Shown here: positions 1 through 64,000 of the stretch, in pieces | Layout of the letters: each line of letters starts with the position of its first letter | Position numbering within the stretch: the stretch's first letter is position 1 | Origin: Chryseobacterium flavum | GTDB lineage: Bacteria > Bacteroidota > Bacteroidia > Flavobacteriales > Weeksellaceae | DNA: 64,000 bases | Reading direction: 5' to 3' | Assembly (NCBI RefSeq): GCF_003385595.1 | Contig: NZ_QNUE01000007.1 | Coordinates: forward strand, 62,001 to 126,000 | Notes under the pieces: model-generated | Database searches by the model: none | The model's input: only the letters and a program-made list of their open reading frames with translations | What the model was told of the DNA's origin: nothing | Position numbers and translations under genes: made by a program

Positions 1-735
1 ACTTTTAAATTTATACAGATAAGGAGCTTTATTGGCAGATCCGTCGTACAGCTTCTCCAGTCTGTCCAGAATATTCAGGCTAAGAATCTTTCGCTGAAAA
101 TTATTTCTTCTGAATTTCTGACCTAAAATGGTTTCATAAAGCGCCTGAAGATCTTTCATAGTAAATTTTTCAGGCAGGAGATTACTGGCTGCAACTTCTG
201 TATTGATATTCATACGAAGATACTCAAGGCCTGTTTCTATGATCCTGTCATGATCAAAAGCCATTTTCGGTAAGTTGTTGACTTCAAACCATTCACAGCT
301 TTCATTGAAGGCATCAGGAAAAGTATTGGCAATAGAAAAATCAATAAGGCTGCAATACCCTACGGTGATGAACCTTTGAAAGATCCAGTGTTCTTTAGGA
401 ACTTCAATACCTTTGTTCTTAAGAAGGATCTGATGAACATTATTTTCTGTACGGTCAATTCTTCCGAATGTGTGGAACTGTTTCAGAAAAAGCCCTTTGA
501 GATGCGTTCTTTCATAAAGAACCCTTTCGGCAGCTTCCCGGAGATCCTCATCGTTGAAAACAAAACCACCGGGTAGTGACCACAGATCAAGATCATGATA
601 TTTCAAAAGCAGTACTTTCAGAATATTATCATGGAATCCGAAAATAGTACAGTCAACAGATATATGGGCAACAAAATCTTTTGTGTCGATCAGTTCCTGA
701 AGTGTTTCTTTACTTTTTGTGTCTTTGATTTTCAT
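1..735 (-). CDS. NUDIX-fold winged-helix transcriptional regulator (NrtR/AraR-like), 3' end outside window
   Basis: The reading frame starts at 735 and runs off the left edge (245 residues visible). Residues 20-165 form a NUDIX-like fold and residues about 185-245 look like the winged-helix domain of the NrtR family. The Nudix box (G57 to L79) is decayed: G57, E63, R71 and E75 remain, but the catalytic REUxEExGU stretch reads RVLYERTHL, so key metal-binding glutamates are lost. This suggests a ligand-sensing rather than hydrolytic domain. In Bacteroidetes such proteins are known as sugar-responsive regulators (for example the arabinose regulator BT0354). It lies 16 bases downstream of the MFS gene, on the same strand and divergent from the SusCD locus, so it is the only local candidate regulator of that locus. 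Ligand unknown. Family call firm, target inferred. Confidence 0.85.
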   Translation of the reverse strand, partial: MKIKDTKSKETLQELIDTKDFVAHISVDCTIFGFHDNILKVLLLKYHDLDLWSLPGGFVFNDEDLREAAERVLYERTHLKGLFLKQFHTFGRIDRTENNVHQILLKNKGIEVPKEHWIFQRFITVGYCSLIDFSIANTFPDAFNESCEWFEVNNLPKMAFDHDRIIETGLEYLRMNINTEVAASNLLPEKFTMKDLQALYETILGQKFRRNNFQRKILSLNILDRLEKLYDGSANKAPYLYKFKS

Positions 736-751
736 GGCTGTAAAAATAAAA

Positions 752-1936
752 CTATTTTCTTTTTGAAACATTAAAAAATACTAAACTAATCACAAAAAGA
801 AGAATTACAAAACATAAGATATATAACGGGTAGAAGTTTAACAGTTGTTTTTCAAACAGAACAGCCATAATAATTGAGCTTACAGAACTGCCCAGAGAAG
901 AAAAAATGACAATAAGGGAAGTGAACAGGTTTACTTTTTCTTTATCAATCTGAGCAATCATCTTCGAATTGATGACCGGATAAAGCGGGGACAAAAACAA
1001 ACCGATTACCGGAAATAAGAAGAGAATTATTCTCGAATCTGCGGACTCAAAATACTGTACTCCTGCAATAATCATCAGTAAAGCAATAATGAAAGCCATA
1101 CATGACATATAGTAGTTTGGTAATGAAAACCTTCTGATGATATTTGCCGTTACAGTTCTGCCTGTATATGAAAACACTGACAGAAAAGAAGTAGCCTGAA
1201 GCGCAAAGAATGAATTGACTTTCAGGTGGTTTTTATAAAAAGAAGGAAGCCATGAATTGAATCCCTGTTCTACAAAAACGATAAAAAAAATCACGCCAAG
1301 GAATAATGTTACAGAAGGAGTGATAAATCCTGACAGTTCAGAAAAAACGCTTTTGTTTTGAAGAGGTTTAGCCTCAGAAATTGTAATATTTGACAACAGG
1401 AATATTGTTATTACACATAAAAAAGCAATTAATAAAAAACAAAATTTCCAGTATTCGGAATACTCACTGGATACGACCCACCCAAAACAGGTATTGACAA
1501 CAAAGATTCCGATCATGAAAGAAGCTTCTACACTGTTCATGGTTTTGGCCAGTGATTTTTCATCTGAAATATTATTCCTGATAATTCCAAAAACGCAGAT
1601 TTTACCAATGGCAAAACAGGCTCCTATGATAGCAAACCATAATTTAAAAAACCAGAATGCTTCTACAAATGGAAGAAGACAGGAGCAAAATCCGACAATT
1701 ATCAATGCTGAAATTAATGCTTTCTTTGTTCCTGTTTTGTTAATAAAACGAACCGCAAAAAGAGAAATAAAAGCAATGGGTAAGTCTTTAAAAGACTCTA
1801 GAAACCCCAGTTCTCCGTAGGTGATTTTCTCTTCGGATAACTGCAGAATGATGAGTCCCATACAGTTTAAAACCATTGAAAAAATAAGAAAGGTAAGTTT
1901 TAGTGGAAGAGAAATTTTAGAAAGCTTGATGATCAT
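752..1936 (-). CDS. MFS transporter, putative sugar uptake
   Basis: A 394-residue, strongly hydrophobic protein with about 12 membrane segments and short charged loops, including the R-x-x-N-K-T-G-T-K-K loop after the second or third helix that resembles the MFS A-motif region. The length is typical of MFS carriers. It starts head-to-head with the SusC gene (176-base shared upstream region) and is followed after 16 bases by the NUDIX-type regulator, so the two probably form one leftward transcript. Its position next to a glucan utilisation locus suggests inner-membrane uptake of glucose or gluco-oligosaccharides released by the periplasmic enzymes. Substrate is inferred from context only; efflux cannot be excluded. 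Confidence 0.75.
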   Translation of the reverse strand: MIIKLSKISLPLKLTFLIFSMVLNCMGLIILQLSEEKITYGELGFLESFKDLPIAFISLFAVRFINKTGTKKALISALIIVGFCSCLLPFVEAFWFFKLWFAIIGACFAIGKICVFGIIRNNISDEKSLAKTMNSVEASFMIGIFVVNTCFGWVVSSEYSEYWKFCFLLIAFLCVITIFLLSNITISEAKPLQNKSVFSELSGFITPSVTLFLGVIFFIVFVEQGFNSWLPSFYKNHLKVNSFFALQATSFLSVFSYTGRTVTANIIRRFSLPNYYMSCMAFIIALLMIIAGVQYFESADSRIILFLFPVIGLFLSPLYPVINSKMIAQIDKEKVNLFTSLIVIFSSLGSSVSSIIMAVLFEKQLLNFYPLYILCFVILLFVISLVFFNVSKRK

Positions 1937-2081
1937 TTTGGGAGATGTCTTTATTGTTTTTTTTTGAAATTTTATGAAATATTGATGCGAAGATAGTGCT
2001 TCTAACCCTGAAAAATAAAAGAAAAATTAAAATAGTTGTGAATAGAATGTTAATTATTTGAAAAAAAATATATTTTTATTG

Positions 2082-2094
2082 TCTCAATTTGAGA
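2082..2094. promoter_or_regulatory. Perfect inverted repeat upstream of SusC, candidate operator
   Basis: TCTCAA-T-TTGAGA is a perfect 6-base inverted repeat around one central base. It lies 18 bases before the SusC start codon, in the divergent region shared with the MFS/regulator pair. Size and symmetry suit a dimeric winged-helix regulator, and the neighbouring NUDIX-type regulator is the obvious candidate. No convincing -7/-33 pair was found nearby. Function is inferred. Confidence 0.35.
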
Positions 2095-2112
2095 ATTAAA
2101 CAATAACTGTAT

Positions 2113-5031
2113 ATGAATGTAAGAATATCAAGAAGCGTAGGAGTGGTTGCCGTTCTCTATTTTACGGCCAACTTCAGTGCCCAGACCAACGTGAAGGACA
2201 CGATTGCTAAAGAAAACAAAATAGAAGAAGTTGTAGTCATAGGTTATGGTACTCAGAAAAAAAGTAATGTAACAGGGGCTATTGCAAGTATTAAAGCCAG
2301 TGATATTGAAAATATCCCATCTGGTAAACCGGAGCAGGTTTTGCAGGGAAGGGCAGCCGGGGTTTCTGTTGTTACTAACTCGGGACAACCCGGTGCAGCA
2401 GCTACTGTACGGGTAAGAGGGATTACCAGTTTTGGGGCGGGAAGTAACAGCCCTTTATGGGTAGTAGACGGTATTGTTGTAGATAATATCGGATGGCTTA
2501 ACCAGTCAGATATAGAAAGCATTGAAGTACTGAAAGACGGGGCTTCATCAGCAATCTATGGTGTCTCTGCTGCTAAAGGGGTAATTCTTGTTACAACTAA
2601 GAAAGGGAAAAAAGGAAAGCTGACTCTTTCTTACAATGGTTTTTATGGTTTTTCAAATGCTTCAAAAAAATTAGACCTTCTTGATGCTACACAATATGCT
2701 AAAATTATTAATGAAGGTTTTGTAAATGATGGAGGAACCCCAAGGTTTTCCAATCCGGAATCATTTGGAAAAGGTACCAACTGGCAAGATGCTATTTTTG
2801 GGACTGGTGAAAAGACGTCGCACGAAGTAAGCATTACAGGAGGTAATGAAAAATCTACATATTATACTTCCTTCGGATATTTTGATCAGACAGGTATTGT
2901 AATGAGTGATATTTCTTATTACAAAAGAATTAATGCAAGGTTCAACTCGACGCATAAAGTTACAGACTACCTGACAATAGGACAAACATTTGCTTATACC
3001 CACGTAAAATCCCAAGGAGTAAGTGCAAATGAAGAATTCGGAGGACCGTTGGCTTCAGCGGTAAACCTGGACCCTACAACTCCGGTTGTTGTAACAGATT
3101 GGTCAATGGTAGATCCAAGTGGTTATACCAACCCTTATATCATCCGCGATTCGGAAGGACGTCCGTACGGAATTTCCAGATATGTGAACAACGAAATGAC
3201 CAATCCACAAGCTTTCCGCCATATACAACAGGGTAATTACAGCTGGTCTGATGATTTTGTTGGAAATGTTTTTGCAGAGCTTAAGTTTCTGGATCACTTC
3301 ACATTCAAAACAAGTTTAAATGGTAAGAAATCCTATTGGGGAAGCCGCTCTTTTACACCGAAATATTATTTAAGTCCCAATTATAACAATACCAGCTTTA
3401 ACAGTCTGAATAAGGTAGATGAAAATAAGTTCGAATGGAGTATGGAAAATACGTTGACCTATCAGAACAAGCTTGGTGATCACAACATCAACATCATGAT
3501 AGGACAAGGGGTTTACCGATACAATATTGCTGGTGGGGCCAGTTTGACCTATAGTAATCTGCCTATCGATAACTGGCAGGATGCTTCTTTCAATTTTGAT
3601 ATTCCTCAGGATAATATTACAGCAAAGGGATGGGATGGAATCGAAACCCGTAAAGCATCTTATTTTGGGAGAATCATTTACGATTACGCAGATAAATATC
3701 TATTTACAGGAACAATTCGTAGAGACGGTTCTTCAAAATTTGCAACTAATCAGCATTGGGGAACTTTTCCTTCTATGTCCCTGGGATGGAATGTTCATAA
3801 GGAAAACTTCTGGCCGGAGAATAAAGTGGTTAATAACTTAAAATTAAGAGGAGGATACGGGGTGTTAGGAAATGATGAAATGGATAACTTCAAATTTGCA
3901 AGTTTCATGGTTTCCGGAAGTAATTATACCAACTCCAGTAATAATATCATCATTGGTTATGCACCAAGTACCCTGGAAAATCCAAACCTGAAATGGGAAC
4001 AGACAAGCCAGTTGAATATTGCTGCGGATTTAAAATTATTCAACAATTTTACTTTGACAGCAGATTGGTATAAAAAGAAAACAACTGATATTCTCAGACA
4101 AATCAACATTCCAGGGTATGTAGGAGTTCCTAATTTGCCTTGGTCAAATGTAGGAGATATGGAGAATACCGGAATAGAATTTGAACTGGGATATAAAAAG
4201 AACTGGGAAGATTTTAGCATATCTGTTAATGGTAACTTTGCTACAATAAAGAACAAAGTTCTGAGATTAGAGGATGACATTGAATATTTCAATCTGGCTT
4301 CTTTCCAGACTATGGGGCCTGTATCCAGAGTAGCTGTAGGACAGCCTTACGGGTCATTCTATGGACATACTTATAGCGGTGTTTTCCAGAATCAGGCACA
4401 AATTGACAATTATGTAAATGCCGGCGGAGTAAAATTATTGCCGGATGCAAAACCGGGAGATTTTATCTGGCAGGATAATAATGGAGACGGAAAAATTGAT
4501 GACAATGATAAAGTAAACCTGGGAAGCTCTATACCAAAATATACTTTTGGTCTTACCGTGAATATGAGTTATAAGAACTTTGATCTGATGATGTTTGCGC
4601 AGGGGCAGGCTGGTAACAAGATTTTCCAGGGGCTAAGAAGATTGGATTTGCCTGATGCTAATTACCAGACAAGAATCTTAGACCGATGGACGGGAGAAGG
4701 ATCTACCAATGATAATCCAAGAATTACCCGTAATGACCCTAACCATAACTATTCATGGATGTCCAATTATTATCTTCAGAAAGGAGATTATGTGCGTTTG
4801 AAAATTGTTCAGTTGGGTTATACCATTCCTCAGGATGTTACCAAACGTTTTGGAATGAACAAAGTAAGACTGTATATCACGGGAGAAAACCTAATTACTT
4901 TCACAAAATATACAGGATATGATCCGGAAATTGCTGGAAGAAACAACTCCGAACAAGATATTATAGGTATCGATAGAGCATATTATCCACAAGCCAGAAC
5001 ATTCCTGATGGGAGCTAATATTCAATTTTAA
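2113..5031 (+). CDS. SusC/RagA-family TonB-dependent outer-membrane transporter
   Basis: 972 residues. A signal peptide covers about residues 1-24 (cleavage after F-S-A-Q). The TonB-box-like stretch EEVVVIGYG is followed by a plug domain with the RVRGI and WVVDG motifs and a long beta-barrel rich in aromatic-ended strands, ending in a C-terminal F as usual for outer-membrane proteins. Unlike most SusC proteins it lacks the N-terminal carboxypeptidase-regulatory-like domain; the TonB box comes about 15 residues after the signal peptide. It is the first gene of the locus and its stop codon overlaps the first possible start of the SusD gene. With SusD it should import glucan oligosaccharides into the periplasm. 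Family certain, substrate inferred from the downstream GH30, GH3 and GH16 enzymes. Confidence 0.95.
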   Translation: MNVRISRSVGVVAVLYFTANFSAQTNVKDTIAKENKIEEVVVIGYGTQKKSNVTGAIASIKASDIENIPSGKPEQVLQGRAAGVSVVTNSGQPGAAATVRVRGITSFGAGSNSPLWVVDGIVVDNIGWLNQSDIESIEVLKDGASSAIYGVSAAKGVILVTTKKGKKGKLTLSYNGFYGFSNASKKLDLLDATQYAKIINEGFVNDGGTPRFSNPESFGKGTNWQDAIFGTGEKTSHEVSITGGNEKSTYYTSFGYFDQTGIVMSDISYYKRINARFNSTHKVTDYLTIGQTFAYTHVKSQGVSANEEFGGPLASAVNLDPTTPVVVTDWSMVDPSGYTNPYIIRDSEGRPYGISRYVNNEMTNPQAFRHIQQGNYSWSDDFVGNVFAELKFLDHFTFKTSLNGKKSYWGSRSFTPKYYLSPNYNNTSFNSLNKVDENKFEWSMENTLTYQNKLGDHNINIMIGQGVYRYNIAGGASLTYSNLPIDNWQDASFNFDIPQDNITAKGWDGIETRKASYFGRIIYDYADKYLFTGTIRRDGSSKFATNQHWGTFPSMSLGWNVHKENFWPENKVVNNLKLRGGYGVLGNDEMDNFKFASFMVSGSNYTNSSNNIIIGYAPSTLENPNLKWEQTSQLNIAADLKLFNNFTLTADWYKKKTTDILRQINIPGYVGVPNLPWSNVGDMENTGIEFELGYKKNWEDFSISVNGNFATIKNKVLRLEDDIEYFNLASFQTMGPVSRVAVGQPYGSFYGHTYSGVFQNQAQIDNYVNAGGVKLLPDAKPGDFIWQDNNGDGKIDDNDKVNLGSSIPKYTFGLTVNMSYKNFDLMMFAQGQAGNKIFQGLRRLDLPDANYQTRILDRWTGEGSTNDNPRITRNDPNHNYSWMSNYYLQKGDYVRLKIVQLGYTIPQDVTKRFGMNKVRLYITGENLITFTKYTGYDPEIAGRNNSEQDIIGIDRAYYPQARTFLMGANIQF

Positions 5032-5042
5032 TGACAAACAAA

Positions 5043-6602
5043 ATGAAAAATAAAAATTTTATATATAAAGGACTTGCCGTAGCGTTTCTGACAGGTCTGA
5101 GTTTTACCAATATAGGCTGTAGTGATTCCTATCTGGATGAAGTACAAAATTCCGGGGCATTTAGTACTGATTCATATTTTAAAAATGAGCAGCAGTCTTT
5201 TAGTGCACTGATTTCCGTATATGATGTTTTAAGAAAATATTCTGCCGGATTCGAAAATACAGTTACTTTCTTTAATGCCGGGTCTGATGACTTTTATTCC
5301 GGTGGAGGAAGTTCTAATGACGGCGCGGGTATCCAGGGGTTCAATAATTATATGATCAATCCCAACACTATGCCTGCCAGCTACTGGAGAGATTACTACC
5401 AGGGAATTGCACGTGCTAATCTTGTAATAGAAAAAGTTCCGGGAGCTTCCATGAGTGAAGATCTTAAAAAAAGATATATTGCAGAAGCTAAAGTTCTTCG
5501 TTCTCTATATTATTTTGAGCTGGTAAGAATGTTTGGGAATATTCCTCTGATTCTCAAAAGTATAACTGTTTCAGATGATTATTGGCATATACCACAGGCA
5601 AAACCAAGTGACGTTTATACACAGATAGAAAATGATATCAATGCTGCTATTCCGGATCTTATGATGACACCTGGAAGCAGTGATAAAGGACGAATTACAC
5701 AGGGAACAGCCAGAGCAATATTGGGCAAAATCTACCTCTATGATAAGAAAATGCCTGAAGCGGCTGCTCAATTTGCCCAAGTAAATGGCACGCCAGGGGG
5801 AACCAGTCAGTACGGATATAAGCTTGTGGCAAGTTATGCAGATTTATTTAAAGTTGCACTGGAAACCGATCCAGACCCAAATAAATATAAATTTTTATCA
5901 GAATCTATTCTTGAAATAATGCATACCAATAAAGGAAGTTCTGATTGGGGATTCTGGGGACAGGGCAAAGATGAAGGAAACTCTATCAATGTGATGGTAG
6001 GCCCACGTTCTTATTCATTAAAAAATATCCCTAATAATGATGCCCCGGACATATATTCTGGTTGGGCATTTAATACCGTAACAGAGAACTTTGTTAATTT
6101 TATGCAGGGAGATCCAAGATTGGATGTGACAGTTTTCAATGCGAAAAAACTGGTTACTGATGGCAAAATTACGTATGCCCCTGCTTTTGCAGATACCGGA
6201 TATTTCCTGAATAAATATTTGCCTACAAATGCTTTAAAAAGCTCACTTCCTGGTCCTGCAGAGCTGAATTTCAGACAAAATTATATCGCTATAAGACTGG
6301 CAGATACTTATCTGATGGAGGCAGAGGCTTTAGGGAGTACAGGCGCAAGAGCTCAGGCTTTATTAGATGCGGTAAGATCCAGAGTAGGATTACCATCAGT
6401 TCCTGTTTCTTTGCAGGCTATTAAAGATGAAAGAAGGAGAGAACTTGCAGGGGAAGGTCATAGATGGTTTGACCTTGTCAGATGGGGTGATGCACCTTCC
6501 AAGCTTGCTTTCAAAGGATTTAAAGCTAACAAAAATGAAATTCTTCCGATTCCGTTCAATGAATTGCCGAATACATCATTAAAACAAAATCCCGGATACT
6601 AA
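5043..6602 (+). CDS. SusD/RagB-family glycan-binding lipoprotein
   Basis: The start at 5043 is preferred over an in-frame ATG at 5031 that overlaps the SusC stop, because it opens directly into a lipoprotein signal (MKNKN, then a hydrophobic run, then N-I-G-C with Cys26). The acidic residues after the cysteine fit the Bacteroidetes surface lipoprotein export signal. The protein has the alpha-helical TPR-like SusD fold: the N-terminal SYLDE stretch, the central AEAKVLRSLYYFELVRMFG helix and the C-terminal RRRELAGEGHRWFDLVRWG and QNPGY motifs are all classic. It caps the SusC barrel and binds polysaccharide at the cell surface. The next gene begins 3 bases after its stop. Confidence 0.95.
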   Translation: MKNKNFIYKGLAVAFLTGLSFTNIGCSDSYLDEVQNSGAFSTDSYFKNEQQSFSALISVYDVLRKYSAGFENTVTFFNAGSDDFYSGGGSSNDGAGIQGFNNYMINPNTMPASYWRDYYQGIARANLVIEKVPGASMSEDLKKRYIAEAKVLRSLYYFELVRMFGNIPLILKSITVSDDYWHIPQAKPSDVYTQIENDINAAIPDLMMTPGSSDKGRITQGTARAILGKIYLYDKKMPEAAAQFAQVNGTPGGTSQYGYKLVASYADLFKVALETDPDPNKYKFLSESILEIMHTNKGSSDWGFWGQGKDEGNSINVMVGPRSYSLKNIPNNDAPDIYSGWAFNTVTENFVNFMQGDPRLDVTVFNAKKLVTDGKITYAPAFADTGYFLNKYLPTNALKSSLPGPAELNFRQNYIAIRLADTYLMEAEALGSTGARAQALLDAVRSRVGLPSVPVSLQAIKDERRRELAGEGHRWFDLVRWGDAPSKLAFKGFKANKNEILPIPFNELPNTSLKQNPGY

Positions 6603-6605
6603 TAC

Positions 6606-8030
6606 ATGAAGTTTCACAACTTATATAGTTTCTTTAGAGGTGCCGCACTACTTAGTGGTGTGGCCCTTTTTCCATTATCATGCGCCTCACTTACTTCAAA
6701 TAAAGGAAATGAAGTGCAGTACTGGCTTACAAAAGGTGATGAAAGTGTAAAATTACAGCAGCAGGCTTCTGTTAAATTTGCAAATAATATCAATAGCTTT
6801 CAGAATATTGAAATCGATGATACTCAAAAGTTTCAATATATTGATGGTTTTGGATATACATTAACGGGAGGAAGTGTTGAGGTAATCAACCGGTTGTCAC
6901 CTTCCAAAAGAAAGGCACTGCTTCATGAGCTTTTTGGGAGTGATAAAAATTCAATCTCCATCAGCTATTTGAGAATTAGCATAGGAGCTTCTGATCTTGA
7001 TGGCGAAGTATTTTCGTATAATGACCTGCCTGCAGGGCAGACTGATCCCTCTCTTTCAAAGTTCAGCCTTGCAAAAGATAAAGCGTTGATTGCTATGATC
7101 AAAGAGATTTTAGCAATTAATCCATCTATTAAAATTATTGCTGCGCCATGGTCTCCGCCGGTTTGGATGAAAGATAACGGAAAATCTAGAGGAGGAAGTT
7201 TAAAGCCTGAATTCTATGGAGCTTATGCCCGATATTTTGTAAAATACATTCAGGGCATGAAAACGGAAGGTATTATCATTGACGCAGTGACACCTCAGAA
7301 TGAGCCTTTACATCCTGGCAATAATCCAAGTTTGTATATGCCGTCTGAACAGCAGGGAGATTTTATAAAAAACCATCTGGGCCCGGCTTTTAAGGCAAGC
7401 GGAGTCACTACCAAAATTGTTGTCTACGATCACAACTGCAACAAACCTGAATATGCTATTGAGATTTTAAAAGATTCCGAAGCGGGCCAATATATAGACG
7501 GATCAGCTTTTCACTTATACGAAGGAGATATTTCCGCATTAACCACTGTACACAATGCTTTTCCGGACAAAAACCTATATTTTACCGAGCAGTGGACAGG
7601 TTCAAAAGGAACGTTTAATGAAGATCTGAACTGGCACACAAAAAATGTAATCATTGGTTCCATGAGAAACTGGAGTAAAATCGCCCTGGAATGGAATCTT
7701 GCCAACGACCCGGGATTTGCTCCGCATACAGAGGGCGGATGCACAGAATGTAAGGGAGCCATTACAGTTTCTGACAGTGAAAACTTTACCAGAAATGTTT
7801 CCTATTATATTATTGCTCACGCTTCAAAATTTGTTCCGGCAGGATCACAGCGTATCGCTTCTACACAGACTGACAAACTTTCAACGGCGGCTTTTAAGAC
7901 TCAATTTGGGAAAATAGTTTTAATTGTTCAGAATGATAATAAAGAAGATGAGCATTTTAATATTAAATTTGCCGGGAAAACTGCTGCTGTAGCAATTTCA
8001 GGACATTCTGCAGCAACCTACATTTTTTAA
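6606..8030 (+). CDS. GH30 family glycosidase lipoprotein (possible beta-1,6-glucanase)
   Basis: 474 residues with an N-terminal hydrophobic segment ending in P-L-S-C (Cys26), so probably a lipoprotein. The GH30 (beta/alpha)8 barrel signatures are clear: APWSPPVWMK (about 180-189), the acid/base Glu233 in TPQNEP and the nucleophile Glu328 in YFTEQW. A short beta-sandwich follows at the C-terminus (last ~80 residues). GH30 members act on glucosylceramide, beta-1,6-glucan or beta-1,6-branched laminarin; the sequence differs clearly from the second GH30 in this locus (11153-12592), so the two probably cut different linkages. Endo- or exo-beta-1,6-glucanase activity is an inference from the GH16/GH3 neighbours. 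It is packed 3 bases after SusD. Confidence 0.88.
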   Translation: MKFHNLYSFFRGAALLSGVALFPLSCASLTSNKGNEVQYWLTKGDESVKLQQQASVKFANNINSFQNIEIDDTQKFQYIDGFGYTLTGGSVEVINRLSPSKRKALLHELFGSDKNSISISYLRISIGASDLDGEVFSYNDLPAGQTDPSLSKFSLAKDKALIAMIKEILAINPSIKIIAAPWSPPVWMKDNGKSRGGSLKPEFYGAYARYFVKYIQGMKTEGIIIDAVTPQNEPLHPGNNPSLYMPSEQQGDFIKNHLGPAFKASGVTTKIVVYDHNCNKPEYAIEILKDSEAGQYIDGSAFHLYEGDISALTTVHNAFPDKNLYFTEQWTGSKGTFNEDLNWHTKNVIIGSMRNWSKIALEWNLANDPGFAPHTEGGCTECKGAITVSDSENFTRNVSYYIIAHASKFVPAGSQRIASTQTDKLSTAAFKTQFGKIVLIVQNDNKEDEHFNIKFAGKTAAVAISGHSAATYIF

Positions 8031-8039
8031 TTTGATACT

Positions 8040-10262
8040 ATGAAAAGAGTTTATTTCATACTGGCATTTTCAGCATTTGGACTGAATGCTTACGGACAGA
8101 AAACAATTGATCAGAAAGTAGCACAGCTGCTGTCTGAGATGACACTGGAAGAAAAAGTAGGACAAATGGTTCAATACAGCGGGTTTGAATATGCTACAGG
8201 ACCTCAGCATTCTAATTCGGCAGCTGTTTTGGAAGAAATTAAAAAAGGAAAAGTAGGCTCCATGTTGAATGTTGCCGGATCAGAAGAAACCAGAGCTTTT
8301 CAGAAACTCGCAATGCAGTCAAGACTGAAAATCCCTTTACTGTTCGGGCAGGATGTTATTCACGGATACCGCACAACCTTTCCTGTGAATATAGGGCAGG
8401 CAGCAAGTTGGGATCTTGGAATGATCGAAAAGTCTGAAAGAATTGCAGCAACGGAAGCTGCTTCTTATGGTATTCACTGGACTTTTGCTCCGATGGTGGA
8501 TATTGCCAGAGATCCGAGATGGGGCAGGGTAATGGAAGGTTCCGGCGAAGATACTTATCTGGGAACAAAAATCGGACTGGCAAGAATTAAAGGATTCCAG
8601 GGAAGAGGCCTGGGAAGCCTTGATGCGGTAATGGCTTGTGCAAAGCATTTTGCTGCATATGGGGCTGCTGTAGGAGGAAGAGATTATAATTCTGTAGATA
8701 TGAGCTTCAGACAGCTGAACGAAACTTATCTTCCGCCGTTCAAAGCTGCAGCAGAAGCGGGTGTAGCTACTTTTATGAACTCATTCAATGACATCAACGG
8801 GATTCCGGCAACAGCCAGCAAATATATTCAGAGAGATTTATTAAAAGGAAAATGGAACTATAAAGGTTTTGTAGTTTCAGACTGGGGAAGTATCGGGGAA
8901 ATGATTCCTCACGGTTATGCCAAAGATGCAGCCCAGGCAGCAGAAAAAGCAGTACAGGGAGGAAGCGATATGGATATGGAAAGCCGTGTCTACATGGCTG
9001 AGCTTCCAAAACTTGTGAAGGAAGGTAAAGTAGATCCTAAACTGATAGATGATGCAGCAGGAAGAATTTTAACCAAGAAGTTCGAAATGGGGCTTTTCGA
9101 TGATCCTTACAGATTCAGTAACGAAAAAAGGCAGAAAGAACAGACGAATAACCAGGAGAACAGGAAATTCGGAAGAGAATTTGGGTCAAAAAGTATAGTT
9201 CTGCTTAAAAATCAGGGAAATATTCTTCCAATTTCAAAAAGTACAAAAACCGTTGCTCTGATTGGCCCTTTCGGGAAAGAAACAGTTGCTAATCATGGTT
9301 TCTGGTCTGTTGCTTTCAAAGACGATAACCAAAGAATTGTTTCACAATTTGACGGAATTAAAAATCAACTGGATAAGAATTCCACTTTATTATATGCTAA
9401 AGGCTGTAATGTTGATGATCAGGACAAAAGTCAATTTGCAGAGGCCATAGAAACCGCAAAAAAAGCCGATGTTGTCATCATGACACTGGGTGAAGGCCAC
9501 GCGATGAGCGGAGAAGCTAAAAGCAGAAGCAGTATTGGTTTTACAGGCGTTCAGGAAGATTTACTGAAAGAAATTGCCAGAACCGGAAAACCAATCATCC
9601 TGATGATCAATGCAGGCAGACCTCTGATCTTTAACTGGGCCTCTGACAATATTCCGGCAATTATGTACACCTGGTGGCTGGGAACTGAAGCTGGAAACTC
9701 CATTGCGGATGTCCTCTTCGGTACCGTGAATCCCGGAGGCAAACTTCCGATGAGCTTTCCAAGAACAGAAGGGCAGATTCCTGTATACTATAATCATTAC
9801 AATACAGGAAGACCGGCAAAAAATAATACAGACAGAAATTATGTTTCAGCATACATAGATCTTGACAATGATCCGAAATATCCGTTTGGATATGGTTTAA
9901 GCTATACCGATTTTAAATATTCCGATATGGTTTTAAGTTCAGCAAACCTTACAGGAAATCAGACGCTCAATATCAGTGTTACGGTTTCCAACACCGGGAA
10001 ATATGATGGTGAAGAGGTTGTACAGCTTTATATCAGGGATCTTTTCGGGAAAGTAGTAAGACCTGTAAAAGAGTTGAAAGGTTTCCAGAAAATATTCATC
10101 AAGAAAGGTGAAAGTAAAAAAGTAGATTTTAAACTTACTCCGGAAGATTTAAAATTCTTTGATGAAGATCTGAATTTTGACTGGGAAAGCGGGGAATTTG
10201 ATATCATGATCGGAACCAATTCTCAAAATGTACAGACAAAAAGAATTAACTGGACAAAATAA
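8040..10262 (+). CDS. bglX: GH3 beta-glucosidase (BglX-like), periplasmic
   Basis: 740 residues with a signal peptide of about 20 residues (ending A-Y-G-Q) and no lipobox, so periplasmic. It carries the GH3 N-terminal barrel (KHFAAYG at 202-208, nucleophile Asp281 in GFVVSDWG), the alpha/beta sandwich domain with the acid/base loop around GEGHAMSGEA, and a C-terminal fibronectin-III-like domain (from about residue 630, with GEEVVQLYI). This is the BglX-type architecture and length. It should release glucose from the non-reducing end of beta-gluco-oligosaccharides that enter through SusC. It lies 9 bases after the GH30 gene and 42 bases before GH16 in the same transcriptional unit. Family certain; exact linkage preference unknown. 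Confidence 0.93.
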   Translation: MKRVYFILAFSAFGLNAYGQKTIDQKVAQLLSEMTLEEKVGQMVQYSGFEYATGPQHSNSAAVLEEIKKGKVGSMLNVAGSEETRAFQKLAMQSRLKIPLLFGQDVIHGYRTTFPVNIGQAASWDLGMIEKSERIAATEAASYGIHWTFAPMVDIARDPRWGRVMEGSGEDTYLGTKIGLARIKGFQGRGLGSLDAVMACAKHFAAYGAAVGGRDYNSVDMSFRQLNETYLPPFKAAAEAGVATFMNSFNDINGIPATASKYIQRDLLKGKWNYKGFVVSDWGSIGEMIPHGYAKDAAQAAEKAVQGGSDMDMESRVYMAELPKLVKEGKVDPKLIDDAAGRILTKKFEMGLFDDPYRFSNEKRQKEQTNNQENRKFGREFGSKSIVLLKNQGNILPISKSTKTVALIGPFGKETVANHGFWSVAFKDDNQRIVSQFDGIKNQLDKNSTLLYAKGCNVDDQDKSQFAEAIETAKKADVVIMTLGEGHAMSGEAKSRSSIGFTGVQEDLLKEIARTGKPIILMINAGRPLIFNWASDNIPAIMYTWWLGTEAGNSIADVLFGTVNPGGKLPMSFPRTEGQIPVYYNHYNTGRPAKNNTDRNYVSAYIDLDNDPKYPFGYGLSYTDFKYSDMVLSSANLTGNQTLNISVTVSNTGKYDGEEVVQLYIRDLFGKVVRPVKELKGFQKIFIKKGESKKVDFKLTPEDLKFFDEDLNFDWESGEFDIMIGTNSQNVQTKRINWTK

Positions 10263-10304
10263 ATTGAGCTCAACAGGAGAGGAGCTTTCGCCAAAATCTG
10301 ATAT

Positions 10305-11114
10305 ATGAATCTAAAAGCTAAAAGTATTGTCAAAATCTGTGCAGCAGGGATTTTCTTCCTTTCTGTTCTTAACTGTGCCTCAAACAAATCTGATTCCGGC
10401 AGAGCTCTGATCTGGAATGATGAGTTTAATGATAAGGGGCTTCCGGATTCATTGAAATGGAATTATGATACAGGAGGCGGAGGTTTTGGTAATGAAGAAG
10501 CTCAGTTTTATACTAAAAACAGGCTTGAAAATGCCAGAATGGAAAAAGGATGTCTCATCATCGAAGCCAGAAAAGAAAATTGGGAAAATAATAAATATAC
10601 TTCCGCAAGACTTTTAACCAAAGGAAAATTTTCTTTTCAGTACGGAACTGTAGAAGTAAGGGCAAAGCTCCCCAAAGGACGCGGAACATGGCCAGCTATA
10701 TGGATGATGAGTGAAAATATGAAGAAATGGCCGGATGACGGCGAACTGGATATTATGGAGCATGTTGGTTATAATCAAGGGTATATTCATGCTTCTGTCC
10801 ATACCAAAAAATACAACCATATTCAGGGCACACAGAAAACTGATACCCTGTTTATAAAAGATGCAAGTGAAAAGTTTCATGTCTATAAAGCAGACTGGAC
10901 ACCGGAAAAAATAGATGTTTATATCGATAACCAAAAGTTTTTCACTTATGAAAATAAAGAGAAAAATAATGATGCCTGGCCTTTTAACAGACCATATTTT
11001 ATCATATTAAACCTCGCAGTAGGTGGGTTTTGGGGAGGAAAAGAGGGCATCGATGATCGTGTTTTTCCACAGAAGTATTACATAGACTATGTAAGGGTCT
11101 ATCAAAATAAATAA
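10305..11114 (+). CDS. GH16 beta-1,3-glucanase (laminarinase-like) lipoprotein
   Basis: 269 residues. The N-terminus has a lipoprotein signal with V-L-N-C (Cys24). A single GH16 jelly-roll domain fills the rest; the catalytic motif reads GELDIMEHVG with nucleophile Glu147, Asp149 and acid/base Glu152. TWPAIWMM and the C-terminal DYVRVYQNK are also standard for laminarinase-type GH16. It likely cuts internal beta-1,3 links at or near the cell surface, producing the oligosaccharides taken up by SusCD. Its stop codon TAA overlaps an upstream in-frame ATG of the next GH30 gene. This enzyme is the best evidence that the locus targets beta-1,3-glucan; lichenan or other GH16 substrates remain possible. 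Confidence 0.92.
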   Translation: MNLKAKSIVKICAAGIFFLSVLNCASNKSDSGRALIWNDEFNDKGLPDSLKWNYDTGGGGFGNEEAQFYTKNRLENARMEKGCLIIEARKENWENNKYTSARLLTKGKFSFQYGTVEVRAKLPKGRGTWPAIWMMSENMKKWPDDGELDIMEHVGYNQGYIHASVHTKKYNHIQGTQKTDTLFIKDASEKFHVYKADWTPEKIDVYIDNQKFFTYENKEKNNDAWPFNRPYFIILNLAVGGFWGGKEGIDDRVFPQKYYIDYVRVYQNK

Positions 11115-11152
11115 TGAAAATGAGGGCCAGATGGTCCGGAAACAGAAAAATT

Positions 11153-12592
11153 ATGAGAAAACTAATTGTAAGTTGTTTTGTAGTAGGTATTGTTATCAAT
11201 GTCAATGCTCAGAATTATTGGAAAAAGAATGCAGGAAAAACAGCTAAAGTAATCCTCACCAATTCGAAAGCGAATGAGAAGATGACGGATAAAGGAGCCG
11301 TTAAATTTGAGCAATTCGGGCAGCCTAAAGAAACGGAAGCCTGTATTTTTGTGGCTCCCGGTTTTAAATATCAGAAGCTGATAGGTATCGGAGGGGCTAT
11401 TACCGATGCATCAGCAGAAACTTTTTATAAAATGCCCAAAAACAAGCAGAAGGAAATTCTGGATGCTTATTTTGGGAAAAACGGATTAGGATATACGGTC
11501 GTCCGTACGAATATGAATTCCTGTGACTTCTCCAGTGATTCCTATACTTATGTAGAAGACAATGATATTTCCCTGAAGACTTTCAATGTTGCCCATGATG
11601 AGAAATATAAGATTCCTATGATTAAAGAAGCGCAGAAAGCGATAGGGGATAATTTTACCTTCTATTTCTCCCCATGGAGCCCACCAGCCTGGATGAAATC
11701 TAATAAAAGTTTATACAAAGGCGGAAGATTGGAAAACCAATACTATCAGACCTGGGCAGATTATTATATCAAATTCATCAAAGAATATGAAAAAAGGGGA
11801 ATCAATATCTGGGGATTAACCGTTCAGAACGAGCCAATGGCTACCCAAAGCTGGGAGTCATGTATCTATACTGCGGAAGAAGAAGGTGAGTTTCTGAAAA
11901 AGAACCTTGGCCCAACCCTTTGGAAGAACGGATATAAAGATAAAAAAGTGATGATCTGGGATCACAACAGAGACCTTATCTATCAAAGAGCAACAACCAC
12001 GTTGAGTGATCCTGAAACATCTAAATATGCTCATGGAATCGGATATCACTGGTATGAAACATGGAATAATAAAACACAGCTCTTTGATAATCTGGCGGAG
12101 ACCCACAGGGCTTTTCCGGATAAGTTTCTTGCATTTACCGAAGGATGTAAAGAACAGTTCAATATGGATAAAATTTACGATGTCAGTTTAGGAGAGCTTT
12201 ATAGCAGAAACATGCTGAACGATTTTAATAAAGGAAATGCTTTATGGACAGACTGGAATATTTTATTGGATGAAACAGGAGGTCCTAACCATAAAGGAAA
12301 TTTCTGTTTTGCACCTGTTATCGCAGACACAAAAACAGGAGAGGTACATTATACTTATGAATATTATTATATAGGTCATGTATCAAAGTATATTAAACCT
12401 AATGCCCAGAGAGTAGGTACTTCATCCAACAGAGCTGCATTGACCTCTACTGCTTTTATGAATGAAAACGGACAGTTGGTAACCGTTATTATGAATGATT
12501 CGGATAATGATATTGAAACAAACTTGTGGATTGAAGGAATGGCAGCTAAACTGAATGCGCCGGCGCACTCTATACAGACTGTAATTTTATAG
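11153..12592 (+). CDS. GH30 family glycosidase, secreted (GH30_1-like)
   Basis: The frame is open from 11114, but the start at 11153 gives a clean signal peptide (MRKLIVS to V-N-A-Q) and is preferred; the product is 479 residues. GH30 signatures are present: GIGGAITDASAE near the N-terminus, FSPWSPPAWMK, acid/base Glu227 in LTVQNEP followed by an SWESC stretch as in glucocerebrosidase-type GH30, and nucleophile Glu330 in AFTEGC. A C-terminal beta-sandwich follows. In marine Flavobacteriia a GH30 of this kind removes beta-1,6-glucosyl side chains of laminarin, which would complement the GH16 and GH3 enzymes here. It has no lipobox and is therefore probably periplasmic. It is the last gene of the locus, followed by a strong terminator. 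Confidence 0.9.
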   Translation: MRKLIVSCFVVGIVINVNAQNYWKKNAGKTAKVILTNSKANEKMTDKGAVKFEQFGQPKETEACIFVAPGFKYQKLIGIGGAITDASAETFYKMPKNKQKEILDAYFGKNGLGYTVVRTNMNSCDFSSDSYTYVEDNDISLKTFNVAHDEKYKIPMIKEAQKAIGDNFTFYFSPWSPPAWMKSNKSLYKGGRLENQYYQTWADYYIKFIKEYEKRGINIWGLTVQNEPMATQSWESCIYTAEEEGEFLKKNLGPTLWKNGYKDKKVMIWDHNRDLIYQRATTTLSDPETSKYAHGIGYHWYETWNNKTQLFDNLAETHRAFPDKFLAFTEGCKEQFNMDKIYDVSLGELYSRNMLNDFNKGNALWTDWNILLDETGGPNHKGNFCFAPVIADTKTGEVHYTYEYYYIGHVSKYIKPNAQRVGTSSNRAALTSTAFMNENGQLVTVIMNDSDNDIETNLWIEGMAAKLNAPAHSIQTVIL

Positions 12593-12620
12593 CTTTCATA
12601 TTAAATATTATTTTTATCAG

Positions 12621-12651
12621 AATGGGCGGCCTCATATAGAGGCCGCCCATT
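12621..12651. terminator. Bidirectional terminator between glucan locus and fabI
   Basis: A perfect inverted repeat with 13-base arms (12621-12633 and 12639-12651, core GGGCGGCCTC/GAGGCCGCCC) and an ATATA loop. A T-run follows on the + strand; on the minus strand the hairpin is followed by the weaker T/A run ATTCTGATAAAAA. It lies between two convergent transcription units. Confidence 0.9.
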
Positions 12652-12678
12652 ATTTTTTTATATAAAATATTTTCCGGA

Positions 12679-13491
12679 TTACGATTCAATATTATACCTG
12701 TTGATCACTTTCTGAGTAACTCCTGAGCTGCTGAAGCCTCCGTCATGGAACAGATTCTGCATCGTTACTTTTTTAGTAAGATCAGAGAAAAGGGTAACAC
12801 AATAATCTGCACACTCCAGTGCTGTAGCGTTTCCTAGCGGAGACATATCTTCAGCATATCCAAGGAATCCACCGAACCCTTTCACACCACTACCTGCAGT
12901 TGTCATTGTAGGAGACTGGGATACCGTGTTCACACGTACCTTTCTTTCTCCCCAGTAGTTTCCGAAAGTTCTTGCGATGCTCTCCAGATAAGCCTTGTTA
13001 TCAGACATATCATTATAATCCGGGAAGGTTCTCTGAGCAGCAATATAAGTAAGCGCCAAAATGCTTCCCCATTCGTTCATACAGTCTTTTTCCCAGGCTA
13101 CACGCATTACTTTATGGAAAGAAACCGCTGAAATATCCCAGCCTTTTTCCAACCAGTCGTAGTTCATTTCTGTATAATGCTTTCCTTTTCTTACGTTGAT
13201 AGACATCCCGATAGAGTGAAGGATAAAGTCGATTTTTCCAAATTTTGCAACAGCGGCATCAAAAAGTTTTTCAAGATCTTCTACAGAAGTGGCATCAGCA
13301 CCTATTACTTCAGAACCTGTTTTTTCTGCTAAACCATTAAGTTCTCCCATTCTTAATGCGATAGGTGCATTAGATAAGATAAATTCAGCACCTTCCTCAT
13401 GGCATCTTTCAGCAACTTTCCATGCGATAGATTGTTCATTAAGGGCTCCAAAAATAATTCCCTTTTTGCCTTTAAGTAAACCGTATGACAT
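12679..13491 (-). CDS. fabI: Enoyl-[acyl-carrier-protein] reductase (NADH) FabI
   Basis: 270 residues, typical of FabI. It reduces the trans-2-enoyl-ACP double bond, the last step of each fatty-acid elongation cycle. The FabI-specific nucleotide-binding start (GKKGIIFGALNEQSIAW) replaces the usual SDR GxxxGxG. The catalytic tyrosine and lysine are Tyr159 and Lys166 (Y-x6-K), with a second FabI tyrosine at Tyr149 in ALTYIAAQ, matching Tyr146/Tyr156/Lys163 of E. coli. The C-terminal half holds the substrate-binding loop region (SQSPTMTTAGSGVKGF). It is a monocistronic minus-strand gene with a TAnnTTTG element 24 bases upstream. It is the classical triclosan target; no second enoyl reductase is seen in the window. 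Confidence 0.97.
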   Translation of the reverse strand: MSYGLLKGKKGIIFGALNEQSIAWKVAERCHEEGAEFILSNAPIALRMGELNGLAEKTGSEVIGADATSVEDLEKLFDAAVAKFGKIDFILHSIGMSINVRKGKHYTEMNYDWLEKGWDISAVSFHKVMRVAWEKDCMNEWGSILALTYIAAQRTFPDYNDMSDNKAYLESIARTFGNYWGERKVRVNTVSQSPTMTTAGSGVKGFGGFLGYAEDMSPLGNATALECADYCVTLFSDLTKKVTMQNLFHDGGFSSSGVTQKVINRYNIES

Positions 13492-13515
13492 AATTTTTTA
13501 ATGTTTATTATGATA

Positions 13516-13523
13516 CAAATGTA
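13516..13523 (-). promoter_or_regulatory. Candidate -7 element of fabI
   Basis: On the minus strand the sequence TACATTTG matches the Bacteroidetes consensus TAnnTTTG, 24 bases before the fabI start. No clear TTTG element was found at the -33 distance, so this is a partial match. Confidence 0.4.
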
Positions 13524-13549
13524 ACAATAATTGTGCTTATGGCATAATA

Positions 13550-13583
13550 AAAATGGAGCCTTATCAATTTAAGACTCCATTTT
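13550..13583 (-). terminator. Terminator of the small helical protein gene
   Basis: Arms AAAATGGAG (13550-13558) and CTCCATTTT (13575-13583), with an inner CTTA/TAAG extension after a single mismatch and a six-base loop. Read on the minus strand it ends in a T-rich run, just after the stop of the gene at 13611-13910. Confidence 0.7.
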
Positions 13584-13610
13584 CTTGAAAATATTTATAT
13601 GACTGAAATA

Positions 13611-13910
13611 CTAATTGGTTTTCTTGTTCCACTCTGCTTTTACATCCTCTGCTGCATCTTTGGTTTTTTCCCATGCATCATTGGCTTTGTCTTTTATATC
13701 ATCCCATGCATCGGAAACATTAGCTTTTACCCTGTCGAGCCAGTCTTCCTGATTAGCTTCTTCATCATTATTCCTCTTTTCATTAATGTAATCTTTGGCT
13801 CTGTCTGCCAATTCATTGATTTTCCACTTGGCTTTATCTGCGGCATTGTGTAATGAGTTTTCTACATTGTTTACTGCATTTTCTGCTTTGTTATACTCTG
13901 AATTGTTCAT
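13611..13910 (-). CDS. Small hydrophilic helical protein (LEA/YtxH-like)
   Basis: A start at 13910 (MNNSEYNKAENAVNNVEN) gives 99 residues; an open extension upstream to 13961 has no support. The protein is nearly all polar, rich in Lys, Asp, Glu, Asn, Ala and Trp, with no signal peptide or membrane segment. Heptad-like repeats of the type D-x-x-D-K-A-N-D-A-W-E-K-T-K-D-A-A resemble amphipathic repeats of LEA, apolipoprotein and YtxH/CsbD-type stress proteins. Five tryptophans in regular spacing are striking for such a small protein. Role not known; a desiccation or envelope-stress function is only a guess. It stands alone with its own terminator. Confidence 0.65.
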   Translation of the reverse strand: MNNSEYNKAENAVNNVENSLHNAADKAKWKINELADRAKDYINEKRNNDEEANQEDWLDRVKANVSDAWDDIKDKANDAWEKTKDAAEDVKAEWNKKTN

Positions 13911-14053
13911 AATACTATATTTTAAATTTGGATTGTGTACTGATAATTTAACAATAACCATTCCTAAAATGAATTACTATTGTTAAACTTTTCATAATCT
14001 TTTATTGTTCTTCTGTAAATGAATATTAATTTTAATCCATAAATATTATTGTT

Positions 14054-14614
14054 ATGGAAAAAATTCGTTGTGGCTGGTGTGAGAAAGATGATCTGTACAG
14101 AAAGTATCATGATGAGGAATGGGGAAAACCCGTATATGATGACAAAACAATTTTTGAATTCTTAATTCTTGAAAGTTTTCAGGCAGGATTAAGCTGGTAT
14201 ACCATATTGGCTAAAAGAGATAACTTCAGAAAGGCTTTTGATTATTTTGATTATAAAAAAATAGCTGCTTATTCTGATCAAAAAATTGAAGAGCTGATGA
14301 ATGATCCCGGAATTATCCGGAACAGACTTAAAATATTGGCAGCAGTAACCAACGCCGGAAAATTTATGGAAGTGCAGAAGGAATTCGGCTCTTTTTCCCG
14401 GTATATCTGGGGCTTTGTAGATGGAAAACCTGTAGATCATAAGCCTGCCACTTTATCAGATGTACCTGCAACAACTGTTGTTTCTGATATGATAGCGAAA
14501 GATCTGAAAAAAAGAGGGTTTAAATTTATGGGACCTACTGTAGTTTATGCACATATGCAGGCAACCGGAATGGTGAATGACCACATTGTAAGTTGTTTTA
14601 CAAGAAAAAAATAA
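14054..14614 (+). CDS. tag: DNA-3-methyladenine glycosylase I
   Basis: 186 residues, the usual length for Tag. It excises 3-methyladenine from alkylated DNA in base-excision repair. The zinc-binding residues are conserved: Cys6 in RCGWC, His19 in KYHDEEWG, and His177 and Cys181 near the C-terminus (NDHIVSC), matching Cys4/His17/His175/Cys179 of the E. coli enzyme. The substrate pocket stretches ESFQAGLSWYTIL and FMGPTVVYAHMQATG are present. It sits just upstream of an OhrR-like regulator gene but is separated from it by about 137 bases with a promoter, so the two are probably independent. Confidence 0.96.
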   Translation: MEKIRCGWCEKDDLYRKYHDEEWGKPVYDDKTIFEFLILESFQAGLSWYTILAKRDNFRKAFDYFDYKKIAAYSDQKIEELMNDPGIIRNRLKILAAVTNAGKFMEVQKEFGSFSRYIWGFVDGKPVDHKPATLSDVPATTVVSDMIAKDLKKRGFKFMGPTVVYAHMQATGMVNDHIVSCFTRKK

Positions 14615-14706
14615 AGGTTCAGAATCAGGTTTTTATTTTTCATACATAAAATACCTTGTTTTAAAGATGACCAGTTACATTTCATAAAATATTTTAAACA
14701 AAAATA

Positions 14707-14738
14707 TTGTGCACTAAATAATTTGTTACTTTTGTAAC
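14707..14738 (+). promoter_or_regulatory. Promoter with overlapping palindrome upstream of OhrR-like gene
   Basis: TTG (14707-14709), 17 bases, then TACTTTTG (14727-14734) fits the flavobacterial TTG-N17-23-TAnnTTTG consensus. A perfect inverted repeat GTTAC-TTTT-GTAAC (14725-14738) covers the -7 element, 14 bases before the start codon. This layout is typical for an autorepressed MarR-family gene. Confidence 0.6.
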
Positions 14739-14751
14739 TTAAAAAATTATT

Positions 14752-15174
14752 ATGAATCTTTCTGAACATATATGTTTTAAGACCTATGCTGTTTCCAGGT
14801 ATATTACAGGGTTATATAAACCTCATCTGGATAAAATTTCATTGACATATCCCCAATATCTTGTAATGGTTGTATTATGGGAATACGGTGGAATGAGTAT
14901 TGGCAGAATCGGAGAATACCTTCATTTAGATAATGGTACACTAACACCTTTGCTTAAGAGGATGGAGAAGAATGGCTTACTGATCAGAACCAGAAGCTCA
15001 GAGGATGAAAGGGTTGTTATTGTTACATTAACAGAAAATGGAACGAAGCTTAAAGATAAAGCCAAACATATCCCTAATGCAGTTCAGAAATGTATGGATC
15101 TCGATAATGAAACAAAGACCCTGCTAATGATACCATTGAATAAAATATTGACCGGATCAAACTTCAGAATATGA
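14752..15174 (+). CDS. MarR-family regulator, OhrR-like
   Basis: 140 residues with a MarR winged helix. The N-terminal stretch HICFKTYAVSR (Cys9), then YKPHLDKISLTYPQYLVMVVLWE, closely follows the OhrR pattern, including the reactive cysteine that senses organic hydroperoxides. The recognition helix region LDNGTLTPLLKRMEKNGLL and the wing RSSEDERVVIVTLT are conserved. OhrR usually represses the peroxidase gene ohr next to it, but no ohr is found here; instead the gene overlaps the following NAD(P)-binding protein gene by 4 bases (ATGA). Autoregulation is suggested by the palindrome over its promoter. Peroxide sensing is inferred from family features. Confidence 0.82.
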   Translation: MNLSEHICFKTYAVSRYITGLYKPHLDKISLTYPQYLVMVVLWEYGGMSIGRIGEYLHLDNGTLTPLLKRMEKNGLLIRTRSSEDERVVIVTLTENGTKLKDKAKHIPNAVQKCMDLDNETKTLLMIPLNKILTGSNFRI

Positions 15175-15932
15175 AAAAAATAGGAATAATAGGACATGGC
15201 TGGCTGGGAGAGAGGCTGGCAACTTTAATGACCGGCCGATATGAGATATATACCACCGCCACTACAGAAGATAAAGCTATTGCACTGAGTAACAAAGGAT
15301 ATTGTGCTGTAGCAGCCAATTTTCCGGATTATCAGCTGGGATTTCCTTACCCGAAATGGGATATAATCAAAGACCTGGATGTCTTAATTATTACCATTCC
15401 GGTTTCAGATAAAAGCTGCTGTGTCAGCTCATTATATAACCGGATTCAGAATTTATCGGCATTCATTGGTGATTTCAAGGGGCAAATGTTTTTAATGAGT
15501 TCTACAGGAGTATATCCGGACCTTTTAAAAGAATATAAAGAAGAAGATATTCCTTTGGAAAGTATTGCGGGAGAAAGAATGATCAGAATGAGGTATCCAC
15601 AGGTAAATATTTTAAGATTAGGGGGATTGATGGGAGATAACAGGCTGCTTAAAAACTATAATGTTACCAATCTTGATTTTGCTGTTAACCATATTCATTA
15701 TATTGATATAGCTGCAGCTATTTTAAAAATGATACAAAACGGAACAAAATCATCACTGTATAATGTAACGGCTCCTCTCCACCCCACAAAAAAACAAGTG
15801 ATCAATACTCAAAAAAATTTACCGGACATAGAGATGGAAGAAGTGAAGGGCAAGAAAGTTTTATCTTCAAAACTTGAATCAGAACTGGATTTTATTTTTC
15901 AGTATCCCGATCCCAGGTATTTCCATGTATAG
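15171..15932 (+). CDS. NAD(P)-binding Rossmann-fold protein (extended SDR / epimerase-like)
   Basis: 253 residues. The N-terminus has a G-x-G-x-x-G dinucleotide-binding loop (IGIIGHGWLGERL, Gly8-Gly13). The segment LMSSTGVYPDL resembles the S/T-x-x-x-VY motif of atypical extended SDR proteins such as YeeZ, but the classical YxxxK is not evident. The C-terminal third (HIHYIDIAAAI, YNVTAPLHPTKKQV) matches this family too. The reaction is not known. The start codon overlaps the stop of the OhrR-like gene, so both are on one transcript, and a convergent terminator follows. Confidence 0.75.
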   Translation: MKKIGIIGHGWLGERLATLMTGRYEIYTTATTEDKAIALSNKGYCAVAANFPDYQLGFPYPKWDIIKDLDVLIITIPVSDKSCCVSSLYNRIQNLSAFIGDFKGQMFLMSSTGVYPDLLKEYKEEDIPLESIAGERMIRMRYPQVNILRLGGLMGDNRLLKNYNVTNLDFAVNHIHYIDIAAAILKMIQNGTKSSLYNVTAPLHPTKKQVINTQKNLPDIEMEEVKGKKVLSSKLESELDFIFQYPDPRYFHV

Positions 15933-15967
15933 GTTATTTTTTCTGATTATTATTCAGAAACATATTA

Positions 15968-15998
15968 AAAAAGCTATTCCCTGCCGGAATAGCTTTTT
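15968..15998. terminator. Bidirectional terminator
   Basis: Perfect 13-base arms AAAAAGCTATTCC (15968-15980) and GGAATAGCTTTTT (15986-15998) around a CTGCC loop, giving U-tracts in both directions between convergent genes. Confidence 0.9.
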
Positions 15999-16020
15999 GT
16001 TATTATAACTATTAGGTATT

Positions 16021-16875
16021 TTATTTAATTATTCGTTCCAATACCCATTCAATAAGATTTTTTTCAGAAGCATGGTGGTCTGCAGAGAATTCTCCACGTC
16101 TTCTGTTGGCAATTACATTATTTACTGTAATTGCTTTATGCCCTAATAATTTTGAAAGTGCATAAATAGCAGAAGTTTCCATTTCAAAATTGGTGATACC
16201 CAGATCATTTAAAGTTTCCAGGAATTGATCATCCACTGCTTTCAGACGGAGCTGTCTTCCCTGCGGAGCATAAAATCCCGGAAATGTCGCTGTATTACCA
16301 TGATATTTGGCATCTTTGTAATAGTCTCCCATTTCTTCTGCCCAGTCTGAGAAATATAGCATAGGCTTGATTCTTTCATAAGGAAATCTTTCAAGGAAAC
16401 TTTTTGAGAATTCATTCTCAAAGTTGTAATCCTGATAAAAATGCATCAACCCGTCCAGTCCTACTACATTCCGGGTCACCAGCATATTGTCCACCTGTAC
16501 TTCCGGATTTACACTTCCGCAGGTTCCCATACGGAATAGTTCAAGCGCTTTATGCTCAGTTTTAAACTCTTTATTTTTAAGATCAATATTTACCAGGGCA
16601 TCCAGCTCATTCATCACAATATCAATGTTTTCTGTACCGATACCTGTGGACATTACTGTGATTCTCTCGCCACGAAGTGTTCCTGTGTGCGTATAGAATT
16701 CTCTTTTATTTTTTTTGACCTCTACAGTATCAAAGTATTTTGAAACTTTTGCCACTCTGTCCGGATCACCTACAAGGATGATTTTATCCGCAATATCTTC
16801 AGGTAAAAGATTCAGATGGTATACACTTCCGTCATCATTCAGAACAAGCTCTGAGGCTGCAAGTTTATTTAGCAT
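16021..16875 (-). CDS. Nucleoside phosphorylase (uridine phosphorylase-like)
   Basis: 284 residues of the PNP/UDP family. It should split a nucleoside with phosphate into base and (deoxy)ribose-1-phosphate in nucleoside salvage. The phosphate- and nucleoside-site motifs are visible: LVGDPDRV near residue 35, VMSTGIGTENIDIV, FRMGTCGSV, and the C-terminal NFEMETSAIYALS with the ribose-binding EMET. The sequence is closest in character to the uridine phosphorylase branch, but purine use cannot be excluded. Twenty bases upstream, on the same strand, ends a small secreted-protein gene, so the two may share a transcript. Confidence 0.88.
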   Translation of the reverse strand: MLNKLAASELVLNDDGSVYHLNLLPEDIADKIILVGDPDRVAKVSKYFDTVEVKKNKREFYTHTGTLRGERITVMSTGIGTENIDIVMNELDALVNIDLKNKEFKTEHKALELFRMGTCGSVNPEVQVDNMLVTRNVVGLDGLMHFYQDYNFENEFSKSFLERFPYERIKPMLYFSDWAEEMGDYYKDAKYHGNTATFPGFYAPQGRQLRLKAVDDQFLETLNDLGITNFEMETSAIYALSKLLGHKAITVNNVIANRRRGEFSADHHASEKNLIEWVLERIIK

Positions 16876-16895
16876 AATGTATATTTTTTTGTTTT

Positions 16896-17366
16896 TTAAT
16901 TAATAAAAATCGCTCCTTTATAAGGAGAGGACATAAGCTCATAAATAGAGTCATATTCCTCTACAATTCTTTTTTGTCCCTGATAAACTTCATAAACTGT
17001 GACTACAGTTTTCTCCAGATTCTTAGGGTCTTTTCTCTGGGAAGTAATCTCATAGAAATGCTCATCTTTTTTAAGAACAGAGACCAGTTCTTCTTTGGTC
17101 GAATTATTAGAGGCCATCATCCCCGGGAACTCCATAACAATGTCCTTCAGCTCAGAATAATTCTTATAAAGTTTTGTAACTCCGTTTGAATATACGTAAA
17201 CATTTGGGATATCTTTATCTTTCTCAAGCCGGATGAGGTAATAATCATTGCCTTTTTTCTCTGCATAAACAGCCATTTCCTGCTTTTCCTGTTGGTTTTT
17301 CTTTTGTGAAAATGCGGAAAGCGAAAGGAAAACTGCTGAGATTGCAAATAATAATTTTGTTTTCAT
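16896..17366 (-). CDS. Hypothetical secreted protein
   Basis: 156 residues with a clear signal peptide (MKTKLLFAISAVFLSLSAFSQ). The mature part is Lys/Glu/Tyr-rich, contains no cysteine and no recognised domain, and ends in SPYKGAIFIN. It lies directly upstream of the nucleoside phosphorylase gene (20 bases) and divergent from the diheme peroxidase gene. Nothing in the sequence fixes a role; a periplasmic location is the only supported statement. Confidence 0.7.
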   Translation of the reverse strand: MKTKLLFAISAVFLSLSAFSQKKNQQEKQEMAVYAEKKGNDYYLIRLEKDKDIPNVYVYSNGVTKLYKNYSELKDIVMEFPGMMASNNSTKEELVSVLKKDEHFYEITSQRKDPKNLEKTVVTVYEVYQGQKRIVEEYDSIYELMSSPYKGAIFIN

Positions 17367-17590
17367 AGTTATTATGATGGTTTGATGTGTATTAAATTAA
17401 ATATCCTCTCCCGGTAACCTTCAGCATTATTTTTTACAGTCTTTAGAAAGAACCGTACTTTTTAGAATAATGATCTTGATTTTTGGGGTTTAAAATTAAT
17501 AAAAAATATGTTACCAAAAATATAAACATTTTTTAATCTGCCATTAAAATTAAGATAATATGCAATCGATAGTTTTGCCGCTAAAAATTC

Positions 17591-19420
17591 ATGAGATCAT
17601 ATCCACTGCTTATTATAGCCCTTTTAACAGGATTTGCAGTAATGTCTTTCAACCCGGTTTATAAGGGTAAGCAAAGTGAAAGCTCCTTTATTAATAAAGG
17701 CTTGTCGGATTTTAAAATTAAGCTTGAGCAGTTAAAGTCTGATGTTTACCGTTTCTCGGAGGATAAAATTTCTCTTGAAGCGTTACAGCAGTCTCTGAAG
17801 AATACCAGAAATTCTTTTAAAGAAATCGAATTTTACGTTGCTTATCATTATCCTGAATTTACAAAAACACACCTCAATGCAGCCCCATTATTTCATATAG
17901 AGGCGGCAGGTACATCAGCTTATACACTTCCGCCGGAGGGTCTTCAGGTTTTGGATGAGCTTATCTTTTCTGAAGAAGCAGGACATGAAAAGGAAAAGAT
18001 CAAAACCATTACTGATTTTTTGTATAACAGCTATTCAGGATTCTATCTGAGCGCTGTTAAAAATGGATTGAGCAGAGGAAACAATAAAACGCTTCCTTTA
18101 CGTATAGAGCTTATCAGGATTTATACATTAGGGGTAACCGGATTTGATACACCGGGTTCTCTCAATATTTCAGAAGAAGCCGGTGCTGCTTTTTCGGGTA
18201 TCCGGAAATACATCAGTGATGACCCTTATTTTAAAAACTATAATACGGCAAAAGCCTACCAGATATTATCAGATGGAATTACTTATTTGTCTGTGCATAA
18301 GGATTTTGAGACTTTTGACAGAATTGAATTCTATAAAAAATACATTCAGCCTTTGTATGAAGAATTAGGAAGATGGGACGGAAGACCTGATGATCTTAAG
18401 GAATTTTCGGGCTGGAATGTAAATAATACAAATATTTTCAACAGTGATTTCTTAGATCCTTACTTTTATACATTACTAAAAGGTTCTGAAGATACTGACG
18501 AGATCCGAAATCTTGGAAAGTCAATTTTTTATGATCAGAATTTAAGCGGAAACAATAAAATGAGCTGTGCTACCTGCCACCTTCCTGAAAATGCTTTTAC
18601 CGATCTTAAAATAAAATCACCTAGTAATATTGACGGCAAAACGGTATTAAGGAATTCTCCTTCATTGTACAATGCGGTTTTTGCCAAAAGATTTTTCTAT
18701 GATCTGAGAGCTTTTTATCTTGAACAACAGGCGGAACACGTTATCTACAATAAAGAAGAGTTCAATACCAGTTATGAAGAGATTATTGCTAAATTAAAGA
18801 AAAGTACAAGGTATAAAACAGCTTTTCGTAATGCTTTTAAAGACGGGAAGATCAGTAAAGAAAACTTTTCAAAAGCACTGAGTTCATATGTTGCTTCCCT
18901 ATATTCTTTTGACAGCGATTTTGACCGTTTTATGAGGAATGAGCAAAATATTTCCGATGAGGTGAAAAAAGGATTTAATTTATTTATGGGCAAAGCCAAT
19001 TGTGCCACCTGCCATTTTGCACCTCATTTCTCAGGACTGGTACCACCTTTTTTTAATGAAAATGAATCTGAAGTATTGGGAATTACTACAAAACCCACCA
19101 AACAGCTTCCTGTGCAGCTTGATCAGGATTTAGGAAGAGGAAACAGTCCTGTGAAAAAGGAAAAGTCATGGATTTATGATTATTCTTTTAAAACAGTAAC
19201 AGTAAGAAATATTGCCCTTACCAAACCGTATTTCCATAATGGAGCTTTCAATACTCTGGAAGAGGTTCTCGATTTTTACAATGAAGGAGGAGGCGAAGGA
19301 TTGGGATTAAAAATGAGAAACCAGACGCTGGCACCAGATAAATTAAACCTTACTGAAACAGAAAAAAAACAAATCATTGCCTTTCTGAATGCTCTTACGG
19401 ATGTGAGTAAAGCGAAATAG
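17591..19420 (+). CDS. Diheme cytochrome c peroxidase/MauG-family protein with extra N-terminal domain
   Basis: 609 residues. An N-terminal signal segment (LLIIALLTGFAVMSF) directs it to the periplasm. Two c-type heme motifs are present, CATCH at 326-330 and CATCH at 471-475, the second followed by HFAPHFSG. The C-terminal half has the typical RNIALTKPYFHNGAF stretch of bacterial diheme peroxidases. A regular enzyme is about 330-350 residues, so the first ~295 residues form an additional mostly helical domain with no cysteines. Known members reduce hydrogen peroxide with electrons from small cytochromes; MauG-type oxidation chemistry is the alternative. It is a single gene followed by a long hairpin. 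Role of the extra domain unknown. Confidence 0.88.
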   Translation: MRSYPLLIIALLTGFAVMSFNPVYKGKQSESSFINKGLSDFKIKLEQLKSDVYRFSEDKISLEALQQSLKNTRNSFKEIEFYVAYHYPEFTKTHLNAAPLFHIEAAGTSAYTLPPEGLQVLDELIFSEEAGHEKEKIKTITDFLYNSYSGFYLSAVKNGLSRGNNKTLPLRIELIRIYTLGVTGFDTPGSLNISEEAGAAFSGIRKYISDDPYFKNYNTAKAYQILSDGITYLSVHKDFETFDRIEFYKKYIQPLYEELGRWDGRPDDLKEFSGWNVNNTNIFNSDFLDPYFYTLLKGSEDTDEIRNLGKSIFYDQNLSGNNKMSCATCHLPENAFTDLKIKSPSNIDGKTVLRNSPSLYNAVFAKRFFYDLRAFYLEQQAEHVIYNKEEFNTSYEEIIAKLKKSTRYKTAFRNAFKDGKISKENFSKALSSYVASLYSFDSDFDRFMRNEQNISDEVKKGFNLFMGKANCATCHFAPHFSGLVPPFFNENESEVLGITTKPTKQLPVQLDQDLGRGNSPVKKEKSWIYDYSFKTVTVRNIALTKPYFHNGAFNTLEEVLDFYNEGGGEGLGLKMRNQTLAPDKLNLTETEKKQIIAFLNALTDVSKAK

Positions 19421-19440
19421 GCGCGTTGCGGGTTGCGAGA
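19421..19440. repeat. GC-rich TTGCGGG-type intergenic repeat word
   Basis: Directly after the peroxidase stop lies GCGCGTTGCGGGTTGCGAGA, far richer in G+C than its surroundings and built from two copies of GTTGCG. A related element in opposite orientation lies at 20142-20184, so the pair brackets the XRE gene. Confidence 0.5.
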
Positions 19441-19475
19441 TAAGTTTGAGAGGAATGATATAGTTTTAATAAAAA

Positions 19476-19534
19476 TAGGTTAAATTTTGAAACTTGTGTA
19501 AATGTGACCTATGCAAGTTTCAGAATTTAGCCTA
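19476..19534. terminator. Long 21-base-arm hairpin between convergent genes
   Basis: Arms at 19476-19496 and 19514-19534 pair over 21 positions with two G-T wobbles and a 17-base loop. AAAAA precedes and TTTTT follows closely, so it can end transcription in both directions between the peroxidase and the XRE gene. It is unusually long for a plain terminator. Confidence 0.75.
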
Positions 19535-19563
19535 AGTTTTTCAGAACGGATCAATCTGTCTGT

Positions 19564-19974
19564 TTATTTACTTTGAATCAGCTTTTCCAGCTTATCAATC
19601 ATTTCTTGCTGTTGTTTTAGCATGCGCTCATAGAGTTCAACCATTTTGTCAAGAGGATTGAAGGTGGGTTGGTTATTAAAAAAGGCTGGTTGTTGACAAT
19701 TATCAAAAGAGGCTGTATTAGAAATAATGTTTATCGCTTGTTCTTCATCAAAATTCTCAATTGCTTCTGTCGGAACCTTCAGAATCTGAGCTACCTGTGC
19801 CAGAACATCAGACTCTACTGTTTCTTTTTGCTCCAAAAGAGAGACTTTCTTCTGACTCCAATCGTCACCTAATTCAAAAGCTAAGGTCTCCTGCTTGATA
19901 CCTAGCATTTCACGGAAACGTTTAATATTTCTGCCCTGATGTATTTTTTTGTTTTGCATAGCTGTGTCAATCAT
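19564..19974 (-). CDS. XRE-family helix-turn-helix regulator
   Basis: 136 residues (a second possible ATG at 19959 would shorten it by five). Residues about 15-70 form a Cro/CI-type helix-turn-helix: RNIKRFREMLGIKQETLAFELG, then SQKKVSLLEQKETV, then LAQVAQILKVPTEAIENF. The C-terminus ends in a glutamine/lysine-rich amphipathic helix (LYERMLKQQQEMIDKLEKL) likely used for oligomerisation. There is no toxin or phage gene next to it, which argues against an addiction or prophage regulator. Target unknown. GC-rich repeat words flank the gene on both sides. Confidence 0.85.
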   Translation of the reverse strand: MIDTAMQNKKIHQGRNIKRFREMLGIKQETLAFELGDDWSQKKVSLLEQKETVESDVLAQVAQILKVPTEAIENFDEEQAINIISNTASFDNCQQPAFFNNQPTFNPLDKMVELYERMLKQQQEMIDKLEKLIQSK

Positions 19975-20320
19975 AATAACAAATATAAAGTTTTAAGAGA
20001 TAAGAATAAAGCTTGCTTTTAAAATAAATTATCTTCTAAAATATTCTTGTTTTCAAATAAAATTTCCTTCTCTGGCAGATTTATATTGTTGAATATATCG
20101 TGTTTGGAATCAATCTATAAATAAAATAATTATACTTCATTCCAAACCCCGCACACATCAAACCCTAAATCCCGCATCCCGCGCCATTTAACACAAAATT
20201 AATCCCCTTAACATTAGGTTTTTGATAAGTTAATATTTACGGATCTATATTTAAAATCCTATTAACAGAGGAAAAGTTCCAAAAAAATAGTTTTGCAAGG
20301 TCTAATAAATCAATTTTAAA
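19975..20320. other. Intergenic region between XRE and PhoX-like genes
   Basis: 346 bases without a credible gene. It holds the divergent upstream regions of both neighbours, the GC-rich element at 20142-20184, and a TAGTTTTG match to the -7 consensus at 20288-20295, 25 bases before the PhoX-like start. No clear -33 element was seen. Confidence 0.6.
20142..20184. repeat. CCCGCA-type GC-rich repeat block
   Basis: A C-rich block with repeated CCCGCA words (CCCCGCACA at its start, CCCGCATCCCGCGCC at its end) in otherwise AT-rich DNA. Its reverse complement resembles the GCGCGTTGCGGGTTGCG word at 19421. Possibly a REP-like intergenic repeat. Confidence 0.45.
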
Positions 20321-22474
20321 ATGAAGAAAAAACTACTAACAATCGGAGCATTGGCTTTACTTGCAGGTACAGTTGTTCAGGCCCAGACCTTTATTTTCAA
20401 CAAAAACTCAGCATGGAACTACAAAGATCTTGATCAGGCCCAGCCGGACGGATGGAAAACCAAAACATATGATATTTCTTCCTGGCCGGTAGGAAATGGT
20501 CCTTTAGGGTATGGAGATCCTGTAACAACAACCATTCATAATGGTGCTACCGGACTTCTTACTGCTTATTTTGCAAAAGACTTTACAGTAGATTTATCTA
20601 CACTTTCGGATCATATGGAACTTGGAATTATGAGGGATGACGGTATCGTGGTATACCTTAATGGTGAAGAAGTTGTGAGAGACAACATGCCTGCCGGGGC
20701 CATCACTTTTAATACCCTGTCAAGTACAATTATAGATGGAGCAGCAGAAAGTACCTATAACATTTTCTCTATTCCGAAATCAAAATTTGTAAATGGAGTA
20801 AACAGAATCTCCATCGAGCTTCACAACAGAAGTGCAGGAAGTTCCGATCTTAGAATTGATGCCTATCTGAAAACAATTCCTGCAACTACAGCATGTAACG
20901 GAACACATATCAGCTGTTTTACCTCTATTGTTCCTACAGCCCAGACCAATAAGCTGATTATTCCTGCAGAACATAAGTATCAACTGATTCTTAAAGAAGG
21001 AGATAATTATACAGAAGGTGGTGGATTGGTTGGTGGACAGAATGATTTTACAGCTTACGTAGCCAAAACAGGAAGCAGTACCAATGGATATCTTTCGGTA
21101 AACCACGAAACAAATCCGGGAGGTGTTACCATGGCTGAGATTAACTATAATGCTTCTACGAAACTGTGGCAGTTGACTAAGTCCAGAGCCGTAAGTTTCT
21201 CAGCTCCTAGTTTAGTACAGACCATCAGAAACTGTTCAGGGGGAATTACTCCGTGGGGAACAGTTGTTACAGCAGAAGAATCAGTAACTTCCAATGATGT
21301 AAATAATGATGGTCATAAAGATTATGGATGGTTTGTTGAGATTGATCCCGCAACGGCACAGGTAATCTCTAAAAATCCGGATGGATCAAAAGGTAAGCTT
21401 TGGCAAATGGGGATTATGAATCACGAAAATGTGGTAATTAACAATGCCGGAACTATTGCCTACTATGGAGAAGACGGAGGTACTCATATGGTATATAAAT
21501 ATGTAATGGATACTCCCAATGATCTTTCTTCAGGGAATCTTTACGTATTAAAACTAGACCAGGGGCTTACTACTGCAGGAGATCCGGTAGGGACTACTGC
21601 AACGTGGATCCAGGTTCCTAATAAGGACGCAGCAGATCAGAATAATACATCTCAGCTGGCCTATTCATTAGGAGGAACTAAGTTTAATGGAGTGGAAGAT
21701 GTGGATATCAGTCCTCTGGACGGAAAAATCTATTTTACAGCAAAAGGATTAGATAGGGTATACCGTTTACAGGATAACGGAGCTACAGCTTCTCAGGTAG
21801 AAACATTTGCAGGAGGTGCTTCTACATCATATTCTTTCAATACCTCTCAGGGAATGATGTCTGAGGCGTGGGGAGATGGTAATGATAACCTTACATTTGA
21901 CGAACTTGGAAACCTTTGGGTCCTTCAGGATGGAGGTAAAAATTACATTTGGGTAATTGCACCTGACCATACGCAAGCTAATCCGAAAGTAAGGCTGTTT
22001 GCTTCTATGCCGGCAGGATCAGAGCCTACAGGATTAACATTTACACCTGATCATAAGTTTGGATTCTTCTCGATTCAGCACCCGGACTCAACTATTTCTA
22101 CAGATGTGGATGCTACCGGAAATACAATTGATTACAGAGGGAAATCTGCAACAATTGTTGTGGCCCTTAAAGCTAATTTAGGAACAGACAGTACTTTAGG
22201 GACCATAGAAAATAATGTTACGGAAAATACCATAAGCATAGCACCAAATCCTACCTCGGGAATCGTTAAGATCAATTCGGCAAAAGGATTAAAAGATATC
22301 TCGGTAACAGCCTACAGTATGGATGGGAAAATAGTTTATACCAAGAAATTTAATGGTTTAAATAAAGTACTGGATCTTGATTTTACTTCACAATTGAATG
22401 CATCCCGCACTTTAATTTTAAATATTGAAGCGGAAGGAGGTTTCCAGAAAACTGTAAAACTTTTAAAGAAATAA
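20321..22474 (+). CDS. PhoX/DUF839-family protein exported by type IX secretion
   Basis: 717 residues. A signal peptide (to about residue 21, V-Q-A-Q) is followed by a beta-sandwich resembling a carbohydrate-binding or galactose-binding fold (about 20-185). The PhoX-like beta-propeller follows (about 210-640), with the family hallmark CSGGITPWGTVVTAEES. The last ~70 residues (from SIAPNPTSGIVKI to KTVKLLKK) are a type A T9SS C-terminal sorting domain, so the protein is secreted or attached to the surface. PhoX enzymes are calcium- and iron-dependent alkaline phosphatases; whether this member keeps the metal ligands was not verified. A phosphate-acquisition role is likely but inferred. Confidence 0.85.
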   Translation: MKKKLLTIGALALLAGTVVQAQTFIFNKNSAWNYKDLDQAQPDGWKTKTYDISSWPVGNGPLGYGDPVTTTIHNGATGLLTAYFAKDFTVDLSTLSDHMELGIMRDDGIVVYLNGEEVVRDNMPAGAITFNTLSSTIIDGAAESTYNIFSIPKSKFVNGVNRISIELHNRSAGSSDLRIDAYLKTIPATTACNGTHISCFTSIVPTAQTNKLIIPAEHKYQLILKEGDNYTEGGGLVGGQNDFTAYVAKTGSSTNGYLSVNHETNPGGVTMAEINYNASTKLWQLTKSRAVSFSAPSLVQTIRNCSGGITPWGTVVTAEESVTSNDVNNDGHKDYGWFVEIDPATAQVISKNPDGSKGKLWQMGIMNHENVVINNAGTIAYYGEDGGTHMVYKYVMDTPNDLSSGNLYVLKLDQGLTTAGDPVGTTATWIQVPNKDAADQNNTSQLAYSLGGTKFNGVEDVDISPLDGKIYFTAKGLDRVYRLQDNGATASQVETFAGGASTSYSFNTSQGMMSEAWGDGNDNLTFDELGNLWVLQDGGKNYIWVIAPDHTQANPKVRLFASMPAGSEPTGLTFTPDHKFGFFSIQHPDSTISTDVDATGNTIDYRGKSATIVVALKANLGTDSTLGTIENNVTENTISIAPNPTSGIVKINSAKGLKDISVTAYSMDGKIVYTKKFNGLNKVLDLDFTSQLNASRTLILNIEAEGGFQKTVKLLKK

Positions 22475-22490
22475 TCTATTAATAAATTCT

Positions 22491-22514
22491 GTCTGCAGGC
22501 AATTGCCTGCAGAC
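22491..22514. terminator. 24-base perfect palindrome, probable terminator or attenuator
   Basis: GTCTGCAGGC-AATT-GCCTGCAGAC is a perfect palindrome between the PhoX-like stop and the LRR start, ending only 10 bases before the latter. The following T-run is weak, so partial readthrough into the LRR gene is possible. Confidence 0.65.
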
Positions 22515-22524
22515 ATTTCTGTTT

Positions 22525-23424
22525 ATGAAAAAAATTTTCCTGTTTATTTCAATGTCTTTTCTTGTTCTGGCAAAAGCCCAGATCGATCCGGTTAAATATC
22601 CTACTTTTACAAATATTGAAGATGCTTTGAACAGTAAAAAAGCTGTTTATAGTATGAGTTTCAGAGAAAAAGGATTGTTTAACCTTCCACCTCAGATTAC
22701 GAAGCTGGATTCACTGTTCTTTCTGAATATTATGGGAAACAATTTTGAAAAAATGGATCGGGAAATATTTGAGCTGAAAGAACTGGAAATATTGAATGTT
22801 AATGGAAACAGTATCAGGTATATTCCTGATGAAATCGGAAAGCTTAAAAAGCTGGTAAGTTTTTCAATGAATCTGAACAATCTCACAAGCATCAATCCAA
22901 ACCTGTCCCGGCTTCAAAAATTAAAAGTAGTGCATTTTGATGCGAATAATCTGAATGTTTTTCCAGAGGCACTGATGGAAATTGCTGCTTTGGAAGAAAT
23001 TAACCTTCAGGGGAACCAGATCAGTTTTATTGCCGGTGGTATTAACCGTATTAAGAATCTGAAATTTTTAAATCTTTCTGATAATCAGATTAATGATCTG
23101 GGTAATTTGTCTTTTCCAAAAAATATAAAATATCTTGAATTACAACAGAATGCTATTGTAAAATTACCGGTAAACCTGTTTAAAGCTCAGAATCTTGAAT
23201 TTCTGAATGTAAGTGATAATCATATTACAGAAATTCCTTCAGAAGTAAAAGGGCTGAAAAATATCGTCAGTATGAACCTGGCTAATAATAAGATTACAGA
23301 CATCCCTATGGAAATCAGACATCTTAAAAAACTTAAAACTTTAATTCTTTCAGGAAATCCTATAGAAAAATTTAAAATTGAAAAAATAAAAACCTTACTG
23401 CCGGAAACCCGGGTTTATTTCTAA
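22525..23424 (+). CDS. Leucine-rich-repeat protein, exported
   Basis: 299 residues. The signal peptide (MKKIFLFISMSFLVLAKAQ) is followed by a short region and then about ten leucine-rich repeats of roughly 23 residues (pattern L-x-x-L-x-L-x-x-N-x-I-x-x-I-P) running to the C-terminus. No enzymatic domain or sorting domain is present, so it probably acts as a protein-binding module in the periplasm or on the outer membrane. It follows the PhoX-like gene after 50 bases containing a palindrome. Its stop is only 2 bases from the stop of the convergent SUI1 gene, so the two 3' ends share no spacer. Confidence 0.85.
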   Translation: MKKIFLFISMSFLVLAKAQIDPVKYPTFTNIEDALNSKKAVYSMSFREKGLFNLPPQITKLDSLFFLNIMGNNFEKMDREIFELKELEILNVNGNSIRYIPDEIGKLKKLVSFSMNLNNLTSINPNLSRLQKLKVVHFDANNLNVFPEALMEIAALEEINLQGNQISFIAGGINRIKNLKFLNLSDNQINDLGNLSFPKNIKYLELQQNAIVKLPVNLFKAQNLEFLNVSDNHITEIPSEVKGLKNIVSMNLANNKITDIPMEIRHLKKLKTLILSGNPIEKFKIEKIKTLLPETRVYF

Positions 23425-23426
23425 AC

Positions 23427-23750
23427 CTATCCGCCAACACGTTTGGTTTTATATCCCATATCTTTAAGGATATTCATTATTTTATCACGATTATCTCCCT
23501 GAATGATAATCGTTCCATCCTTCTCAGAACCGCCTATTCCTAAGGTGGTTTTTATTTTCTTTGAAATTTTCTTTAATTCTTCCTCACTTCCTTCCCATCC
23601 CTCAACAATGGTTACAGGTTTTCCGTTTCTTCCCTTTTTTTCAAATTTACATACCAAAGGTTCTTTCTGCCTGAATTCTTCTTCAGGCATTTCAAAATCC
23701 TGTTCTTCATGATCAGGAAAAAGATTCTTTAATTGATCTCGTAAGTCCAT
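23427..23750 (-). CDS. SUI1/YciH-family translation factor
   Basis: 107 residues. The C-terminal ~70 residues match the SUI1 (eIF1) fold of bacterial YciH, including KKGRNGKPVTIVEGW and the core GIGGSEKDGTIIIQGDNRDKI. The acidic N-terminal tail (DHEEQDFEMPEEEF) is normal for bacterial members. In E. coli, YciH affects start-site fidelity and stress translation, but the role in Bacteroidetes is not established. The gene is convergent with the LRR gene with a 2-base gap. Confidence 0.9.
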   Translation of the reverse strand: MDLRDQLKNLFPDHEEQDFEMPEEEFRQKEPLVCKFEKKGRNGKPVTIVEGWEGSEEELKKISKKIKTTLGIGGSEKDGTIIIQGDNRDKIMNILKDMGYKTKRVGG

Positions 23751-23933
23751 AAAGCAAAATTAAAAAGATTTATCAATTAATGCATGAAAATAATCCTGAA
23801 ATTTTAAGACGGCTTATCACTAGCATCTTTAATTTTACAGGAATGATGTTGGTTTTAAGCAGGCATGATAAAGTGAATATTTTATATAAGTTTTTTATAC
23901 TTTTATCGTTGATATACTATTTAAAAAACTAAT

Positions 23934-24863
23934 ATGAAAACCAGGTATTTTTGTACAGTACTTTTTTTGTCTTTTGGAATTATAAAAGCTCAGACCGCTT
24001 TTTCCAGTGATCCCTTAAATGCAGTGTTTGAAACGAAAGATACGGACCGCTTCTGGAAAGCATTTGATAAAATAGAAAAATCCGGGCAAAATCCTTTTAC
24101 AGATTATATCAAAGACGGCTCACCCGGAGTAAAAGGTTTTATAGAATTCAGAATTATTAATGCTGATTCTTTATATTCAAAAGTGAAAAAAAGAAGGGAA
24201 GATTATCTGAAAAGCCGGAATGTACTGGCAGGGATAAATCAGAAAGAAAAAAAGACCAGAGCTGTTTACAGTGCATTAAAATACTGGTATCCGGAAGCTA
24301 AGTTTCCCCCGGTATATTTTGTGTATGGAAGGTTCAATTCAGGAGGAACAGTTTCCGGAGACGGAATTATAATCGGAACTGAAATGCTTAATAATCTGGA
24401 TGGGGTTGTACCTCTTATTGCTCATGAATTAATCCATTTTCAACAGAATAATAAAGGTAAGGAAAATCTGTTAAAACATTCTCTCACAGAAGGAATTGCC
24501 GATTTTGTCAGTGAACTGATATCGGGAGAGAATATCAATACAAAGGCATTCCTGTATGGAGAGACACATTCGGATGAGCTATGCAGGGAATTTGTGAGCA
24601 GATTAAGGGGAGACGATCAGACGGACTGGCTGTATGAAACCAGTAAAAAAGATGATCGTCCCAATGATCTGGGATACTGGATGGGGTATAAAATTTCTGA
24701 GGCATATTTCAGAAAACAACCTGATAAGCATAAAGCGATCCATGAACTCTTAAATATCCAGGATCCTCTTTTACTTTTGAAAGAAAGCGGCTTTTTAGAT
24801 CAGTATATCAGAGAATATGCAAAGAAGAACCATACAGAATTTGATGATTTTTTTAAAAACTGA
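23934..24863 (+). CDS. Secreted HExxH zinc-peptidase-like protein
   Basis: 309 residues with a signal peptide ending near K-A-Q (residue 20). The zinc motif HELIH (His164, Glu165, His168) is followed by TEGIAD with a possible third ligand Glu186, a gluzincin-like arrangement seen in DUF2268 and GldB-like proteins of Bacteroidetes. The flanking pattern (a conserved GTEMLNN stretch before, a C-terminal region with LGYWMGYKISEAY) supports that group. A proteolytic role is inferred from the motif; a substrate is not known. It is a single gene with no obvious partner. Confidence 0.75.
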   Translation: MKTRYFCTVLFLSFGIIKAQTAFSSDPLNAVFETKDTDRFWKAFDKIEKSGQNPFTDYIKDGSPGVKGFIEFRIINADSLYSKVKKRREDYLKSRNVLAGINQKEKKTRAVYSALKYWYPEAKFPPVYFVYGRFNSGGTVSGDGIIIGTEMLNNLDGVVPLIAHELIHFQQNNKGKENLLKHSLTEGIADFVSELISGENINTKAFLYGETHSDELCREFVSRLRGDDQTDWLYETSKKDDRPNDLGYWMGYKISEAYFRKQPDKHKAIHELLNIQDPLLLLKESGFLDQYIREYAKKNHTEFDDFFKN

Positions 24864-24973
24864 CTTCTCTGTTAGCGGCCTGATGATTTTTTTTTGATAG
24901 ACAAATAAAACTGCTTGATCATCAGGAATAATAAAATTCAGGTGTCAAATTCTTTTATTCATCGGAAATTAGG

Positions 24974-24981
24974 TAAATTTG
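24974..24981 (+). promoter_or_regulatory. Candidate -7 element of gpmI
   Basis: TAAATTTG matches TAnnTTTG and lies 19 bases before the gpmI start codon. No -33 element was recognised. Confidence 0.4.
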
Positions 24982-25000
24982 TATACAAAAGTTATACAAA

Positions 25001-26542
25001 ATGTCAAAAAAAGCAATACTTGCAATACTTGACGGATGGGGATTGGGAACAAACCCTGACGTTTCTGCCATTGATAAAGCAAATACACCATTTATAGACA
25101 GCTGTTACAAAAAATTTCCACATACGACCCTTGAAGCAAGTGGTTTGGCGGTTGGGCTTCCTGACGGGCAGATGGGAAATTCTGAAGTAGGACACATGAA
25201 CCTTGGTGCCGGAAGAGTGGTTTATCAGAACCTGGTAAAACTTAATATGGCTGTTGAGAACGGAACTTTAGGACAGGAGAAGGTGATTCAGGATGCTTTT
25301 GAATATGCCAGAAGAGAAAACAAAAAAGTCCACTTTATAGGATTGGTTTCCAATGGGGGAGTTCACTCGCATATTAACCATCTGAAGGGATTACTGACTG
25401 CTGCAAAAGAATTCGGATTAAATGAAAATGTCTTTGTACATGCTTTTACAGATGGAAGGGATTGTGATCCTCATTCAGGGCTTGGATTCATTGATGAGCT
25501 TCAGAAGCATATGGAAATGACTACAGGGAAACTGGCAACAGTGGTAGGGCGATATTATGCGATGGACAGGGATAAAAGATGGGAACGTGTAAAACTAGCT
25601 TACGATGCTCTTGTGGAAGGTGTAGGATTACAAACCACAGATGCATTGGCTGCCATTCAGAACTCTTATGATAATAATGTTACTGATGAGTTTCTGAAAC
25701 CCATTATTTTAGTAAATACTACCGCTACGGGAAATGTGGTTCCGGTAGCAAAAATTATAGATAATGATGTAGTTATCTGTTTCAATTTCCGTACAGATAG
25801 AGGTAGAGAGATTACTGAAGTGCTTTCTCAAAAGGACTTTCCTGAATTCTTTATGCGTAAGCTGAACCTTTATTATATTACATTGACAAACTATGATAAA
25901 ACATTCCAGAATGTTCAGGTTGTTTTTGATGAAAATGTGCTGACGGAAACGATGGGAGAAGTCCTTGAAAGAAACGGAAAGACTCAGATCAGAATTGCGG
26001 AAACTGAAAAGTATCCTCACGTTACTTTTTTCTTTTCCGGAGGACGGGAGCAGGAGTTTGAAGGAGAAAGGAGATTACTGTGCCCGAGTCCGAAAGATGT
26101 GCCTACTTACGATCTAAAGCCGGAAATGTCTGCTTATGATATCACTAATGCAATCGTACCGGAACTGGAGCAGGGAACTGCTGATTTCGTCTGCCTGAAT
26201 TTTGCCAATACAGATATGGTAGGGCATACCGGTGTTTTTGAAGCAGCTGTTAAAGCGGCAGAAACGGTAGATCAATGCATTGAAAAAGTAGCTACTGCAG
26301 CTTATGAGAATGGATATGCTGTTTTCATATTGGCTGATCATGGTAATTCTGATGTGATGATTAACCCGGATGGCACTCCAAATACACAGCATTCAACCAA
26401 CCTTGTTCCTTTTATTGTGATGGATAAAGATCATACCTGGAATTTAAAACCTGGTAAGCTGGGAGATGTAGCCCCTACAATTCTGAAAGTGATGGGTGTG
26501 CAGATACCGGATGCTATGACCGGAGAGGTTTTAGTTAGTTAA
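25001..26542 (+). CDS. gpmI: 2,3-bisphosphoglycerate-independent phosphoglycerate mutase
   Basis: 513 residues, typical of the bacterial enzyme. It interconverts 3- and 2-phosphoglycerate in glycolysis and gluconeogenesis. It is a metal-dependent member of the alkaline phosphatase superfamily: Asp11 in ILDGWG and the phosphoserine Ser61 in QMGNSEVGHMNLGAG are the catalytic metal and phospho-transfer residues. The HAFTDGRDCDPHSG, GRYYAMDRDKRWER, FNFRTDRGREIT and C-terminal LADHGNSDVM motifs are all present. It is a single gene with its own -7 element and terminator. No dPGM is seen in the window. Confidence 0.98.
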   Translation: MSKKAILAILDGWGLGTNPDVSAIDKANTPFIDSCYKKFPHTTLEASGLAVGLPDGQMGNSEVGHMNLGAGRVVYQNLVKLNMAVENGTLGQEKVIQDAFEYARRENKKVHFIGLVSNGGVHSHINHLKGLLTAAKEFGLNENVFVHAFTDGRDCDPHSGLGFIDELQKHMEMTTGKLATVVGRYYAMDRDKRWERVKLAYDALVEGVGLQTTDALAAIQNSYDNNVTDEFLKPIILVNTTATGNVVPVAKIIDNDVVICFNFRTDRGREITEVLSQKDFPEFFMRKLNLYYITLTNYDKTFQNVQVVFDENVLTETMGEVLERNGKTQIRIAETEKYPHVTFFFSGGREQEFEGERRLLCPSPKDVPTYDLKPEMSAYDITNAIVPELEQGTADFVCLNFANTDMVGHTGVFEAAVKAAETVDQCIEKVATAAYENGYAVFILADHGNSDVMINPDGTPNTQHSTNLVPFIVMDKDHTWNLKPGKLGDVAPTILKVMGVQIPDAMTGEVLVS

Positions 26543-26560
26543 AATTTAATAATATTGTTA

Positions 26561-26596
26561 AAAAAATGCCGTTATAATCATATAATGGCATTTTTT
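26561..26596 (+). terminator. Terminator of gpmI
   Basis: 16-base arms (AAAAAATGCCGTTATA and TATAATGGCATTTTTT) with one G-T wobble and an ATCA loop, ending in a T-run. Confidence 0.88.
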
Positions 26597-26661
26597 ATGA
26601 TTTATATCAGATAAGGTATGAGTTGCATACTTTTATTATGCGTTAAATAATAAATAAGTTA

Positions 26662-26669
26662 TATCTTTG
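26662..26669 (+). promoter_or_regulatory. Candidate -7 element of the desaturase gene
   Basis: TATCTTTG matches TAnnTTTG, 22 bases before the start codon. No TTG at the right distance was found. Confidence 0.45.
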
Positions 26670-26691
26670 TAAATTAAAACTGAATAGTAAA

Positions 26692-27669
26692 ATGTATCAA
26701 AAGCTTGTTAGGAAAGAAGTAATGGGAATATTGGAAAAGGAAGTAGGTTCTTTTCTTGAAAAATTTTTAACGCCAATTGAAAAAATATGGCAGCCTTCAG
26801 ACATGCTTCCGGATCCTTCAAGCGATGATTTCAAACATGATTTAGAAGAAATTCAGACGTATGCCCGTGAAATGCCCTATGATCTTTTTGTTACTCTGAT
26901 AGGAGATTGTATTACGGAAGAAGCCCTTCCATCTTACGAATCCTGGTTAATGGGAGTAGAAGGAATCGATCAGGAAGAAAAAGTGGGTTGGGCAAATTGG
27001 GTAAGAGCATGGACTGCAGAAGAAAACAGACATGGTGATCTTCTGAATAAATATTTATATCTGTGTGGAAGAGTAAATATGAGAGAAGTGGAGATTACCA
27101 CTCAATATCTGATTAATGACGGTTTTGATCTGGGAACGAGCATGGACCCATACAGAAACTTTATTTATACAAGCTTTCAGGAAACAGCAACCAATATTTC
27201 CCATAGAAGAGTAGGAACATTAGCGAAGCAGTCAGGAAACGGAAAATTAGCTAAAATGTGTGGTGTTATTGCAGCAGATGAAGCAAGACATGCTAAAGCA
27301 TATAAACATTTTGTTGCTAAAATTCTTGAAATTGATCCTTCAGAAATGATTCTTGCTTTTGAAGATATGATGCGTAAAAAAATTGTAATGCCAGCTCACC
27401 TGATGAGACAATCCGGGCAGAAAGCGGGAGAACTTTGGGGACATTTCTCTGATGCAGCTCAAAGATGTATGGTGTATACAGGACAGGATTATATCAATAT
27501 CCTGAAAGACCTCTTGGATGAATGGAAGATTGAACATGTAAAAGGACTTACAGAAAAAGCAGAAAAAGCTCAGGAATACCTGATGAAACTTCCTGCAAGG
27601 CTGCAAAAAATTACGGATAGGGTATCTACACCCGATCTGCAGTTCCAGTTCAACTGGGTAAAAAGCTAG
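26692..27669 (+). CDS. Acyl-ACP desaturase (soluble di-iron, FA_desaturase_2 family)
   Basis: 325 residues. Di-iron ligands lie in the two E-E-x-x-H-type motifs EENRHG (110-115) and DEARHA (196-201), with further helices typical of plant-type stearoyl-ACP desaturases; there are no membrane segments. The enzyme introduces a cis double bond into ACP-bound acyl chains with oxygen and ferredoxin, which adjusts membrane fluidity. This soluble type is known in plants and in several bacterial groups including Flavobacteriia. It is a monocistronic gene. The double-bond position cannot be read from the sequence. Confidence 0.92.
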   Translation: MYQKLVRKEVMGILEKEVGSFLEKFLTPIEKIWQPSDMLPDPSSDDFKHDLEEIQTYAREMPYDLFVTLIGDCITEEALPSYESWLMGVEGIDQEEKVGWANWVRAWTAEENRHGDLLNKYLYLCGRVNMREVEITTQYLINDGFDLGTSMDPYRNFIYTSFQETATNISHRRVGTLAKQSGNGKLAKMCGVIAADEARHAKAYKHFVAKILEIDPSEMILAFEDMMRKKIVMPAHLMRQSGQKAGELWGHFSDAAQRCMVYTGQDYINILKDLLDEWKIEHVKGLTEKAEKAQEYLMKLPARLQKITDRVSTPDLQFQFNWVKS

Positions 27670-27704
27670 CAGAACCATATTATTATTTAAAATATAAAAG
27701 TATT

Positions 27705-27746
27705 GAGTGCCTTTCTTTTTGGCACTCTTTTTATTTCTTATCTTTG
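27705..27746 (+). promoter_or_regulatory. Terminator of desaturase overlapping promoter of the HAD gene
   Basis: Hairpin GAGTGCC (27705-27711) and GGCACTC (27721-27727) with a T-run ends the desaturase transcript. TTG (27719-27721) and TATCTTTG (27739-27746), 17 bases apart, form a promoter for the next gene whose -33 element lies at the loop and right arm of that hairpin. Confidence 0.6.
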
Positions 27747-27766
27747 CAAAGCTAAAAAAAGACAAA

Positions 27767-28198
27767 ATGTTACATAATAAAAAGATTGCTGTTGACTTTG
27801 ACGGAACCATTGTGGATGATGCTTATCCGGCAATTGGAAAACCGAAAATATTCGCTTTTGAGACCCTGAAAAAACTTCAGTCTGAAGGGTACAGACTCAT
27901 TCTTTGGACCTATAGACATGGAAAAACGTTAGATGAGGCAGTAGAATTCTGTAAAAAAAACGGGATTGAATTTTATGCTGTAAACTCAAGTTTTGAAGGT
28001 GAAGTTTTTGATTCTGAAACCCAGTCCAGAAAGCTAGATGCAGATTGGTTCATTGACGACCGGAATTTAGGAGGTTTCCCGGGTTGGGGCGAAATTTACA
28101 ACATTATTCAGGAAAGAATTGAGTTCCGTGTAGAAGGAAAAGAAGTTCTGGCCTATTCAAAACTTAAAAAAGAAAAGAAAAAAGGACTTTTCTGGTAA
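27767..28198 (+). CDS. HAD-superfamily phosphatase (BT0820-like)
   Basis: The start at 27767 (MLHNKKIAVDFDGTIVDD) is chosen because it follows the promoter and gives the normal compact protein (143 residues); an upstream extension is a hydrophobic run over promoter sequence. HAD motif I reads DFDGT (Asp10, Asp12); motif II is WTYRHGK, where Thr is in place; motif III/IV is FIDDRN near residue 103. The lack of a cap domain and the DFDGT motif fit the Bacteroides BT0820 group of small phosphatases. Substrate unknown. Confidence 0.85.
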   Translation: MLHNKKIAVDFDGTIVDDAYPAIGKPKIFAFETLKKLQSEGYRLILWTYRHGKTLDEAVEFCKKNGIEFYAVNSSFEGEVFDSETQSRKLDADWFIDDRNLGGFPGWGEIYNIIQERIEFRVEGKEVLAYSKLKKEKKKGLFW

Positions 28199-28273
28199 AA
28201 TAAAATAACAAATCAGTATCAGCCTGGCAATCAGACTTATGCTGACATATTAATACATTGGTAAATTAAAACA

Positions 28274-29083
28274 ATGATTCAATTAAAAACAATAGACGAG
28301 TTACGTCTTATGAAGGAGAGTGCCCGATTGGTTTCTAAAACATTGGGAATGTTGGCTAAAGAAATCAAACCAGGGATTACAACCTTATATTTAGATAAAC
28401 TGGCACATGACTTTATCAAGGATCATGGGGCTGAACCTGCATTTTTAGGTTATGGAGGTTTCCCCAACTCTCTGTGTATTTCTCCGAACGAACAGGTAGT
28501 TCACGGTTTCCCTAATAATGAAGTAGTAAAAGAAGGAGATGTTCTTTCTGTAGATTGCGGGGTAATCCTGAACGGTTTTGTAGGAGATCACGCCTATACT
28601 TTTGAAATTGGAGAGGTAAAGCCTGAAGTTAAAAAGTTACTGCAGGTTACTAAAGAATCTCTCTATAAAGGAATTGAACAGTGTATCAGAGGCAAAAGAA
28701 TCGGAGATATTTCTCACGCTATTCAGGCACATTGCGAAAAAGAAGGGTATGGAGTTGTCAGAGAGCTTGTGGGACATGGACTGGGAAGACAGATGCATGA
28801 AGACCCTCAGGTACCTAACTACGGAAGACAGGGGAGCGGAAAAGTGATCAAAGACGGTTTGGCTATTGCTATTGAACCCATGATCAACCTTGGAACTGAA
28901 AAAGTGAAATTTCATAATGACGGATGGACAGTAACTACTTTAGATAATATGCCATCGGCTCACTTTGAACATGATGTAGCTGTGATCAACGGTAAACCTG
29001 TATTGCTTTCAACATTCCAGTATGTTTATGAAGCATTGGGGATCCAAAGTGATGAGGAGAAGCCGTTCCAATTGGATTTTTAA
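28274..29083 (+). CDS. map: Methionine aminopeptidase type I
   Basis: 269 residues, the normal length. It removes the initiator methionine from nascent proteins. The five metal ligands of the pita-bread fold are in place: two aspartates (SVDCG and GDHAYTF), a histidine in VGHGLGRQMHEDP, and glutamates in AIEPMINLG and HFEHDVAV. The GYGGFPNSLCIS stretch with the conserved catalytic histidine following (VVHGFP) is present. A methyltransferase gene starts on its stop codon (TAATG), so they are translationally coupled. Confidence 0.97.
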   Translation: MIQLKTIDELRLMKESARLVSKTLGMLAKEIKPGITTLYLDKLAHDFIKDHGAEPAFLGYGGFPNSLCISPNEQVVHGFPNNEVVKEGDVLSVDCGVILNGFVGDHAYTFEIGEVKPEVKKLLQVTKESLYKGIEQCIRGKRIGDISHAIQAHCEKEGYGVVRELVGHGLGRQMHEDPQVPNYGRQGSGKVIKDGLAIAIEPMINLGTEKVKFHNDGWTVTTLDNMPSAHFEHDVAVINGKPVLLSTFQYVYEALGIQSDEEKPFQLDF

Positions 29084-29850
29084 TGAAGAAAATAACCAAG
29101 CTTTTACTGAATAAGATTCCACGTCCCATGCTTATTAAGATGAGTATATGGGCGAGACCTCTTATTTACCAGTTCTTTAAAGGAGATGAGTTTTATGACC
29201 CAATAGACGGGAGGTCATACAGGAAATTTCTTCCCTATGGCTATGGAAAACAGAGAGAGAATGCTCTTTCCCCAGGGACTTTAAGCCTTGAAAGACATCG
29301 CCAGATGTGGCTTTATCTGCAAAATGAGACCGACTTTTTTATTAAAAATTATAAAGTTCTGCATATTGCACCGGAGCAGGAATTTCTGAGGAGATTTAAA
29401 AGGATGAGTAATCTTAATTATATTTCAGCAGATCTATATTCTCCTATTGTAGATGTAAAAGCTGATATTCTGGATTTACCTTTTGAAAATGAAAGTTTCG
29501 ATATTGTTTTTTGTAATCATGTTCTGGAACATATTGAAGATGATGCGAAGGCAATAAGTGAGCTATATAGAGTAATGAAACCGGGAGGATGGGGGATTTT
29601 TCAGGTTCCGATGAAAAACTCCCTGGAAAAAACCTATGAAGATTTTACAATTAAAGATCCTAAAGAACGCCAGAAACACTTTGGACAATATGATCATGTC
29701 CGCTGGTATGGAATGGATTATTTTGACCGTCTGAAAAAAGCAGGTTTTGAAGCAGAACCGAATTTTTATTCACAAAAATTTTCAGACGAAGAAATTAAAA
29801 AGTATGGGCTGAGACAAAATGAAATCTTACCTGTAGTATACAAAAAATAG
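29083..29850 (+). CDS. Class I SAM-dependent methyltransferase
   Basis: 255 residues. A Rossmann-type methyltransferase core lies at about 85-190: motif I is unusual (VLHIAPEQEF instead of a DxGxGxG loop), the following acidic end of strand 2 is SADLYSP, and the later motifs ADILDLPFENESFDIVFCNHVLEHI and RVMKPGGWGIFQVP are standard. An N-terminal basic region (MKKITKLLLNKIPRPMLIKM) may contact membrane or nucleic acid. The substrate is unknown. The start overlaps the map stop codon, and a terminator closes the pair. Confidence 0.85.
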   Translation: MKKITKLLLNKIPRPMLIKMSIWARPLIYQFFKGDEFYDPIDGRSYRKFLPYGYGKQRENALSPGTLSLERHRQMWLYLQNETDFFIKNYKVLHIAPEQEFLRRFKRMSNLNYISADLYSPIVDVKADILDLPFENESFDIVFCNHVLEHIEDDAKAISELYRVMKPGGWGIFQVPMKNSLEKTYEDFTIKDPKERQKHFGQYDHVRWYGMDYFDRLKKAGFEAEPNFYSQKFSDEEIKKYGLRQNEILPVVYKK

Positions 29851-29876
29851 AAACTGTCACTTAAGCAGTTGTAAAA

Positions 29877-29906
29877 AAACCGTCTTCAGCAGTATGAAGA
29901 CGGTTT
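29877..29906. terminator. Bidirectional terminator
   Basis: Perfect 12-base arms AAACCGTCTTCA (29877-29888) and TGAAGACGGTTT (29895-29906), a six-base loop, T-rich DNA on both outer sides, between convergent genes. Confidence 0.85.
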
Positions 29907-29943
29907 CATTTTTATGATAGATAGAAAGTGTATCCTGTAATGT

Positions 29944-30273
29944 TTAATGGGAAGAAACAGCTTTTAAACCGACCACAGAACCAATAAGGGTAATAATAAA
30001 AAATATTCTCCAGAAACTTATCGGATCCTTAAAGAAAATAATTCCCATTAAGGCAGTTCCTACAGCGCCAATACCTGTCCATACGGCATAGGCTGTCCCG
30101 ATTGGTAATGTTTGTGTTGCCTTGATCAGTAGAAGCATACTGATAGTCATCGTTACCAGAAACCCTGCAAACCAGTAATACGATTCTGTTCCTGATGTTT
30201 CTTTTGCTTTTCCTAAACAAGAAGCGAACGCAACTTCAAATAATCCGGCAATAATTAAGATAATCCAATTCAT
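29944..30273 (-). CDS. sugE: Small multidrug resistance (SMR) exporter, SugE/Gdx-like
   Basis: 109 residues with four transmembrane helices and the membrane-embedded Glu13 essential in this family. The segment ATQTLPIGTAYAVWTGIGAVG is close to the SugE/Gdx signature. Gdx proteins export guanidinium in a proton-coupled way, whereas EmrE members export quaternary ammonium compounds. It lies 72 bases downstream of a Crp-like regulator on the same strand, so the pair is likely one operon. No guanidine riboswitch is visible upstream, so guanidinium specificity is inferred only from sequence similarity. Confidence 0.9.
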   Translation of the reverse strand: MNWIILIIAGLFEVAFASCLGKAKETSGTESYYWFAGFLVTMTISMLLLIKATQTLPIGTAYAVWTGIGAVGTALMGIIFFKDPISFWRIFFIITLIGSVVGLKAVSSH

Positions 30274-30345
30274 TTTTAAATTTTTCTTTCTGCAAATTTC
30301 AGAAATCAGAAGAAAAAAAAATTTTACAATTGTTAAAAAATGATT

Positions 30346-30909
30346 TTATCTTATTTCAGCCCGGATCCGGCTGAGACTTACTTGTGTGATGCCAAGGTAA
30401 GAAGCAATATATCCAAGCTGTACCCTTTTTAATAATTCAGATTGATAGGTCAGAAGATCTTTATATCTTTCGAGAGAAGTTTTAAATTGTCTTGAAATAA
30501 TCAATTCTTCTGATTTTATCATTTCTGTCTCCGCAAGCTTTCTTCCCCAGTTCGCAATGTGAATATCTTCATGAAACAGCTTTCTGAGTTCTTCAGTTTC
30601 TATCCTGTAGAGATCACAGTCTTCTAGAAGTTCTATACTTTCATACCCCGGTTTATCTTCTACATAGCTTTTCATAGAAATGACTGTCTGGCCTTCACTT
30701 CCAAACCAGAATGTAATATCATTTTCTGAAGTGGTGGCATAGGCCCTGGCAATTCCTTTACGTATAAAATAGACATATGGAATAATTTTATCTGCTTCCA
30801 TCAGACAAAAACCTTTAGGGTATGAAATCTCTGTTATATGTTCTTTCAAGCTATTTTTAGAAGCTTCAGGAAGTATATAGATGCGGTCAAGAATCTGGTC
30901 TATATTCAT
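30346..30909 (-). CDS. Crp/Fnr-family transcriptional regulator
   Basis: An ATG at 30909 is preferred; the open frame could also begin at a TTG at 30930. Product 187 residues. The N-terminal cyclic-nucleotide-binding-like beta-barrel (about 15-120) is followed by a helix and a C-terminal HTH (LKRVQLGYIASYLGITQVSLSRIR). The phosphate-binding arginine/serine pair of true cAMP-binding proteins is not evident and there is no Fnr-type cysteine cluster, so the ligand is unknown; this is a very common group in Bacteroidetes. It precedes the SMR exporter by 72 bases and may control it. Confidence 0.85.
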   Translation of the reverse strand: MNIDQILDRIYILPEASKNSLKEHITEISYPKGFCLMEADKIIPYVYFIRKGIARAYATTSENDITFWFGSEGQTVISMKSYVEDKPGYESIELLEDCDLYRIETEELRKLFHEDIHIANWGRKLAETEMIKSEELIISRQFKTSLERYKDLLTYQSELLKRVQLGYIASYLGITQVSLSRIRAEIR

Positions 30910-31146
30910 AAAATGAATTCTGTTATTCAAAAATATCAGTTTTAAGTAATGTGATACAAAAAAAATAATAATTTTATAAAAAAGGTTAGTAAAGTAATCC
31001 GATTCGTCAAGTCAGTTTAAATACTGTAAACCGAATATAAAATCTGTTCTCTGCAGTGTTTATTTTTATAACAGCATTTAAAGGCTAATAACTCTCTTTT
31101 TTCTGTTTAATATTAAGATTAGACCAAAAGACCGATTTTGTTTTAC

Positions 31147-31154
31147 TAACTTTG
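31147..31154 (+). promoter_or_regulatory. Candidate -7 element of era
   Basis: TAACTTTG matches TAnnTTTG, 21 bases before the era start. No -33 element was recognised. Confidence 0.45.
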
Positions 31155-31175
31155 CATTTCGTAATATAATTTTTT

Positions 31176-32051
31176 ATGCACAAAGCAGGATTTGTAAATA
31201 TAGTTGGAAAGCCCAATGCAGGAAAATCCACCTTACTTAACCAGTTAATGGGAGAGAAGCTGGCAATTGTAACGCAGAAAGCCCAGACAACACGTCACCG
31301 GATTTTTGGAATTTATAATGAAGATGATCTCCAGATTGTATTCTCTGATACCCCGGGAGTTCTGGATCCAAAATATGGTCTTCAGGAGAAAATGATGGAC
31401 TTTGTAAAGGATTCCTTACAGGATGCGGATGTATTTCTATTTATAGTAGATGTTACTGATAAAGCTGAACCTTCAGAATTCTTAATTGATAAGCTGAATA
31501 AAATTCCTGTTCCGGTTCTCCTTTTATTAAACAAGGTAGATCAGACGACTCAGGAAGGTCTTGAAAAATTAGTGGAAGACTGGCATAGCAGGATCCCGAA
31601 AGCTGAAATTCTTCCTATTTCGGCATTGAATGCCTTTAATACTGAAATCATTTTACCAAAGATCAAATCTTTATTGCCGGAGAACCCTCCATACTATGAT
31701 AAAGACCAGTTCACAGACAAGCCGGAGAGATTTTTTGTGAATGAGGCTATCCGTGAAAAAATCCTTTTAAATTATGATAAAGAAATACCATATTCTGTAG
31801 AAGTGGTTACTGAACAATTCAAGGAAAAGGAAGGAATTATTTTTATAGATTCTATTATTTATGTAGAAAGAGATACACAAAAAGGAATTATTATAGGCCA
31901 TAAAGGTGAGGCGATTAAAAAAGTAGGAACCGAAGCCAGATTGGACCTTGAAAAGTTCTTCTCCAAAAAAATCCACCTGAATTTATTTGTAAAAGTGAAA
32001 AAGGATTGGAGAAAGAATGACAGAGACTTGAAAAATTTCGGATACAGATAA
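31176..32051 (+). CDS. era: GTPase Era
   Basis: 291 residues with the standard Era layout. The N-terminal GTPase domain carries G1 (GKPNAGKST), G2/effector with TTRHRIFGIY, G3 (DTPGVLD), G4 (LNKVD) and G5 (ISALNA). The C-terminal KH domain (from about residue 205, with IIGHKGEAIKKVGTEAR) binds the 3' end of 16S rRNA. Era is essential for 30S subunit maturation. It is probably monocistronic, followed by a short gap to the DoxX gene. Confidence 0.98.
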   Translation: MHKAGFVNIVGKPNAGKSTLLNQLMGEKLAIVTQKAQTTRHRIFGIYNEDDLQIVFSDTPGVLDPKYGLQEKMMDFVKDSLQDADVFLFIVDVTDKAEPSEFLIDKLNKIPVPVLLLLNKVDQTTQEGLEKLVEDWHSRIPKAEILPISALNAFNTEIILPKIKSLLPENPPYYDKDQFTDKPERFFVNEAIREKILLNYDKEIPYSVEVVTEQFKEKEGIIFIDSIIYVERDTQKGIIIGHKGEAIKKVGTEARLDLEKFFSKKIHLNLFVKVKKDWRKNDRDLKNFGYR

Positions 32052-32117
32052 ACTAAAAACGCCGGGAGACCGTTGTATTAAAAGATTTTTATTACCTTAG
32101 ACTAAATTTTTCAGTAC

Positions 32118-32546
32118 ATGAACTATAATAATACTAATTCCAGCTCAATACTTAAAGATATTGTTTTATTTGCTGTGAGAGTCTTTGTAGGTTTTGCAAT
32201 GCTTTCTCACGGATTTCCCAAGCTTCAGATGTTATTGGAAGGCGGTAAAATTGAATTTTTTGATTTCATAGGACTTGGGCCTCAAATATCTCTTGGACTT
32301 ACTGTATTTGCTGAATTTGTTTGTTCAATTCTACTGATATTAGGACTCTTTACCAGAGTTGCTTTAGGTTTTCTGGTTTTTACAATGGCTATTGCTGCGT
32401 TTTTTGTTCATGGAGGAGATCCTTTTGAAAAAAGAGAAATGAGTCTTATCTATCTTTCAGTTTACCTTCTGTTAATAGCATGTGGTCCTGGAAAAATTTC
32501 TGTTGATCATATGATTGAAAAGCGGAAAAGAGCTTCTGACTGGTAA
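32118..32546 (+). CDS. DoxX-family membrane protein
   Basis: 142 residues with four hydrophobic helices and the DoxX-type patterns F-A-M-L-S-H-G-F-P-K and FMxxHGGDPFE (here AAFFVHGGDPFEKREM), which continues with a conserved SLIYLSVYLLLI. DoxX proteins are poorly characterised; some take part in redox or thiol stress responses. It lies 66 bases after era on the same strand with no terminator between, so it could be read through from era. A hairpin terminator follows. Confidence 0.85.
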   Translation: MNYNNTNSSSILKDIVLFAVRVFVGFAMLSHGFPKLQMLLEGGKIEFFDFIGLGPQISLGLTVFAEFVCSILLILGLFTRVALGFLVFTMAIAAFFVHGGDPFEKREMSLIYLSVYLLLIACGPGKISVDHMIEKRKRASDW

Positions 32547-32565
32547 TAAGGAAAATTTATAAATG

Positions 32566-32599
32566 AAAAGAGGTATCTCATTTGCGGGATACCTCTTTT
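32566..32599. terminator. Bidirectional terminator after DoxX gene
   Basis: Arms AAAAGAGGTATC (32566-32577) and GATACCTCTTTT (32588-32599) with a 10-base loop and T-runs; it also lies right after the stop of the minus-strand peptide gene. Confidence 0.85.
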
Positions 32600-32604
32600 T
32601 TTGT

Positions 32605-32766
32605 TTACGATTTGCAAGGAGACGAGGAAGGAATACAGTCCCAGATAGGAGTTTCATATTCAGTCCATCCTACAATACAGGCTCTATATCCTGAGCCACA
32701 TGAAGGTGCATTTCCTCCCATAATCGTTTTCAGATTTCTTTTTGATAATTTTCTTAAATTTTTCAT
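32605..32766 (-). CDS. Double-glycine leader peptide (bacteriocin-like), 53 residues
   Basis: A small gene reading leftward from 32766 to a TAA at 32605-32607. The first 18 residues, MKNLRKLSKRNLKTIMGG, are a classic Gly-Gly leader of the kind cleaved by peptidase-containing ABC exporters; Chryseobacterium genomes carry many peptides that start MKNL(K/R)KL and end in GG. The predicted mature part of 35 residues contains four cysteines (positions 23, 30, 44 and 51) and several aromatics, so two disulfides are possible. A terminator follows at 32566-32599. No exporter or modification enzyme lies nearby. Antimicrobial activity is not shown by the sequence; signalling or an adhesion role are alternatives. 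Confidence 0.8.
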   Translation of the reverse strand: MKNLRKLSKRNLKTIMGGNAPSCGSGYRACIVGWTEYETPIWDCIPSSSPCKS

Positions 32767-32807
32767 ATTATTTCAATTTGTAGAATAAAAGTAATAAAAA
32801 AAATGTA

Positions 32808-32831
32808 TTAAGACACTAAAAAGTGTTTTAA
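32808..32831. promoter_or_regulatory. Hairpin in divergent region between peptide gene and S9 peptidase gene
   Basis: TTAAGACACT-AAAA-AGTGTTTTAA pairs over 10 positions with one wobble. It lies 42 bases upstream of the peptide start and 55 bases upstream of the S9 start. Without a T-run it is more likely an operator or leader structure than a terminator. Confidence 0.35.
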
Positions 32832-32885
32832 TTTTAATGTTAAAAATCTTTTAAAATTCACTACATTCGTAGGAAAATGTATTAA

Positions 32886-35288
32886 ATGAAGATAAAACTG
32901 ACTATTTGCCTTTTGGCATTTCTTAATTTTTATGATGCACAGGAAAATATTAATTACCAAAAGCCATCCGCAGAAATTTTGAAATTGGCAGACTATGAAA
33001 GACCTCCGGGCGTATTGATGAACAGTAAAAAAGATTGGGTTGTTTTCACATACCGTCCAACTTATAAAACATTACAGGATCTGAGCCAGCAGGAAATGAA
33101 ATTGGGAGGGTTAAGAATTAATCCTGTTACTAATATTGCAAGTACTGTGACTTACTTCAATAATCTTAAGATCAGAAAGATTAATGAAAAGAATGAAGTC
33201 CAGGTAAAGAATTTACCTTCAAATGCTAAAATAGCATATGTTTCATTCTCTCCTGATGAAAAGAAGCTTGCTTTTACCAATACAACGAACAAAGGAATTG
33301 AGCTTTGGATCATAGATATGGAAACGGCTATTGCTAAAAAACTTACTGAAGATACATTGAATGCAAACTTAGGAACACCTTATGTCTGGTTTAATGATTC
33401 ACAAAGTATGCTGATCAAGACTCTTCCTCAGAACAGACCAGCTTTAATAGATTCAAGTAAAGACCTGCCGACCGGCCCGATTGTTTCTACTGCTGATGGA
33501 AAAGTTTCTCAAAACAGAACCTATCAGGACCTTTTAAAGAATCCACAGGATGAAAAGAATTTTGAGGTTCTTACTGCATCTGAAATATACAGTGTAGACC
33601 TTAGCGGAAAGCTTAAAAAAATAAAAGATCAGGACATGTATACCGGACTGAGCTTTTCTCCTGACGGAAATTACGTAATGGTATCGGTTATTAAAAAACC
33701 GTTTTCCTATATCGTTCCACTCAACAGATTTCCGTCAACAACGGTTGTATATGATATGAAAGGAAATGCTGTAAAAACAGTGAATGAAGTTCCTTTGAAT
33801 GAAATAATGCCAAAAGGTTTTTCATCTGTAAGAACAGGAAAAAGAGCTATGGCATGGAGAAGTGATGCTCCTGCTACTCTTACCTATGCTGAAGCTTTGG
33901 ATGGAGGAGACCAGTCTAAGGCAGCAGACTACAGAGACGAGATATTTACCTGGGAAGCACCATTTACAGCAGCTCCGAAATCTTTTTTCAAAACAAAGCA
34001 GAGATATGAAGATATAAACTGGACCAATGATCACTATGCAATCGTTTCTGAAGGCTGGTATGATACCAGAAATACAAAATCTTTCCTGATCGATTTTAAT
34101 AACGGAGAATCAAAAGTGATTGATGATAGAAATTATCAGGATGTTTACAGTGATCCCGGGCAATTTAATACCGTTAAAAATCAATACGGAAGAACGGTTA
34201 TTGACATAAAAGGAGGAAAAGCTTATCTGATAGGGGAAGGGTTTACAAAAGATGGGCAGCACCCTTTTATTGACGAAATGGATATTCAGTCATTAAAGAA
34301 AAAGAGACTTTATACTTCGGATATTAAGAATGCCAAAGAAAGCATTATCGACATTCTTAATCCATCAAAAGGTGAGATCCTGACCACACAACAGTCTTCT
34401 AGTCAGTATCCGAATTATTTTAAAAAGAATATCAAATCCAATAAAACAGAACCGGTCACTAATTTTGCGAATCCTTTTGAGAGCATTAAAAATGTTTATA
34501 AAGAGGTAATAACATATAAGAGAAACGATGGTGTTACGTTAACAGGGACACTTTATTTGCCTGCAAACTATGACAGAAAAGCGAAGAAAGAAAAATTACC
34601 ATTGCTGATCTGGGCTTATCCTACAGAATATAAAGATAAGAATACAGCAGGGCAGAACACCCAGAACCCGAATGATTTCACTTTCCCGTATTATGGCTCT
34701 TTTGTTTACTGGACAACCAAGGGATATGCCGTTTTGGATGACGCTGCTTTTCCGATTATAGGTGAAGGAAAAACAGAACCCAATGATACCTTTATTCCTC
34801 AGCTGGTAGCGAATGCTGAAGCAGCTATCAATGCCGTGGATCAGCTAGGATACATTGACAAAAAGAAAGTAGCTGTAGGCGGGCATTCTTATGGAGCCTT
34901 TATGACCGCAAATCTTTTAACACACTCTAATCTTTTTGCATGTGGAATTGCAAGAAGCGGAGCATACAACAGAACCTTGACTCCGTTTGGATTCCAGAGT
35001 GAACAGAGAAATTACTGGGATGTTCCTGAAATTTATAATGCAATGTCTCCGTTTATGAATGCTGATAAGATGAAGACACCGCTTCTTTTGGTACATGGTG
35101 ATGCTGATAATAATCCTGGTACATTTACGCTACAGACAGAAAGATATTTCCAGGCATTAAAGAATCTGGGCGCTCCGGTAAAAATGGTATTGCTTCCAAA
35201 GGAATCTCATGGATATCAAGCTAAAGAAAATATCTTACATCTTTTATGGGAACAGGATCAGTTCCTTGAAAAATGTCTGAAAAAATAA
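32886..35288 (+). CDS. S9-family serine peptidase (prolyl oligopeptidase-type), exported
   Basis: 800 residues. A signal peptide covers about residues 1-20 (ending Y-D-A-Q). The N-terminal ~500 residues form a beta-propeller (WD/PD40-like repeats such as VSFSPDEKKLAFTN and GLSFSPDGNYVMVSV), and the C-terminal alpha/beta-hydrolase domain has the nucleophile serine in GGHSYGAFMTANLL, with LVHGDADNNPG (Asp) and KESHGYQ (His) completing the triad. The layout resembles glutamyl endopeptidase/DPP-like S9 members. It likely degrades periplasmic peptides as a carbon and nitrogen source. It is single, with a terminator, and divergent from the double-glycine peptide gene. Confidence 0.92.
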   Translation: MKIKLTICLLAFLNFYDAQENINYQKPSAEILKLADYERPPGVLMNSKKDWVVFTYRPTYKTLQDLSQQEMKLGGLRINPVTNIASTVTYFNNLKIRKINEKNEVQVKNLPSNAKIAYVSFSPDEKKLAFTNTTNKGIELWIIDMETAIAKKLTEDTLNANLGTPYVWFNDSQSMLIKTLPQNRPALIDSSKDLPTGPIVSTADGKVSQNRTYQDLLKNPQDEKNFEVLTASEIYSVDLSGKLKKIKDQDMYTGLSFSPDGNYVMVSVIKKPFSYIVPLNRFPSTTVVYDMKGNAVKTVNEVPLNEIMPKGFSSVRTGKRAMAWRSDAPATLTYAEALDGGDQSKAADYRDEIFTWEAPFTAAPKSFFKTKQRYEDINWTNDHYAIVSEGWYDTRNTKSFLIDFNNGESKVIDDRNYQDVYSDPGQFNTVKNQYGRTVIDIKGGKAYLIGEGFTKDGQHPFIDEMDIQSLKKKRLYTSDIKNAKESIIDILNPSKGEILTTQQSSSQYPNYFKKNIKSNKTEPVTNFANPFESIKNVYKEVITYKRNDGVTLTGTLYLPANYDRKAKKEKLPLLIWAYPTEYKDKNTAGQNTQNPNDFTFPYYGSFVYWTTKGYAVLDDAAFPIIGEGKTEPNDTFIPQLVANAEAAINAVDQLGYIDKKKVAVGGHSYGAFMTANLLTHSNLFACGIARSGAYNRTLTPFGFQSEQRNYWDVPEIYNAMSPFMNADKMKTPLLLVHGDADNNPGTFTLQTERYFQALKNLGAPVKMVLLPKESHGYQAKENILHLLWEQDQFLEKCLKK

Positions 35289-35300
35289 TAAAGTTATAAG

Positions 35301-35326
35301 AAGCCTCGTTCAACCGAACGAGGTTT
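35301..35326. terminator. Bidirectional terminator
   Basis: Stem CCTCGTTC/GAACGAGG extended by AAG/TTT (one wobble) with an AACC loop, at 35301-35326; it ends just before the stop of the convergent HAD gene. Confidence 0.8.
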
Positions 35327-35328
35327 CT

Positions 35329-36018
35329 TTATAAATATTGTAAGATCTCATCAATGCTTTTCAGTTCCATAAAGTGTTCATGTTCCAGATTAAGATCATG
35401 CTGTTCATGGCTCCATGTAACATGATAAGGAATATGGGCTGCAAATCCTCCTGTTTCCAGAACAGGCAGAATATCTGATTTCACAGAATTTCCAAGCATT
35501 AAAAAGTTCTTCGGCTGACAGTCCAGATGTTTCAGCAATTTTCTATAATCACTTTCCTTTTTGTCACTCATAATCTCAATGTGATGGAAATAATCCTGTA
35601 ATCCCGAATTTCTCAGCTTACGTTCCTGGTCTAATAAATCTCCTTTTGTTGCGACTACAAGTCTGTATTTTCCTTTCAGATTTTCAAGTGTTTCCGTTAC
35701 ACCATCCAAAAGAATGATGGGTTTCTGAAGAAGCTCATGGCCCAGTTCAATTGCTTTACTGACTAATGATAAAGGAGCAGTATGGTTTGAAACTCTGCTG
35801 ATAGTTTCAATCATACAAAGGATAAATCCTTTTACCCCATAACCATATAAATGAAGATTCTGCATTTCCGTCCTGAACAGTTCCTGTGACACTGAATGTT
35901 GCGGAAGATAATCTTCAAGTAAAATACAGAACTCTTTTTCAGCTTCCTGAAAGTAGGGCTCATTGACCCACAGAGTATCATCGGCATCAAAGGCGATTGT
36001 TGTTATGTGATTATTCAT
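35329..36018 (-). CDS. HAD-superfamily hydrolase
   Basis: 229 residues. Motif I is AFDADDTLW (Asp nucleophile plus +2 Asp), a helical cap domain follows, motif II is VVATKGD, and the motif III/IV area reads NFLMLGNSVKSDI. The order, the size and the cap between motifs I and II put it in subfamily I (haloacid dehalogenase/phosphoglycolate phosphatase-like). The substrate is unknown. It stands alone between a convergent peptidase and a divergent Crp-like regulator. Confidence 0.88.
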   Translation of the reverse strand: MNNHITTIAFDADDTLWVNEPYFQEAEKEFCILLEDYLPQHSVSQELFRTEMQNLHLYGYGVKGFILCMIETISRVSNHTAPLSLVSKAIELGHELLQKPIILLDGVTETLENLKGKYRLVVATKGDLLDQERKLRNSGLQDYFHHIEIMSDKKESDYRKLLKHLDCQPKNFLMLGNSVKSDILPVLETGGFAAHIPYHVTWSHEQHDLNLEHEHFMELKSIDEILQYL

Positions 36019-36095
36019 TTTAGTTTTTGTAATTTTCTGCAGACAAAAATCAGTATAAAAAATAAATCAACAAAGGACATTTGTCCCAGGCAGAT

Positions 36096-36653
36096 ATGTT
36101 AAGGACCAATCAGGCATTTTTAAATTATTTTGAAGGACTTTATAACAATCATAAAAATGATGTGGTCCTGAAGCATTTTTCCCGTGATGAAAATATATTA
36201 ATACAGGATCAGCCACTCTCAAAGCTCAGACTTATTAAAGAAGGAATTGTCAAGTGTTATTTTACAGAAGAGAATGCAAAGGAGTATATTGTTGAATTTC
36301 TCGGAAACGGTGAAATTCTGGGAGAAGTAGAACTTATTAAAAATATCCATTGTTTATGTGGAGTGAAAGCAGTATCTGATGTGACCGTTTATGAAACCAA
36401 TATTGCTTTTTTTAAATCATTGGTTAAAAACGATCTTCTCTTCAATCATTTATTACTAGACTCTTTTGCAGAGCGAATTATAAACACCTCAAGCAGGGCA
36501 TCATACCAGCAATTATATACGGTAGAACGTTCTTTAACTCAATTGTTAAATATGCAGGCCAGCCAGGAAATTCAAATGTCAAAAGAAGATATGGCTGCTT
36601 ATCTTGGAATTACTGTGAGAAGTCTGAACAGGATTTTAAAAGATATGAAATAA
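36096..36653 (+). CDS. Crp/Fnr-family transcriptional regulator
   Basis: The ATG at 36096 (MLRTNQAFLNYFEG) is preferred over a TTG at 36081; product 185 residues. The N-terminal half is a cyclic-nucleotide-binding-like barrel (IVEFLGNGEILGEVELI), followed by a dimerisation helix and an HTH (SKEDMAAYLGITVRSLNRILKDMK) at the very C-terminus. As with the other Crp-like protein here (30346-30909) no Fe-S ligands are visible. The downstream T-rich region and a divergent HAD gene give no clear target. The ligand is unknown. Confidence 0.85.
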   Translation: MLRTNQAFLNYFEGLYNNHKNDVVLKHFSRDENILIQDQPLSKLRLIKEGIVKCYFTEENAKEYIVEFLGNGEILGEVELIKNIHCLCGVKAVSDVTVYETNIAFFKSLVKNDLLFNHLLLDSFAERIINTSSRASYQQLYTVERSLTQLLNMQASQEIQMSKEDMAAYLGITVRSLNRILKDMK

Positions 36654-36828
36654 GTTTTTTTTAATGGTGTTTTAAATTGTTTTTTTTAAAAAATATTTTC
36701 TTTTAAGGTTGTTTTTTTAATGGGTGTGTGGTTGTAAAATAAATAAAATACAAATCCGGTTTAATAATTATAGGGGTGTTTTTTTGAAATTAATTATTTT
36801 TGTATATAAATTAAGTTGATCAATATAA

Positions 36829-37332
36829 ATGGGAAAATTGAAATTCAGAAATGCTGAGCGGGCTGATTTACATAAAATTGTAGAAATCTATAATTCAACA
36901 ATTGCCTCAAGAATGGTAACAGCAGATGTTGAAAATGTTTCTGTGGAAAGTAAGCAAAAATGGTTTGATGAACATAACCCTGAAACGAGACCTCTCTGGA
37001 TTGTAGAAGATGAAGATAGCCAGGTCATAGGTTGGGTGAGTTTTAGTTCCTTTCATGAGAGACCGGCATACAGTGGTACCGTGGAAGTAAGCATTTATCT
37101 TGATGAAAGCTGTAGGGGAAAAGGATATGGCAAAACAATTCTGCAATATTGTATTGACAATGCCGGGAGGTTTGGAGTGAATAATCTGGTGGCTCTTATT
37201 TTCCTTCATAATGAACCCAGTTTAAAGCTTTTCAGGCATTTTGGGTTTGAAGATTGGGGAAAGCTTCCGGATGTTGCTGTATTGGATGGGGTTGAAAGAA
37301 GTCTGATTATATTGGGCAGAAGAGTCATTTAA
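36829..37332 (+). CDS. GNAT-family N-acetyltransferase (phosphinothricin acetyltransferase-like)
   Basis: 167 residues covering one GNAT domain. The acetyl-CoA loop is RGKGYGKTIL (near residue 104), the N-terminal motif RNAERADLHKIVEIYNSTI and the ending VALIFLHNEPSLKLFRHFGFEDWG are typical of the PAT/MddA branch, which acetylates phosphinothricin or methionine sulfone/sulfoximine. Amino-acid derivative acetylation is the best guess. The preceding ~175 bases are very T-rich (36654-36828). Confidence 0.85.
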   Translation: MGKLKFRNAERADLHKIVEIYNSTIASRMVTADVENVSVESKQKWFDEHNPETRPLWIVEDEDSQVIGWVSFSSFHERPAYSGTVEVSIYLDESCRGKGYGKTILQYCIDNAGRFGVNNLVALIFLHNEPSLKLFRHFGFEDWGKLPDVAVLDGVERSLIILGRRVI

Positions 37333-37346
37333 ATATTTAAAAAACA

Positions 37347-37364
37347 AAGCGGCCTGGGCCGCTT
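37347..37364. terminator. Short GC-rich hairpin terminator
   Basis: AAGCGGCC-TG-GGCCGCTT between convergent GNAT and GLPGLI genes. The two central pairs must open to form the loop. Confidence 0.65.
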
Positions 37365-37381
37365 CATATATAGAGTATTAT

Positions 37382-38203
37382 TTAGTTGAACTCGGGTTTT
37401 TTGTCTTTTTCAATATAAATATACCGGCTTTTGATTCCGTTTTGGAGCATTTCCTTTTTCTTATTAAGTTCTTCTACAGACTCTATGCTTTCATTTTTGA
37501 AAGTTTGTTTTTCCCCGGCTTTTATTTTTTCTGAAAATATTCTTGTAGGGTTTTGATAGAGATCTTTAATATACTTATTAAATTTATCATTGGTTATCGG
37601 GATAGCCGGCTTGCCATAGTGAGTTTCTACAAAATCTTTGGTATCGTAGTTTGTATTGAATTTTTCATTGTTTATCAGTTTATAAAGAAAGTTTTGATCT
37701 GCATCTTCCAAGATGAAGATCAGACCGGGAAGACCTCTGAATTTGTAAGGGCCTTCCTGTATATTCACGTCGTTGGAGAACCATGCATTCCAATTTCTGC
37801 CTCCAAAATCTGTAGTGGCCTTCTGAAGTTTATAACCATTATATTCTTTGGTTTCCTGAGTGATCAGCCACTTCATTTCATCATTTGTTGTTACCACAAA
37901 ATAATCAAAAAAATCCCTGTACCAGCTGTTTTTAAAAGAACCGGGTTTTCTTTCAACAACCTGGTCTGTTTTTGTACTGTATCGTGATGTCGGCTGATTT
38001 GTTTTCTTATTTTTTTCATCATAATCAGCAAAGCTTTTATCGTAGAACTTAACGGAACCGGGATTGATGTCCAGATTCATTAAAGTAGTAGTATATTGCT
38101 GTGATGCATTTTCCCGGTACTGAAGTTCGTAAGTAAACCTGTTGGTTTGAGATTGTAGTAAAGAGCCTGAATAGAGGGCAAGGAAAATCAATGTTTTTTT
38201 CAT
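37382..38203 (-). CDS. GLPGLI family protein, exported
   Basis: 273 residues with a signal peptide (MKKTLIFLALYSGSLLQSQ). The name-giving motif appears as FRGLPGLIFILED near residue 156, preceded by a WNAWFSNDV stretch and followed by a long lysine-rich tail. GLPGLI proteins are found only in Bacteroidetes, are usually of unknown function and often occur in paralogous clusters; here there is one copy. A periplasmic or surface role is likely. It is flanked by terminators on both sides. Confidence 0.9.
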   Translation of the reverse strand: MKKTLIFLALYSGSLLQSQTNRFTYELQYRENASQQYTTTLMNLDINPGSVKFYDKSFADYDEKNKKTNQPTSRYSTKTDQVVERKPGSFKNSWYRDFFDYFVVTTNDEMKWLITQETKEYNGYKLQKATTDFGGRNWNAWFSNDVNIQEGPYKFRGLPGLIFILEDADQNFLYKLINNEKFNTNYDTKDFVETHYGKPAIPITNDKFNKYIKDLYQNPTRIFSEKIKAGEKQTFKNESIESVEELNKKKEMLQNGIKSRYIYIEKDKKPEFN

Positions 38204-38240
38204 TTTTAATTATTGGTTATCGGCATCAAAAATAATAAAA

Positions 38241-38267
38241 AAGCGCAGTATTTCTATTCCTGCGCTT
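38241..38267 (-). terminator. Terminator of the MATE gene
   Basis: Arms AAGCGCAG (38241-38248) and CTGCGCTT (38260-38267). Read on the minus strand a T-rich run follows directly, 20 bases after the MATE stop. Confidence 0.8.
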
Positions 38268-38286
38268 AGTATTACCTGATTTTAGT

Positions 38287-39648
38287 CTAAATATTCTGCT
38301 TAATTCTCTTTTCAGACATATTTAAAAATCGTTTAACAAGGAAAACCGCTGATACGGTAAGACCTAACCCAAGAGCGATCCACATTCCGAAGGCTCCCAT
38401 TTCCAATGTAACACAGAAAAAGTAGCCTAAAGGTATAGTAATGACCCAATAAGCAATAAAGGTATAAATAGATGGTATCTTAACATCCTGCAACCCTCTG
38501 AGCATTCCCAGAGCGGTTACCTGAATTCCATCGGAAAGCTGGAATAATGCTGCAATAATCATTAATTTTGAAGCCAGTGCAATTACTTCAATTTCTTCTT
38601 TTTTGGTAAAGAAAGTAGGCAGGATATTTCTTCCCAAAATGAACACCAGCCCGCAGATACACATAAATATAAAAGCAATTTTCAGGTTATTAATTCCCAC
38701 TTTTCTCAGCTCAATGAAGTTCTGTTCTCCCAGTTTTCTCCCAATCATTACTGTTGAGGCAACACTAAATCCAACACATAAATTGAAGGTAAATGAAGCC
38801 ATACTCAGTGCAATCTGGTGAGATGCAATATCGTGAGCAGAAATAAGTCCGCAGATAAAAGCGGCTCCGGCAAAAGCCGTTACTTCAAAAAACATCTGTA
38901 AAGCTGTAGGCAGTCCTAATTTTACCATTTTGTTAAACATTGCTTTAGAGAAATCCTGAACTTTAAGTGAAAAATCTTTGATATAGCGTTTGGTTCTTTC
39001 TTCTTTGAGCAGTACAAAATAAAGGAATACAACCATGAAGATTCTGGAAATCAATGTAGCTAAAGCGGAACCTTTTACCCCCATTGGAGGCAGCCCCCAA
39101 AGTCCTTTGATAAATACATAATTTAAAGCAATATTGATCACATTGGCAATAATGGTCGCTTTGGTTACCCCTATAGTATAAGATAACCCTTCTGAAACTT
39201 CGCGGAGTGTCTGAAAAGCCATGAAAGGGATCATACTGATCACCATAATACTTAAAAAGTCTACAGTATCAGGTATAATTTTGGCTGGCTGTCCTGAATG
39301 ATAGAGCAGAGGCATTCCCAGTAGCAGAACCATCATCAGGATAATTCCTACAGACATATTAATAATAAAGCCATGGCTGAATACAGAATTAATCGTAGCA
39401 TGATCCTTTCTCGAATGTGCCTCAGAAACCAATGGAGGGATTGCAAATGAAAACCCAAGAGCCAATACGAAGATAGAAAAGAAGACCGCATTACCTAAAG
39501 AAACTGAAGCAAGGGCATCTGCTCCTAAAAGTTTTCCGACAATAATATTGTCAAATAAGTTTACCGAAACCTGCCCCACCTGGGTAAGCATCACAGGCAG
39601 AGCTAAAGTCAGGCATTCTTTTGTATAGTTTTTGTTTAAAAAGTTCAT
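38287..39648 (-). CDS. MATE-family multidrug efflux transporter (NorM-like)
   Basis: 453 residues with about 12 transmembrane helices. The N-terminal pattern ALPVMLTQVGQVSVNLFDNIIVGKLLG and the internal repeat in the second half (KLGLPTALQMFFEVTAFAGAAFICG) are the two MATE half-repeats; the length fits NorM-type exporters. It should export cationic drugs or toxic metabolites driven by sodium or proton gradients. It lies on the same strand as the sigma-54 response regulator gene but a strong terminator separates them, so it is probably transcribed on its own. Confidence 0.93.
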   Translation of the reverse strand: MNFLNKNYTKECLTLALPVMLTQVGQVSVNLFDNIIVGKLLGADALASVSLGNAVFFSIFVLALGFSFAIPPLVSEAHSRKDHATINSVFSHGFIINMSVGIILMMVLLLGMPLLYHSGQPAKIIPDTVDFLSIMVISMIPFMAFQTLREVSEGLSYTIGVTKATIIANVINIALNYVFIKGLWGLPPMGVKGSALATLISRIFMVVFLYFVLLKEERTKRYIKDFSLKVQDFSKAMFNKMVKLGLPTALQMFFEVTAFAGAAFICGLISAHDIASHQIALSMASFTFNLCVGFSVASTVMIGRKLGEQNFIELRKVGINNLKIAFIFMCICGLVFILGRNILPTFFTKKEEIEVIALASKLMIIAALFQLSDGIQVTALGMLRGLQDVKIPSIYTFIAYWVITIPLGYFFCVTLEMGAFGMWIALGLGLTVSAVFLVKRFLNMSEKRIKQNI

Positions 39649-39693
39649 AGTATTTTATGATTCATATAGTTAATATTTCAAAACAGGTCAAAA

Positions 39694-39724
39694 AAAAATT
39701 TGCAGTGACTTACTGCAAATTTTT
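39694..39724 (-). terminator. Terminator of the response regulator gene
   Basis: Perfect 13-base arms AAAAATTTGCAGT (39694-39706) and ACTGCAAATTTTT (39712-39724) with a GACTT loop, 24 bases after the response regulator stop. Confidence 0.88.
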
Positions 39725-39748
39725 ATAATATCGTAAATAATAATGGTA

Positions 39749-40933
39749 TTATTTCCTTACAAAACTTGCAACGTCATTTTCAGAAACAGTGTTTCCACCA
39801 AGAATAATCAATCTTTCAACAACATTCCTTAATTCCCTGATATTACCAGTCCAGGAAAGTGCTTTTAACGCATCAATAGCTTTATCATCAAATTTTTTAA
39901 CTGCTGTGCCATGTTCATCAGCAATCATTCCTGAAAAATGTTCCACTAATAATTTAATATCCTCTTTTCTTTCATCCAACGGCGGAACATAAATTTCAAT
40001 TACAGAAAGTCTGTGATAAAGGTCTTCTCTGAATTTCCCTTCCTCAATCTCTTTCTGCATATTTTTATTGGTTGCTGCAAGTACTCTTACATCAACTTTT
40101 ATTTCCTTATCACTTCCCACAGGAGAGACTTTGCTTTCCTGAAGTGCTCTCAATACCTTAGCCTGAGCAATAAGGCTCATATCACCAATCTCATCTAAGA
40201 AGATGGTACCTCCGTTAGCCTGCTCAAATTTTCCCTGCTTATCCTTAATAGCACCCGTGAAAGATCCTTTTACGTGACCGAAAAGTTCAGACTCAATAAG
40301 CTCAGATGGAATTGCCGCGCAATTAACCTCTACCATTGGACCTCTTGCTCTGTCGCTTTGATTGTGAATAGCATGAGCAACCAGTTCCTTTCCGGCACCA
40401 TTCGGGCCTGTGATCAGAACTCTGGCATCAGAAGCAGCAACTTTTTCGATCATATCCTGAATCTTCTGTAATGCAGGAGATTCGCCGATCATCTGATATT
40501 TTTTATTTACCTTTTTCTTTAATGTTTTGTTTTCAGTCTGAAGATTTTTGTTTTCTTTCTTCAGGGTCTCTTTTGCTAAAGCATTTTTTACGCTGGTAAT
40601 CAGTCTGTTGATATCAATTGGCTTGGAGATAAAATCATATGCACCTTCTTTCAGACAGGAAACAGCAGAATCAATATCCGCATGGCCTGAGATCATAATA
40701 AAAGTGCTCTCCGGCTTTAAGGCGAGACTTTGCTTCAAAAGCTCTGTTCCTGAAAGTTTAGGCATTTTAATATCAGAAATCACTAATGCGAAATCTTCTT
40801 TTTCTACCTGTTTGTAACCTTCCAGGCCGTCTTCAGCGATAACAAATTCATAATCGGTAAGTTCATCAGAAAGAATACTGTGGAGTACTCCCGAGATTGC
40901 TTTTTCGTCTTCTACTATAAGGATTTTTTGCAT
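39749..40933 (-). CDS. Sigma-54-dependent response regulator without DNA-binding domain
   Basis: 394 residues. Receiver domain (about 1-118) with phosphoacceptor Asp54 in VISDIKMPK, a lysine/asparagine-rich coiled-coil linker (118-145), and a complete AAA+ sigma-54 activator domain: Walker A GPNGAGK (176-182), the sigma-54 contact loop GSFTGA (223-228, with Ser instead of the usual Ala), Walker B GTIFLDEIGD, and the WTGNIRELRNV sensor region. The Fis-type HTH that normally follows is absent; the protein ends at VRK and a terminator begins 24 bases later, so this is not a frameshift. It should activate from solution, as FlgR of Helicobacter does. No sensor kinase lies next to it. Confidence 0.92.
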   Translation of the reverse strand: MQKILIVEDEKAISGVLHSILSDELTDYEFVIAEDGLEGYKQVEKEDFALVISDIKMPKLSGTELLKQSLALKPESTFIMISGHADIDSAVSCLKEGAYDFISKPIDINRLITSVKNALAKETLKKENKNLQTENKTLKKKVNKKYQMIGESPALQKIQDMIEKVAASDARVLITGPNGAGKELVAHAIHNQSDRARGPMVEVNCAAIPSELIESELFGHVKGSFTGAIKDKQGKFEQANGGTIFLDEIGDMSLIAQAKVLRALQESKVSPVGSDKEIKVDVRVLAATNKNMQKEIEEGKFREDLYHRLSVIEIYVPPLDERKEDIKLLVEHFSGMIADEHGTAVKKFDDKAIDALKALSWTGNIRELRNVVERLIILGGNTVSENDVASFVRK

Positions 40934-40980
40934 AGTTGCAAATTTAAATTTTTTGTTTCAATTATTAGCAAAAACTATAC

Positions 40981-41658
40981 CTAAATATTCTGTTTTGAGT
41001 AATCTCTTTTGCCGAAAATTGCAGATCCAACCCTTACCGAATTAGCCCCGCATTCAATAGCGAGAGGAAAATCATCACTCATACCCATGGATAAGGTTTT
41101 TAACGTTTTTAATTGATTTAATTCATTTAATTCATTAAAAAGTTCCTTTAGGGTTAAAAACTCTTTTTTTATCTGTTGCTGATCATCCGTGAATGTTGCC
41201 ATTCCCATCAATCCTGTAATTTCAACATTTGGAAACTGGCCGTTACTATATTGCCTGAACAGATTTTTGGCTTCAGAAGCCTCCAAGCCAAACTTGCTTT
41301 CTTCTGCTGCAATTTTAACCTGAAGCAAAACCTTAATAATCCGGTTGTTTTTTTCAGCCTCTTTATTGATTTCTGTTAAAAGCTTTTCAGAATCTACACT
41401 TTGTATAGTATCAATGAACGGAGCAATATATTTGACCTTGTTGGTTTGCAGATGGCCAATAAGATGCCACTGTATATCCTGAGGTAAAAGAGGGTGTTTC
41501 TCCATTAACTCCTGAACCTTATTCTCTCCAAATACTTTTTGCCCCAGATTATAGACTTCCTGTATTGCTGAAACCGGATGTGTTTTGGAAACAGCTACCA
41601 GCTGAACTCCCTGGGGCAGCTGACCATGTATACGTTGATAATTTTCTTTAATACTCAT
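40981..41658 (-). CDS. yggS: YggS/PLPBP-family pyridoxal-phosphate homeostasis protein
   Basis: The ATG at 41658 (MSIKENYQRIHGQ) is preferred; an upstream extension to 41703 is unsupported. Product 225 residues, the usual size. It forms a PLP-binding barrel with the lysine in LVAVSKTHP and the phosphate-binding C-terminal stretch LSMGMSDDFPLAIECGANSVRVGSAIFG. These proteins carry no clear enzyme activity and buffer PLP levels and amino-acid metabolism. It lies 47 bases upstream of the response regulator gene on the same strand, so they may be cotranscribed. Confidence 0.95.
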   Translation of the reverse strand: MSIKENYQRIHGQLPQGVQLVAVSKTHPVSAIQEVYNLGQKVFGENKVQELMEKHPLLPQDIQWHLIGHLQTNKVKYIAPFIDTIQSVDSEKLLTEINKEAEKNNRIIKVLLQVKIAAEESKFGLEASEAKNLFRQYSNGQFPNVEITGLMGMATFTDDQQQIKKEFLTLKELFNELNELNQLKTLKTLSMGMSDDFPLAIECGANSVRVGSAIFGKRDYSKQNI

Positions 41659-41734
41659 ATATGCAAATTTCTGAAATTTACCGGACAGTTGCCAATCCTG
41701 CACTGTAATTTTTTAATGATCTGATGTATAGCAG

Positions 41735-42595
41735 TTAATTCAGGACTTCGTTGATCCTTGGGTACTGTGAGATTTTTCTGAATACAAACTTATTACTTCT
41801 TTGTAATTTCTCAATAAAAAGATCCAGTTCGTTGATGGAATCTGTATCTCTAAGATATTGGTCATGAGTAAGGAAAACAAGATGTCTTGAAGTTTTTTCA
41901 AGATCATTAAGGAAAATACTGTCTACCTTTTTCAACATTGCTTCATGGCTTCCTTTTAGAGTCATTTTATGGGTAGGCCGCCATTCAAGGTCCCAGCCGA
42001 TTACTTTATATCCGGCATTTCTTAACCCGTTTGCAGCAGCAGTTGAACTTTTGATATCCGTCACATTAATATTGTTAAGCCTCCAGATATTTCTTCCCGG
42101 AGTTCTTGCAATTTTATCATAAAGTTTTAAGCTGTCTTTGGCAATGTCAAAATCATGTACCACTGCATCAGCATTTTTATAGAAATCTGTGTATTTATTG
42201 TGAGCATGGGTAAAACTATGGTTTGCCAGTTCTATTAAAGGGTTTTGTTTTAAAAGTTCCAGATCATCCTTTTGTTTCTTACTTCCATATGCATGTTTAC
42301 CTACTAAAAAAGCTGTAGCACACACATTTCTTTTGTTCAGTATTTTTAAAAGATTTTCTGTGCCCTGGTTAGGGCCATCGTCAAAGGTAAGATATATCAC
42401 TCTTTTATCCGGATCTACATTTTCATCATCCATCTTGGGGACTATTTCTGCGGCAGGATGTTCCTGGGAATGTATTTGTTCATTCACCTCATTTTTGAAA
42501 TTACAGCTGTTCAATAAAACCGAAGTTGCACTCACCAATGCAAACATCCCTAGAAAAGTCTTATTTTTTGACTTTCCCGCAAAAATTTTTCTCAT
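41735..42595 (-). CDS. Polysaccharide deacetylase family lipoprotein
   Basis: The start at 42595 gives a lipoprotein signal (MRKIFAGKSKNK, hydrophobic run, L-N-S-C, Cys31); the frame is open to 42640. Product 286 residues. The NodB domain has its catalytic Asp and metal Asp in YLTFDDGPNQGT and the zinc histidines in NHSFTHAH; the later R-T-P-G-R-N-I-W-R-L and FLTHDQYLRDTD resemble motifs 3 to 5. Such enzymes remove N- or O-acetyl groups from peptidoglycan, chitin-like or surface polysaccharides. Substrate unknown. A 76-base gap leads into yggS. Confidence 0.88.
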   Translation of the reverse strand: MRKIFAGKSKNKTFLGMFALVSATSVLLNSCNFKNEVNEQIHSQEHPAAEIVPKMDDENVDPDKRVIYLTFDDGPNQGTENLLKILNKRNVCATAFLVGKHAYGSKKQKDDLELLKQNPLIELANHSFTHAHNKYTDFYKNADAVVHDFDIAKDSLKLYDKIARTPGRNIWRLNNINVTDIKSSTAAANGLRNAGYKVIGWDLEWRPTHKMTLKGSHEAMLKKVDSIFLNDLEKTSRHLVFLTHDQYLRDTDSINELDLFIEKLQRSNKFVFRKISQYPRINEVLN

Positions 42596-42877
42596 AAAGA
42601 CGATGGAATTTAAATTGTTAAAAATCGTTAAAAATCGCACTTGAAATTTAACAAATTATATGCCATGTCTGATAATATTTTTGCTTTTTAAGGTTATTTT
42701 AATATCTTATCCTAAAGGAATTTCATCAATAATTAATGAATGTGTGAATATAATTTTGCTTTCTGTTTATTTTAACATTTATAAATGTTAAAATGATAGC
42801 TTTTCTCTATATATGTTAAATTAGAAATACCCTCACCGGAAAGAATAATACTGGCTGATCTGGGTAAAAACAAGTCT

Positions 42878-43606
42878 TTATTCTAATATACTCTTTACGT
42901 ATTTCGAATTTTCAGTTGCAGCTGTTCCCCATGTATTATTAAAGAAAAGATAAGTAGTTTGTTTTGTATCCCGGATCTTTTGTGCCAGAAGGTCAAGAAA
43001 TTCAGTGCTGTATTCGGATTTGTAAAGAACGGGCTTTCCGTGAAGTCTGTAATAAAGTACTTCAGGGTGGTTTATAATGACGTCCTCAGGAAGATTGCCC
43101 GGAAAACTTACACCGGAAAAAACAATATTATTATTTTTTAAAGTGTCAAAGATTTCTTTTTGCCACCATGATTCATGACGAAATTCAATTACATTTAAGA
43201 AATTCTGATCAAGATTCTGAATGATTGTTTCCAGATTTTCCGGAGTATTTTTAAACGAAGGTGGCAGCTGATATAAAAAGCCGGAAAGTTTATCCTTGAG
43301 GTGGTACTGTAAATGATTACAGAATATTGTGATCATTTCTTTAGATCCTGCAACTCTGTTTTGATGGGTAATGGATTTGGGAATTTTAATGAAAAACCGG
43401 AAATGCTCAGGAGTTTCATCATGCCATTTTGAAAGGGTTTTAGCAGTAGGGTTTCTATAAAATGTTGAGTTGATTTCTACTGCATTAAATACTTCTGCAT
43501 ATAAAGAAAGAAAATCTTTACTCTGAGCATTTTCAGGATATAAAGACCCTTTCCAGTCATTATTATAGAACCCTGAACATCCTATGTAAAGATTTTCTTT
43601 TTTCAT
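42878..43606 (-). CDS. DUF72 family protein
   Basis: 242 residues with the DUF72 TIM-barrel signatures: IGCSGFYNNDWKGSLYP at the N-terminus, AVEINSTFYRNPTAKTLSKWHDETP, then VIEFRHESWW and a C-terminal YLFFNNTWGTAATEN. The function of this widespread family is not established; a nuclease or lyase-type activity has been suggested. Its start lies only 4 bases after the copA stop on the same strand, so it is the last gene of the copper cluster transcript. A functional link with copper is not established. Confidence 0.9.
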   Translation of the reverse strand: MKKENLYIGCSGFYNNDWKGSLYPENAQSKDFLSLYAEVFNAVEINSTFYRNPTAKTLSKWHDETPEHFRFFIKIPKSITHQNRVAGSKEMITIFCNHLQYHLKDKLSGFLYQLPPSFKNTPENLETIIQNLDQNFLNVIEFRHESWWQKEIFDTLKNNNIVFSGVSFPGNLPEDVIINHPEVLYYRLHGKPVLYKSEYSTEFLDLLAQKIRDTKQTTYLFFNNTWGTAATENSKYVKSILE

Positions 43607-43610
43607 ATTA

Positions 43611-46457
43611 TTATTTTATATTCAGATCTACAGAATTCAATCTTAATGAATTCAGAATAACAGACAACGAACTTACGCTCATAGCTGCTGCTGCAATCAT
43701 CGGGGACAACAGAATTCCAAAAAATGGATACAATAATCCTGCCGCTACAGGGATCCCGAGAATATTATATATAAATGCAAAGAATAGATTCTCTTTTATA
43801 TTTCTCAGAAGTTTCTCGCTCAGCAATTTTGCTTTGGCCACCCCCAGAATATCTCCTTTAAGTAAGGTGATTTCCGCACTTTCAATCGCTACATCCGTTC
43901 CGGTTCCCATTGCAATTCCAACATCAGACTGCGCAAGAGCAGGGGAGTCATTAATTCCATCACCGGTCATTGCTACAATTTTTCCCTGCTGCTGAAGTCT
44001 TTTAACTTCATTTAGTTTGTCTTCGGGTAAACAGTTAGCTTTAAAATGCCTGATTCCCAATTCATCTGCTACCGCTTTAGCGGTGTGTTCATTATCTCCG
44101 GTCATCATTATAATATCAATTCCTTCACTCATTAATCTTTCTACTGCTTTTTTGGAGCTCAACTTAATTTTATCTGTAAAACTTATAAAGCCCAAAACAT
44201 TCTGATCTTCGGCGATATATGAGATTGTATGTGCTTTTGTCTGCACCTCGACAGCTTTTTTCTTCAAGCTGTCCGGGATGAGAATCTGGTGAGATGTTAA
44301 AAGACTTTCGTTTCCAAGGTAAGCTGTTTTACCATTAATATTTCCTTTAACTCCTTTTCCTGAAATATTTTCGAACTGTTCCACTTTTTCAGCAGAAATA
44401 TTTTCATCTTTAGCTCTTTTGATCACGGCATTGGAAAGTGGATGCTCTGAATTCTGATTTAATGAAAAAGCTAGCTTTAAAATCTGTTCTTTGTTATTAT
44501 TATCTAAAGCTTCAATATGTTCTACAGATGGTTTCCCTTCTGTTAAAGTCCCCGTTTTATCTGTGATCAGTACATTTATTTTATTCATCTGCTCAAGAGC
44601 TTCTGCATTTTTAATCAGAATTCCGTTTTTGGCACCTTTTCCAATTCCTACCATTAAAGACATAGGTGTGGCTAATCCAAGAGCACATGGACATGCTACA
44701 ATTAAAACTGCTACCGCATTTACAAATGCAAATAAACTTCTTTTTCCTTCAGGACCGAAAAGTTGCCACAGAACAAAGGTTAATACAGCAATGAGAATCA
44801 CAACAGGAACAAATACTTTTGATACTTTATCCGTTAGTTTCTGAATGGGAGCTTTACTCCGGCTGGCCTCATTCACCATTTTTATAATCTGAGAAAGGAG
44901 TGTCTCATCACCTACTTTTTCAGCTTTCATTATAAAAACCTGGTTGCCGTTAATGGTTCCGGAAGAAACTTTGTCATCAATATTCTTTTCTACGGGTACG
45001 GGTTCTCCCGTAATCATGCTTTCGTCCACCACAGAGCTGCCTTCGGTAATCTTGCCATCCACGGGAATTTTTTCACCGGGCTTTACCTTTAAAAGGTCTC
45101 CGATTTTTACCTGGGATAACAAGACCCTTTTTTCTTCACCATTTACAATAAGATTGGCTTCGTCAGGTGAAAGATTCATTAATTCCTTAATTGCATTCCC
45201 TGTTTTTTTATGGGCTGCTGCTTCCATAAGCTGGCCTAATATAACCAGTGTTAAGATAACACAGACCGCTTCAAAATATAAAGGGATTTCATGATTATGG
45301 CCCCGGATCTCATGAGGGATAATATCAGGAAAAGCCAAAGCAGTAATACTGAATAAAAATGCCGCAGCTACTCCTAATGCAATCAGACTAAACATATTAA
45401 GATTCCATGTCCGGAAGGAAACCCAGCCTCTTTTCAAAAGAAACCATCCTGAATAAAACATCACCGGAAGGGTTAAAGCCAGTTCAATAAAACCCTGTAT
45501 CTGATGTGAAAAAGGGAAACTGATAAACATTCCTCCCATTGAAAGAATAAAGACAGGAATCGTAAATGCGAGTGAAATAATAAATTTCCTTTTTAAAATA
45601 TTGTAGGTTTCATCTTCTTCGTCATTGCTTTTGTCAGGCATTCTTACCAGATCCATTCCGCAAATAGGACAGCTTCCGGGTTCATCACGTATGATTTCCG
45701 GATGCATCGGACAGGTATATTTTGCTGTTTTCTTTTCAGGGTATTTTACAAGGTCCATTCCGCAGACAGGGCATCCGACATTGGAATCATATGTTTTATC
45801 ACCTTCACAATACATCGGGCAGTAATATCTGCCTGCCATTTCATCAGTCACTTTTGGTGCTTGGTGATGGGCGTGATGATGATCGTGTGAATGTGAATGA
45901 TGCGAACCTTCTTTTTGAACGAGTTGTTCAGTGATGGGTTCCAGATGCATATGGCAAACGGGACAGTCTCCTTTTTCAGTGTACACTTTATCACCTTCAC
46001 AAAACATAGGGCAGTAGTATTTTCCTATGCTGTCTTTAAAGTTTTCAGGAAGGTTGGCTGCAGAATAAGTAGGCTTGTGATTAGGATCTTTAGCCAGCTT
46101 TTCTTCAATAGGTACAAGATACATTCTGCACACAGGGCATCTTTCCCCTTGTTTGAAATAGACTTTATCGCCTTCACATTCCATTGGGCAATAATAAACT
46201 GAAGATGGAGATACCCGGTCCTGAGGTTTTATAAATGATTTATCCGCAGATTCCGGATTTTCAAGTTTATAATTTCCAATTTCAGCTAAAGCATTGTTTA
46301 AAGCAGAAAGGTCAACGTCTTTATCAGACGTGATCGTTGCGGTATTGTTTTCCAGATTTACATCAGCTGTAATACCTTCAATACTGTTCAGCTGGTCTGA
46401 AATTTTTTTCCGGCAACCTGAGCAGGTCATTCCTGATATCTTATACTGTAGCTCCAT
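43611..46457 (-). CDS. copA: Copper-translocating P1B-type ATPase with HMA and four heavy-metal-binding repeats
   Basis: 948 residues, long for CopA. Residues 1-66 are an HMA domain with CSGC (12-15). Four repeats of the heavy-metal-binding domain (Y-x-C-P-M ... C-P-[VI]-C-x-M) follow at about 88-117, 147-175, 211-239 and 247-274, with a histidine-rich linker ([14 protein letters not shown]) between the second and third. The P-type core has eight membrane segments, the CPC ion motif at 589-591 ([12 protein letters not shown]), phosphorylation motif DKTGT at 633-637, and the MTGDN and [10 protein letters not shown] motifs. CPC plus the N-terminal domains indicate monovalent copper (or silver) export. 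It lies 142 bases downstream of an HMA-AraC regulator on the same strand, which is likely its regulator. Confidence 0.95.
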
Positions 46458-46599
46458 GACTCTTAAATTTATACTTACAAATTTCCAAAATAGAAATCTA
46501 AGGTTGTTATAAATTTAAGGATAATAGTTATAGAATTTTGAATTAAGGTTTGGAGTGTTTGAAAGCAAGGAAATATTAATGCAACATATCTCTTGCCGG

Positions 46600-47160
46600 C
46601 TAAAGGTTATCCAAGGATTTTCTATTGTGTATTTTTAGCTTTTTAAATTCAGTGGGAGTAAAGCCAGTACTGTTTCTAAACTGCGTTGATAAGTGCTGAA
46701 CGCTTTTATAACCGAGTTTCCCTGCAATTTCAGTAAGAGTAAATTCATTATAGAAAAGAAGTTCTTTAACTTTTTCAATTTTTTGAAGAATGAAAAACTG
46801 TTCTAATGTAATATTTTCATTTTGTGAGAAAGTTTTGGAAAGAGCACTGTAATCTTTATGAAGCTTTGAACTAAGAAATTCAGAGAGTAAAAAGTCTTCT
46901 GAAATGTCAAGTTCACTGATTTTAATGATGATCAGTTTCTTAATTTTCTCAATCAGCTGATGGGCTGAATCCATAATTCTTTCAAAACCGGTTTCAATCA
47001 ATTGCTTTTCAATAGTCCTTAGTTGTTCTACAGACAATTCTGATATGGTTTCTACTTCTCCCAAAATAACAGAAGTGGTTTTTATGTCAGCTTTATTAAA
47101 AATTTCTTCAACAGCAGTAATACAGCGGTTACAAACCATGTTTTTTATAAAGATCTTCAT
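46600..47160 (-). CDS. AraC-family regulator with N-terminal heavy-metal-associated-like domain
   Basis: 186 residues. The first ~65 residues follow the HMA fold: MKIFIKNMVCNRC (Cys10, Cys13, i.e. M-x-C-x-x-C), then a helix TAVEEIFNKA, a strand VILGEVETISEL and a closing IETGFERI. A linker helix (about 70-85) leads to a C-terminal AraC HTH (about 105-180: EKVKELLFYNEFTLTEIAGKLGYKSVQHLSTQFRNSTGFTPTEFKKLK). I know this architecture from many Bacteroidetes next to copper ATPases, but its sensing has, to my knowledge, little direct evidence. It overlaps the thioesterase gene by 4 bases and precedes copA, so it probably senses copper through Cys10/Cys13 and controls copA. The overlap with thioesterase suggests co-expression with it. 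Confidence 0.88.
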   Translation of the reverse strand: MKIFIKNMVCNRCITAVEEIFNKADIKTTSVILGEVETISELSVEQLRTIEKQLIETGFERIMDSAHQLIEKIKKLIIIKISELDISEDFLLSEFLSSKLHKDYSALSKTFSQNENITLEQFFILQKIEKVKELLFYNEFTLTEIAGKLGYKSVQHLSTQFRNSTGFTPTEFKKLKIHNRKSLDNL

Positions 47161-47552
47161 AGATTATTATTTAATCTGTCCTTGACAAATTCAATACGGG
47201 TTTTACCATGAGGAGCGGGATTACCATCAGCATCAAGGTTGACCATTACAATTTTATCAACAGTAATAATCGTTTGGTGGGTCATTTTATTGCGGACATC
47301 ACATTTCAAAGTAATAGAGGAAGTACCAAAATGTATTGCTTCAATCCCAATTTCAATGATATCTCCCTGTTTTGCAGAGCTTACAAAATTAATTTCTGAA
47401 ATAAATTTTGTAACCACTTTTGTATTTTCCAGTTGGATAATGGCGTATAGTGCAGCTTCTTCATCAATCCATTGCAAAAGTCTGCCTCCAAAAAGCGAAT
47501 GATTAGGGTTCAAGTCCTCAGGTTTTACCCATTTTCTGGTATGATAGTTCAT
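47157..47552 (-). CDS. Acyl-CoA thioesterase, hotdog fold (YciA-like)
   Basis: 131 residues forming one hotdog domain. The YciA/BACH-type active-site region is NPNHSLFGGRLLQWIDEEAALYAI, with the conserved Asn/His and the catalytic Asp of the W-I-D-E helix, and ISEINFVSSAKQGDIIEIG continues the beta-sheet. It hydrolyses acyl-CoA. The gene ends overlapping the start of the HMA-AraC gene (ATGA), which makes translational coupling likely. Why a thioesterase sits at the head of a copper cluster is unexplained. Confidence 0.88.
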   Translation of the reverse strand: MNYHTRKWVKPEDLNPNHSLFGGRLLQWIDEEAALYAIIQLENTKVVTKFISEINFVSSAKQGDIIEIGIEAIHFGTSSITLKCDVRNKMTHQTIITVDKIVMVNLDADGNPAPHGKTRIEFVKDRLNNNL

Positions 47553-47647
47553 TTTCTAATAATTTGTAGTGCAAATTTAATGTTTAAAACCGGTGTTTTC
47601 AAAAACATATTATTTATTGAACGAAACGAAAGGATTCATTTTCTCAA

Positions 47648-48061
47648 TTATTTTCTTTTAGAACGCATCGCCTTTACCTTTGTAACGGATGGATCCTGTA
47701 TAAAACTTTGATATTTTTCACTTTCTATTGGGAAAATAGCCACTTTTCCTTCCTGATTATGATGGATACCAAATCCATATCTTTTTGCCAGAGGAGAAGA
47801 TCTGAGACAGGCCTGACCTTTCGAAAAAAAAGCATTTCTTGCTTCCTGTCTTTTATTTTCCGGAATATTATTTTTAATAGCATAGCATTCAAAAATAATG
47901 TCATCTGATGAATATTGGTAAGGATGTTTTATAATTTGTTCATACTGAAGCTGAGCCAGTGTTTTCACTTTTTTTTCAGGTGGAACCTGCGACTGTAACA
48001 CAGGGCAGTCTTCTGCAATTTCAATAAAGGTATTGATGTAATTTGTTGTATGTTGTTTCAT
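47648..48061 (-). CDS. DUF6157 family protein
   Basis: 137 residues, cytoplasmic, no signal or membrane segment. The N-terminal pattern HTTNYINTFIEIAEDCPVLQ followed by KTLAQLQYEQIIKHPYQYSSDDIIFE is characteristic of a small family of unknown function (DUF6157) found in many bacteria. The C-terminus is lysine-rich. It lies about 95 bases upstream of the thioesterase on the same strand. No function can be assigned. Confidence 0.75.
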   Translation of the reverse strand: MKQHTTNYINTFIEIAEDCPVLQSQVPPEKKVKTLAQLQYEQIIKHPYQYSSDDIIFECYAIKNNIPENKRQEARNAFFSKGQACLRSSPLAKRYGFGIHHNQEGKVAIFPIESEKYQSFIQDPSVTKVKAMRSKRK

Positions 48062-48266
48062 AGCTAAGGAAGGTTTAGTGATATCGTATTATAAGTTTTG
48101 TTCTGCTTTATGTAAATTAATTTAATATTTGTTTTTATTTATGTATTGTTTTTACCATAATAAATACCTTCTTTGAGGTTAGTGAAAGAAGGTCAATTCA
48201 AATTAATGTGAGAAACATTCAAAAAAAACTTTGATTTGAATTTTTTAATTGTATCTTGCATACGTT

Positions 48267-48274
48267 TATATTTG
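48267..48274 (+). promoter_or_regulatory. Candidate -7 element of the RNA-binding protein gene
   Basis: TATATTTG matches TAnnTTTG, with a TTG at 48249 that is slightly too close for the consensus. It would give an AT-rich 5' leader of about 75 bases before the start at 48354, which could form part of a cold-responsive control. Confidence 0.35.
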
Positions 48275-48353
48275 GAATCAATATTTGTTCATTAATTTAT
48301 GTTGTTTTTCTTTTATATACCAAATTTTTATTAATTTTTTAATTTTATTTAAA

Positions 48354-48722
48354 ATGAACATTTTTGTTTCAAACATCAATTACGCAACTAAAGAGTATGA
48401 GTTGCATGATCTATTCGCAGAATTTGGAGACGTATCATCAGCTAAAATTGTTACAGACAGAGAAACTGGTCGTTCAAGAGGTTTCGGTTTTGTAGAAATG
48501 GGTGATGAAGAAGGACAACAAGCTATTGAAGCTCTTAATCAGAAAGAATTCAACGGAAAAACGTTAAACGTTTCTGAAGCTAAGCCGAGAGAAGAGAAGC
48601 CAAGAAGAAGCTTCGATAACAACAGAGGAGGTGGTTATGGAAACAACAGAGGCAGCGGAAGCTACGGAAATAACCGTGGCGGAGGCGATCGCGGTGGAAA
48701 CGGCGGCGGAAAACGTTGGTAA
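48354..48722 (+). CDS. RRM-type RNA-binding protein with glycine-rich tail
   Basis: The ATG at 48354 (MNIFVSNINYATKE) is the natural start; the open frame further upstream is an AT-rich leader with hydrophobic nonsense. Product 122 residues: one RNA recognition motif (1-80) with RNP2 IFVSNI and RNP1 RSRGFGFVEM, then a tail of RGG/GGYGNNRG repeats. The architecture matches the cold-inducible glycine-rich RNA-binding proteins of cyanobacteria and flavobacteria, which act as RNA chaperones. A long AT-rich leader and a following bidirectional terminator frame the gene. Codon use is ordinary. Confidence 0.93.
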   Translation: MNIFVSNINYATKEYELHDLFAEFGDVSSAKIVTDRETGRSRGFGFVEMGDEEGQQAIEALNQKEFNGKTLNVSEAKPREEKPRRSFDNNRGGGYGNNRGSGSYGNNRGGGDRGGNGGGKRW

Positions 48723-48729
48723 AAATATA

Positions 48730-48750
48730 AAGCGGCTTTAAGCCGCTTTT
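48730..48750. terminator. Bidirectional terminator
   Basis: AAAGCGGC-TTTAA-GCCGCTTT followed by a T-run, between the convergent RNA-binding protein gene and the DUF4153 gene, whose stop lies at 48752. Confidence 0.85.
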
Positions 48751-48751
48751 T

Positions 48752-50548
48752 TTATTTATTTTCTCTGATCAGAATCACTGCATCATTATAATAAAAGTTC
48801 TCATGAATACTATAAGAATACTTTCCTTTGGAAATATCTCTGAAAATTATTTTAATATGGTATTTTCCAAGATTATTTTCTACAGAAATTTCTTTAAGCT
48901 TTGCAATCCCTTCCGCAGTGGTGTTTTTCTGAAAAAGCTTATGGATAGCCGGAATAAAGTCAATCTCTTCTTTTGAATTCAGAATGATTCTGAGAGCATC
49001 AGAGCCGTTGATTTTGGTCTGATTATCTATCGTAAATGTATCTCCGTTAATTTCTTTAAACTGTTTTGCGTAAGTTTGGAGCCTGATCATATACTGATAA
49101 TCCTGAATATTCATTATATCTGTTTCAGATTCCAGAATTATCTGTTTATAATCTGATGTTCCCGGTTTTTTCTCTACGTTAACAAAAGCATTTTTCAAAG
49201 AATTGTTGATATTCCAAAAGTAGAACTGCTGGAAATCTTCTGTTAGTTTGTTCTTTATTTTTGCATCCGAAATAAGGTTTAGTAAAAAATCTTTCTCCTT
49301 TCTTTCAGCAAGAAATACAAATTGAGAGGTTATTTTATTAATCGTTTGCTCTGAAACTTTTTTGTTAAAATCTATTTTACCCTGGGAAAGAAGATGGTTA
49401 TTGTTTAAAATTTTTATCAGTTCAGTCTTCTGGCTTCTTTTAGCTACACTGAAAGCATTAAGGTAAGGAAATACAAGGGAAAATGTGCCTGCTACAAATA
49501 AACTTACCGGAATGAATCTGATACTTGCTTTTTTATTAAAAACAAAATAAACAACCAGTCCTGTCAACCATACTGCCAGCAGCAAAACAAAATATCTTGG
49601 CTCAGTATATCCGTATTCAAGGATTCTGGTGAAGATAGCTACAAAAAGCAATATAACCAATGGAATGATGGTATAAAAAAATAATCTGGAAAATGCTTTA
49701 ACCCAGGATTTGGTGTGGTCTGCTTTCAGTGGGTGAACAAGCAATAAAGCAAGGATTCCAACAATACTGTAAGCCAATACGAGATAAGAGACCCAGCCTC
49801 TCGGAAGCTCCCAGTTGATTAGTATTTTAAATGCATAAAAATATAAAATTATGACATAGATCAGAAGAAGAGGGATCAGTATAAATTGGGTGAAGAATTT
49901 TAATACTACAGGATACTGACTGTCCTTTTCAAGATATGGTAATCCGTTTTCATTGAAGATCAGGAAGTTCAGGCAGCTTCCTGAAATAGCCATAAAAAAG
50001 AACAGGTCAAGGTAGATTCTCTCACTGAATTTAAAATCAAAGAGTTTATCAACAGCTAAAACAGCCAGCTCTATACCTCCTGTGAGAACTCCTGTGAATA
50101 TTATTGTTAAAACTGTATTGACGAATAGGTTCTTGTTGTATTGCCAGAAGTTAGGCTCCTTATTCCTGTTTAAAAAAGCAGCAAAAGAGACGAACAGATG
50201 AGAAAGAAGGAATGTTACAATTATGATATATTGGTATACTTCTGTGAAATCCCTATTGTTATCCGGAAAAATAAAATAAAAACCGACAAGAAAAATAATT
50301 CCTGCCGATTCAAGTATATAGCTTTTTCCTATCCTTTGGGAGAGCATTTTAAGTGCAAACATCAATGATATTCCCAAACAGGAGCACATGGTAAATTTAG
50401 AGTATGCTATAAAGCCGGGCTCAGAATAATTGGTTTCATAGAGACAGATTGCTCCGGCAGAGCCTAGGAGAGCCATAAGGAGAACCATAGGATAGCGCAG
50501 AATAACTTCTCTTGCTTTTCCTGTTATTTCCAGAAGTTTTATTTTCAT
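48752..50548 (-). CDS. DUF4153 domain-containing membrane protein
   Basis: 598 residues. The N-terminal two thirds contain about 11-12 transmembrane helices (residues 15-390); a soluble C-terminal part of about 190 residues follows. The layout and segments such as NTVLTIIFTGVLTGGIELAVLAVDKLF match the DUF4153 family, which is of unknown function. It starts 15 bases after the BlaI-like regulator stop on the same strand, so the two are probably cotranscribed and the regulator may control it. A transport or sensing role is a guess. Confidence 0.85.
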   Translation of the reverse strand: MKIKLLEITGKAREVILRYPMVLLMALLGSAGAICLYETNYSEPGFIAYSKFTMCSCLGISLMFALKMLSQRIGKSYILESAGIIFLVGFYFIFPDNNRDFTEVYQYIIIVTFLLSHLFVSFAAFLNRNKEPNFWQYNKNLFVNTVLTIIFTGVLTGGIELAVLAVDKLFDFKFSERIYLDLFFFMAISGSCLNFLIFNENGLPYLEKDSQYPVVLKFFTQFILIPLLLIYVIILYFYAFKILINWELPRGWVSYLVLAYSIVGILALLLVHPLKADHTKSWVKAFSRLFFYTIIPLVILLFVAIFTRILEYGYTEPRYFVLLLAVWLTGLVVYFVFNKKASIRFIPVSLFVAGTFSLVFPYLNAFSVAKRSQKTELIKILNNNHLLSQGKIDFNKKVSEQTINKITSQFVFLAERKEKDFLLNLISDAKIKNKLTEDFQQFYFWNINNSLKNAFVNVEKKPGTSDYKQIILESETDIMNIQDYQYMIRLQTYAKQFKEINGDTFTIDNQTKINGSDALRIILNSKEEIDFIPAIHKLFQKNTTAEGIAKLKEISVENNLGKYHIKIIFRDISKGKYSYSIHENFYYNDAVILIRENK

Positions 50549-50563
50549 AAGCGGAGCATTATA

Positions 50564-51061
50564 TTATACTTTTTTCTTTTTTTTCTTTTTTTCTTTCTCC
50601 TTATCCTTTTCTTTGTCTTTTCCTTTTGATTTTTTTTCTTTTTTAGGATTTAGAATCTCTTCAGCATATTCAAATTTTGGCTCTTCTGTTTTTGTAGGCT
50701 TTATTTCAATTTTTAAATCAAAATATCCTTTCAGATCATCCTGTGATATTAACTTTTCTTTACATAAAAACTCCAGGATCTCTTTGCCTGAATCATTAAA
50801 GAAATTATGGGAAAGCTCTCTCAGAAGAAATGTTTTATATTCTTCAATAGGCACAAGTACTGAGTATTTGAAAATCCTTCCTTCTTTTACAGTAGATAAA
50901 TATCCTTTTTCAACTAATATCTTCAAATAAGTAGATACTGTATTCTGGTGTGGTTTGGGTTCCGGATGCTGTTCCATAATATCTTTAAGATAAAAGGAAT
51001 TCAGCTTCCAGAACAGCTTCATAAAATTTTCCTCTGCAGCAGTAAGATGATTTATTTTCAT
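50564..51061 (-). CDS. BlaI/MecI/CopY-family repressor with lysine-rich tail
   Basis: The ATG at 51061 (MKINHLTAAEENFMKLFWKL) is preferred; an open extension to 51094 overlaps the upstream gene. Product 165 residues. The N-terminal 80 residues are a penicillinase-repressor winged helix (HQNTVSTYLKILVEKGYLSTVKEGRIFKYSV). The C-terminal 30 residues are almost only Lys, Glu, Asp and Ser and likely disordered. BlaI-type repressors are usually released by a membrane sensor protease; no such BlaR1-like gene is here, but a membrane protein of unknown function (DUF4153) follows 15 bases later. The PAP2-like gene lies just upstream. Confidence 0.85.
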   Translation of the reverse strand: MKINHLTAAEENFMKLFWKLNSFYLKDIMEQHPEPKPHQNTVSTYLKILVEKGYLSTVKEGRIFKYSVLVPIEEYKTFLLRELSHNFFNDSGKEILEFLCKEKLISQDDLKGYFDLKIEIKPTKTEEPKFEYAEEILNPKKEKKSKGKDKEKDKEKEKKKKKKKV

Positions 51062-51069
51062 ATATTTTT

Positions 51070-51672
51070 CTAATGTTGAAATTGTATATTGCAATAAAGA
51101 TAAATAAAAGATACCAGAAATGCTATTCCAGCTCCCATAAATACTTCTTTAACCGTGTGTCTCTTTAATATAATTCTTGTAATTCCGACCAAAACTGCAA
51201 TGCCCAGCCAGATTAATCCTGTTTTCCAGTCCAGTGAAAAAAATAAAGCTGCTACAAATATATTAAATGCTGTATGCATTGAACTTTTAATATAAAGATT
51301 GCTGATCTGCAGGGTAAAAAGAAGAATCAGAATAAATAACATGACAAAGTCAATATAGCCGTTTCTGATATAATTAAAAATAAGATAGGTGATTACACAG
51401 ACTGCAATAAAGATATAAAGTGTTTTCCTTTGCTGTCTGTTGGAAACATCCATATTGGTATATCTTCCTGTTCTGACATTCCATACCAGCCATATAATAA
51501 CAGGGATAATAATCATTAATAATATAGGAAGAAAATAAAGTAAGGAATCATTAAATGAATATTTCCTAATGCTCATATATATAAAAAAAATAATAAGTGA
51601 AACAAGCGGATTGAAAAAATCTGAAATTACTTTTGATATTTTGTGTATTAATGAAGACTGTTTTTCTTCCAT
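51070..51672 (-). CDS. PAP2-like integral membrane protein (degenerate motifs)
   Basis: The ATG at 51672 is used; a TTG at 51678 is less likely. Product 200 residues with about six transmembrane helices. The fold and motif spacing resemble PAP2 phosphatases: SSMHTAF stands where PSGH is expected and TRIILKRHTVKEV where S-R-x5-H-x3-D is expected, so the last residue is Glu instead of Asp and motif 1 (KxxxxxxRP) is not clear. Either a divergent lipid phosphatase or an inactive relative. It ends 8 bases before the BlaI-like gene on the same strand, pointing to one operon with the repressor and DUF4153. Confidence 0.65.
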   Translation of the reverse strand: MEEKQSSLIHKISKVISDFFNPLVSLIIFFIYMSIRKYSFNDSLLYFLPILLMIIIPVIIWLVWNVRTGRYTNMDVSNRQQRKTLYIFIAVCVITYLIFNYIRNGYIDFVMLFILILLFTLQISNLYIKSSMHTAFNIFVAALFFSLDWKTGLIWLGIAVLVGITRIILKRHTVKEVFMGAGIAFLVSFIYLYCNIQFQH

Positions 51673-51678
51673 AATCAA

Positions 51679-52101
51679 GTTTAAAGATCAAATATACCAA
51701 TATAACCTCAGAAAACAAGAGAAGAAGAGCTATGGATAGGATAGATAATACAGGAATCAGATTGATAAACTACTTTTAAAATAACCAAAAGAGATGTTAA
51801 CAATAATTAAAGATTAAAGATATCAGGGAATAAATTGTCATGAATTTTCAGTGTCCTGTCTTATTTATTATTTCAGCAAAACTATACAGGCAGGCAGATT
51901 CCTTAAATACATCAGTCGGAAAGCAGCTGCTAAGATATGGCTGTATGAGCTTTCCCCGGGCTCGAAAATTAAGAATAATCCATTCGGCCTGCAAATAGAT
52001 TTTACAGAAAAAACGAAAAGTTATCTATGTATAGAATAAAAACAAAGTTTTTTTCATAATTTTGCTCAACTATTTCATCATAAAAAAGCAAGAGCTAACA
52101 C
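51679..52101. other. Intergenic region between PAP2-like gene and pdhA
   Basis: About 420 bases without a credible gene; a 62-codon + strand open frame (51851-52039) has no start context or domain. It holds the divergent upstream regions and a TAATTTTG match to the -7 element at 52057-52064, 37 bases before the pdhA start. No -33 element was found. Confidence 0.6.
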
Positions 52102-53103
52102 ATGAAAGAATTTTCTAAAGAGGTATACCTGAAGTGGTATGAAGATATGACAATGTGGAGAAGGTTTGAAGACAAATGCCGTTCTCTTTATCTAAAACAA
52201 AAGATCAGAGGTTTTTTACATTTGTATAACGGTCAGGAGGCAATCCCTGCCGGCTTCACGCATGCAATGGATTTAACGAAGGACAGTATGATTACTGCTT
52301 ACAGATGCCACATCCATCCAATGGCGATGGGAGTAGATCCAAAAAGAATCATGGCAGAACTTTGTGGTAAAGCTACAGGAACGTCCGGAGGTATGGGTGG
52401 ATCTATGCACATTTTCAGTAAAGAACACCGTTTTTACGGAGGACACGGTATCGTTGGAGGTCAGATTCCTTTAGGTGCAGGTATTGCTTTTGCAGATAAA
52501 TATTTCGACAGAAAAGCAGTGAACATCTGTTTCTTTGGAGACGGAGCTGCAAGACAAGGTTCATTACATGAAACTTTTAATATGGCGATGAACTGGAAAC
52601 TTCCGGTTGTATTTGTTGTAGAAAACAATCAATATGCGATGGGAACTTCGGTGAAAAGAACCGCTAACCACGAAGATATCTACAAATTAGGATTAGGATA
52701 TGAGATGCCTTGCCTTGCTGTAGATGCCATGGACCCTGAAAAAGTAGCTGAAGCCGCTTATGAAGCAATTGAAAGAGCCAGAAGAGGTGACGGACCTACA
52801 TTCATTGAAGCAAGAACCTACCGTTACAGAGGTCACTCTATGTCTGATGCAGAACCTTACAGATCAAAAGAAGAGGTAGCAGTTCATAAAAATGATGACC
52901 CAATCGAATTGGTAAAACAAAGAATTTTAGCAAACGGATGGGCTACGGAAGAAGAACTGGAAGCAATGGATAACAAATCAAGAGATTTTGTTGAGGAATG
53001 TATTGAGTTTATGGAAAATTCTCCTTATCCTGAAGCAGAAAAAATCTATGAATATGTGTATGCTCAGGAAGATTATCCATTCTTAGATAAATTAGAAAAT
53101 TAA
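52102..53103 (+). CDS. pdhA: Pyruvate dehydrogenase E1 component, alpha subunit
   Basis: 333 residues, the size of alpha2-beta2-type E1 alpha. It binds thiamine diphosphate with the E1 beta subunit and decarboxylates pyruvate to feed the acetyl group onto E2. The ThDP motif runs from GDGAARQGS to VVENN (G-D-G-x26-N-N). The phosphorylation-loop-like segment YRYRGHSMSDAEPYR and the HxxxxG-rich N-terminal YRCHIHPMAMG are present. The E2 gene follows after 87 bases, but the E1 beta gene is not in between or elsewhere in the window, an arrangement common in Bacteroidetes where it lies at another locus. Confidence 0.95.
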   Translation: MKEFSKEVYLKWYEDMTMWRRFEDKCRSLYLKQKIRGFLHLYNGQEAIPAGFTHAMDLTKDSMITAYRCHIHPMAMGVDPKRIMAELCGKATGTSGGMGGSMHIFSKEHRFYGGHGIVGGQIPLGAGIAFADKYFDRKAVNICFFGDGAARQGSLHETFNMAMNWKLPVVFVVENNQYAMGTSVKRTANHEDIYKLGLGYEMPCLAVDAMDPEKVAEAAYEAIERARRGDGPTFIEARTYRYRGHSMSDAEPYRSKEEVAVHKNDDPIELVKQRILANGWATEEELEAMDNKSRDFVEECIEFMENSPYPEAEKIYEYVYAQEDYPFLDKLEN

Positions 53104-53190
53104 TAATTAGATAATTTGAGAATTTGAAAATGAATTAATATTTTTTAATTCTCACATCATCACATTAACAAATTATCATATTAGAAAATT
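53104..53190. repeat. AT-rich quasi-palindromic spacer between pdhA and E2 gene
   Basis: 87 bases made of AT words such as TAATTTGAGAATTTGAAAAT on the left and ACAAATTATCATATTAGAAA on the right, which are imperfect reverse complements. The word style resembles intergenic repeats of Flavobacteriia. It may form a hairpin between the two genes. Confidence 0.4.
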
Positions 53191-54804
53191 ATGGCAGAAG
53201 TAATTACGATGCCCCGCCTTTCAGATACTATGACGGAAGGTAAAGTGGCAAAATGGCATAAAAAAGTTGGAGATAAAGTAAAAGAAGGAGATATTTTAGC
53301 TGAAATTGAAACTGATAAAGCAGTTCAGGATTTCGAATCTGAAGTAGAAGGTACCCTTTTATACGTAGGTGTAGAAGAAGGAGGGGCAGCTGCTGTAGAT
53401 TCTGTGTTAGCTATTATCGGGAATGAAGGGGAAGATATTTCAGGTCTGACAGGAGGGGCAGTTGCTCCGGATGCAGATACTGAAGAAAAAAAATCAGAAC
53501 CACAACCTAAGGCAGAAACTTCAGCTGCTGAACCTGTTGCTGCAGAAGTTCCGGCAGGAGTAGAAGTTATTACAATGCCAAGACTTTCTGATACAATGAC
53601 AGAAGGGAAGGTAGCTAAATGGCATAAAAATGTAGGCGATACTGTAAAAGAAGGAGACCTTCTTGCTGAGATCGAAACAGATAAAGCAGTACAAGATTTC
53701 GAATCTGAATTCAATGGGGTGCTATTGAAGCAGGGGATAGAAGAAGGCGGTGCTGCTCCGGTTGATTCTGTACTAGCTATTATTGGTCCTGCGGGAACAG
53801 ATGTATCTGCTGTAGGGACACCGAAAGCTGCTGTTCAATCGGCTGAAAAACCTGCTGAACAGAAAGCAGAAGCGAAGACAGAAGAAAAAGCTGCTCCGGC
53901 TGCTGCTTCATCTTCATCTTCATCTTCTGACAGAGTAGCAATTTCTCCTTTAGCAAAGAAAATGGCTCAGGATAAAGGAGTTGATATTAATAGTGTTCAG
54001 GGATCCGGAGAAAATGGAAGGATCGTTAAAAAGGATATTGAAAATTATCAGCCATCTCAGGCGAAACCGGTAGCTTCAGCTCCTGCAGGTGCAGCTGCTC
54101 AGGTTGCTGTAAGCTTTGTTCAGGGTGAAGATACTGAAACTCCGAACTCGCAAGTAAGAAATATTATTGCTAAACGTCTTTCTGAAAGTAAATTCTCTGC
54201 TCCTCACTATTATCTGATGGTAGAGATCAATATGGATAAAGCGATTGAAGCACGAAAAGAAATCAATTCTTTACCAGATACTAAAATCTCTTTCAATGAT
54301 ATGATCATTAAAGCAACTGCTATTGCTTTAAGAAAACATCCTCAGGTAAATTCAAGCTGGGCAGGAGATAAGATTATTCACAGAGGGAATATTAATATTG
54401 GTGTAGCAGTAGCAATTCCGGATGGATTGGTAGTACCCGTACTGAAAAATACGGATCAGATGACATATACCCAGATTTCTGCATCTGTAAAAGATATGGC
54501 TTCCAGAGCTAAGAATAAAGGCCTTAAGGCAAATGAAATGGAAGGATCTACCTTCTCTATTTCTAATCTGGGAATGTTTGGTATTGAAACATTTACAAGT
54601 ATCATCAATCAACCAAATTCTGCTATCCTATCTGTAGGCGCAATTATTGAGAAGCCAATTGTGAAAAATGGCCAGATTGTAGTTGGGAACACTATGAAAC
54701 TTTCATTGGCGTGTGACCATAGAGTAGTAGATGGCGCTACAGGTGCTGAATTTTTACAGACATTAAGAACATATTTAGAAAATCCATTAACCTTGTTACT
54801 GTAA
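53191..54804 (+). CDS. pdhC: Pyruvate dehydrogenase E2 component, dihydrolipoyllysine acetyltransferase
   Basis: 537 residues. Two tandem lipoyl domains (about 1-77 and 124-200) with lipoylated Lys43 and Lys165 in the almost identical motif EIETDKAVQDFES, an Ala/Glu/Ser-rich linker (with a run of eight serines), a peripheral subunit-binding domain (about 248-288, VAISPLAKKMAQDKGV) and the acetyltransferase domain (about 310-537) with catalytic DHRVVDGATG near the C-terminus. It transfers the acetyl group from lipoyl-lysine to CoA. The near-identity of the two lipoyl repeats, also in the DNA, points to a recent duplication or gene conversion. A clean terminator follows. Confidence 0.95.
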   Translation: MAEVITMPRLSDTMTEGKVAKWHKKVGDKVKEGDILAEIETDKAVQDFESEVEGTLLYVGVEEGGAAAVDSVLAIIGNEGEDISGLTGGAVAPDADTEEKKSEPQPKAETSAAEPVAAEVPAGVEVITMPRLSDTMTEGKVAKWHKNVGDTVKEGDLLAEIETDKAVQDFESEFNGVLLKQGIEEGGAAPVDSVLAIIGPAGTDVSAVGTPKAAVQSAEKPAEQKAEAKTEEKAAPAAASSSSSSSDRVAISPLAKKMAQDKGVDINSVQGSGENGRIVKKDIENYQPSQAKPVASAPAGAAAQVAVSFVQGEDTETPNSQVRNIIAKRLSESKFSAPHYYLMVEINMDKAIEARKEINSLPDTKISFNDMIIKATAIALRKHPQVNSSWAGDKIIHRGNINIGVAVAIPDGLVVPVLKNTDQMTYTQISASVKDMASRAKNKGLKANEMEGSTFSISNLGMFGIETFTSIINQPNSAILSVGAIIEKPIVKNGQIVVGNTMKLSLACDHRVVDGATGAEFLQTLRTYLENPLTLLL

Positions 54805-54823
54805 TTTCTGAATTGCTAATAAT

Positions 54824-54848
54824 AAAACCTCTCACTTTGAGAGGTTTT
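54824..54848 (+). terminator. Terminator of the pdh genes
   Basis: 11-base perfect arms AAAACCTCTCA (54824-54834) and TGAGAGGTTTT (54838-54848) with a CTT loop, followed by a T-run. Confidence 0.9.
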
Positions 54849-54882
54849 TTTGTTTTAAGACCAATAATGTTGTGTAAATTTG

Positions 54883-54913
54883 TTGTAAAATCGACAATAT
54901 GTTACTATTTTTG
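54883..54913 (+). promoter_or_regulatory. Promoter giving a probably leaderless mRNA for the ABC ATPase gene
   Basis: TTG (54883-54885), 20 bases, then TATTTTTG (54906-54913) fits the flavobacterial consensus well. The start codon at 54918 is only 5 bases after the -7 element, so the predicted transcript starts at or within a few bases of the ATG. Confidence 0.55.
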
Positions 54914-54917
54914 AGTC

Positions 54918-55586
54918 ATGATTAAAGCAAGGAATATCCATAAATCTTATGGGAATTTAGAAGTATTGAAAGGGGTTGATATTCATATCAAAACAGGAGA
55001 AGTAGTGTCTATAGTAGGAGAGTCCGGAGCTGGTAAGTCTACACTGCTGCAGATTTTAGGAACCCTGGACCATCCAACGAATTCATCCAAATACGATACG
55101 GAAATTGCAATAGCAGGAGAATCGTTTATCAATATGAATGATAAACAGCTTTCCAAATTCAGAAACCAGAATATTGGTTTTGTATTTCAATTCCATCAGC
55201 TTCTTCCGGAATTTACGGCATTGGAAAATGTGTTGCTTCCTACAAAGATTGCAGGAGCTAATGAAAAAGAAGCGATTGAAAAGGCTTATGCTTTATTTGA
55301 AGATTTAAAAATAGAGCAAAGGCTACATCATAAACCCAATCAGCTTTCAGGAGGAGAGGCCCAGAGAGTTGCTGTTGCCAGAGCTTTAATCAATTCACCA
55401 AAAATTATTTTTGCAGATGAACCAACTGGTAACCTGGATTCAAAGAACGCGGATGACCTTCATCGCCTGTTTTTCGATTTGAGGGACAAGTATAATCAGA
55501 CTTTTGTTATTGTAACCCACAACCCAAATCTTGCTGAAATTACAGACCGGAAACTTGTAATGAAAGATGGTATGATTATCGAATAG
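54918..55586 (+). CDS. lolD: ABC transporter ATP-binding protein (LolD/MacB-type)
   Basis: 222 residues, all in one ABC domain: Walker [10 protein letters not shown], signature [15 protein letters not shown], Walker B and catalytic Glu in [13 protein letters not shown] and the H-loop VTHNP. The short length and the sequence style ([21 protein letters not shown]) are typical of LolD, which powers lipoprotein release for outer-membrane sorting. A MacB-type partner is the alternative. No permease gene lies adjacent; the cognate membrane subunit must be elsewhere. It is followed after 13 bases by an L,D-transpeptidase-like gene on the same strand. Confidence 0.85.
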
Positions 55587-55599
55587 CAACCTGATCCAA

Positions 55600-56178
55600 A
55601 TGATGAAGCACTTTATTTTCCTTTTTATAATTTTGATCTCCTGTTCAAAAGCTGATTCACAACAGTTGGATACTGTTGGGATACCTCAATCCAGAATCAA
55701 TGAAATTAAAAACTATATTAAAGGGAAAAAGTATAACCAGGAGCTGGCTATCTTTATTAACTTTAAAATACATTCCGGAAAATACCGTTATTTTATTTAT
55801 GATCTTAAAAAAAATAGAATAGTCCAAAGGGCTGTTGTATCACATGGATCAGGTTCTGTAATTCCGAATTCGACAGCCTTACAATTCAGTAATACTGAGG
55901 GATCATATCAATCATCATTAGGTAAATATGAAATCCGGGAAAGTTATATGGGAAAATACGGAAAAGCTTATCGATTAGTAGGATTGGACGTAACCAATAG
56001 TAATGCAATGCAAAGAGCCATTGTACTTCATTCTTACGACTGTGTACCGGATAAAGAATCTTCAGCCCCGGCTTGCCTGAGTTTGGGCTGTCCGATGCTC
56101 TCCATAAATGCATTTAAAAAAACGGCAGAATATATTGATCAGTCACAGCGGCCTATTGTCTTATATGCATTCTATTAA
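55600..56178 (+). CDS. L,D-transpeptidase catalytic-domain lipoprotein (YkuD_2-like)
   Basis: 192 residues; a second ATG directly after the first could also be used. The N-terminus has a lipoprotein signal (FIFLFIILISC, Cys15). The mature part has the murein L,D-transpeptidase fold of the YkuD_2 type: conserved His144 in IVLHSYDC and the putative catalytic Cys164 in CLSLGCPM, where the usual S-H-G-C reads S-L-G-C. SHGSGS and TEGSYQSSLGKYEI complete the family pattern. It likely crosslinks or edits peptidoglycan, or attaches proteins to it. It follows the LolD-type ATPase after 13 bases. Confidence 0.82.
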   Translation: MMKHFIFLFIILISCSKADSQQLDTVGIPQSRINEIKNYIKGKKYNQELAIFINFKIHSGKYRYFIYDLKKNRIVQRAVVSHGSGSVIPNSTALQFSNTEGSYQSSLGKYEIRESYMGKYGKAYRLVGLDVTNSNAMQRAIVLHSYDCVPDKESSAPACLSLGCPMLSINAFKKTAEYIDQSQRPIVLYAFY

Positions 56179-56217
56179 TACCTTTATTATTATAAATCTT
56201 AATTAACACTAGTATCC

Positions 56218-56895
56218 ATGACCATAAAATTTCTTGCAGAAGATGACAGACCAAGGGAAAAATTTTTACAGAAAGGCAAAGATTCGCTTTCCGATTCTGA
56301 GTTATTAGCCATCATTATGGGGAGTGGAAATAAAGAAGAAAGTGCCATAGAATTGGGAAGAAAAATTTTAACGTCTGTAGATAATAACTGGCATCAGCTA
56401 AGTTTACTTTCTGTTAAAGATCTCATGAAGTTCAAAGGTATAGGAGAGGCAAAAGCAATTTCCATTGTTACAGCTTTGGAAATAGGAAGAAGAAGATCCG
56501 GACAGAAAAATCAAAAAAAAATATTTATTTCAAATAGCAACGATGCTTATCTTGCTCTTAAAAGCCAGCTTTCTGATCTTAGAACAGAGGAATTCTGGGC
56601 TATTTTTCTGAATAATAATAACAAAGCTATTCATATTTCCCAGCTGACCAATGGAGGGATAAGCCAATCCATTGTGGATGTAAGAATTCTGTTTAAGACA
56701 GCATTAGACCATTTTTCAACAGGAATCATCATAGCTCATAATCATCCTTCCGGAAGTTTAAGGCCAAGCAGGGAAGATATTAATATCACACAAAAAATAG
56801 ATGAAGCCGGAAAAACTCTAAACATACAGCTTTTGGATCATATTATTGTTACGCAGGACTCTTATTTCAGTTTTTCAGATGCGGGATTATTATGA
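56218..56895 (+). CDS. radC: RadC family protein (JAB/MPN domain)
   Basis: 225 residues. An N-terminal HhH region (about 1-95, KDLMKFKGIGEAKAISIVTA) is followed by the MPN/JAB domain with the JAMM ligands His-x-His-x10-Asp in HNHPSGSLRPSRED. RadC was named as a DNA repair gene, but that assignment is doubtful; the biochemical role is unsettled. The next gene overlaps it by 4 bases (ATGA), so they form a transcriptional pair. Confidence 0.93.
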   Translation: MTIKFLAEDDRPREKFLQKGKDSLSDSELLAIIMGSGNKEESAIELGRKILTSVDNNWHQLSLLSVKDLMKFKGIGEAKAISIVTALEIGRRRSGQKNQKKIFISNSNDAYLALKSQLSDLRTEEFWAIFLNNNNKAIHISQLTNGGISQSIVDVRILFKTALDHFSTGIIIAHNHPSGSLRPSREDINITQKIDEAGKTLNIQLLDHIIVTQDSYFSFSDAGLL

Positions 56896-57803
56896 TTAGG
56901 AGATTAAAATATAATGAAATTGATTTTGTAAAATATGCCCAGTGTTTGGAAAATTCTGAACAGAAAAAGTATTCTGCTACAAAAGATTTTTTAGATATTA
57001 CTTCCAGAAAGCAATGGGAAGTTTTAGTCTATAAGGATTATGAAGCAGTTATGCCTGTTCCGTTTATCCGTAAATTTGGGATTAAAATTGTTCATAATCC
57101 TAAACTCTGTCAACAGTTAGGAGTTTTCTCTGCCAAAGATAATATTGATATTAATGAAAGTTTTCTGGAGTATCTTGAGAAAAATTATCTGATCAGGGCA
57201 TATCCGTTTAATGATCGGAATATATTACGCACAAGTCTTAGGTTAAAGAAGAATTTTCTAATAAATCCTGATTCCTATGAGACGGTATATTCGAAATATT
57301 CACCTAAAAGAAAGAGAAAACTTCGGCTTGATGAAGAAGTTAAAAATAATTCAGAAATAAAAATAATCAGTTATGAAGAAGCTGAAAAATTTATAGAGGC
57401 CAATATGATTGGTTTAAATAAAGAGAGTGATCTTTCGGATTTTATGAGAATTTTTAAAGCTTCGTATCATTTGAATTATCTCAGGTTTTCTGCTTTTTTT
57501 TATCATCACAAAATTATCAATATTATTGCCACCTATTCGGATTGTAATATGGTTGCCCTTTTGGGAACTTTTAATGATAAAGAATATGTAAAACTTTCTG
57601 GAGCTTCGATATTGATAGATACTGTGATCAGGGAAAACATTGAAACCAGTATCTTTGATTTTGAAGGTGGGGAATTACCTAATATTGAAGAATTTTTCAG
57701 AGGATTCCGGCCGGAACTGAAGCCATATGCTATTATTGAAAATCCGGTTAAAAATCTTTTCAAAAAATTGTGGTCTTTTCTTTTAAGCGGAAAATTTTTT
57801 TAA
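56892..57803 (+). CDS. FemAB/GNAT-like acyltransferase family protein
   Basis: 303 residues with no signal peptide or membrane segment. It shows the two-half layout of the FemAB/GNAT superfamily; the C-terminal stretch FDFEGGELPNIEEFFRGFRPELKPYAII is close to the F-E-G-S-x-x-P-G-I-x-x-F-Y motif found in FemAB-like proteins of Bacteroidetes. Such proteins transfer amino-acyl or acyl groups to cell-wall or surface polymers, but the substrate here is unknown. It overlaps the radC stop. Lysine-rich patches in the middle (SPKRKRKLRL) may bind RNA or charged polymers. Confidence 0.72.
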   Translation: MIRRLKYNEIDFVKYAQCLENSEQKKYSATKDFLDITSRKQWEVLVYKDYEAVMPVPFIRKFGIKIVHNPKLCQQLGVFSAKDNIDINESFLEYLEKNYLIRAYPFNDRNILRTSLRLKKNFLINPDSYETVYSKYSPKRKRKLRLDEEVKNNSEIKIISYEEAEKFIEANMIGLNKESDLSDFMRIFKASYHLNYLRFSAFFYHHKIINIIATYSDCNMVALLGTFNDKEYVKLSGASILIDTVIRENIETSIFDFEGGELPNIEEFFRGFRPELKPYAIIENPVKNLFKKLWSFLLSGKFF

Positions 57804-57881
57804 TATGACAAAAACCATTGTTTAGATTGGTTCTAATTAAGTATTATTCCCTAACTTTATAACATACTTATTGCAGCAATT

Positions 57882-58814
57882 ATGTTTCAGCAACTTCGTC
57901 ATTATAAATTATCATATATGTTGTATAACTTATTTAAAAAAAATAAGTTAAAGCATAATATTCCATTATACCGAAAGTACGGGATTAACAAAAGTTATTT
58001 CTCCAGCATCTCCAGTTCTGACTTTGCCCACCTTCCCCAGACGGAAAGAACAGTTAACAAGGATAAACTTGTTTCTACAGCTTTTTTTAAGGAATTGTCC
58101 GATGAAAGTAAGGAGAGCGCCCTTCAATATGATGATAACGGATATATGGTTATAAGGGATTTTCTGAGTCATGAAAAGGCTGACCAAATCAATGATGAAA
58201 TAGAAAAACTGGTTAAAGAAGGGACTTTGAAGTTCAGGTATGGCGGAAAATTAATGTTTGCCATACATCATTCAGAAATTATTAAAAATATAGGGAATGA
58301 TAAGAAGTTAATGGATTTTTTGTCTGTACTGCTTGACGGCAAAGCTAAACTTTTCCAAAGTATCAACTTTATTAATGGGAGTCAACAGAAAACCCATTCT
58401 GACAGTATTCACATGACAACCTATCCTTTGGGCGGGCTTCTGGGAGTTTGGATTGCACTGGAAGATGTGGACGAAAATAATGGAGCACTTCATTATATTC
58501 CCCGAAGCCACAAGCTTCCTTATTTTCTGAATTCTGACTATGATAATGAAGGAACTGCTTTCAGAATTGGGAAAAAAAGCTACACAGCTTATGAAGAATT
58601 TCTTGAAAATAAAGTAAAAGAGCTGGGATTAAAAAAAGAAATTTTCAGGGCGAAAAAGGGGGATTTATTAATCTGGCATGCTAACATTCTTCATGGTGGC
58701 GAACCTCATCTGGATAAAAACAGAACAAGAAAAAGCCTTGTTTATCATTTTTTTGATGAAAACAGTGTATGTTATCATGAAGTTACACAAAGGCCGGCTT
58801 TATTTGAGCTGTAA
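57882..58814 (+). CDS. Phytanoyl-CoA dioxygenase (PhyH) family protein
   Basis: 310 residues. The non-heme iron facial triad is visible as His172-x-Asp174 (THSDSIHM) and His271 (ILHGGEPH), with a 2-oxoglutarate-binding arginine in KNRTRKSLVYHF. The preceding segment (FINGSQQKTHSDS) and GALHYIPRSHKLP are typical of bacterial PhyH proteins, which hydroxylate diverse small molecules. The substrate is unknown; the N-terminal 60 residues are an extra basic segment. It stands between the FemAB-like gene and a small membrane-anchored protein gene. Confidence 0.88.
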   Translation: MFQQLRHYKLSYMLYNLFKKNKLKHNIPLYRKYGINKSYFSSISSSDFAHLPQTERTVNKDKLVSTAFFKELSDESKESALQYDDNGYMVIRDFLSHEKADQINDEIEKLVKEGTLKFRYGGKLMFAIHHSEIIKNIGNDKKLMDFLSVLLDGKAKLFQSINFINGSQQKTHSDSIHMTTYPLGGLLGVWIALEDVDENNGALHYIPRSHKLPYFLNSDYDNEGTAFRIGKKSYTAYEEFLENKVKELGLKKEIFRAKKGDLLIWHANILHGGEPHLDKNRTRKSLVYHFFDENSVCYHEVTQRPALFEL

Positions 58815-58830
58815 TTTCAGAAAATATTAG

Positions 58831-58838
58831 TAATTTTG
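58831..58838 (+). promoter_or_regulatory. Candidate -7 element of the membrane-anchored protein gene
   Basis: TAATTTTG matches TAnnTTTG; a TTG lies 24 bases upstream, just outside the usual spacing. The start codon follows only 12 bases after the element, so the leader would be very short. Confidence 0.4.
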
Positions 58839-58850
58839 CCACCTAAAATT

Positions 58851-59363
58851 ATGGCTAGCTTTTCAGAATATCTACCGTATGCTTTTGCATTAATTGTTGC
58901 AATTCCTTTCCTGGTTCTGCTGAGACAATTTGTACATTCATATATTACACTTAAAAATCAGGAAATCAAACTGCTGTCATTAAAGTCAAATTCGGAAAAT
59001 AAAACCCATTCCTATGAAAGAATGACTTTGTTTCTTGATAGGATTAAGCCCTCCAACCTTGTTCAGAAGTTTGACAGGGAACTGGCTGTTCATGAATTTA
59101 TTTTCCTTACAGAGAAAACAATTAATGAAGAGTTTGAATACAATTCTTCACAGCAGCTTTATATATCGAAGAATTCGTGGAAAAATATTGTAGACTCTAA
59201 AAATGCTATTATAGAACTGCTTCATAAAACTTATGAAGGATTAAATGGAAATGCAGATTTAAATGAATTCAAAACTATTTTCATTATGAACTATATGGAA
59301 GGCAACGACTATATTGCAGCCACAATAGAGGACCTTAGAAAAGAAATTTTAATATTAACTTAA
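58851..59363 (+). CDS. Hypothetical protein with N-terminal membrane anchor
   Basis: The ATG at 58851 (MASFSEYLPYAFALIVAIPFLV) is chosen; an in-frame TTG at 58836 lies inside the putative promoter. Product 170 residues: one N-terminal transmembrane helix (about 7-27), then a mostly helical, charged domain of about 140 residues (IKLLSLKSNSENK, TLFLDRIKPSNLVQKFDRELAVHEFIFL) likely in the cytoplasm. I do not recognise a domain. It directly precedes the soluble pyrophosphatase gene by 18 bases on the same strand. Confidence 0.7.
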   Translation: MASFSEYLPYAFALIVAIPFLVLLRQFVHSYITLKNQEIKLLSLKSNSENKTHSYERMTLFLDRIKPSNLVQKFDRELAVHEFIFLTEKTINEEFEYNSSQQLYISKNSWKNIVDSKNAIIELLHKTYEGLNGNADLNEFKTIFIMNYMEGNDYIAATIEDLRKEILILT

Positions 59364-59381
59364 AAAATAACAAATAAAATA

Positions 59382-59993
59382 ATGATTCCAAATTTTAAAG
59401 CACATCCATGGCATGGAATTTCTGCAGGAGAGGATGCACCGAATGTTGTTAATGTATTTGTGGAAATAGTTCCTTCAGATACAATCAAATATGAAGTAGA
59501 TAAAGAAACAGGATATTTAAAGGTAGACAGGCCGCAGAAATTTTCTAATATCATTCCTGCTTTATACGGATTTGTTCCAAGAACATACTGTCATAATGAA
59601 GTAATGAAGCTTGCTGTAGAAGCTGGTGCTAATGATGTGACAATGGGAGATCATGATCCACTTGATATTTGTGTCCTGAGCTCTCACAATATTCATGCGG
59701 GAGGCTTACTAATGGAGGCTATTCCGATCGGAGGCTTTAAAATGATCGACGGTGGTGAAGCTGATGATAAAATCGTTGCTGTAATGATCAACGATCACGC
59801 TTTCGGGCATTTCAGAGATATTTCTGAATTACCTGAGGCAGAAGTTAAAAGATTAATGCACTATTTCTTAACCTATAAAAATCTGCCGGATGAGCCTGCC
59901 AAATGCAGAATTCATGAAGTGTACGGGGCTGAACACGCAAGAAAAGTGATTAAAGCTTCCCAGGCTGATTATGCGGAAAAATTCGGAGGATAA
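59382..59993 (+). CDS. ppa: Inorganic pyrophosphatase (family I, soluble)
   Basis: 203 residues. It hydrolyses pyrophosphate to phosphate in the cytoplasm and so pulls biosynthetic reactions forward. Active-site stretches of family I are clear: FVEIVPSDTIKYEVDKETG, LYGFVPRTY and the D-x-D-P-x-D motif in GDHDPLDICVLS, with a C-terminal pattern closer to the plant/fungal-like branch than to E. coli Ppa. It lies about 300 bases upstream of a membrane-bound pyrophosphatase gene, so this locus carries both a heat-releasing and an energy-conserving PPi hydrolase. A strong terminator separates the two genes. Confidence 0.96.
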   Translation: MIPNFKAHPWHGISAGEDAPNVVNVFVEIVPSDTIKYEVDKETGYLKVDRPQKFSNIIPALYGFVPRTYCHNEVMKLAVEAGANDVTMGDHDPLDICVLSSHNIHAGGLLMEAIPIGGFKMIDGGEADDKIVAVMINDHAFGHFRDISELPEAEVKRLMHYFLTYKNLPDEPAKCRIHEVYGAEHARKVIKASQADYAEKFGG

Positions 59994-60295
59994 GATTTTC
60001 TCTGATTTTACAATAAAAAAGGATAAACAGAAAAACTGTTTATCCTTTTTTATTTGAGTCAGGAGATTAAGGCTTTCGATGTATAATATCATTAACTACT
60101 GAACAGTTTAACGTCTCAAAATAGCCTTATTGCTGTAGTAAGTATCCGGAATGATAATGAATAGTTTTATACCTTGAAAAGCACTCTACAGTTATATTTT
60201 ATAAGAGGTAATAACAAAAGTGTCAATTTTTTTTAATGCTTTGATGGTAATTATTTGTTATATTTAGTTTTCTATTACCAAAAAAATATTAAACT
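59994..60295. other. Intergenic region between ppa and hppA
   Basis: 302 bases with no credible gene. The first third holds the ppa terminator; the rest is AT-rich upstream sequence of hppA with no clear TAnnTTTG element and no recognisable riboswitch or repeat. Confidence 0.6.
60015..60051 (+). terminator. Terminator of ppa
   Basis: Perfect 16-base arms (AAAAAAGGATAAACAG at 60015-60030 and CTGTTTATCCTTTTTT at 60036-60051) with an AAAAA loop. Confidence 0.92.
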
Positions 60296-63028
60296 ATGGA
60301 TCTATTTGTGTTAGTGCCAATTTTTGGTGTCGTGGCTTTACTTTATACATTTCTTCAGAGTAACTGGGTCAGTAAACAGAATGCCGGAAACGAAAAAATG
60401 AAGACAATCAGCGGACATATTGCTGATGGTGCAATGGCTTTTCTAAAGGCTGAGTACAAGATTTTGACTTATTTTGTTATTGTTGTTGCTATTTTGCTTG
60501 CAGTAATGGGAACTACCAATTCAAATTCTCACTGGAGTATTGGAATTGCTTTTGTAGTTGGAGCTATATTTTCTGCTTCAGCGGGTTTTATCGGAATGAA
60601 AATCGCCACAAAAGCGAACGTAAGAACTGCAGAAGCGGCCAAGACTTCTCTTTCAAAAGCTTTAAAGGTATCCTTTACCGGAGGTTCGGTTATGGGGATG
60701 GGAGTTGCGGGTCTTGCTGTTTTGGGGTTGGGAGCATTGTTTTTGATTATCAGACAGATTTTTGCTCCTGATGCTCCGGTAGATTCTCATGAAATGGAGA
60801 GGACTATTGAAATCCTGACAGGTTTTTCTTTAGGTGCGGAATCTATTGCTCTTTTTGCAAGAGTTGGTGGTGGTATTTATACAAAAGCTGCTGACGTAGG
60901 TGCTGATCTTGTGGGAAAAGTAGAAGCCGGAATCCCTGAAGATGATCCAAGAAATCCTGCTACTATTGCAGATAATGTCGGAGACAATGTTGGAGATGTT
61001 GCCGGAATGGGAGCAGACCTTTTTGGCTCCTATGTTGCCACGGTTTTAGCAACAATGGTTCTGGGCAGGGAAACTATTTCTGATGATGCTTTCGGAGGTT
61101 TTGCGCCAATTCTTTTGCCCATGCTTATTGCAGGAACAGGTATTATTTTTTCAATAATAGGAACTTTATTTGTAAGAATTAATGATAATGAAGGTTCATC
61201 CACTTCCAGTGTACAGAATGCTTTGAACCTTGGAAACTGGGGAAGTATTGTTATTACTGCTATAGCATCTTATTTCCTCGTAACTTATATTCTTCCCGAC
61301 AAAATGATACTCAGGGGGCATGAGTTTACTAAAATGGGTGTTTTTGGTGCCATTATGGTAGGCCTGGTAGTCGGAACTTTAATGAGTATAATTACTGAAT
61401 ACTATACAGCTATAGGAAAAAGACCTGTCTCCAGTATAGTGAGACAATCCTCTACAGGCCATGCAACCAATATTATCGGAGGGCTTTCTGTGGGAATGGA
61501 GTCTACGCTGCTCCCCATTATTGTTCTTGCAGGAGGAATCTATGGCTCTTATCTATGTGCTGGACTTTATGGTGTGGCAATTGCCGCCGCCGGAATGATG
61601 GCAACAACAGCGATGCAGTTGGCGATAGATGCATTTGGCCCGATTGCAGATAATGCGGGTGGAATTGCGGAAATGAGTGAACTACCTAAAGAAGTACGTG
61701 AAAAAACAGATATCCTGGACGCTGTAGGAAATACAACAGCTGCTACAGGGAAAGGATTTGCTATCGCATCAGCAGCTTTAACAGCTTTGGCATTGTTTGC
61801 TGCTTTTGTTGGAATAGCAGGTATTGATGGTATTGATATTTACAGGGCTGATGTTTTGGCAGGTTTGTTTGTAGGAGGAATGATCCCTTTTATATTCTCT
61901 TCTCTGGCAATAACTGCTGTAGGACAGGCCGCTATGGCTATGGTGGAAGAGGTAAGAAGACAGTTCCGTGAAATTCCGGGTATATTAGAAGGTAAAGCCC
62001 AGCCTGAATATGAAAAATGTGTTGCTATTTCTACCGATGCATCAATTCGTAAAATGATGCTTCCGGGGGCCATTGCTATTATTTCTCCCTTATTGATCGG
62101 GTTTATTTTTGGTCCGGAGGTTTTGGGTGGATTTTTAGCAGGTGCAACAGTAAGCGGTGTTTTAATGGGAATGTTTCAGAATAATGCCGGTGGAGCATGG
62201 GACAATGCTAAGAAGTCATTTGAAAAAGGAGTAGATATTAACGGGCAAACTTACTATAAAGGTTCTGATCCGCATAAAGCATCGGTAACAGGAGATACAG
62301 TAGGAGATCCTTTTAAGGATACTTCAGGGCCTTCAATGAATATTCTGATTAAATTAATGTCAATTGTTTCATTGGTTATAGCTCCAACATTGGCTGTGCT
62401 GCATAAAGATAAGATTGATGCTAACAGAAAGGCGAAGCTGGAAAGTTTAACCCGTTCGGAAACGGCTCATGGAGGAATAATGACTTCCGATTCAATATTG
62501 GTAATCACTCCAAAAGATGTTAAAGGCCATCTTAATGAAAATGGTGATTTTGTGTATGATACAGGGAATATCCAAAAGGTTAATTTAAAAGGAGGAAAGA
62601 CAATTGCAATAGGGGAAGGCAGTCAGATTTATCAACTGTACAATTCTGTAAAACAAAAAGATAAGTCGATTCTGGATCCCAATCAGTGGTATACCATAGA
62701 GAACCTTTATTTTGAAACTGGATCCAGTGACCTTAAACCTGGTTATGAAATGCAGCTGAATAACCTGGCAGAAATTTTAAATGCTTATCCTGAACTGAAA
62801 ATAAAACTGGGGGGATACACGGATAATAGTGGTACTGAAGAAAGTAACCAGCAACTGTCAAATCTAAGAGCACAAACCGCTAAACTGAAATTACTTGAAC
62901 TGGGAATATCAGCCGATAGAATAGAAGCTGAAGGATATGGCTCTCAACATCCGGTTTGTGAAGCTAATGATACTGAAGAATGTAAAGCTAAAAACAGGAG
63001 AATTGACGTAAGGGTATTGTCTTTATAA
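60296..63028 (+). CDS. hppA: Membrane-bound ion-translocating pyrophosphatase fused to OmpA-like domain
   Basis: 910 residues. Residues 1 to about 705 are a 16-helix membrane pyrophosphatase with [11 protein letters not shown] (200-210), [19 protein letters not shown] (216-234) and the second catalytic half. Ala482 and Gly485 in [10 protein letters not shown] mark the K+-dependent class. The gate glutamate of TM6 in Na+ pumps (GADLFESY) is Gly244 here (GADLFGSY), while a Glu182 appears in TM5 (GAESIALF, usually GASSIALF). From memory, F. johnsoniae-type proteins with this swap pump protons. A linker leads to an OmpA-like domain (about 795-910, [31 protein letters not shown]) that should bind peptidoglycan from the periplasm. 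The fusion is in one frame. Ion: H+ likely. Confidence 0.93.
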
Positions 63029-63046
63029 TTGTGCCTTAATAATAGT

Positions 63047-63078
63047 AAAACAGTAGTAAATGAGTTTATTACTGTTTT
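63047..63078 (+). terminator. Terminator of hppA
   Basis: 14-base arms AAAACAGTAGTAAA and TTTATTACTGTTTT with one wobble pair and a TGAG loop, ending in a T-run. A TATATTTG element for the next gene follows at 63084-63091. Confidence 0.85.
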
Positions 63079-63146
63079 TTTATTATATTTGATTATATAA
63101 ATTCACTATACTTTGAAAAATACCTAATATTCTGGTTTATATTTTT

Positions 63147-64000
63147 ATGAAAAAGCTATTTATTTTTGGATGTTTTATATTTTGTCGTATGTTTTTTTCT
63201 CAAGAATTTAAATATTTTGATTATATCAAAGAAGCTGAAGATCTGTATCATCAAAAAAACTTTAAAGAATCAGCATTAAAATATGATATAGCATATGAAT
63301 CAATGAATCAGTTGATTGTTCAGAATGATTTATATAATGCTGCTTGTGCCTGGAGTTTGGCAGGGAATAGTGATAAGGCGTTTCTATATCTTGATCATAT
63401 TGTAGATAATAGGATGATCCAGACCTGGAATGATCCAACTGAATTTTATAAATTATTAATTAATGATAACGATTTCAGAACTCTAAAATCTGATAAAAGA
63501 TGGTCAGTTTTGGTTGGAAAAGCATATAATAAACAACAAGATTATATTAAAAAAATAAATAATCCTCTAGCAGATAGAATAAGACTAATAGGGATAAAAG
63601 ATCAGGGTTTAAGGCTGAAACTTGATTCGGTAAGAAAAAAAAGCGGATTGAATTCAGTTTTTGAAAAAGAGCTAATGTTAAAAATAAAGAAACAAGACTC
63701 CCTGAACCTCTTTGAATTAGAAGATATTATAAAAAGCTATGGCTGGTTAGGACCTTATGAGATTGGTTATAAGAATAATCAGTATTTATTTCTTGTAATT
63801 CAGCATGCTGATCTGAAAACCCAAAAAAAATATCTGCCCGTATTAAGAGAAGCTGTTAGGAATGGGAAAGCTCTTCCAAAAGATCTTGCATATCTTGAAG
63901 ATAGAATAAACAGAAGGAGCGGTATTCCTCAGATATATGGTTCACAGGTGTATATAGATAAAATCCAAAAAACATATTACCTGTTTCCAGTTCAGAATGT
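63147..64000 (+). CDS. DUF6624-family exported protein, 3' end outside window
   Basis: The frame opens with MKKLFIFGCFIFCRMFFSQEF, a likely signal peptide (cleavage after F-S-Q), and stays open to the right edge (284 residues visible). The first part (about 25-150) looks TPR-like (AEDLYHQKNFKESALKYDIAYES, YNAACAWSLAGNSDKAFLYLDHIV). The second part contains YGWLGPYEIGYKNNQYLFLVIQHAD and KKYLPVLREAVRNGKALPKDLAYLEDR, the signature stretches of DUF6624. The function is unknown. A TAnnTTTG element lies about 55 bases upstream. Confidence 0.75.
   Translation, partial: MKKLFIFGCFIFCRMFFSQEFKYFDYIKEAEDLYHQKNFKESALKYDIAYESMNQLIVQNDLYNAACAWSLAGNSDKAFLYLDHIVDNRMIQTWNDPTEFYKLLINDNDFRTLKSDKRWSVLVGKAYNKQQDYIKKINNPLADRIRLIGIKDQGLRLKLDSVRKKSGLNSVFEKELMLKIKKQDSLNLFELEDIIKSYGWLGPYEIGYKNNQYLFLVIQHADLKTQKKYLPVLREAVRNGKALPKDLAYLEDRINRRSGIPQIYGSQVYIDKIQKTYYLFPVQN

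Follow-up and report, generated by a model that had tools for sequence, protein, structure and literature searches.

The AraC/XylS activators (AraC, MarA, SoxS and GadX) have a DNA-binding domain in common with the regulator described here, and AraC occupies a direct-repeat site with a 21-bp period next to its promoter, a layout much like that which we predict for the regulator. Where AraC carries a sugar-binding arm, however, the regulator has a 63-residue HMA-like sensor, and its predicted signal is a metal. This sensor shares its fold order and the place of its CxxC motif with HMA metallochaperones and the metal-binding domains of CopA (CopZ, Atx1 and GolB), but it has diverged to below the Pfam cut-off and is joined to a DNA-binding domain. 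The task predicted for the regulator, that of a cytosolic Cu(I) sensor activating copA, is also that of CueR of the MerR family, which acts through promoter distortion (PMC7558416); the two are nevertheless unrelated in protein, metal site and DNA site, and the regulator would, on our prediction, work from the −33 side. Copper-export genes are also controlled by CsoR and CopY (PMC7558416), but these repressors are unrelated to the regulator. Excerpts of a 2020 review name MerR, CsoR, CopY and ArsR as the Cu(I)-sensing families for copper efflux, with AraC unmentioned there (PMC7558416), and excerpts of a 2023 survey report no copper sensor of the one-component type for its marine Bacteroidota (PMC10141476). 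The HMA–AraC family would fill this gap in Bacteroidota and, if our reading is right, would be a further copper-sensor family. No description of an HMA–AraC copper sensor was recognised in a literature search by title and start of abstract, mainly among papers outside the subscription journals, and the regulator gene is not treated in the searched parts of PMC5458099, PMC9723704, PMC7366714 and PMC10710014. It appears that the regulator is a type of copper sensor so far undescribed for Bacteroidota.

The regulator gene lies in a 64,000-nucleotide stretch of Chryseobacterium flavum DNA (contig NZ_QNUE01000007.1; the whole stretch is hereafter called the window), at 46600–47160 on the minus strand, as are all of the window features located below, and it encodes 186 residues plus a stop codon. 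Residues 97–174 (46639–46872) matched the Pfam model HTH_18 with an E-value of 1.1e-12 and a score of 48.5 bits (cut-off 33.6); the match runs over profile positions 2–79 of 80, indicating a nearly complete AraC domain, with the approximately 100 residues and two helix-turn-helix units of the AraC/XylS family. In structural comparison, AraC-family structures aligned with residues 64–180 at Z-scores of 8.7–15.4. Sequence searches of Pfam, NCBIfam and the PDB with the regulator recovered essentially the AraC half alone, and the HMA half therefore required a fold model and profile comparison. Against the Pfam HMA model (PF00403) the N-terminal part scored 10.6 bits, under the gathering cut-off of 24.8, and we therefore call it HMA-like rather than a Pfam member; an HMA match at E≤0.01 was found in three of 60 aligned family members. 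The CueR model (TIGR02044) and the CsoR model (PF02583) were absent from the NCBIfam and Pfam matches of the regulator, respectively, at E≤1, and the CopY model (TIGR02698) was absent from its NCBIfam matches.

An AlphaFold model of the regulator built on 60 aligned members (mean pLDDT 90.3) showed strands at residues 2–6, 28–32, 35–38 and 60–62 and helices at residues 11–23 and 44–56, i.e. the β-α-β-β-α-β order of HMA, followed by a linker helix (residues 65–82; 46915–46968) and then the AraC domain. The HMA-like domain itself takes up residues 1–63 (46972–47160). Its C10-N-R-C13 motif (47122–47133) contains the presumed Cu(I) ligands Cys10 (codon at 47131–47133) and Cys13 (codon at 47122–47124) and is situated, as in the HMA fold, between the first strand and the start of the first helix; both cysteine residues are invariant in an alignment of 60 rows that were picked as CxxC members. 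When 97 family N-terminal stretches were compared using hhalign with 71 HMA stretches taken from neighbouring CopA and chaperone genes, a probability of 97.4% (E = 1.4e-11) was obtained with the CxxC motifs aligned, against 0.4% for receiver domains and 0.2% for the family's own AraC domains as controls. In structural comparison HMA chaperones aligned with residues 1–63 at Z-scores of 7.3–8.1 and ACT domains at 7.4–8.0; fold matching alone was dropped as proof of HMA, since the ACT domains score so close over the same residues. The protein is a real fusion, an AraC-family one-component regulator with a divergent HMA-like domain as its sensor, which upholds the sequence-only reading of a 186-residue protein joining a CxxC-bearing HMA-like fold (Cys10 and Cys13) to an AraC helix-turn-helix.

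On the same strand, 142 bp downstream of the regulator, lies copA (43611–46457), which encodes a P1B ATPase; Pfam finds one HMA stretch and four HMBD stretches in it. The protein scored 588 bits against the Cu-ATPase model TIGR01511 (cut-off 397) and contains the CPC motif of the P1B-1 class, so the regulator does sit directly upstream of a CopA gene, as first noticed from the sequence. At its other end, the regulator start is overlapped by 4 bp by a thioesterase-like gene (4HBT in Pfam; 47157–47552), and an overlap of 1–4 bp was kept in 23 of 23 Chryseobacterium loci; the regulator is probably expressed together with this upstream gene. A sigma-70 and terminator scan was uninformative for promoters, its 10 promoter-like sites comparing with a mean of 8.2 after shuffling, and found no terminators. 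The claim that the classic sensors CueR, CopY and CsoR are absent from the window held in that none was found at cut-off, but must be qualified for a BlaI/CopY-type repressor ORF at 50564–51094, which scored 44.5 bits to the CopY model (cut-off 121.95). Similar BlaI/CopY-type ORFs occur near the regulator in several further Chryseobacterium genomes.

We analysed the linkage to metal-export genes in 141 loci, made up of the best 120 of a longer match list, 20 loci from another search and the window. These hold 148 family ORFs, 109 with the CxxC motif and 39 that have lost it; the ORFs were called by a simple script, which makes their starts approximate, and some loci run to the end of a contig. 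Among the matches listed, a P1B ATPase gene was present in the same orientation, no more than 3 kb to either side, for 70 of the 109 CxxC members and for none of the 39 CxxC-lost paralogs, and 69 of the 109 were still counted when the ATPase was required to lie downstream and to exceed 400 residues. With all copper-export type genes considered (P1B ATPases, RND pumps, multicopper oxidases, CusB-type, HMA and ArsP–HMA), the corresponding numbers within 4 kb were 90/109 and 1/39. The fusion is thus found beside copper genes in other genomes, a check that the sequence-only reading had itself named. CxxC-lost paralogs often adjoin histidine-kinase, receiver, CsbD, ferritin-like, YtxH and cupin genes. 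At three loci (L041, L042 and L048) a CxxC member is followed by an ArsP-type permease with a fused HMA domain, and no ATPase, possibly another metal exporter.

In a quick tree of the family, the metal-linked CxxC members fall in one fully supported clade of 103 rows, 13 of which are without a copper-export type gene within 4 kb, some of them near contig ends. Six CxxC members outside this main clade had no metal gene within 4 kb among the matches listed, and the simple rule that CxxC means metal linkage was rejected on their account. Independent-pairs tests gave three pairs for CxxC against ATPase linkage, none of them informative, and a single pair for loop type against pump class, and many independent origins are therefore not claimed: the ATPase contrast between CxxC and CxxC-lost members is strong numerically but essentially one split on the tree, with few evolutionary events. 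The same division is seen within the genome of the window, which has four full-length family members. Two keep the CxxC motif and each precedes a different Cu-type ATPase; the other two have S-L-R-C and N-A-L-C in its place, and no copper-export gene class was found within 4 kb of either. Among the matches listed, the nearest named relatives of the regulator are from Chryseobacterium.

The residues within the CxxC loop were compared with the class of the downstream pump, assigned by script using motif rules that we take to be those of the P1B literature. Among the matches listed, a Cu-type pump followed 54 of the 56 C-x-R-C members that have an ATPase downstream, the two exceptions being one CPH type and one (L117) left unclassified by the script rule, with a tail that looks like the Zn/Cd type. 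C-S/E-H-C members, of which 15 were listed, form one nested clade in the quick tree, and of the 13 with a downstream ATPase among the matches listed, 12 preceded a Zn/Cd-type and one an SPC-type pump. The window regulator has C-N-R-C beside a Cu-type pump, and we therefore infer Cu(I) as its signal. In principle the two cysteines of a CxxC motif could pair in a disulfide, and with a related clade adjoining Zn/Cd-type pumps it is conceivable that the motif answers to some other thiophilic signal (zinc, cadmium, mercury or disulfide stress), with copA as one output among others. The C-x-R-C loop beside a Cu-type pump nevertheless places the window protein with the 54 pairs above, and the single site found for it in the genome is at copA; we consider such a signal improbable. 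As separate observations, the C-S-H-C members at L165, L170, L172, L176, L178, L182–L186, L188 and L196 lie shortly before Zn/Cd-type ATPases of 645–659 residues and are possibly a zinc or cadmium version of the HMA–AraC sensor. Near the C-S-H-C/Zn-pump pair of L170 a second member (C-D-R-C or C-G-R-C) is encoded on the opposite strand (L170:6056–6631), and similarly at L178 and L182, so that each of these three loci has two family members.

In Chryseobacterium the gap before copA, 142 to 392 bp in total, has one conserved block, TATAAC-N15-TATAAC and then GGAAATTTG. In the window the 21-bp direct repeat, our predicted operator, is at 46506–46532 and is followed at fixed spacing by a −7-like box, GAAATTTG, at 46478–46485. 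The site was present in 22 of the 23 Chryseobacterium loci, starting 73–75 bp before copA; the exception, L029, had no site match within 450 bp, and the next such ORF is about 1 kb off. A genome scan with the window's site gave this copy before copA as the sole match with three or fewer mismatches, and we therefore infer no wider regulon. Excerpts of two studies place the flavobacterial sigma-A box TAnnTTTG at −12 to −5 (PMC9723704) and describe a TTTG motif near −33 that was deduced for Bacteroides fragilis and unconfirmed in Flavobacterium johnsoniae (PMC7366714). With the box set at −12 to −5, the two half-sites of the window would lie near −59 to −55 and −38 to −34 in the copA promoter, and copA transcription would start near 46473, giving a 16-nt leader. 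Such a layout, a 21-bp direct repeat extending to the −33 position, is that of AraC-family activators.

With the repeat covering roughly −59 to −34 of the copA promoter, control by Cu(I)-dependent activation is the most likely, and we hold it likely that the regulator is a cytosolic one-component Cu(I) sensor activating copA. Cu(I) would be bound by the HMA-like domain via Cys10 and Cys13, and metal loading would alter how the AraC domain, probably dimeric on the repeat, engages its predicted site. The bound regulator may then substitute for the −33 element and recruit RNA polymerase to the −7 box, with the Cu(I) pump being produced as copper rises. Metal, direction and DNA site, all beyond the sequence-only reading, can accordingly be put forward as predictions: the pump class points to Cu(I), the position of the site points to activation, and the site itself would be 46506–46532. 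Repression by the metal-free protein, which would sit on the repeat and block copA until released by Cu(I), would agree with the mode of the CsoR-, CopY- and ArsR-like copper sensors in excerpts of the 2020 review (PMC7558416), and the predicted site does abut the copA promoter. The repeat, however, stops approximately 34 bp short of the predicted start, with a fixed 25–26 nt to the −7 box, rather than lying over the box or the start. This is the position in which AraC-family activators stand next to RNA polymerase, and we think repression unlikely.

The direct-repeat site beside a promoter that is typical of AraC/XylS regulators is in this case a predicted one, a 21-bp repeat found to be conserved by comparison. 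Groups other than Chryseobacterium have other letters in the alignments but a common site plan, T[AG][CT]A[AC], 16 bases and T[AG][CT]A[AC] (TRYAM-N16-TRYAM, 21-bp period). The pattern was read off these alignments, and the unseen, CxxC-lost and strictly new sets of loci are out of sample. The 21-bp repeat was present in the 3′ flank of 52 of the 103 clade loci, against 1–17 for other periods and 1/103 in the 5′ flank; about half of the clade loci are thus without a strict repeat. Of 47 unseen clade loci, 13 had the repeat (mean 1.83 and maximum 8 at other periods), as did 14 of 39 CxxC-lost loci (mean 1.37, maximum 7). The site alone therefore gives no proof of metal sensing, as CxxC-lost paralogs have the same kind of site; the repeat grammar is present in some of these 39 paralogs with S-L-R-C or no CxxC (e.g. 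L039:8014–8574 and L040:7735–8316). A further 80 loci were the best 80 of a longer list of matches, from which three duplicates were removed; four more rows repeated earlier regulators, and the strictly new set drops all seven. Among the matches listed, the strictly new set had the repeat in 19 of 26 named loci of the Chryseobacterium group and in 20 of 49 loci of other taxa (other periods: mean 2.23, maximum 6), the counts before full duplicate removal being 20/27 and 21/52.

The spacing to the −7 box is similarly regular. TTTG began 25 or 26 nt past the repeat at 31 of 69 sites in the first locus set and at 19 of 24 sites in the second group of further loci (L237–L287), which held three Chryseobacterium-group loci that were moved in the strictly new count. 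Repeat and TTTG spacing together were found in 67 of 221 loci at period 21 (mean 0.29 and maximum 2 elsewhere, among the matches listed), in 15 of 64 representatives of less than 60% identity (maximum 1 at other periods), and in 18 of the 49 strictly new loci of other taxa (again maximum 1). The other members in the genome of the window have sites with TTTG that agree at 9/10 positions in the 3′ flank (L038 and L039) or at 10/10 in the 5′ flank (L040). The suggestion that the fusion serves Bacteroidota as a copper sensor gains on both counts, from the tie of CxxC members to copper-export genes and from a predicted DNA site at fixed spacing before copA.

We also looked at other copper sensors in the genome and in the phylum. 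CsoR (PF02583) had no match in the window's genome and matched in 44 of 148 sampled genomes. At cut-offs that may not suit Bacteroidota, CueR (TIGR02044) was found in none of 148 genomes (best score in the window's genome 34.9 bits against 147.4), CopY (TIGR02698; cut-off 121.95) in none of 24 and the CopR model in none of 24; in one genome (G089) a CueR-like match of 124 bits and a family member lie some 3.2 kb apart. As these cut-offs may misfit the phylum and the window's genome has 28 CopR-type model matches, all under cut-off, a copper two-component system is conceivable. Control of copA by such a system or by another regulator, with the HMA–AraC protein a minor or unrelated neighbour, would be in keeping with CueR-like matches in other Bacteroidota that score as high as 135 bits (cut-off 147.4), with the annotated CusR reported in excerpts of the Chryseobacterium oranimense genome paper (PMC10710014) and with the excerpted marine-bacteria survey, in which Bacteroidota have two-component and ECF sigma copper systems only (PMC10141476). 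The recurrence of both linkage and site over many genera, together with the two CxxC paralogs placed before different Cu-type ATPases in one genome, argues against a mere neighbour, and we rate this explanation as very improbable.

The family is widespread: at E≤1e-20 a match was found in 96 of 198 sampled Bacteroidota genomes and 59 of 103 genera, using a profile that includes CxxC-lost paralogs. A match was also present in 29 of 72,556 plasmid records, these 29 coming from ten genera, all of which we take to be Bacteroidota. Plasmid members had generic regulator names or no annotated feature, or were in records without annotation; with these names and an HMA domain under the Pfam threshold, the family is easily missed. 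A broader proposal, to which we would give an even chance, is that HMA–AraC proteins make up a further cytosolic metal-sensor family and are the widespread one-component copper sensor of Bacteroidota, with C-x-R-C marking Cu(I) and C-S/E-H-C zinc or cadmium. All would use one operator grammar, a 21-bp repeat locked to a −7 box, which paralogs without the first cysteine residue would keep while serving stress and histidine-kinase genes. With the predicted operator and the difference between the Cu and Zn loops, both DNA binding and the choice of metal can be tested directly. At L191, a locus that also has an HMA–AraC gene, a CueR/MerR-like gene (L191:9760–10199) comes right after copA, a possible case of double control.
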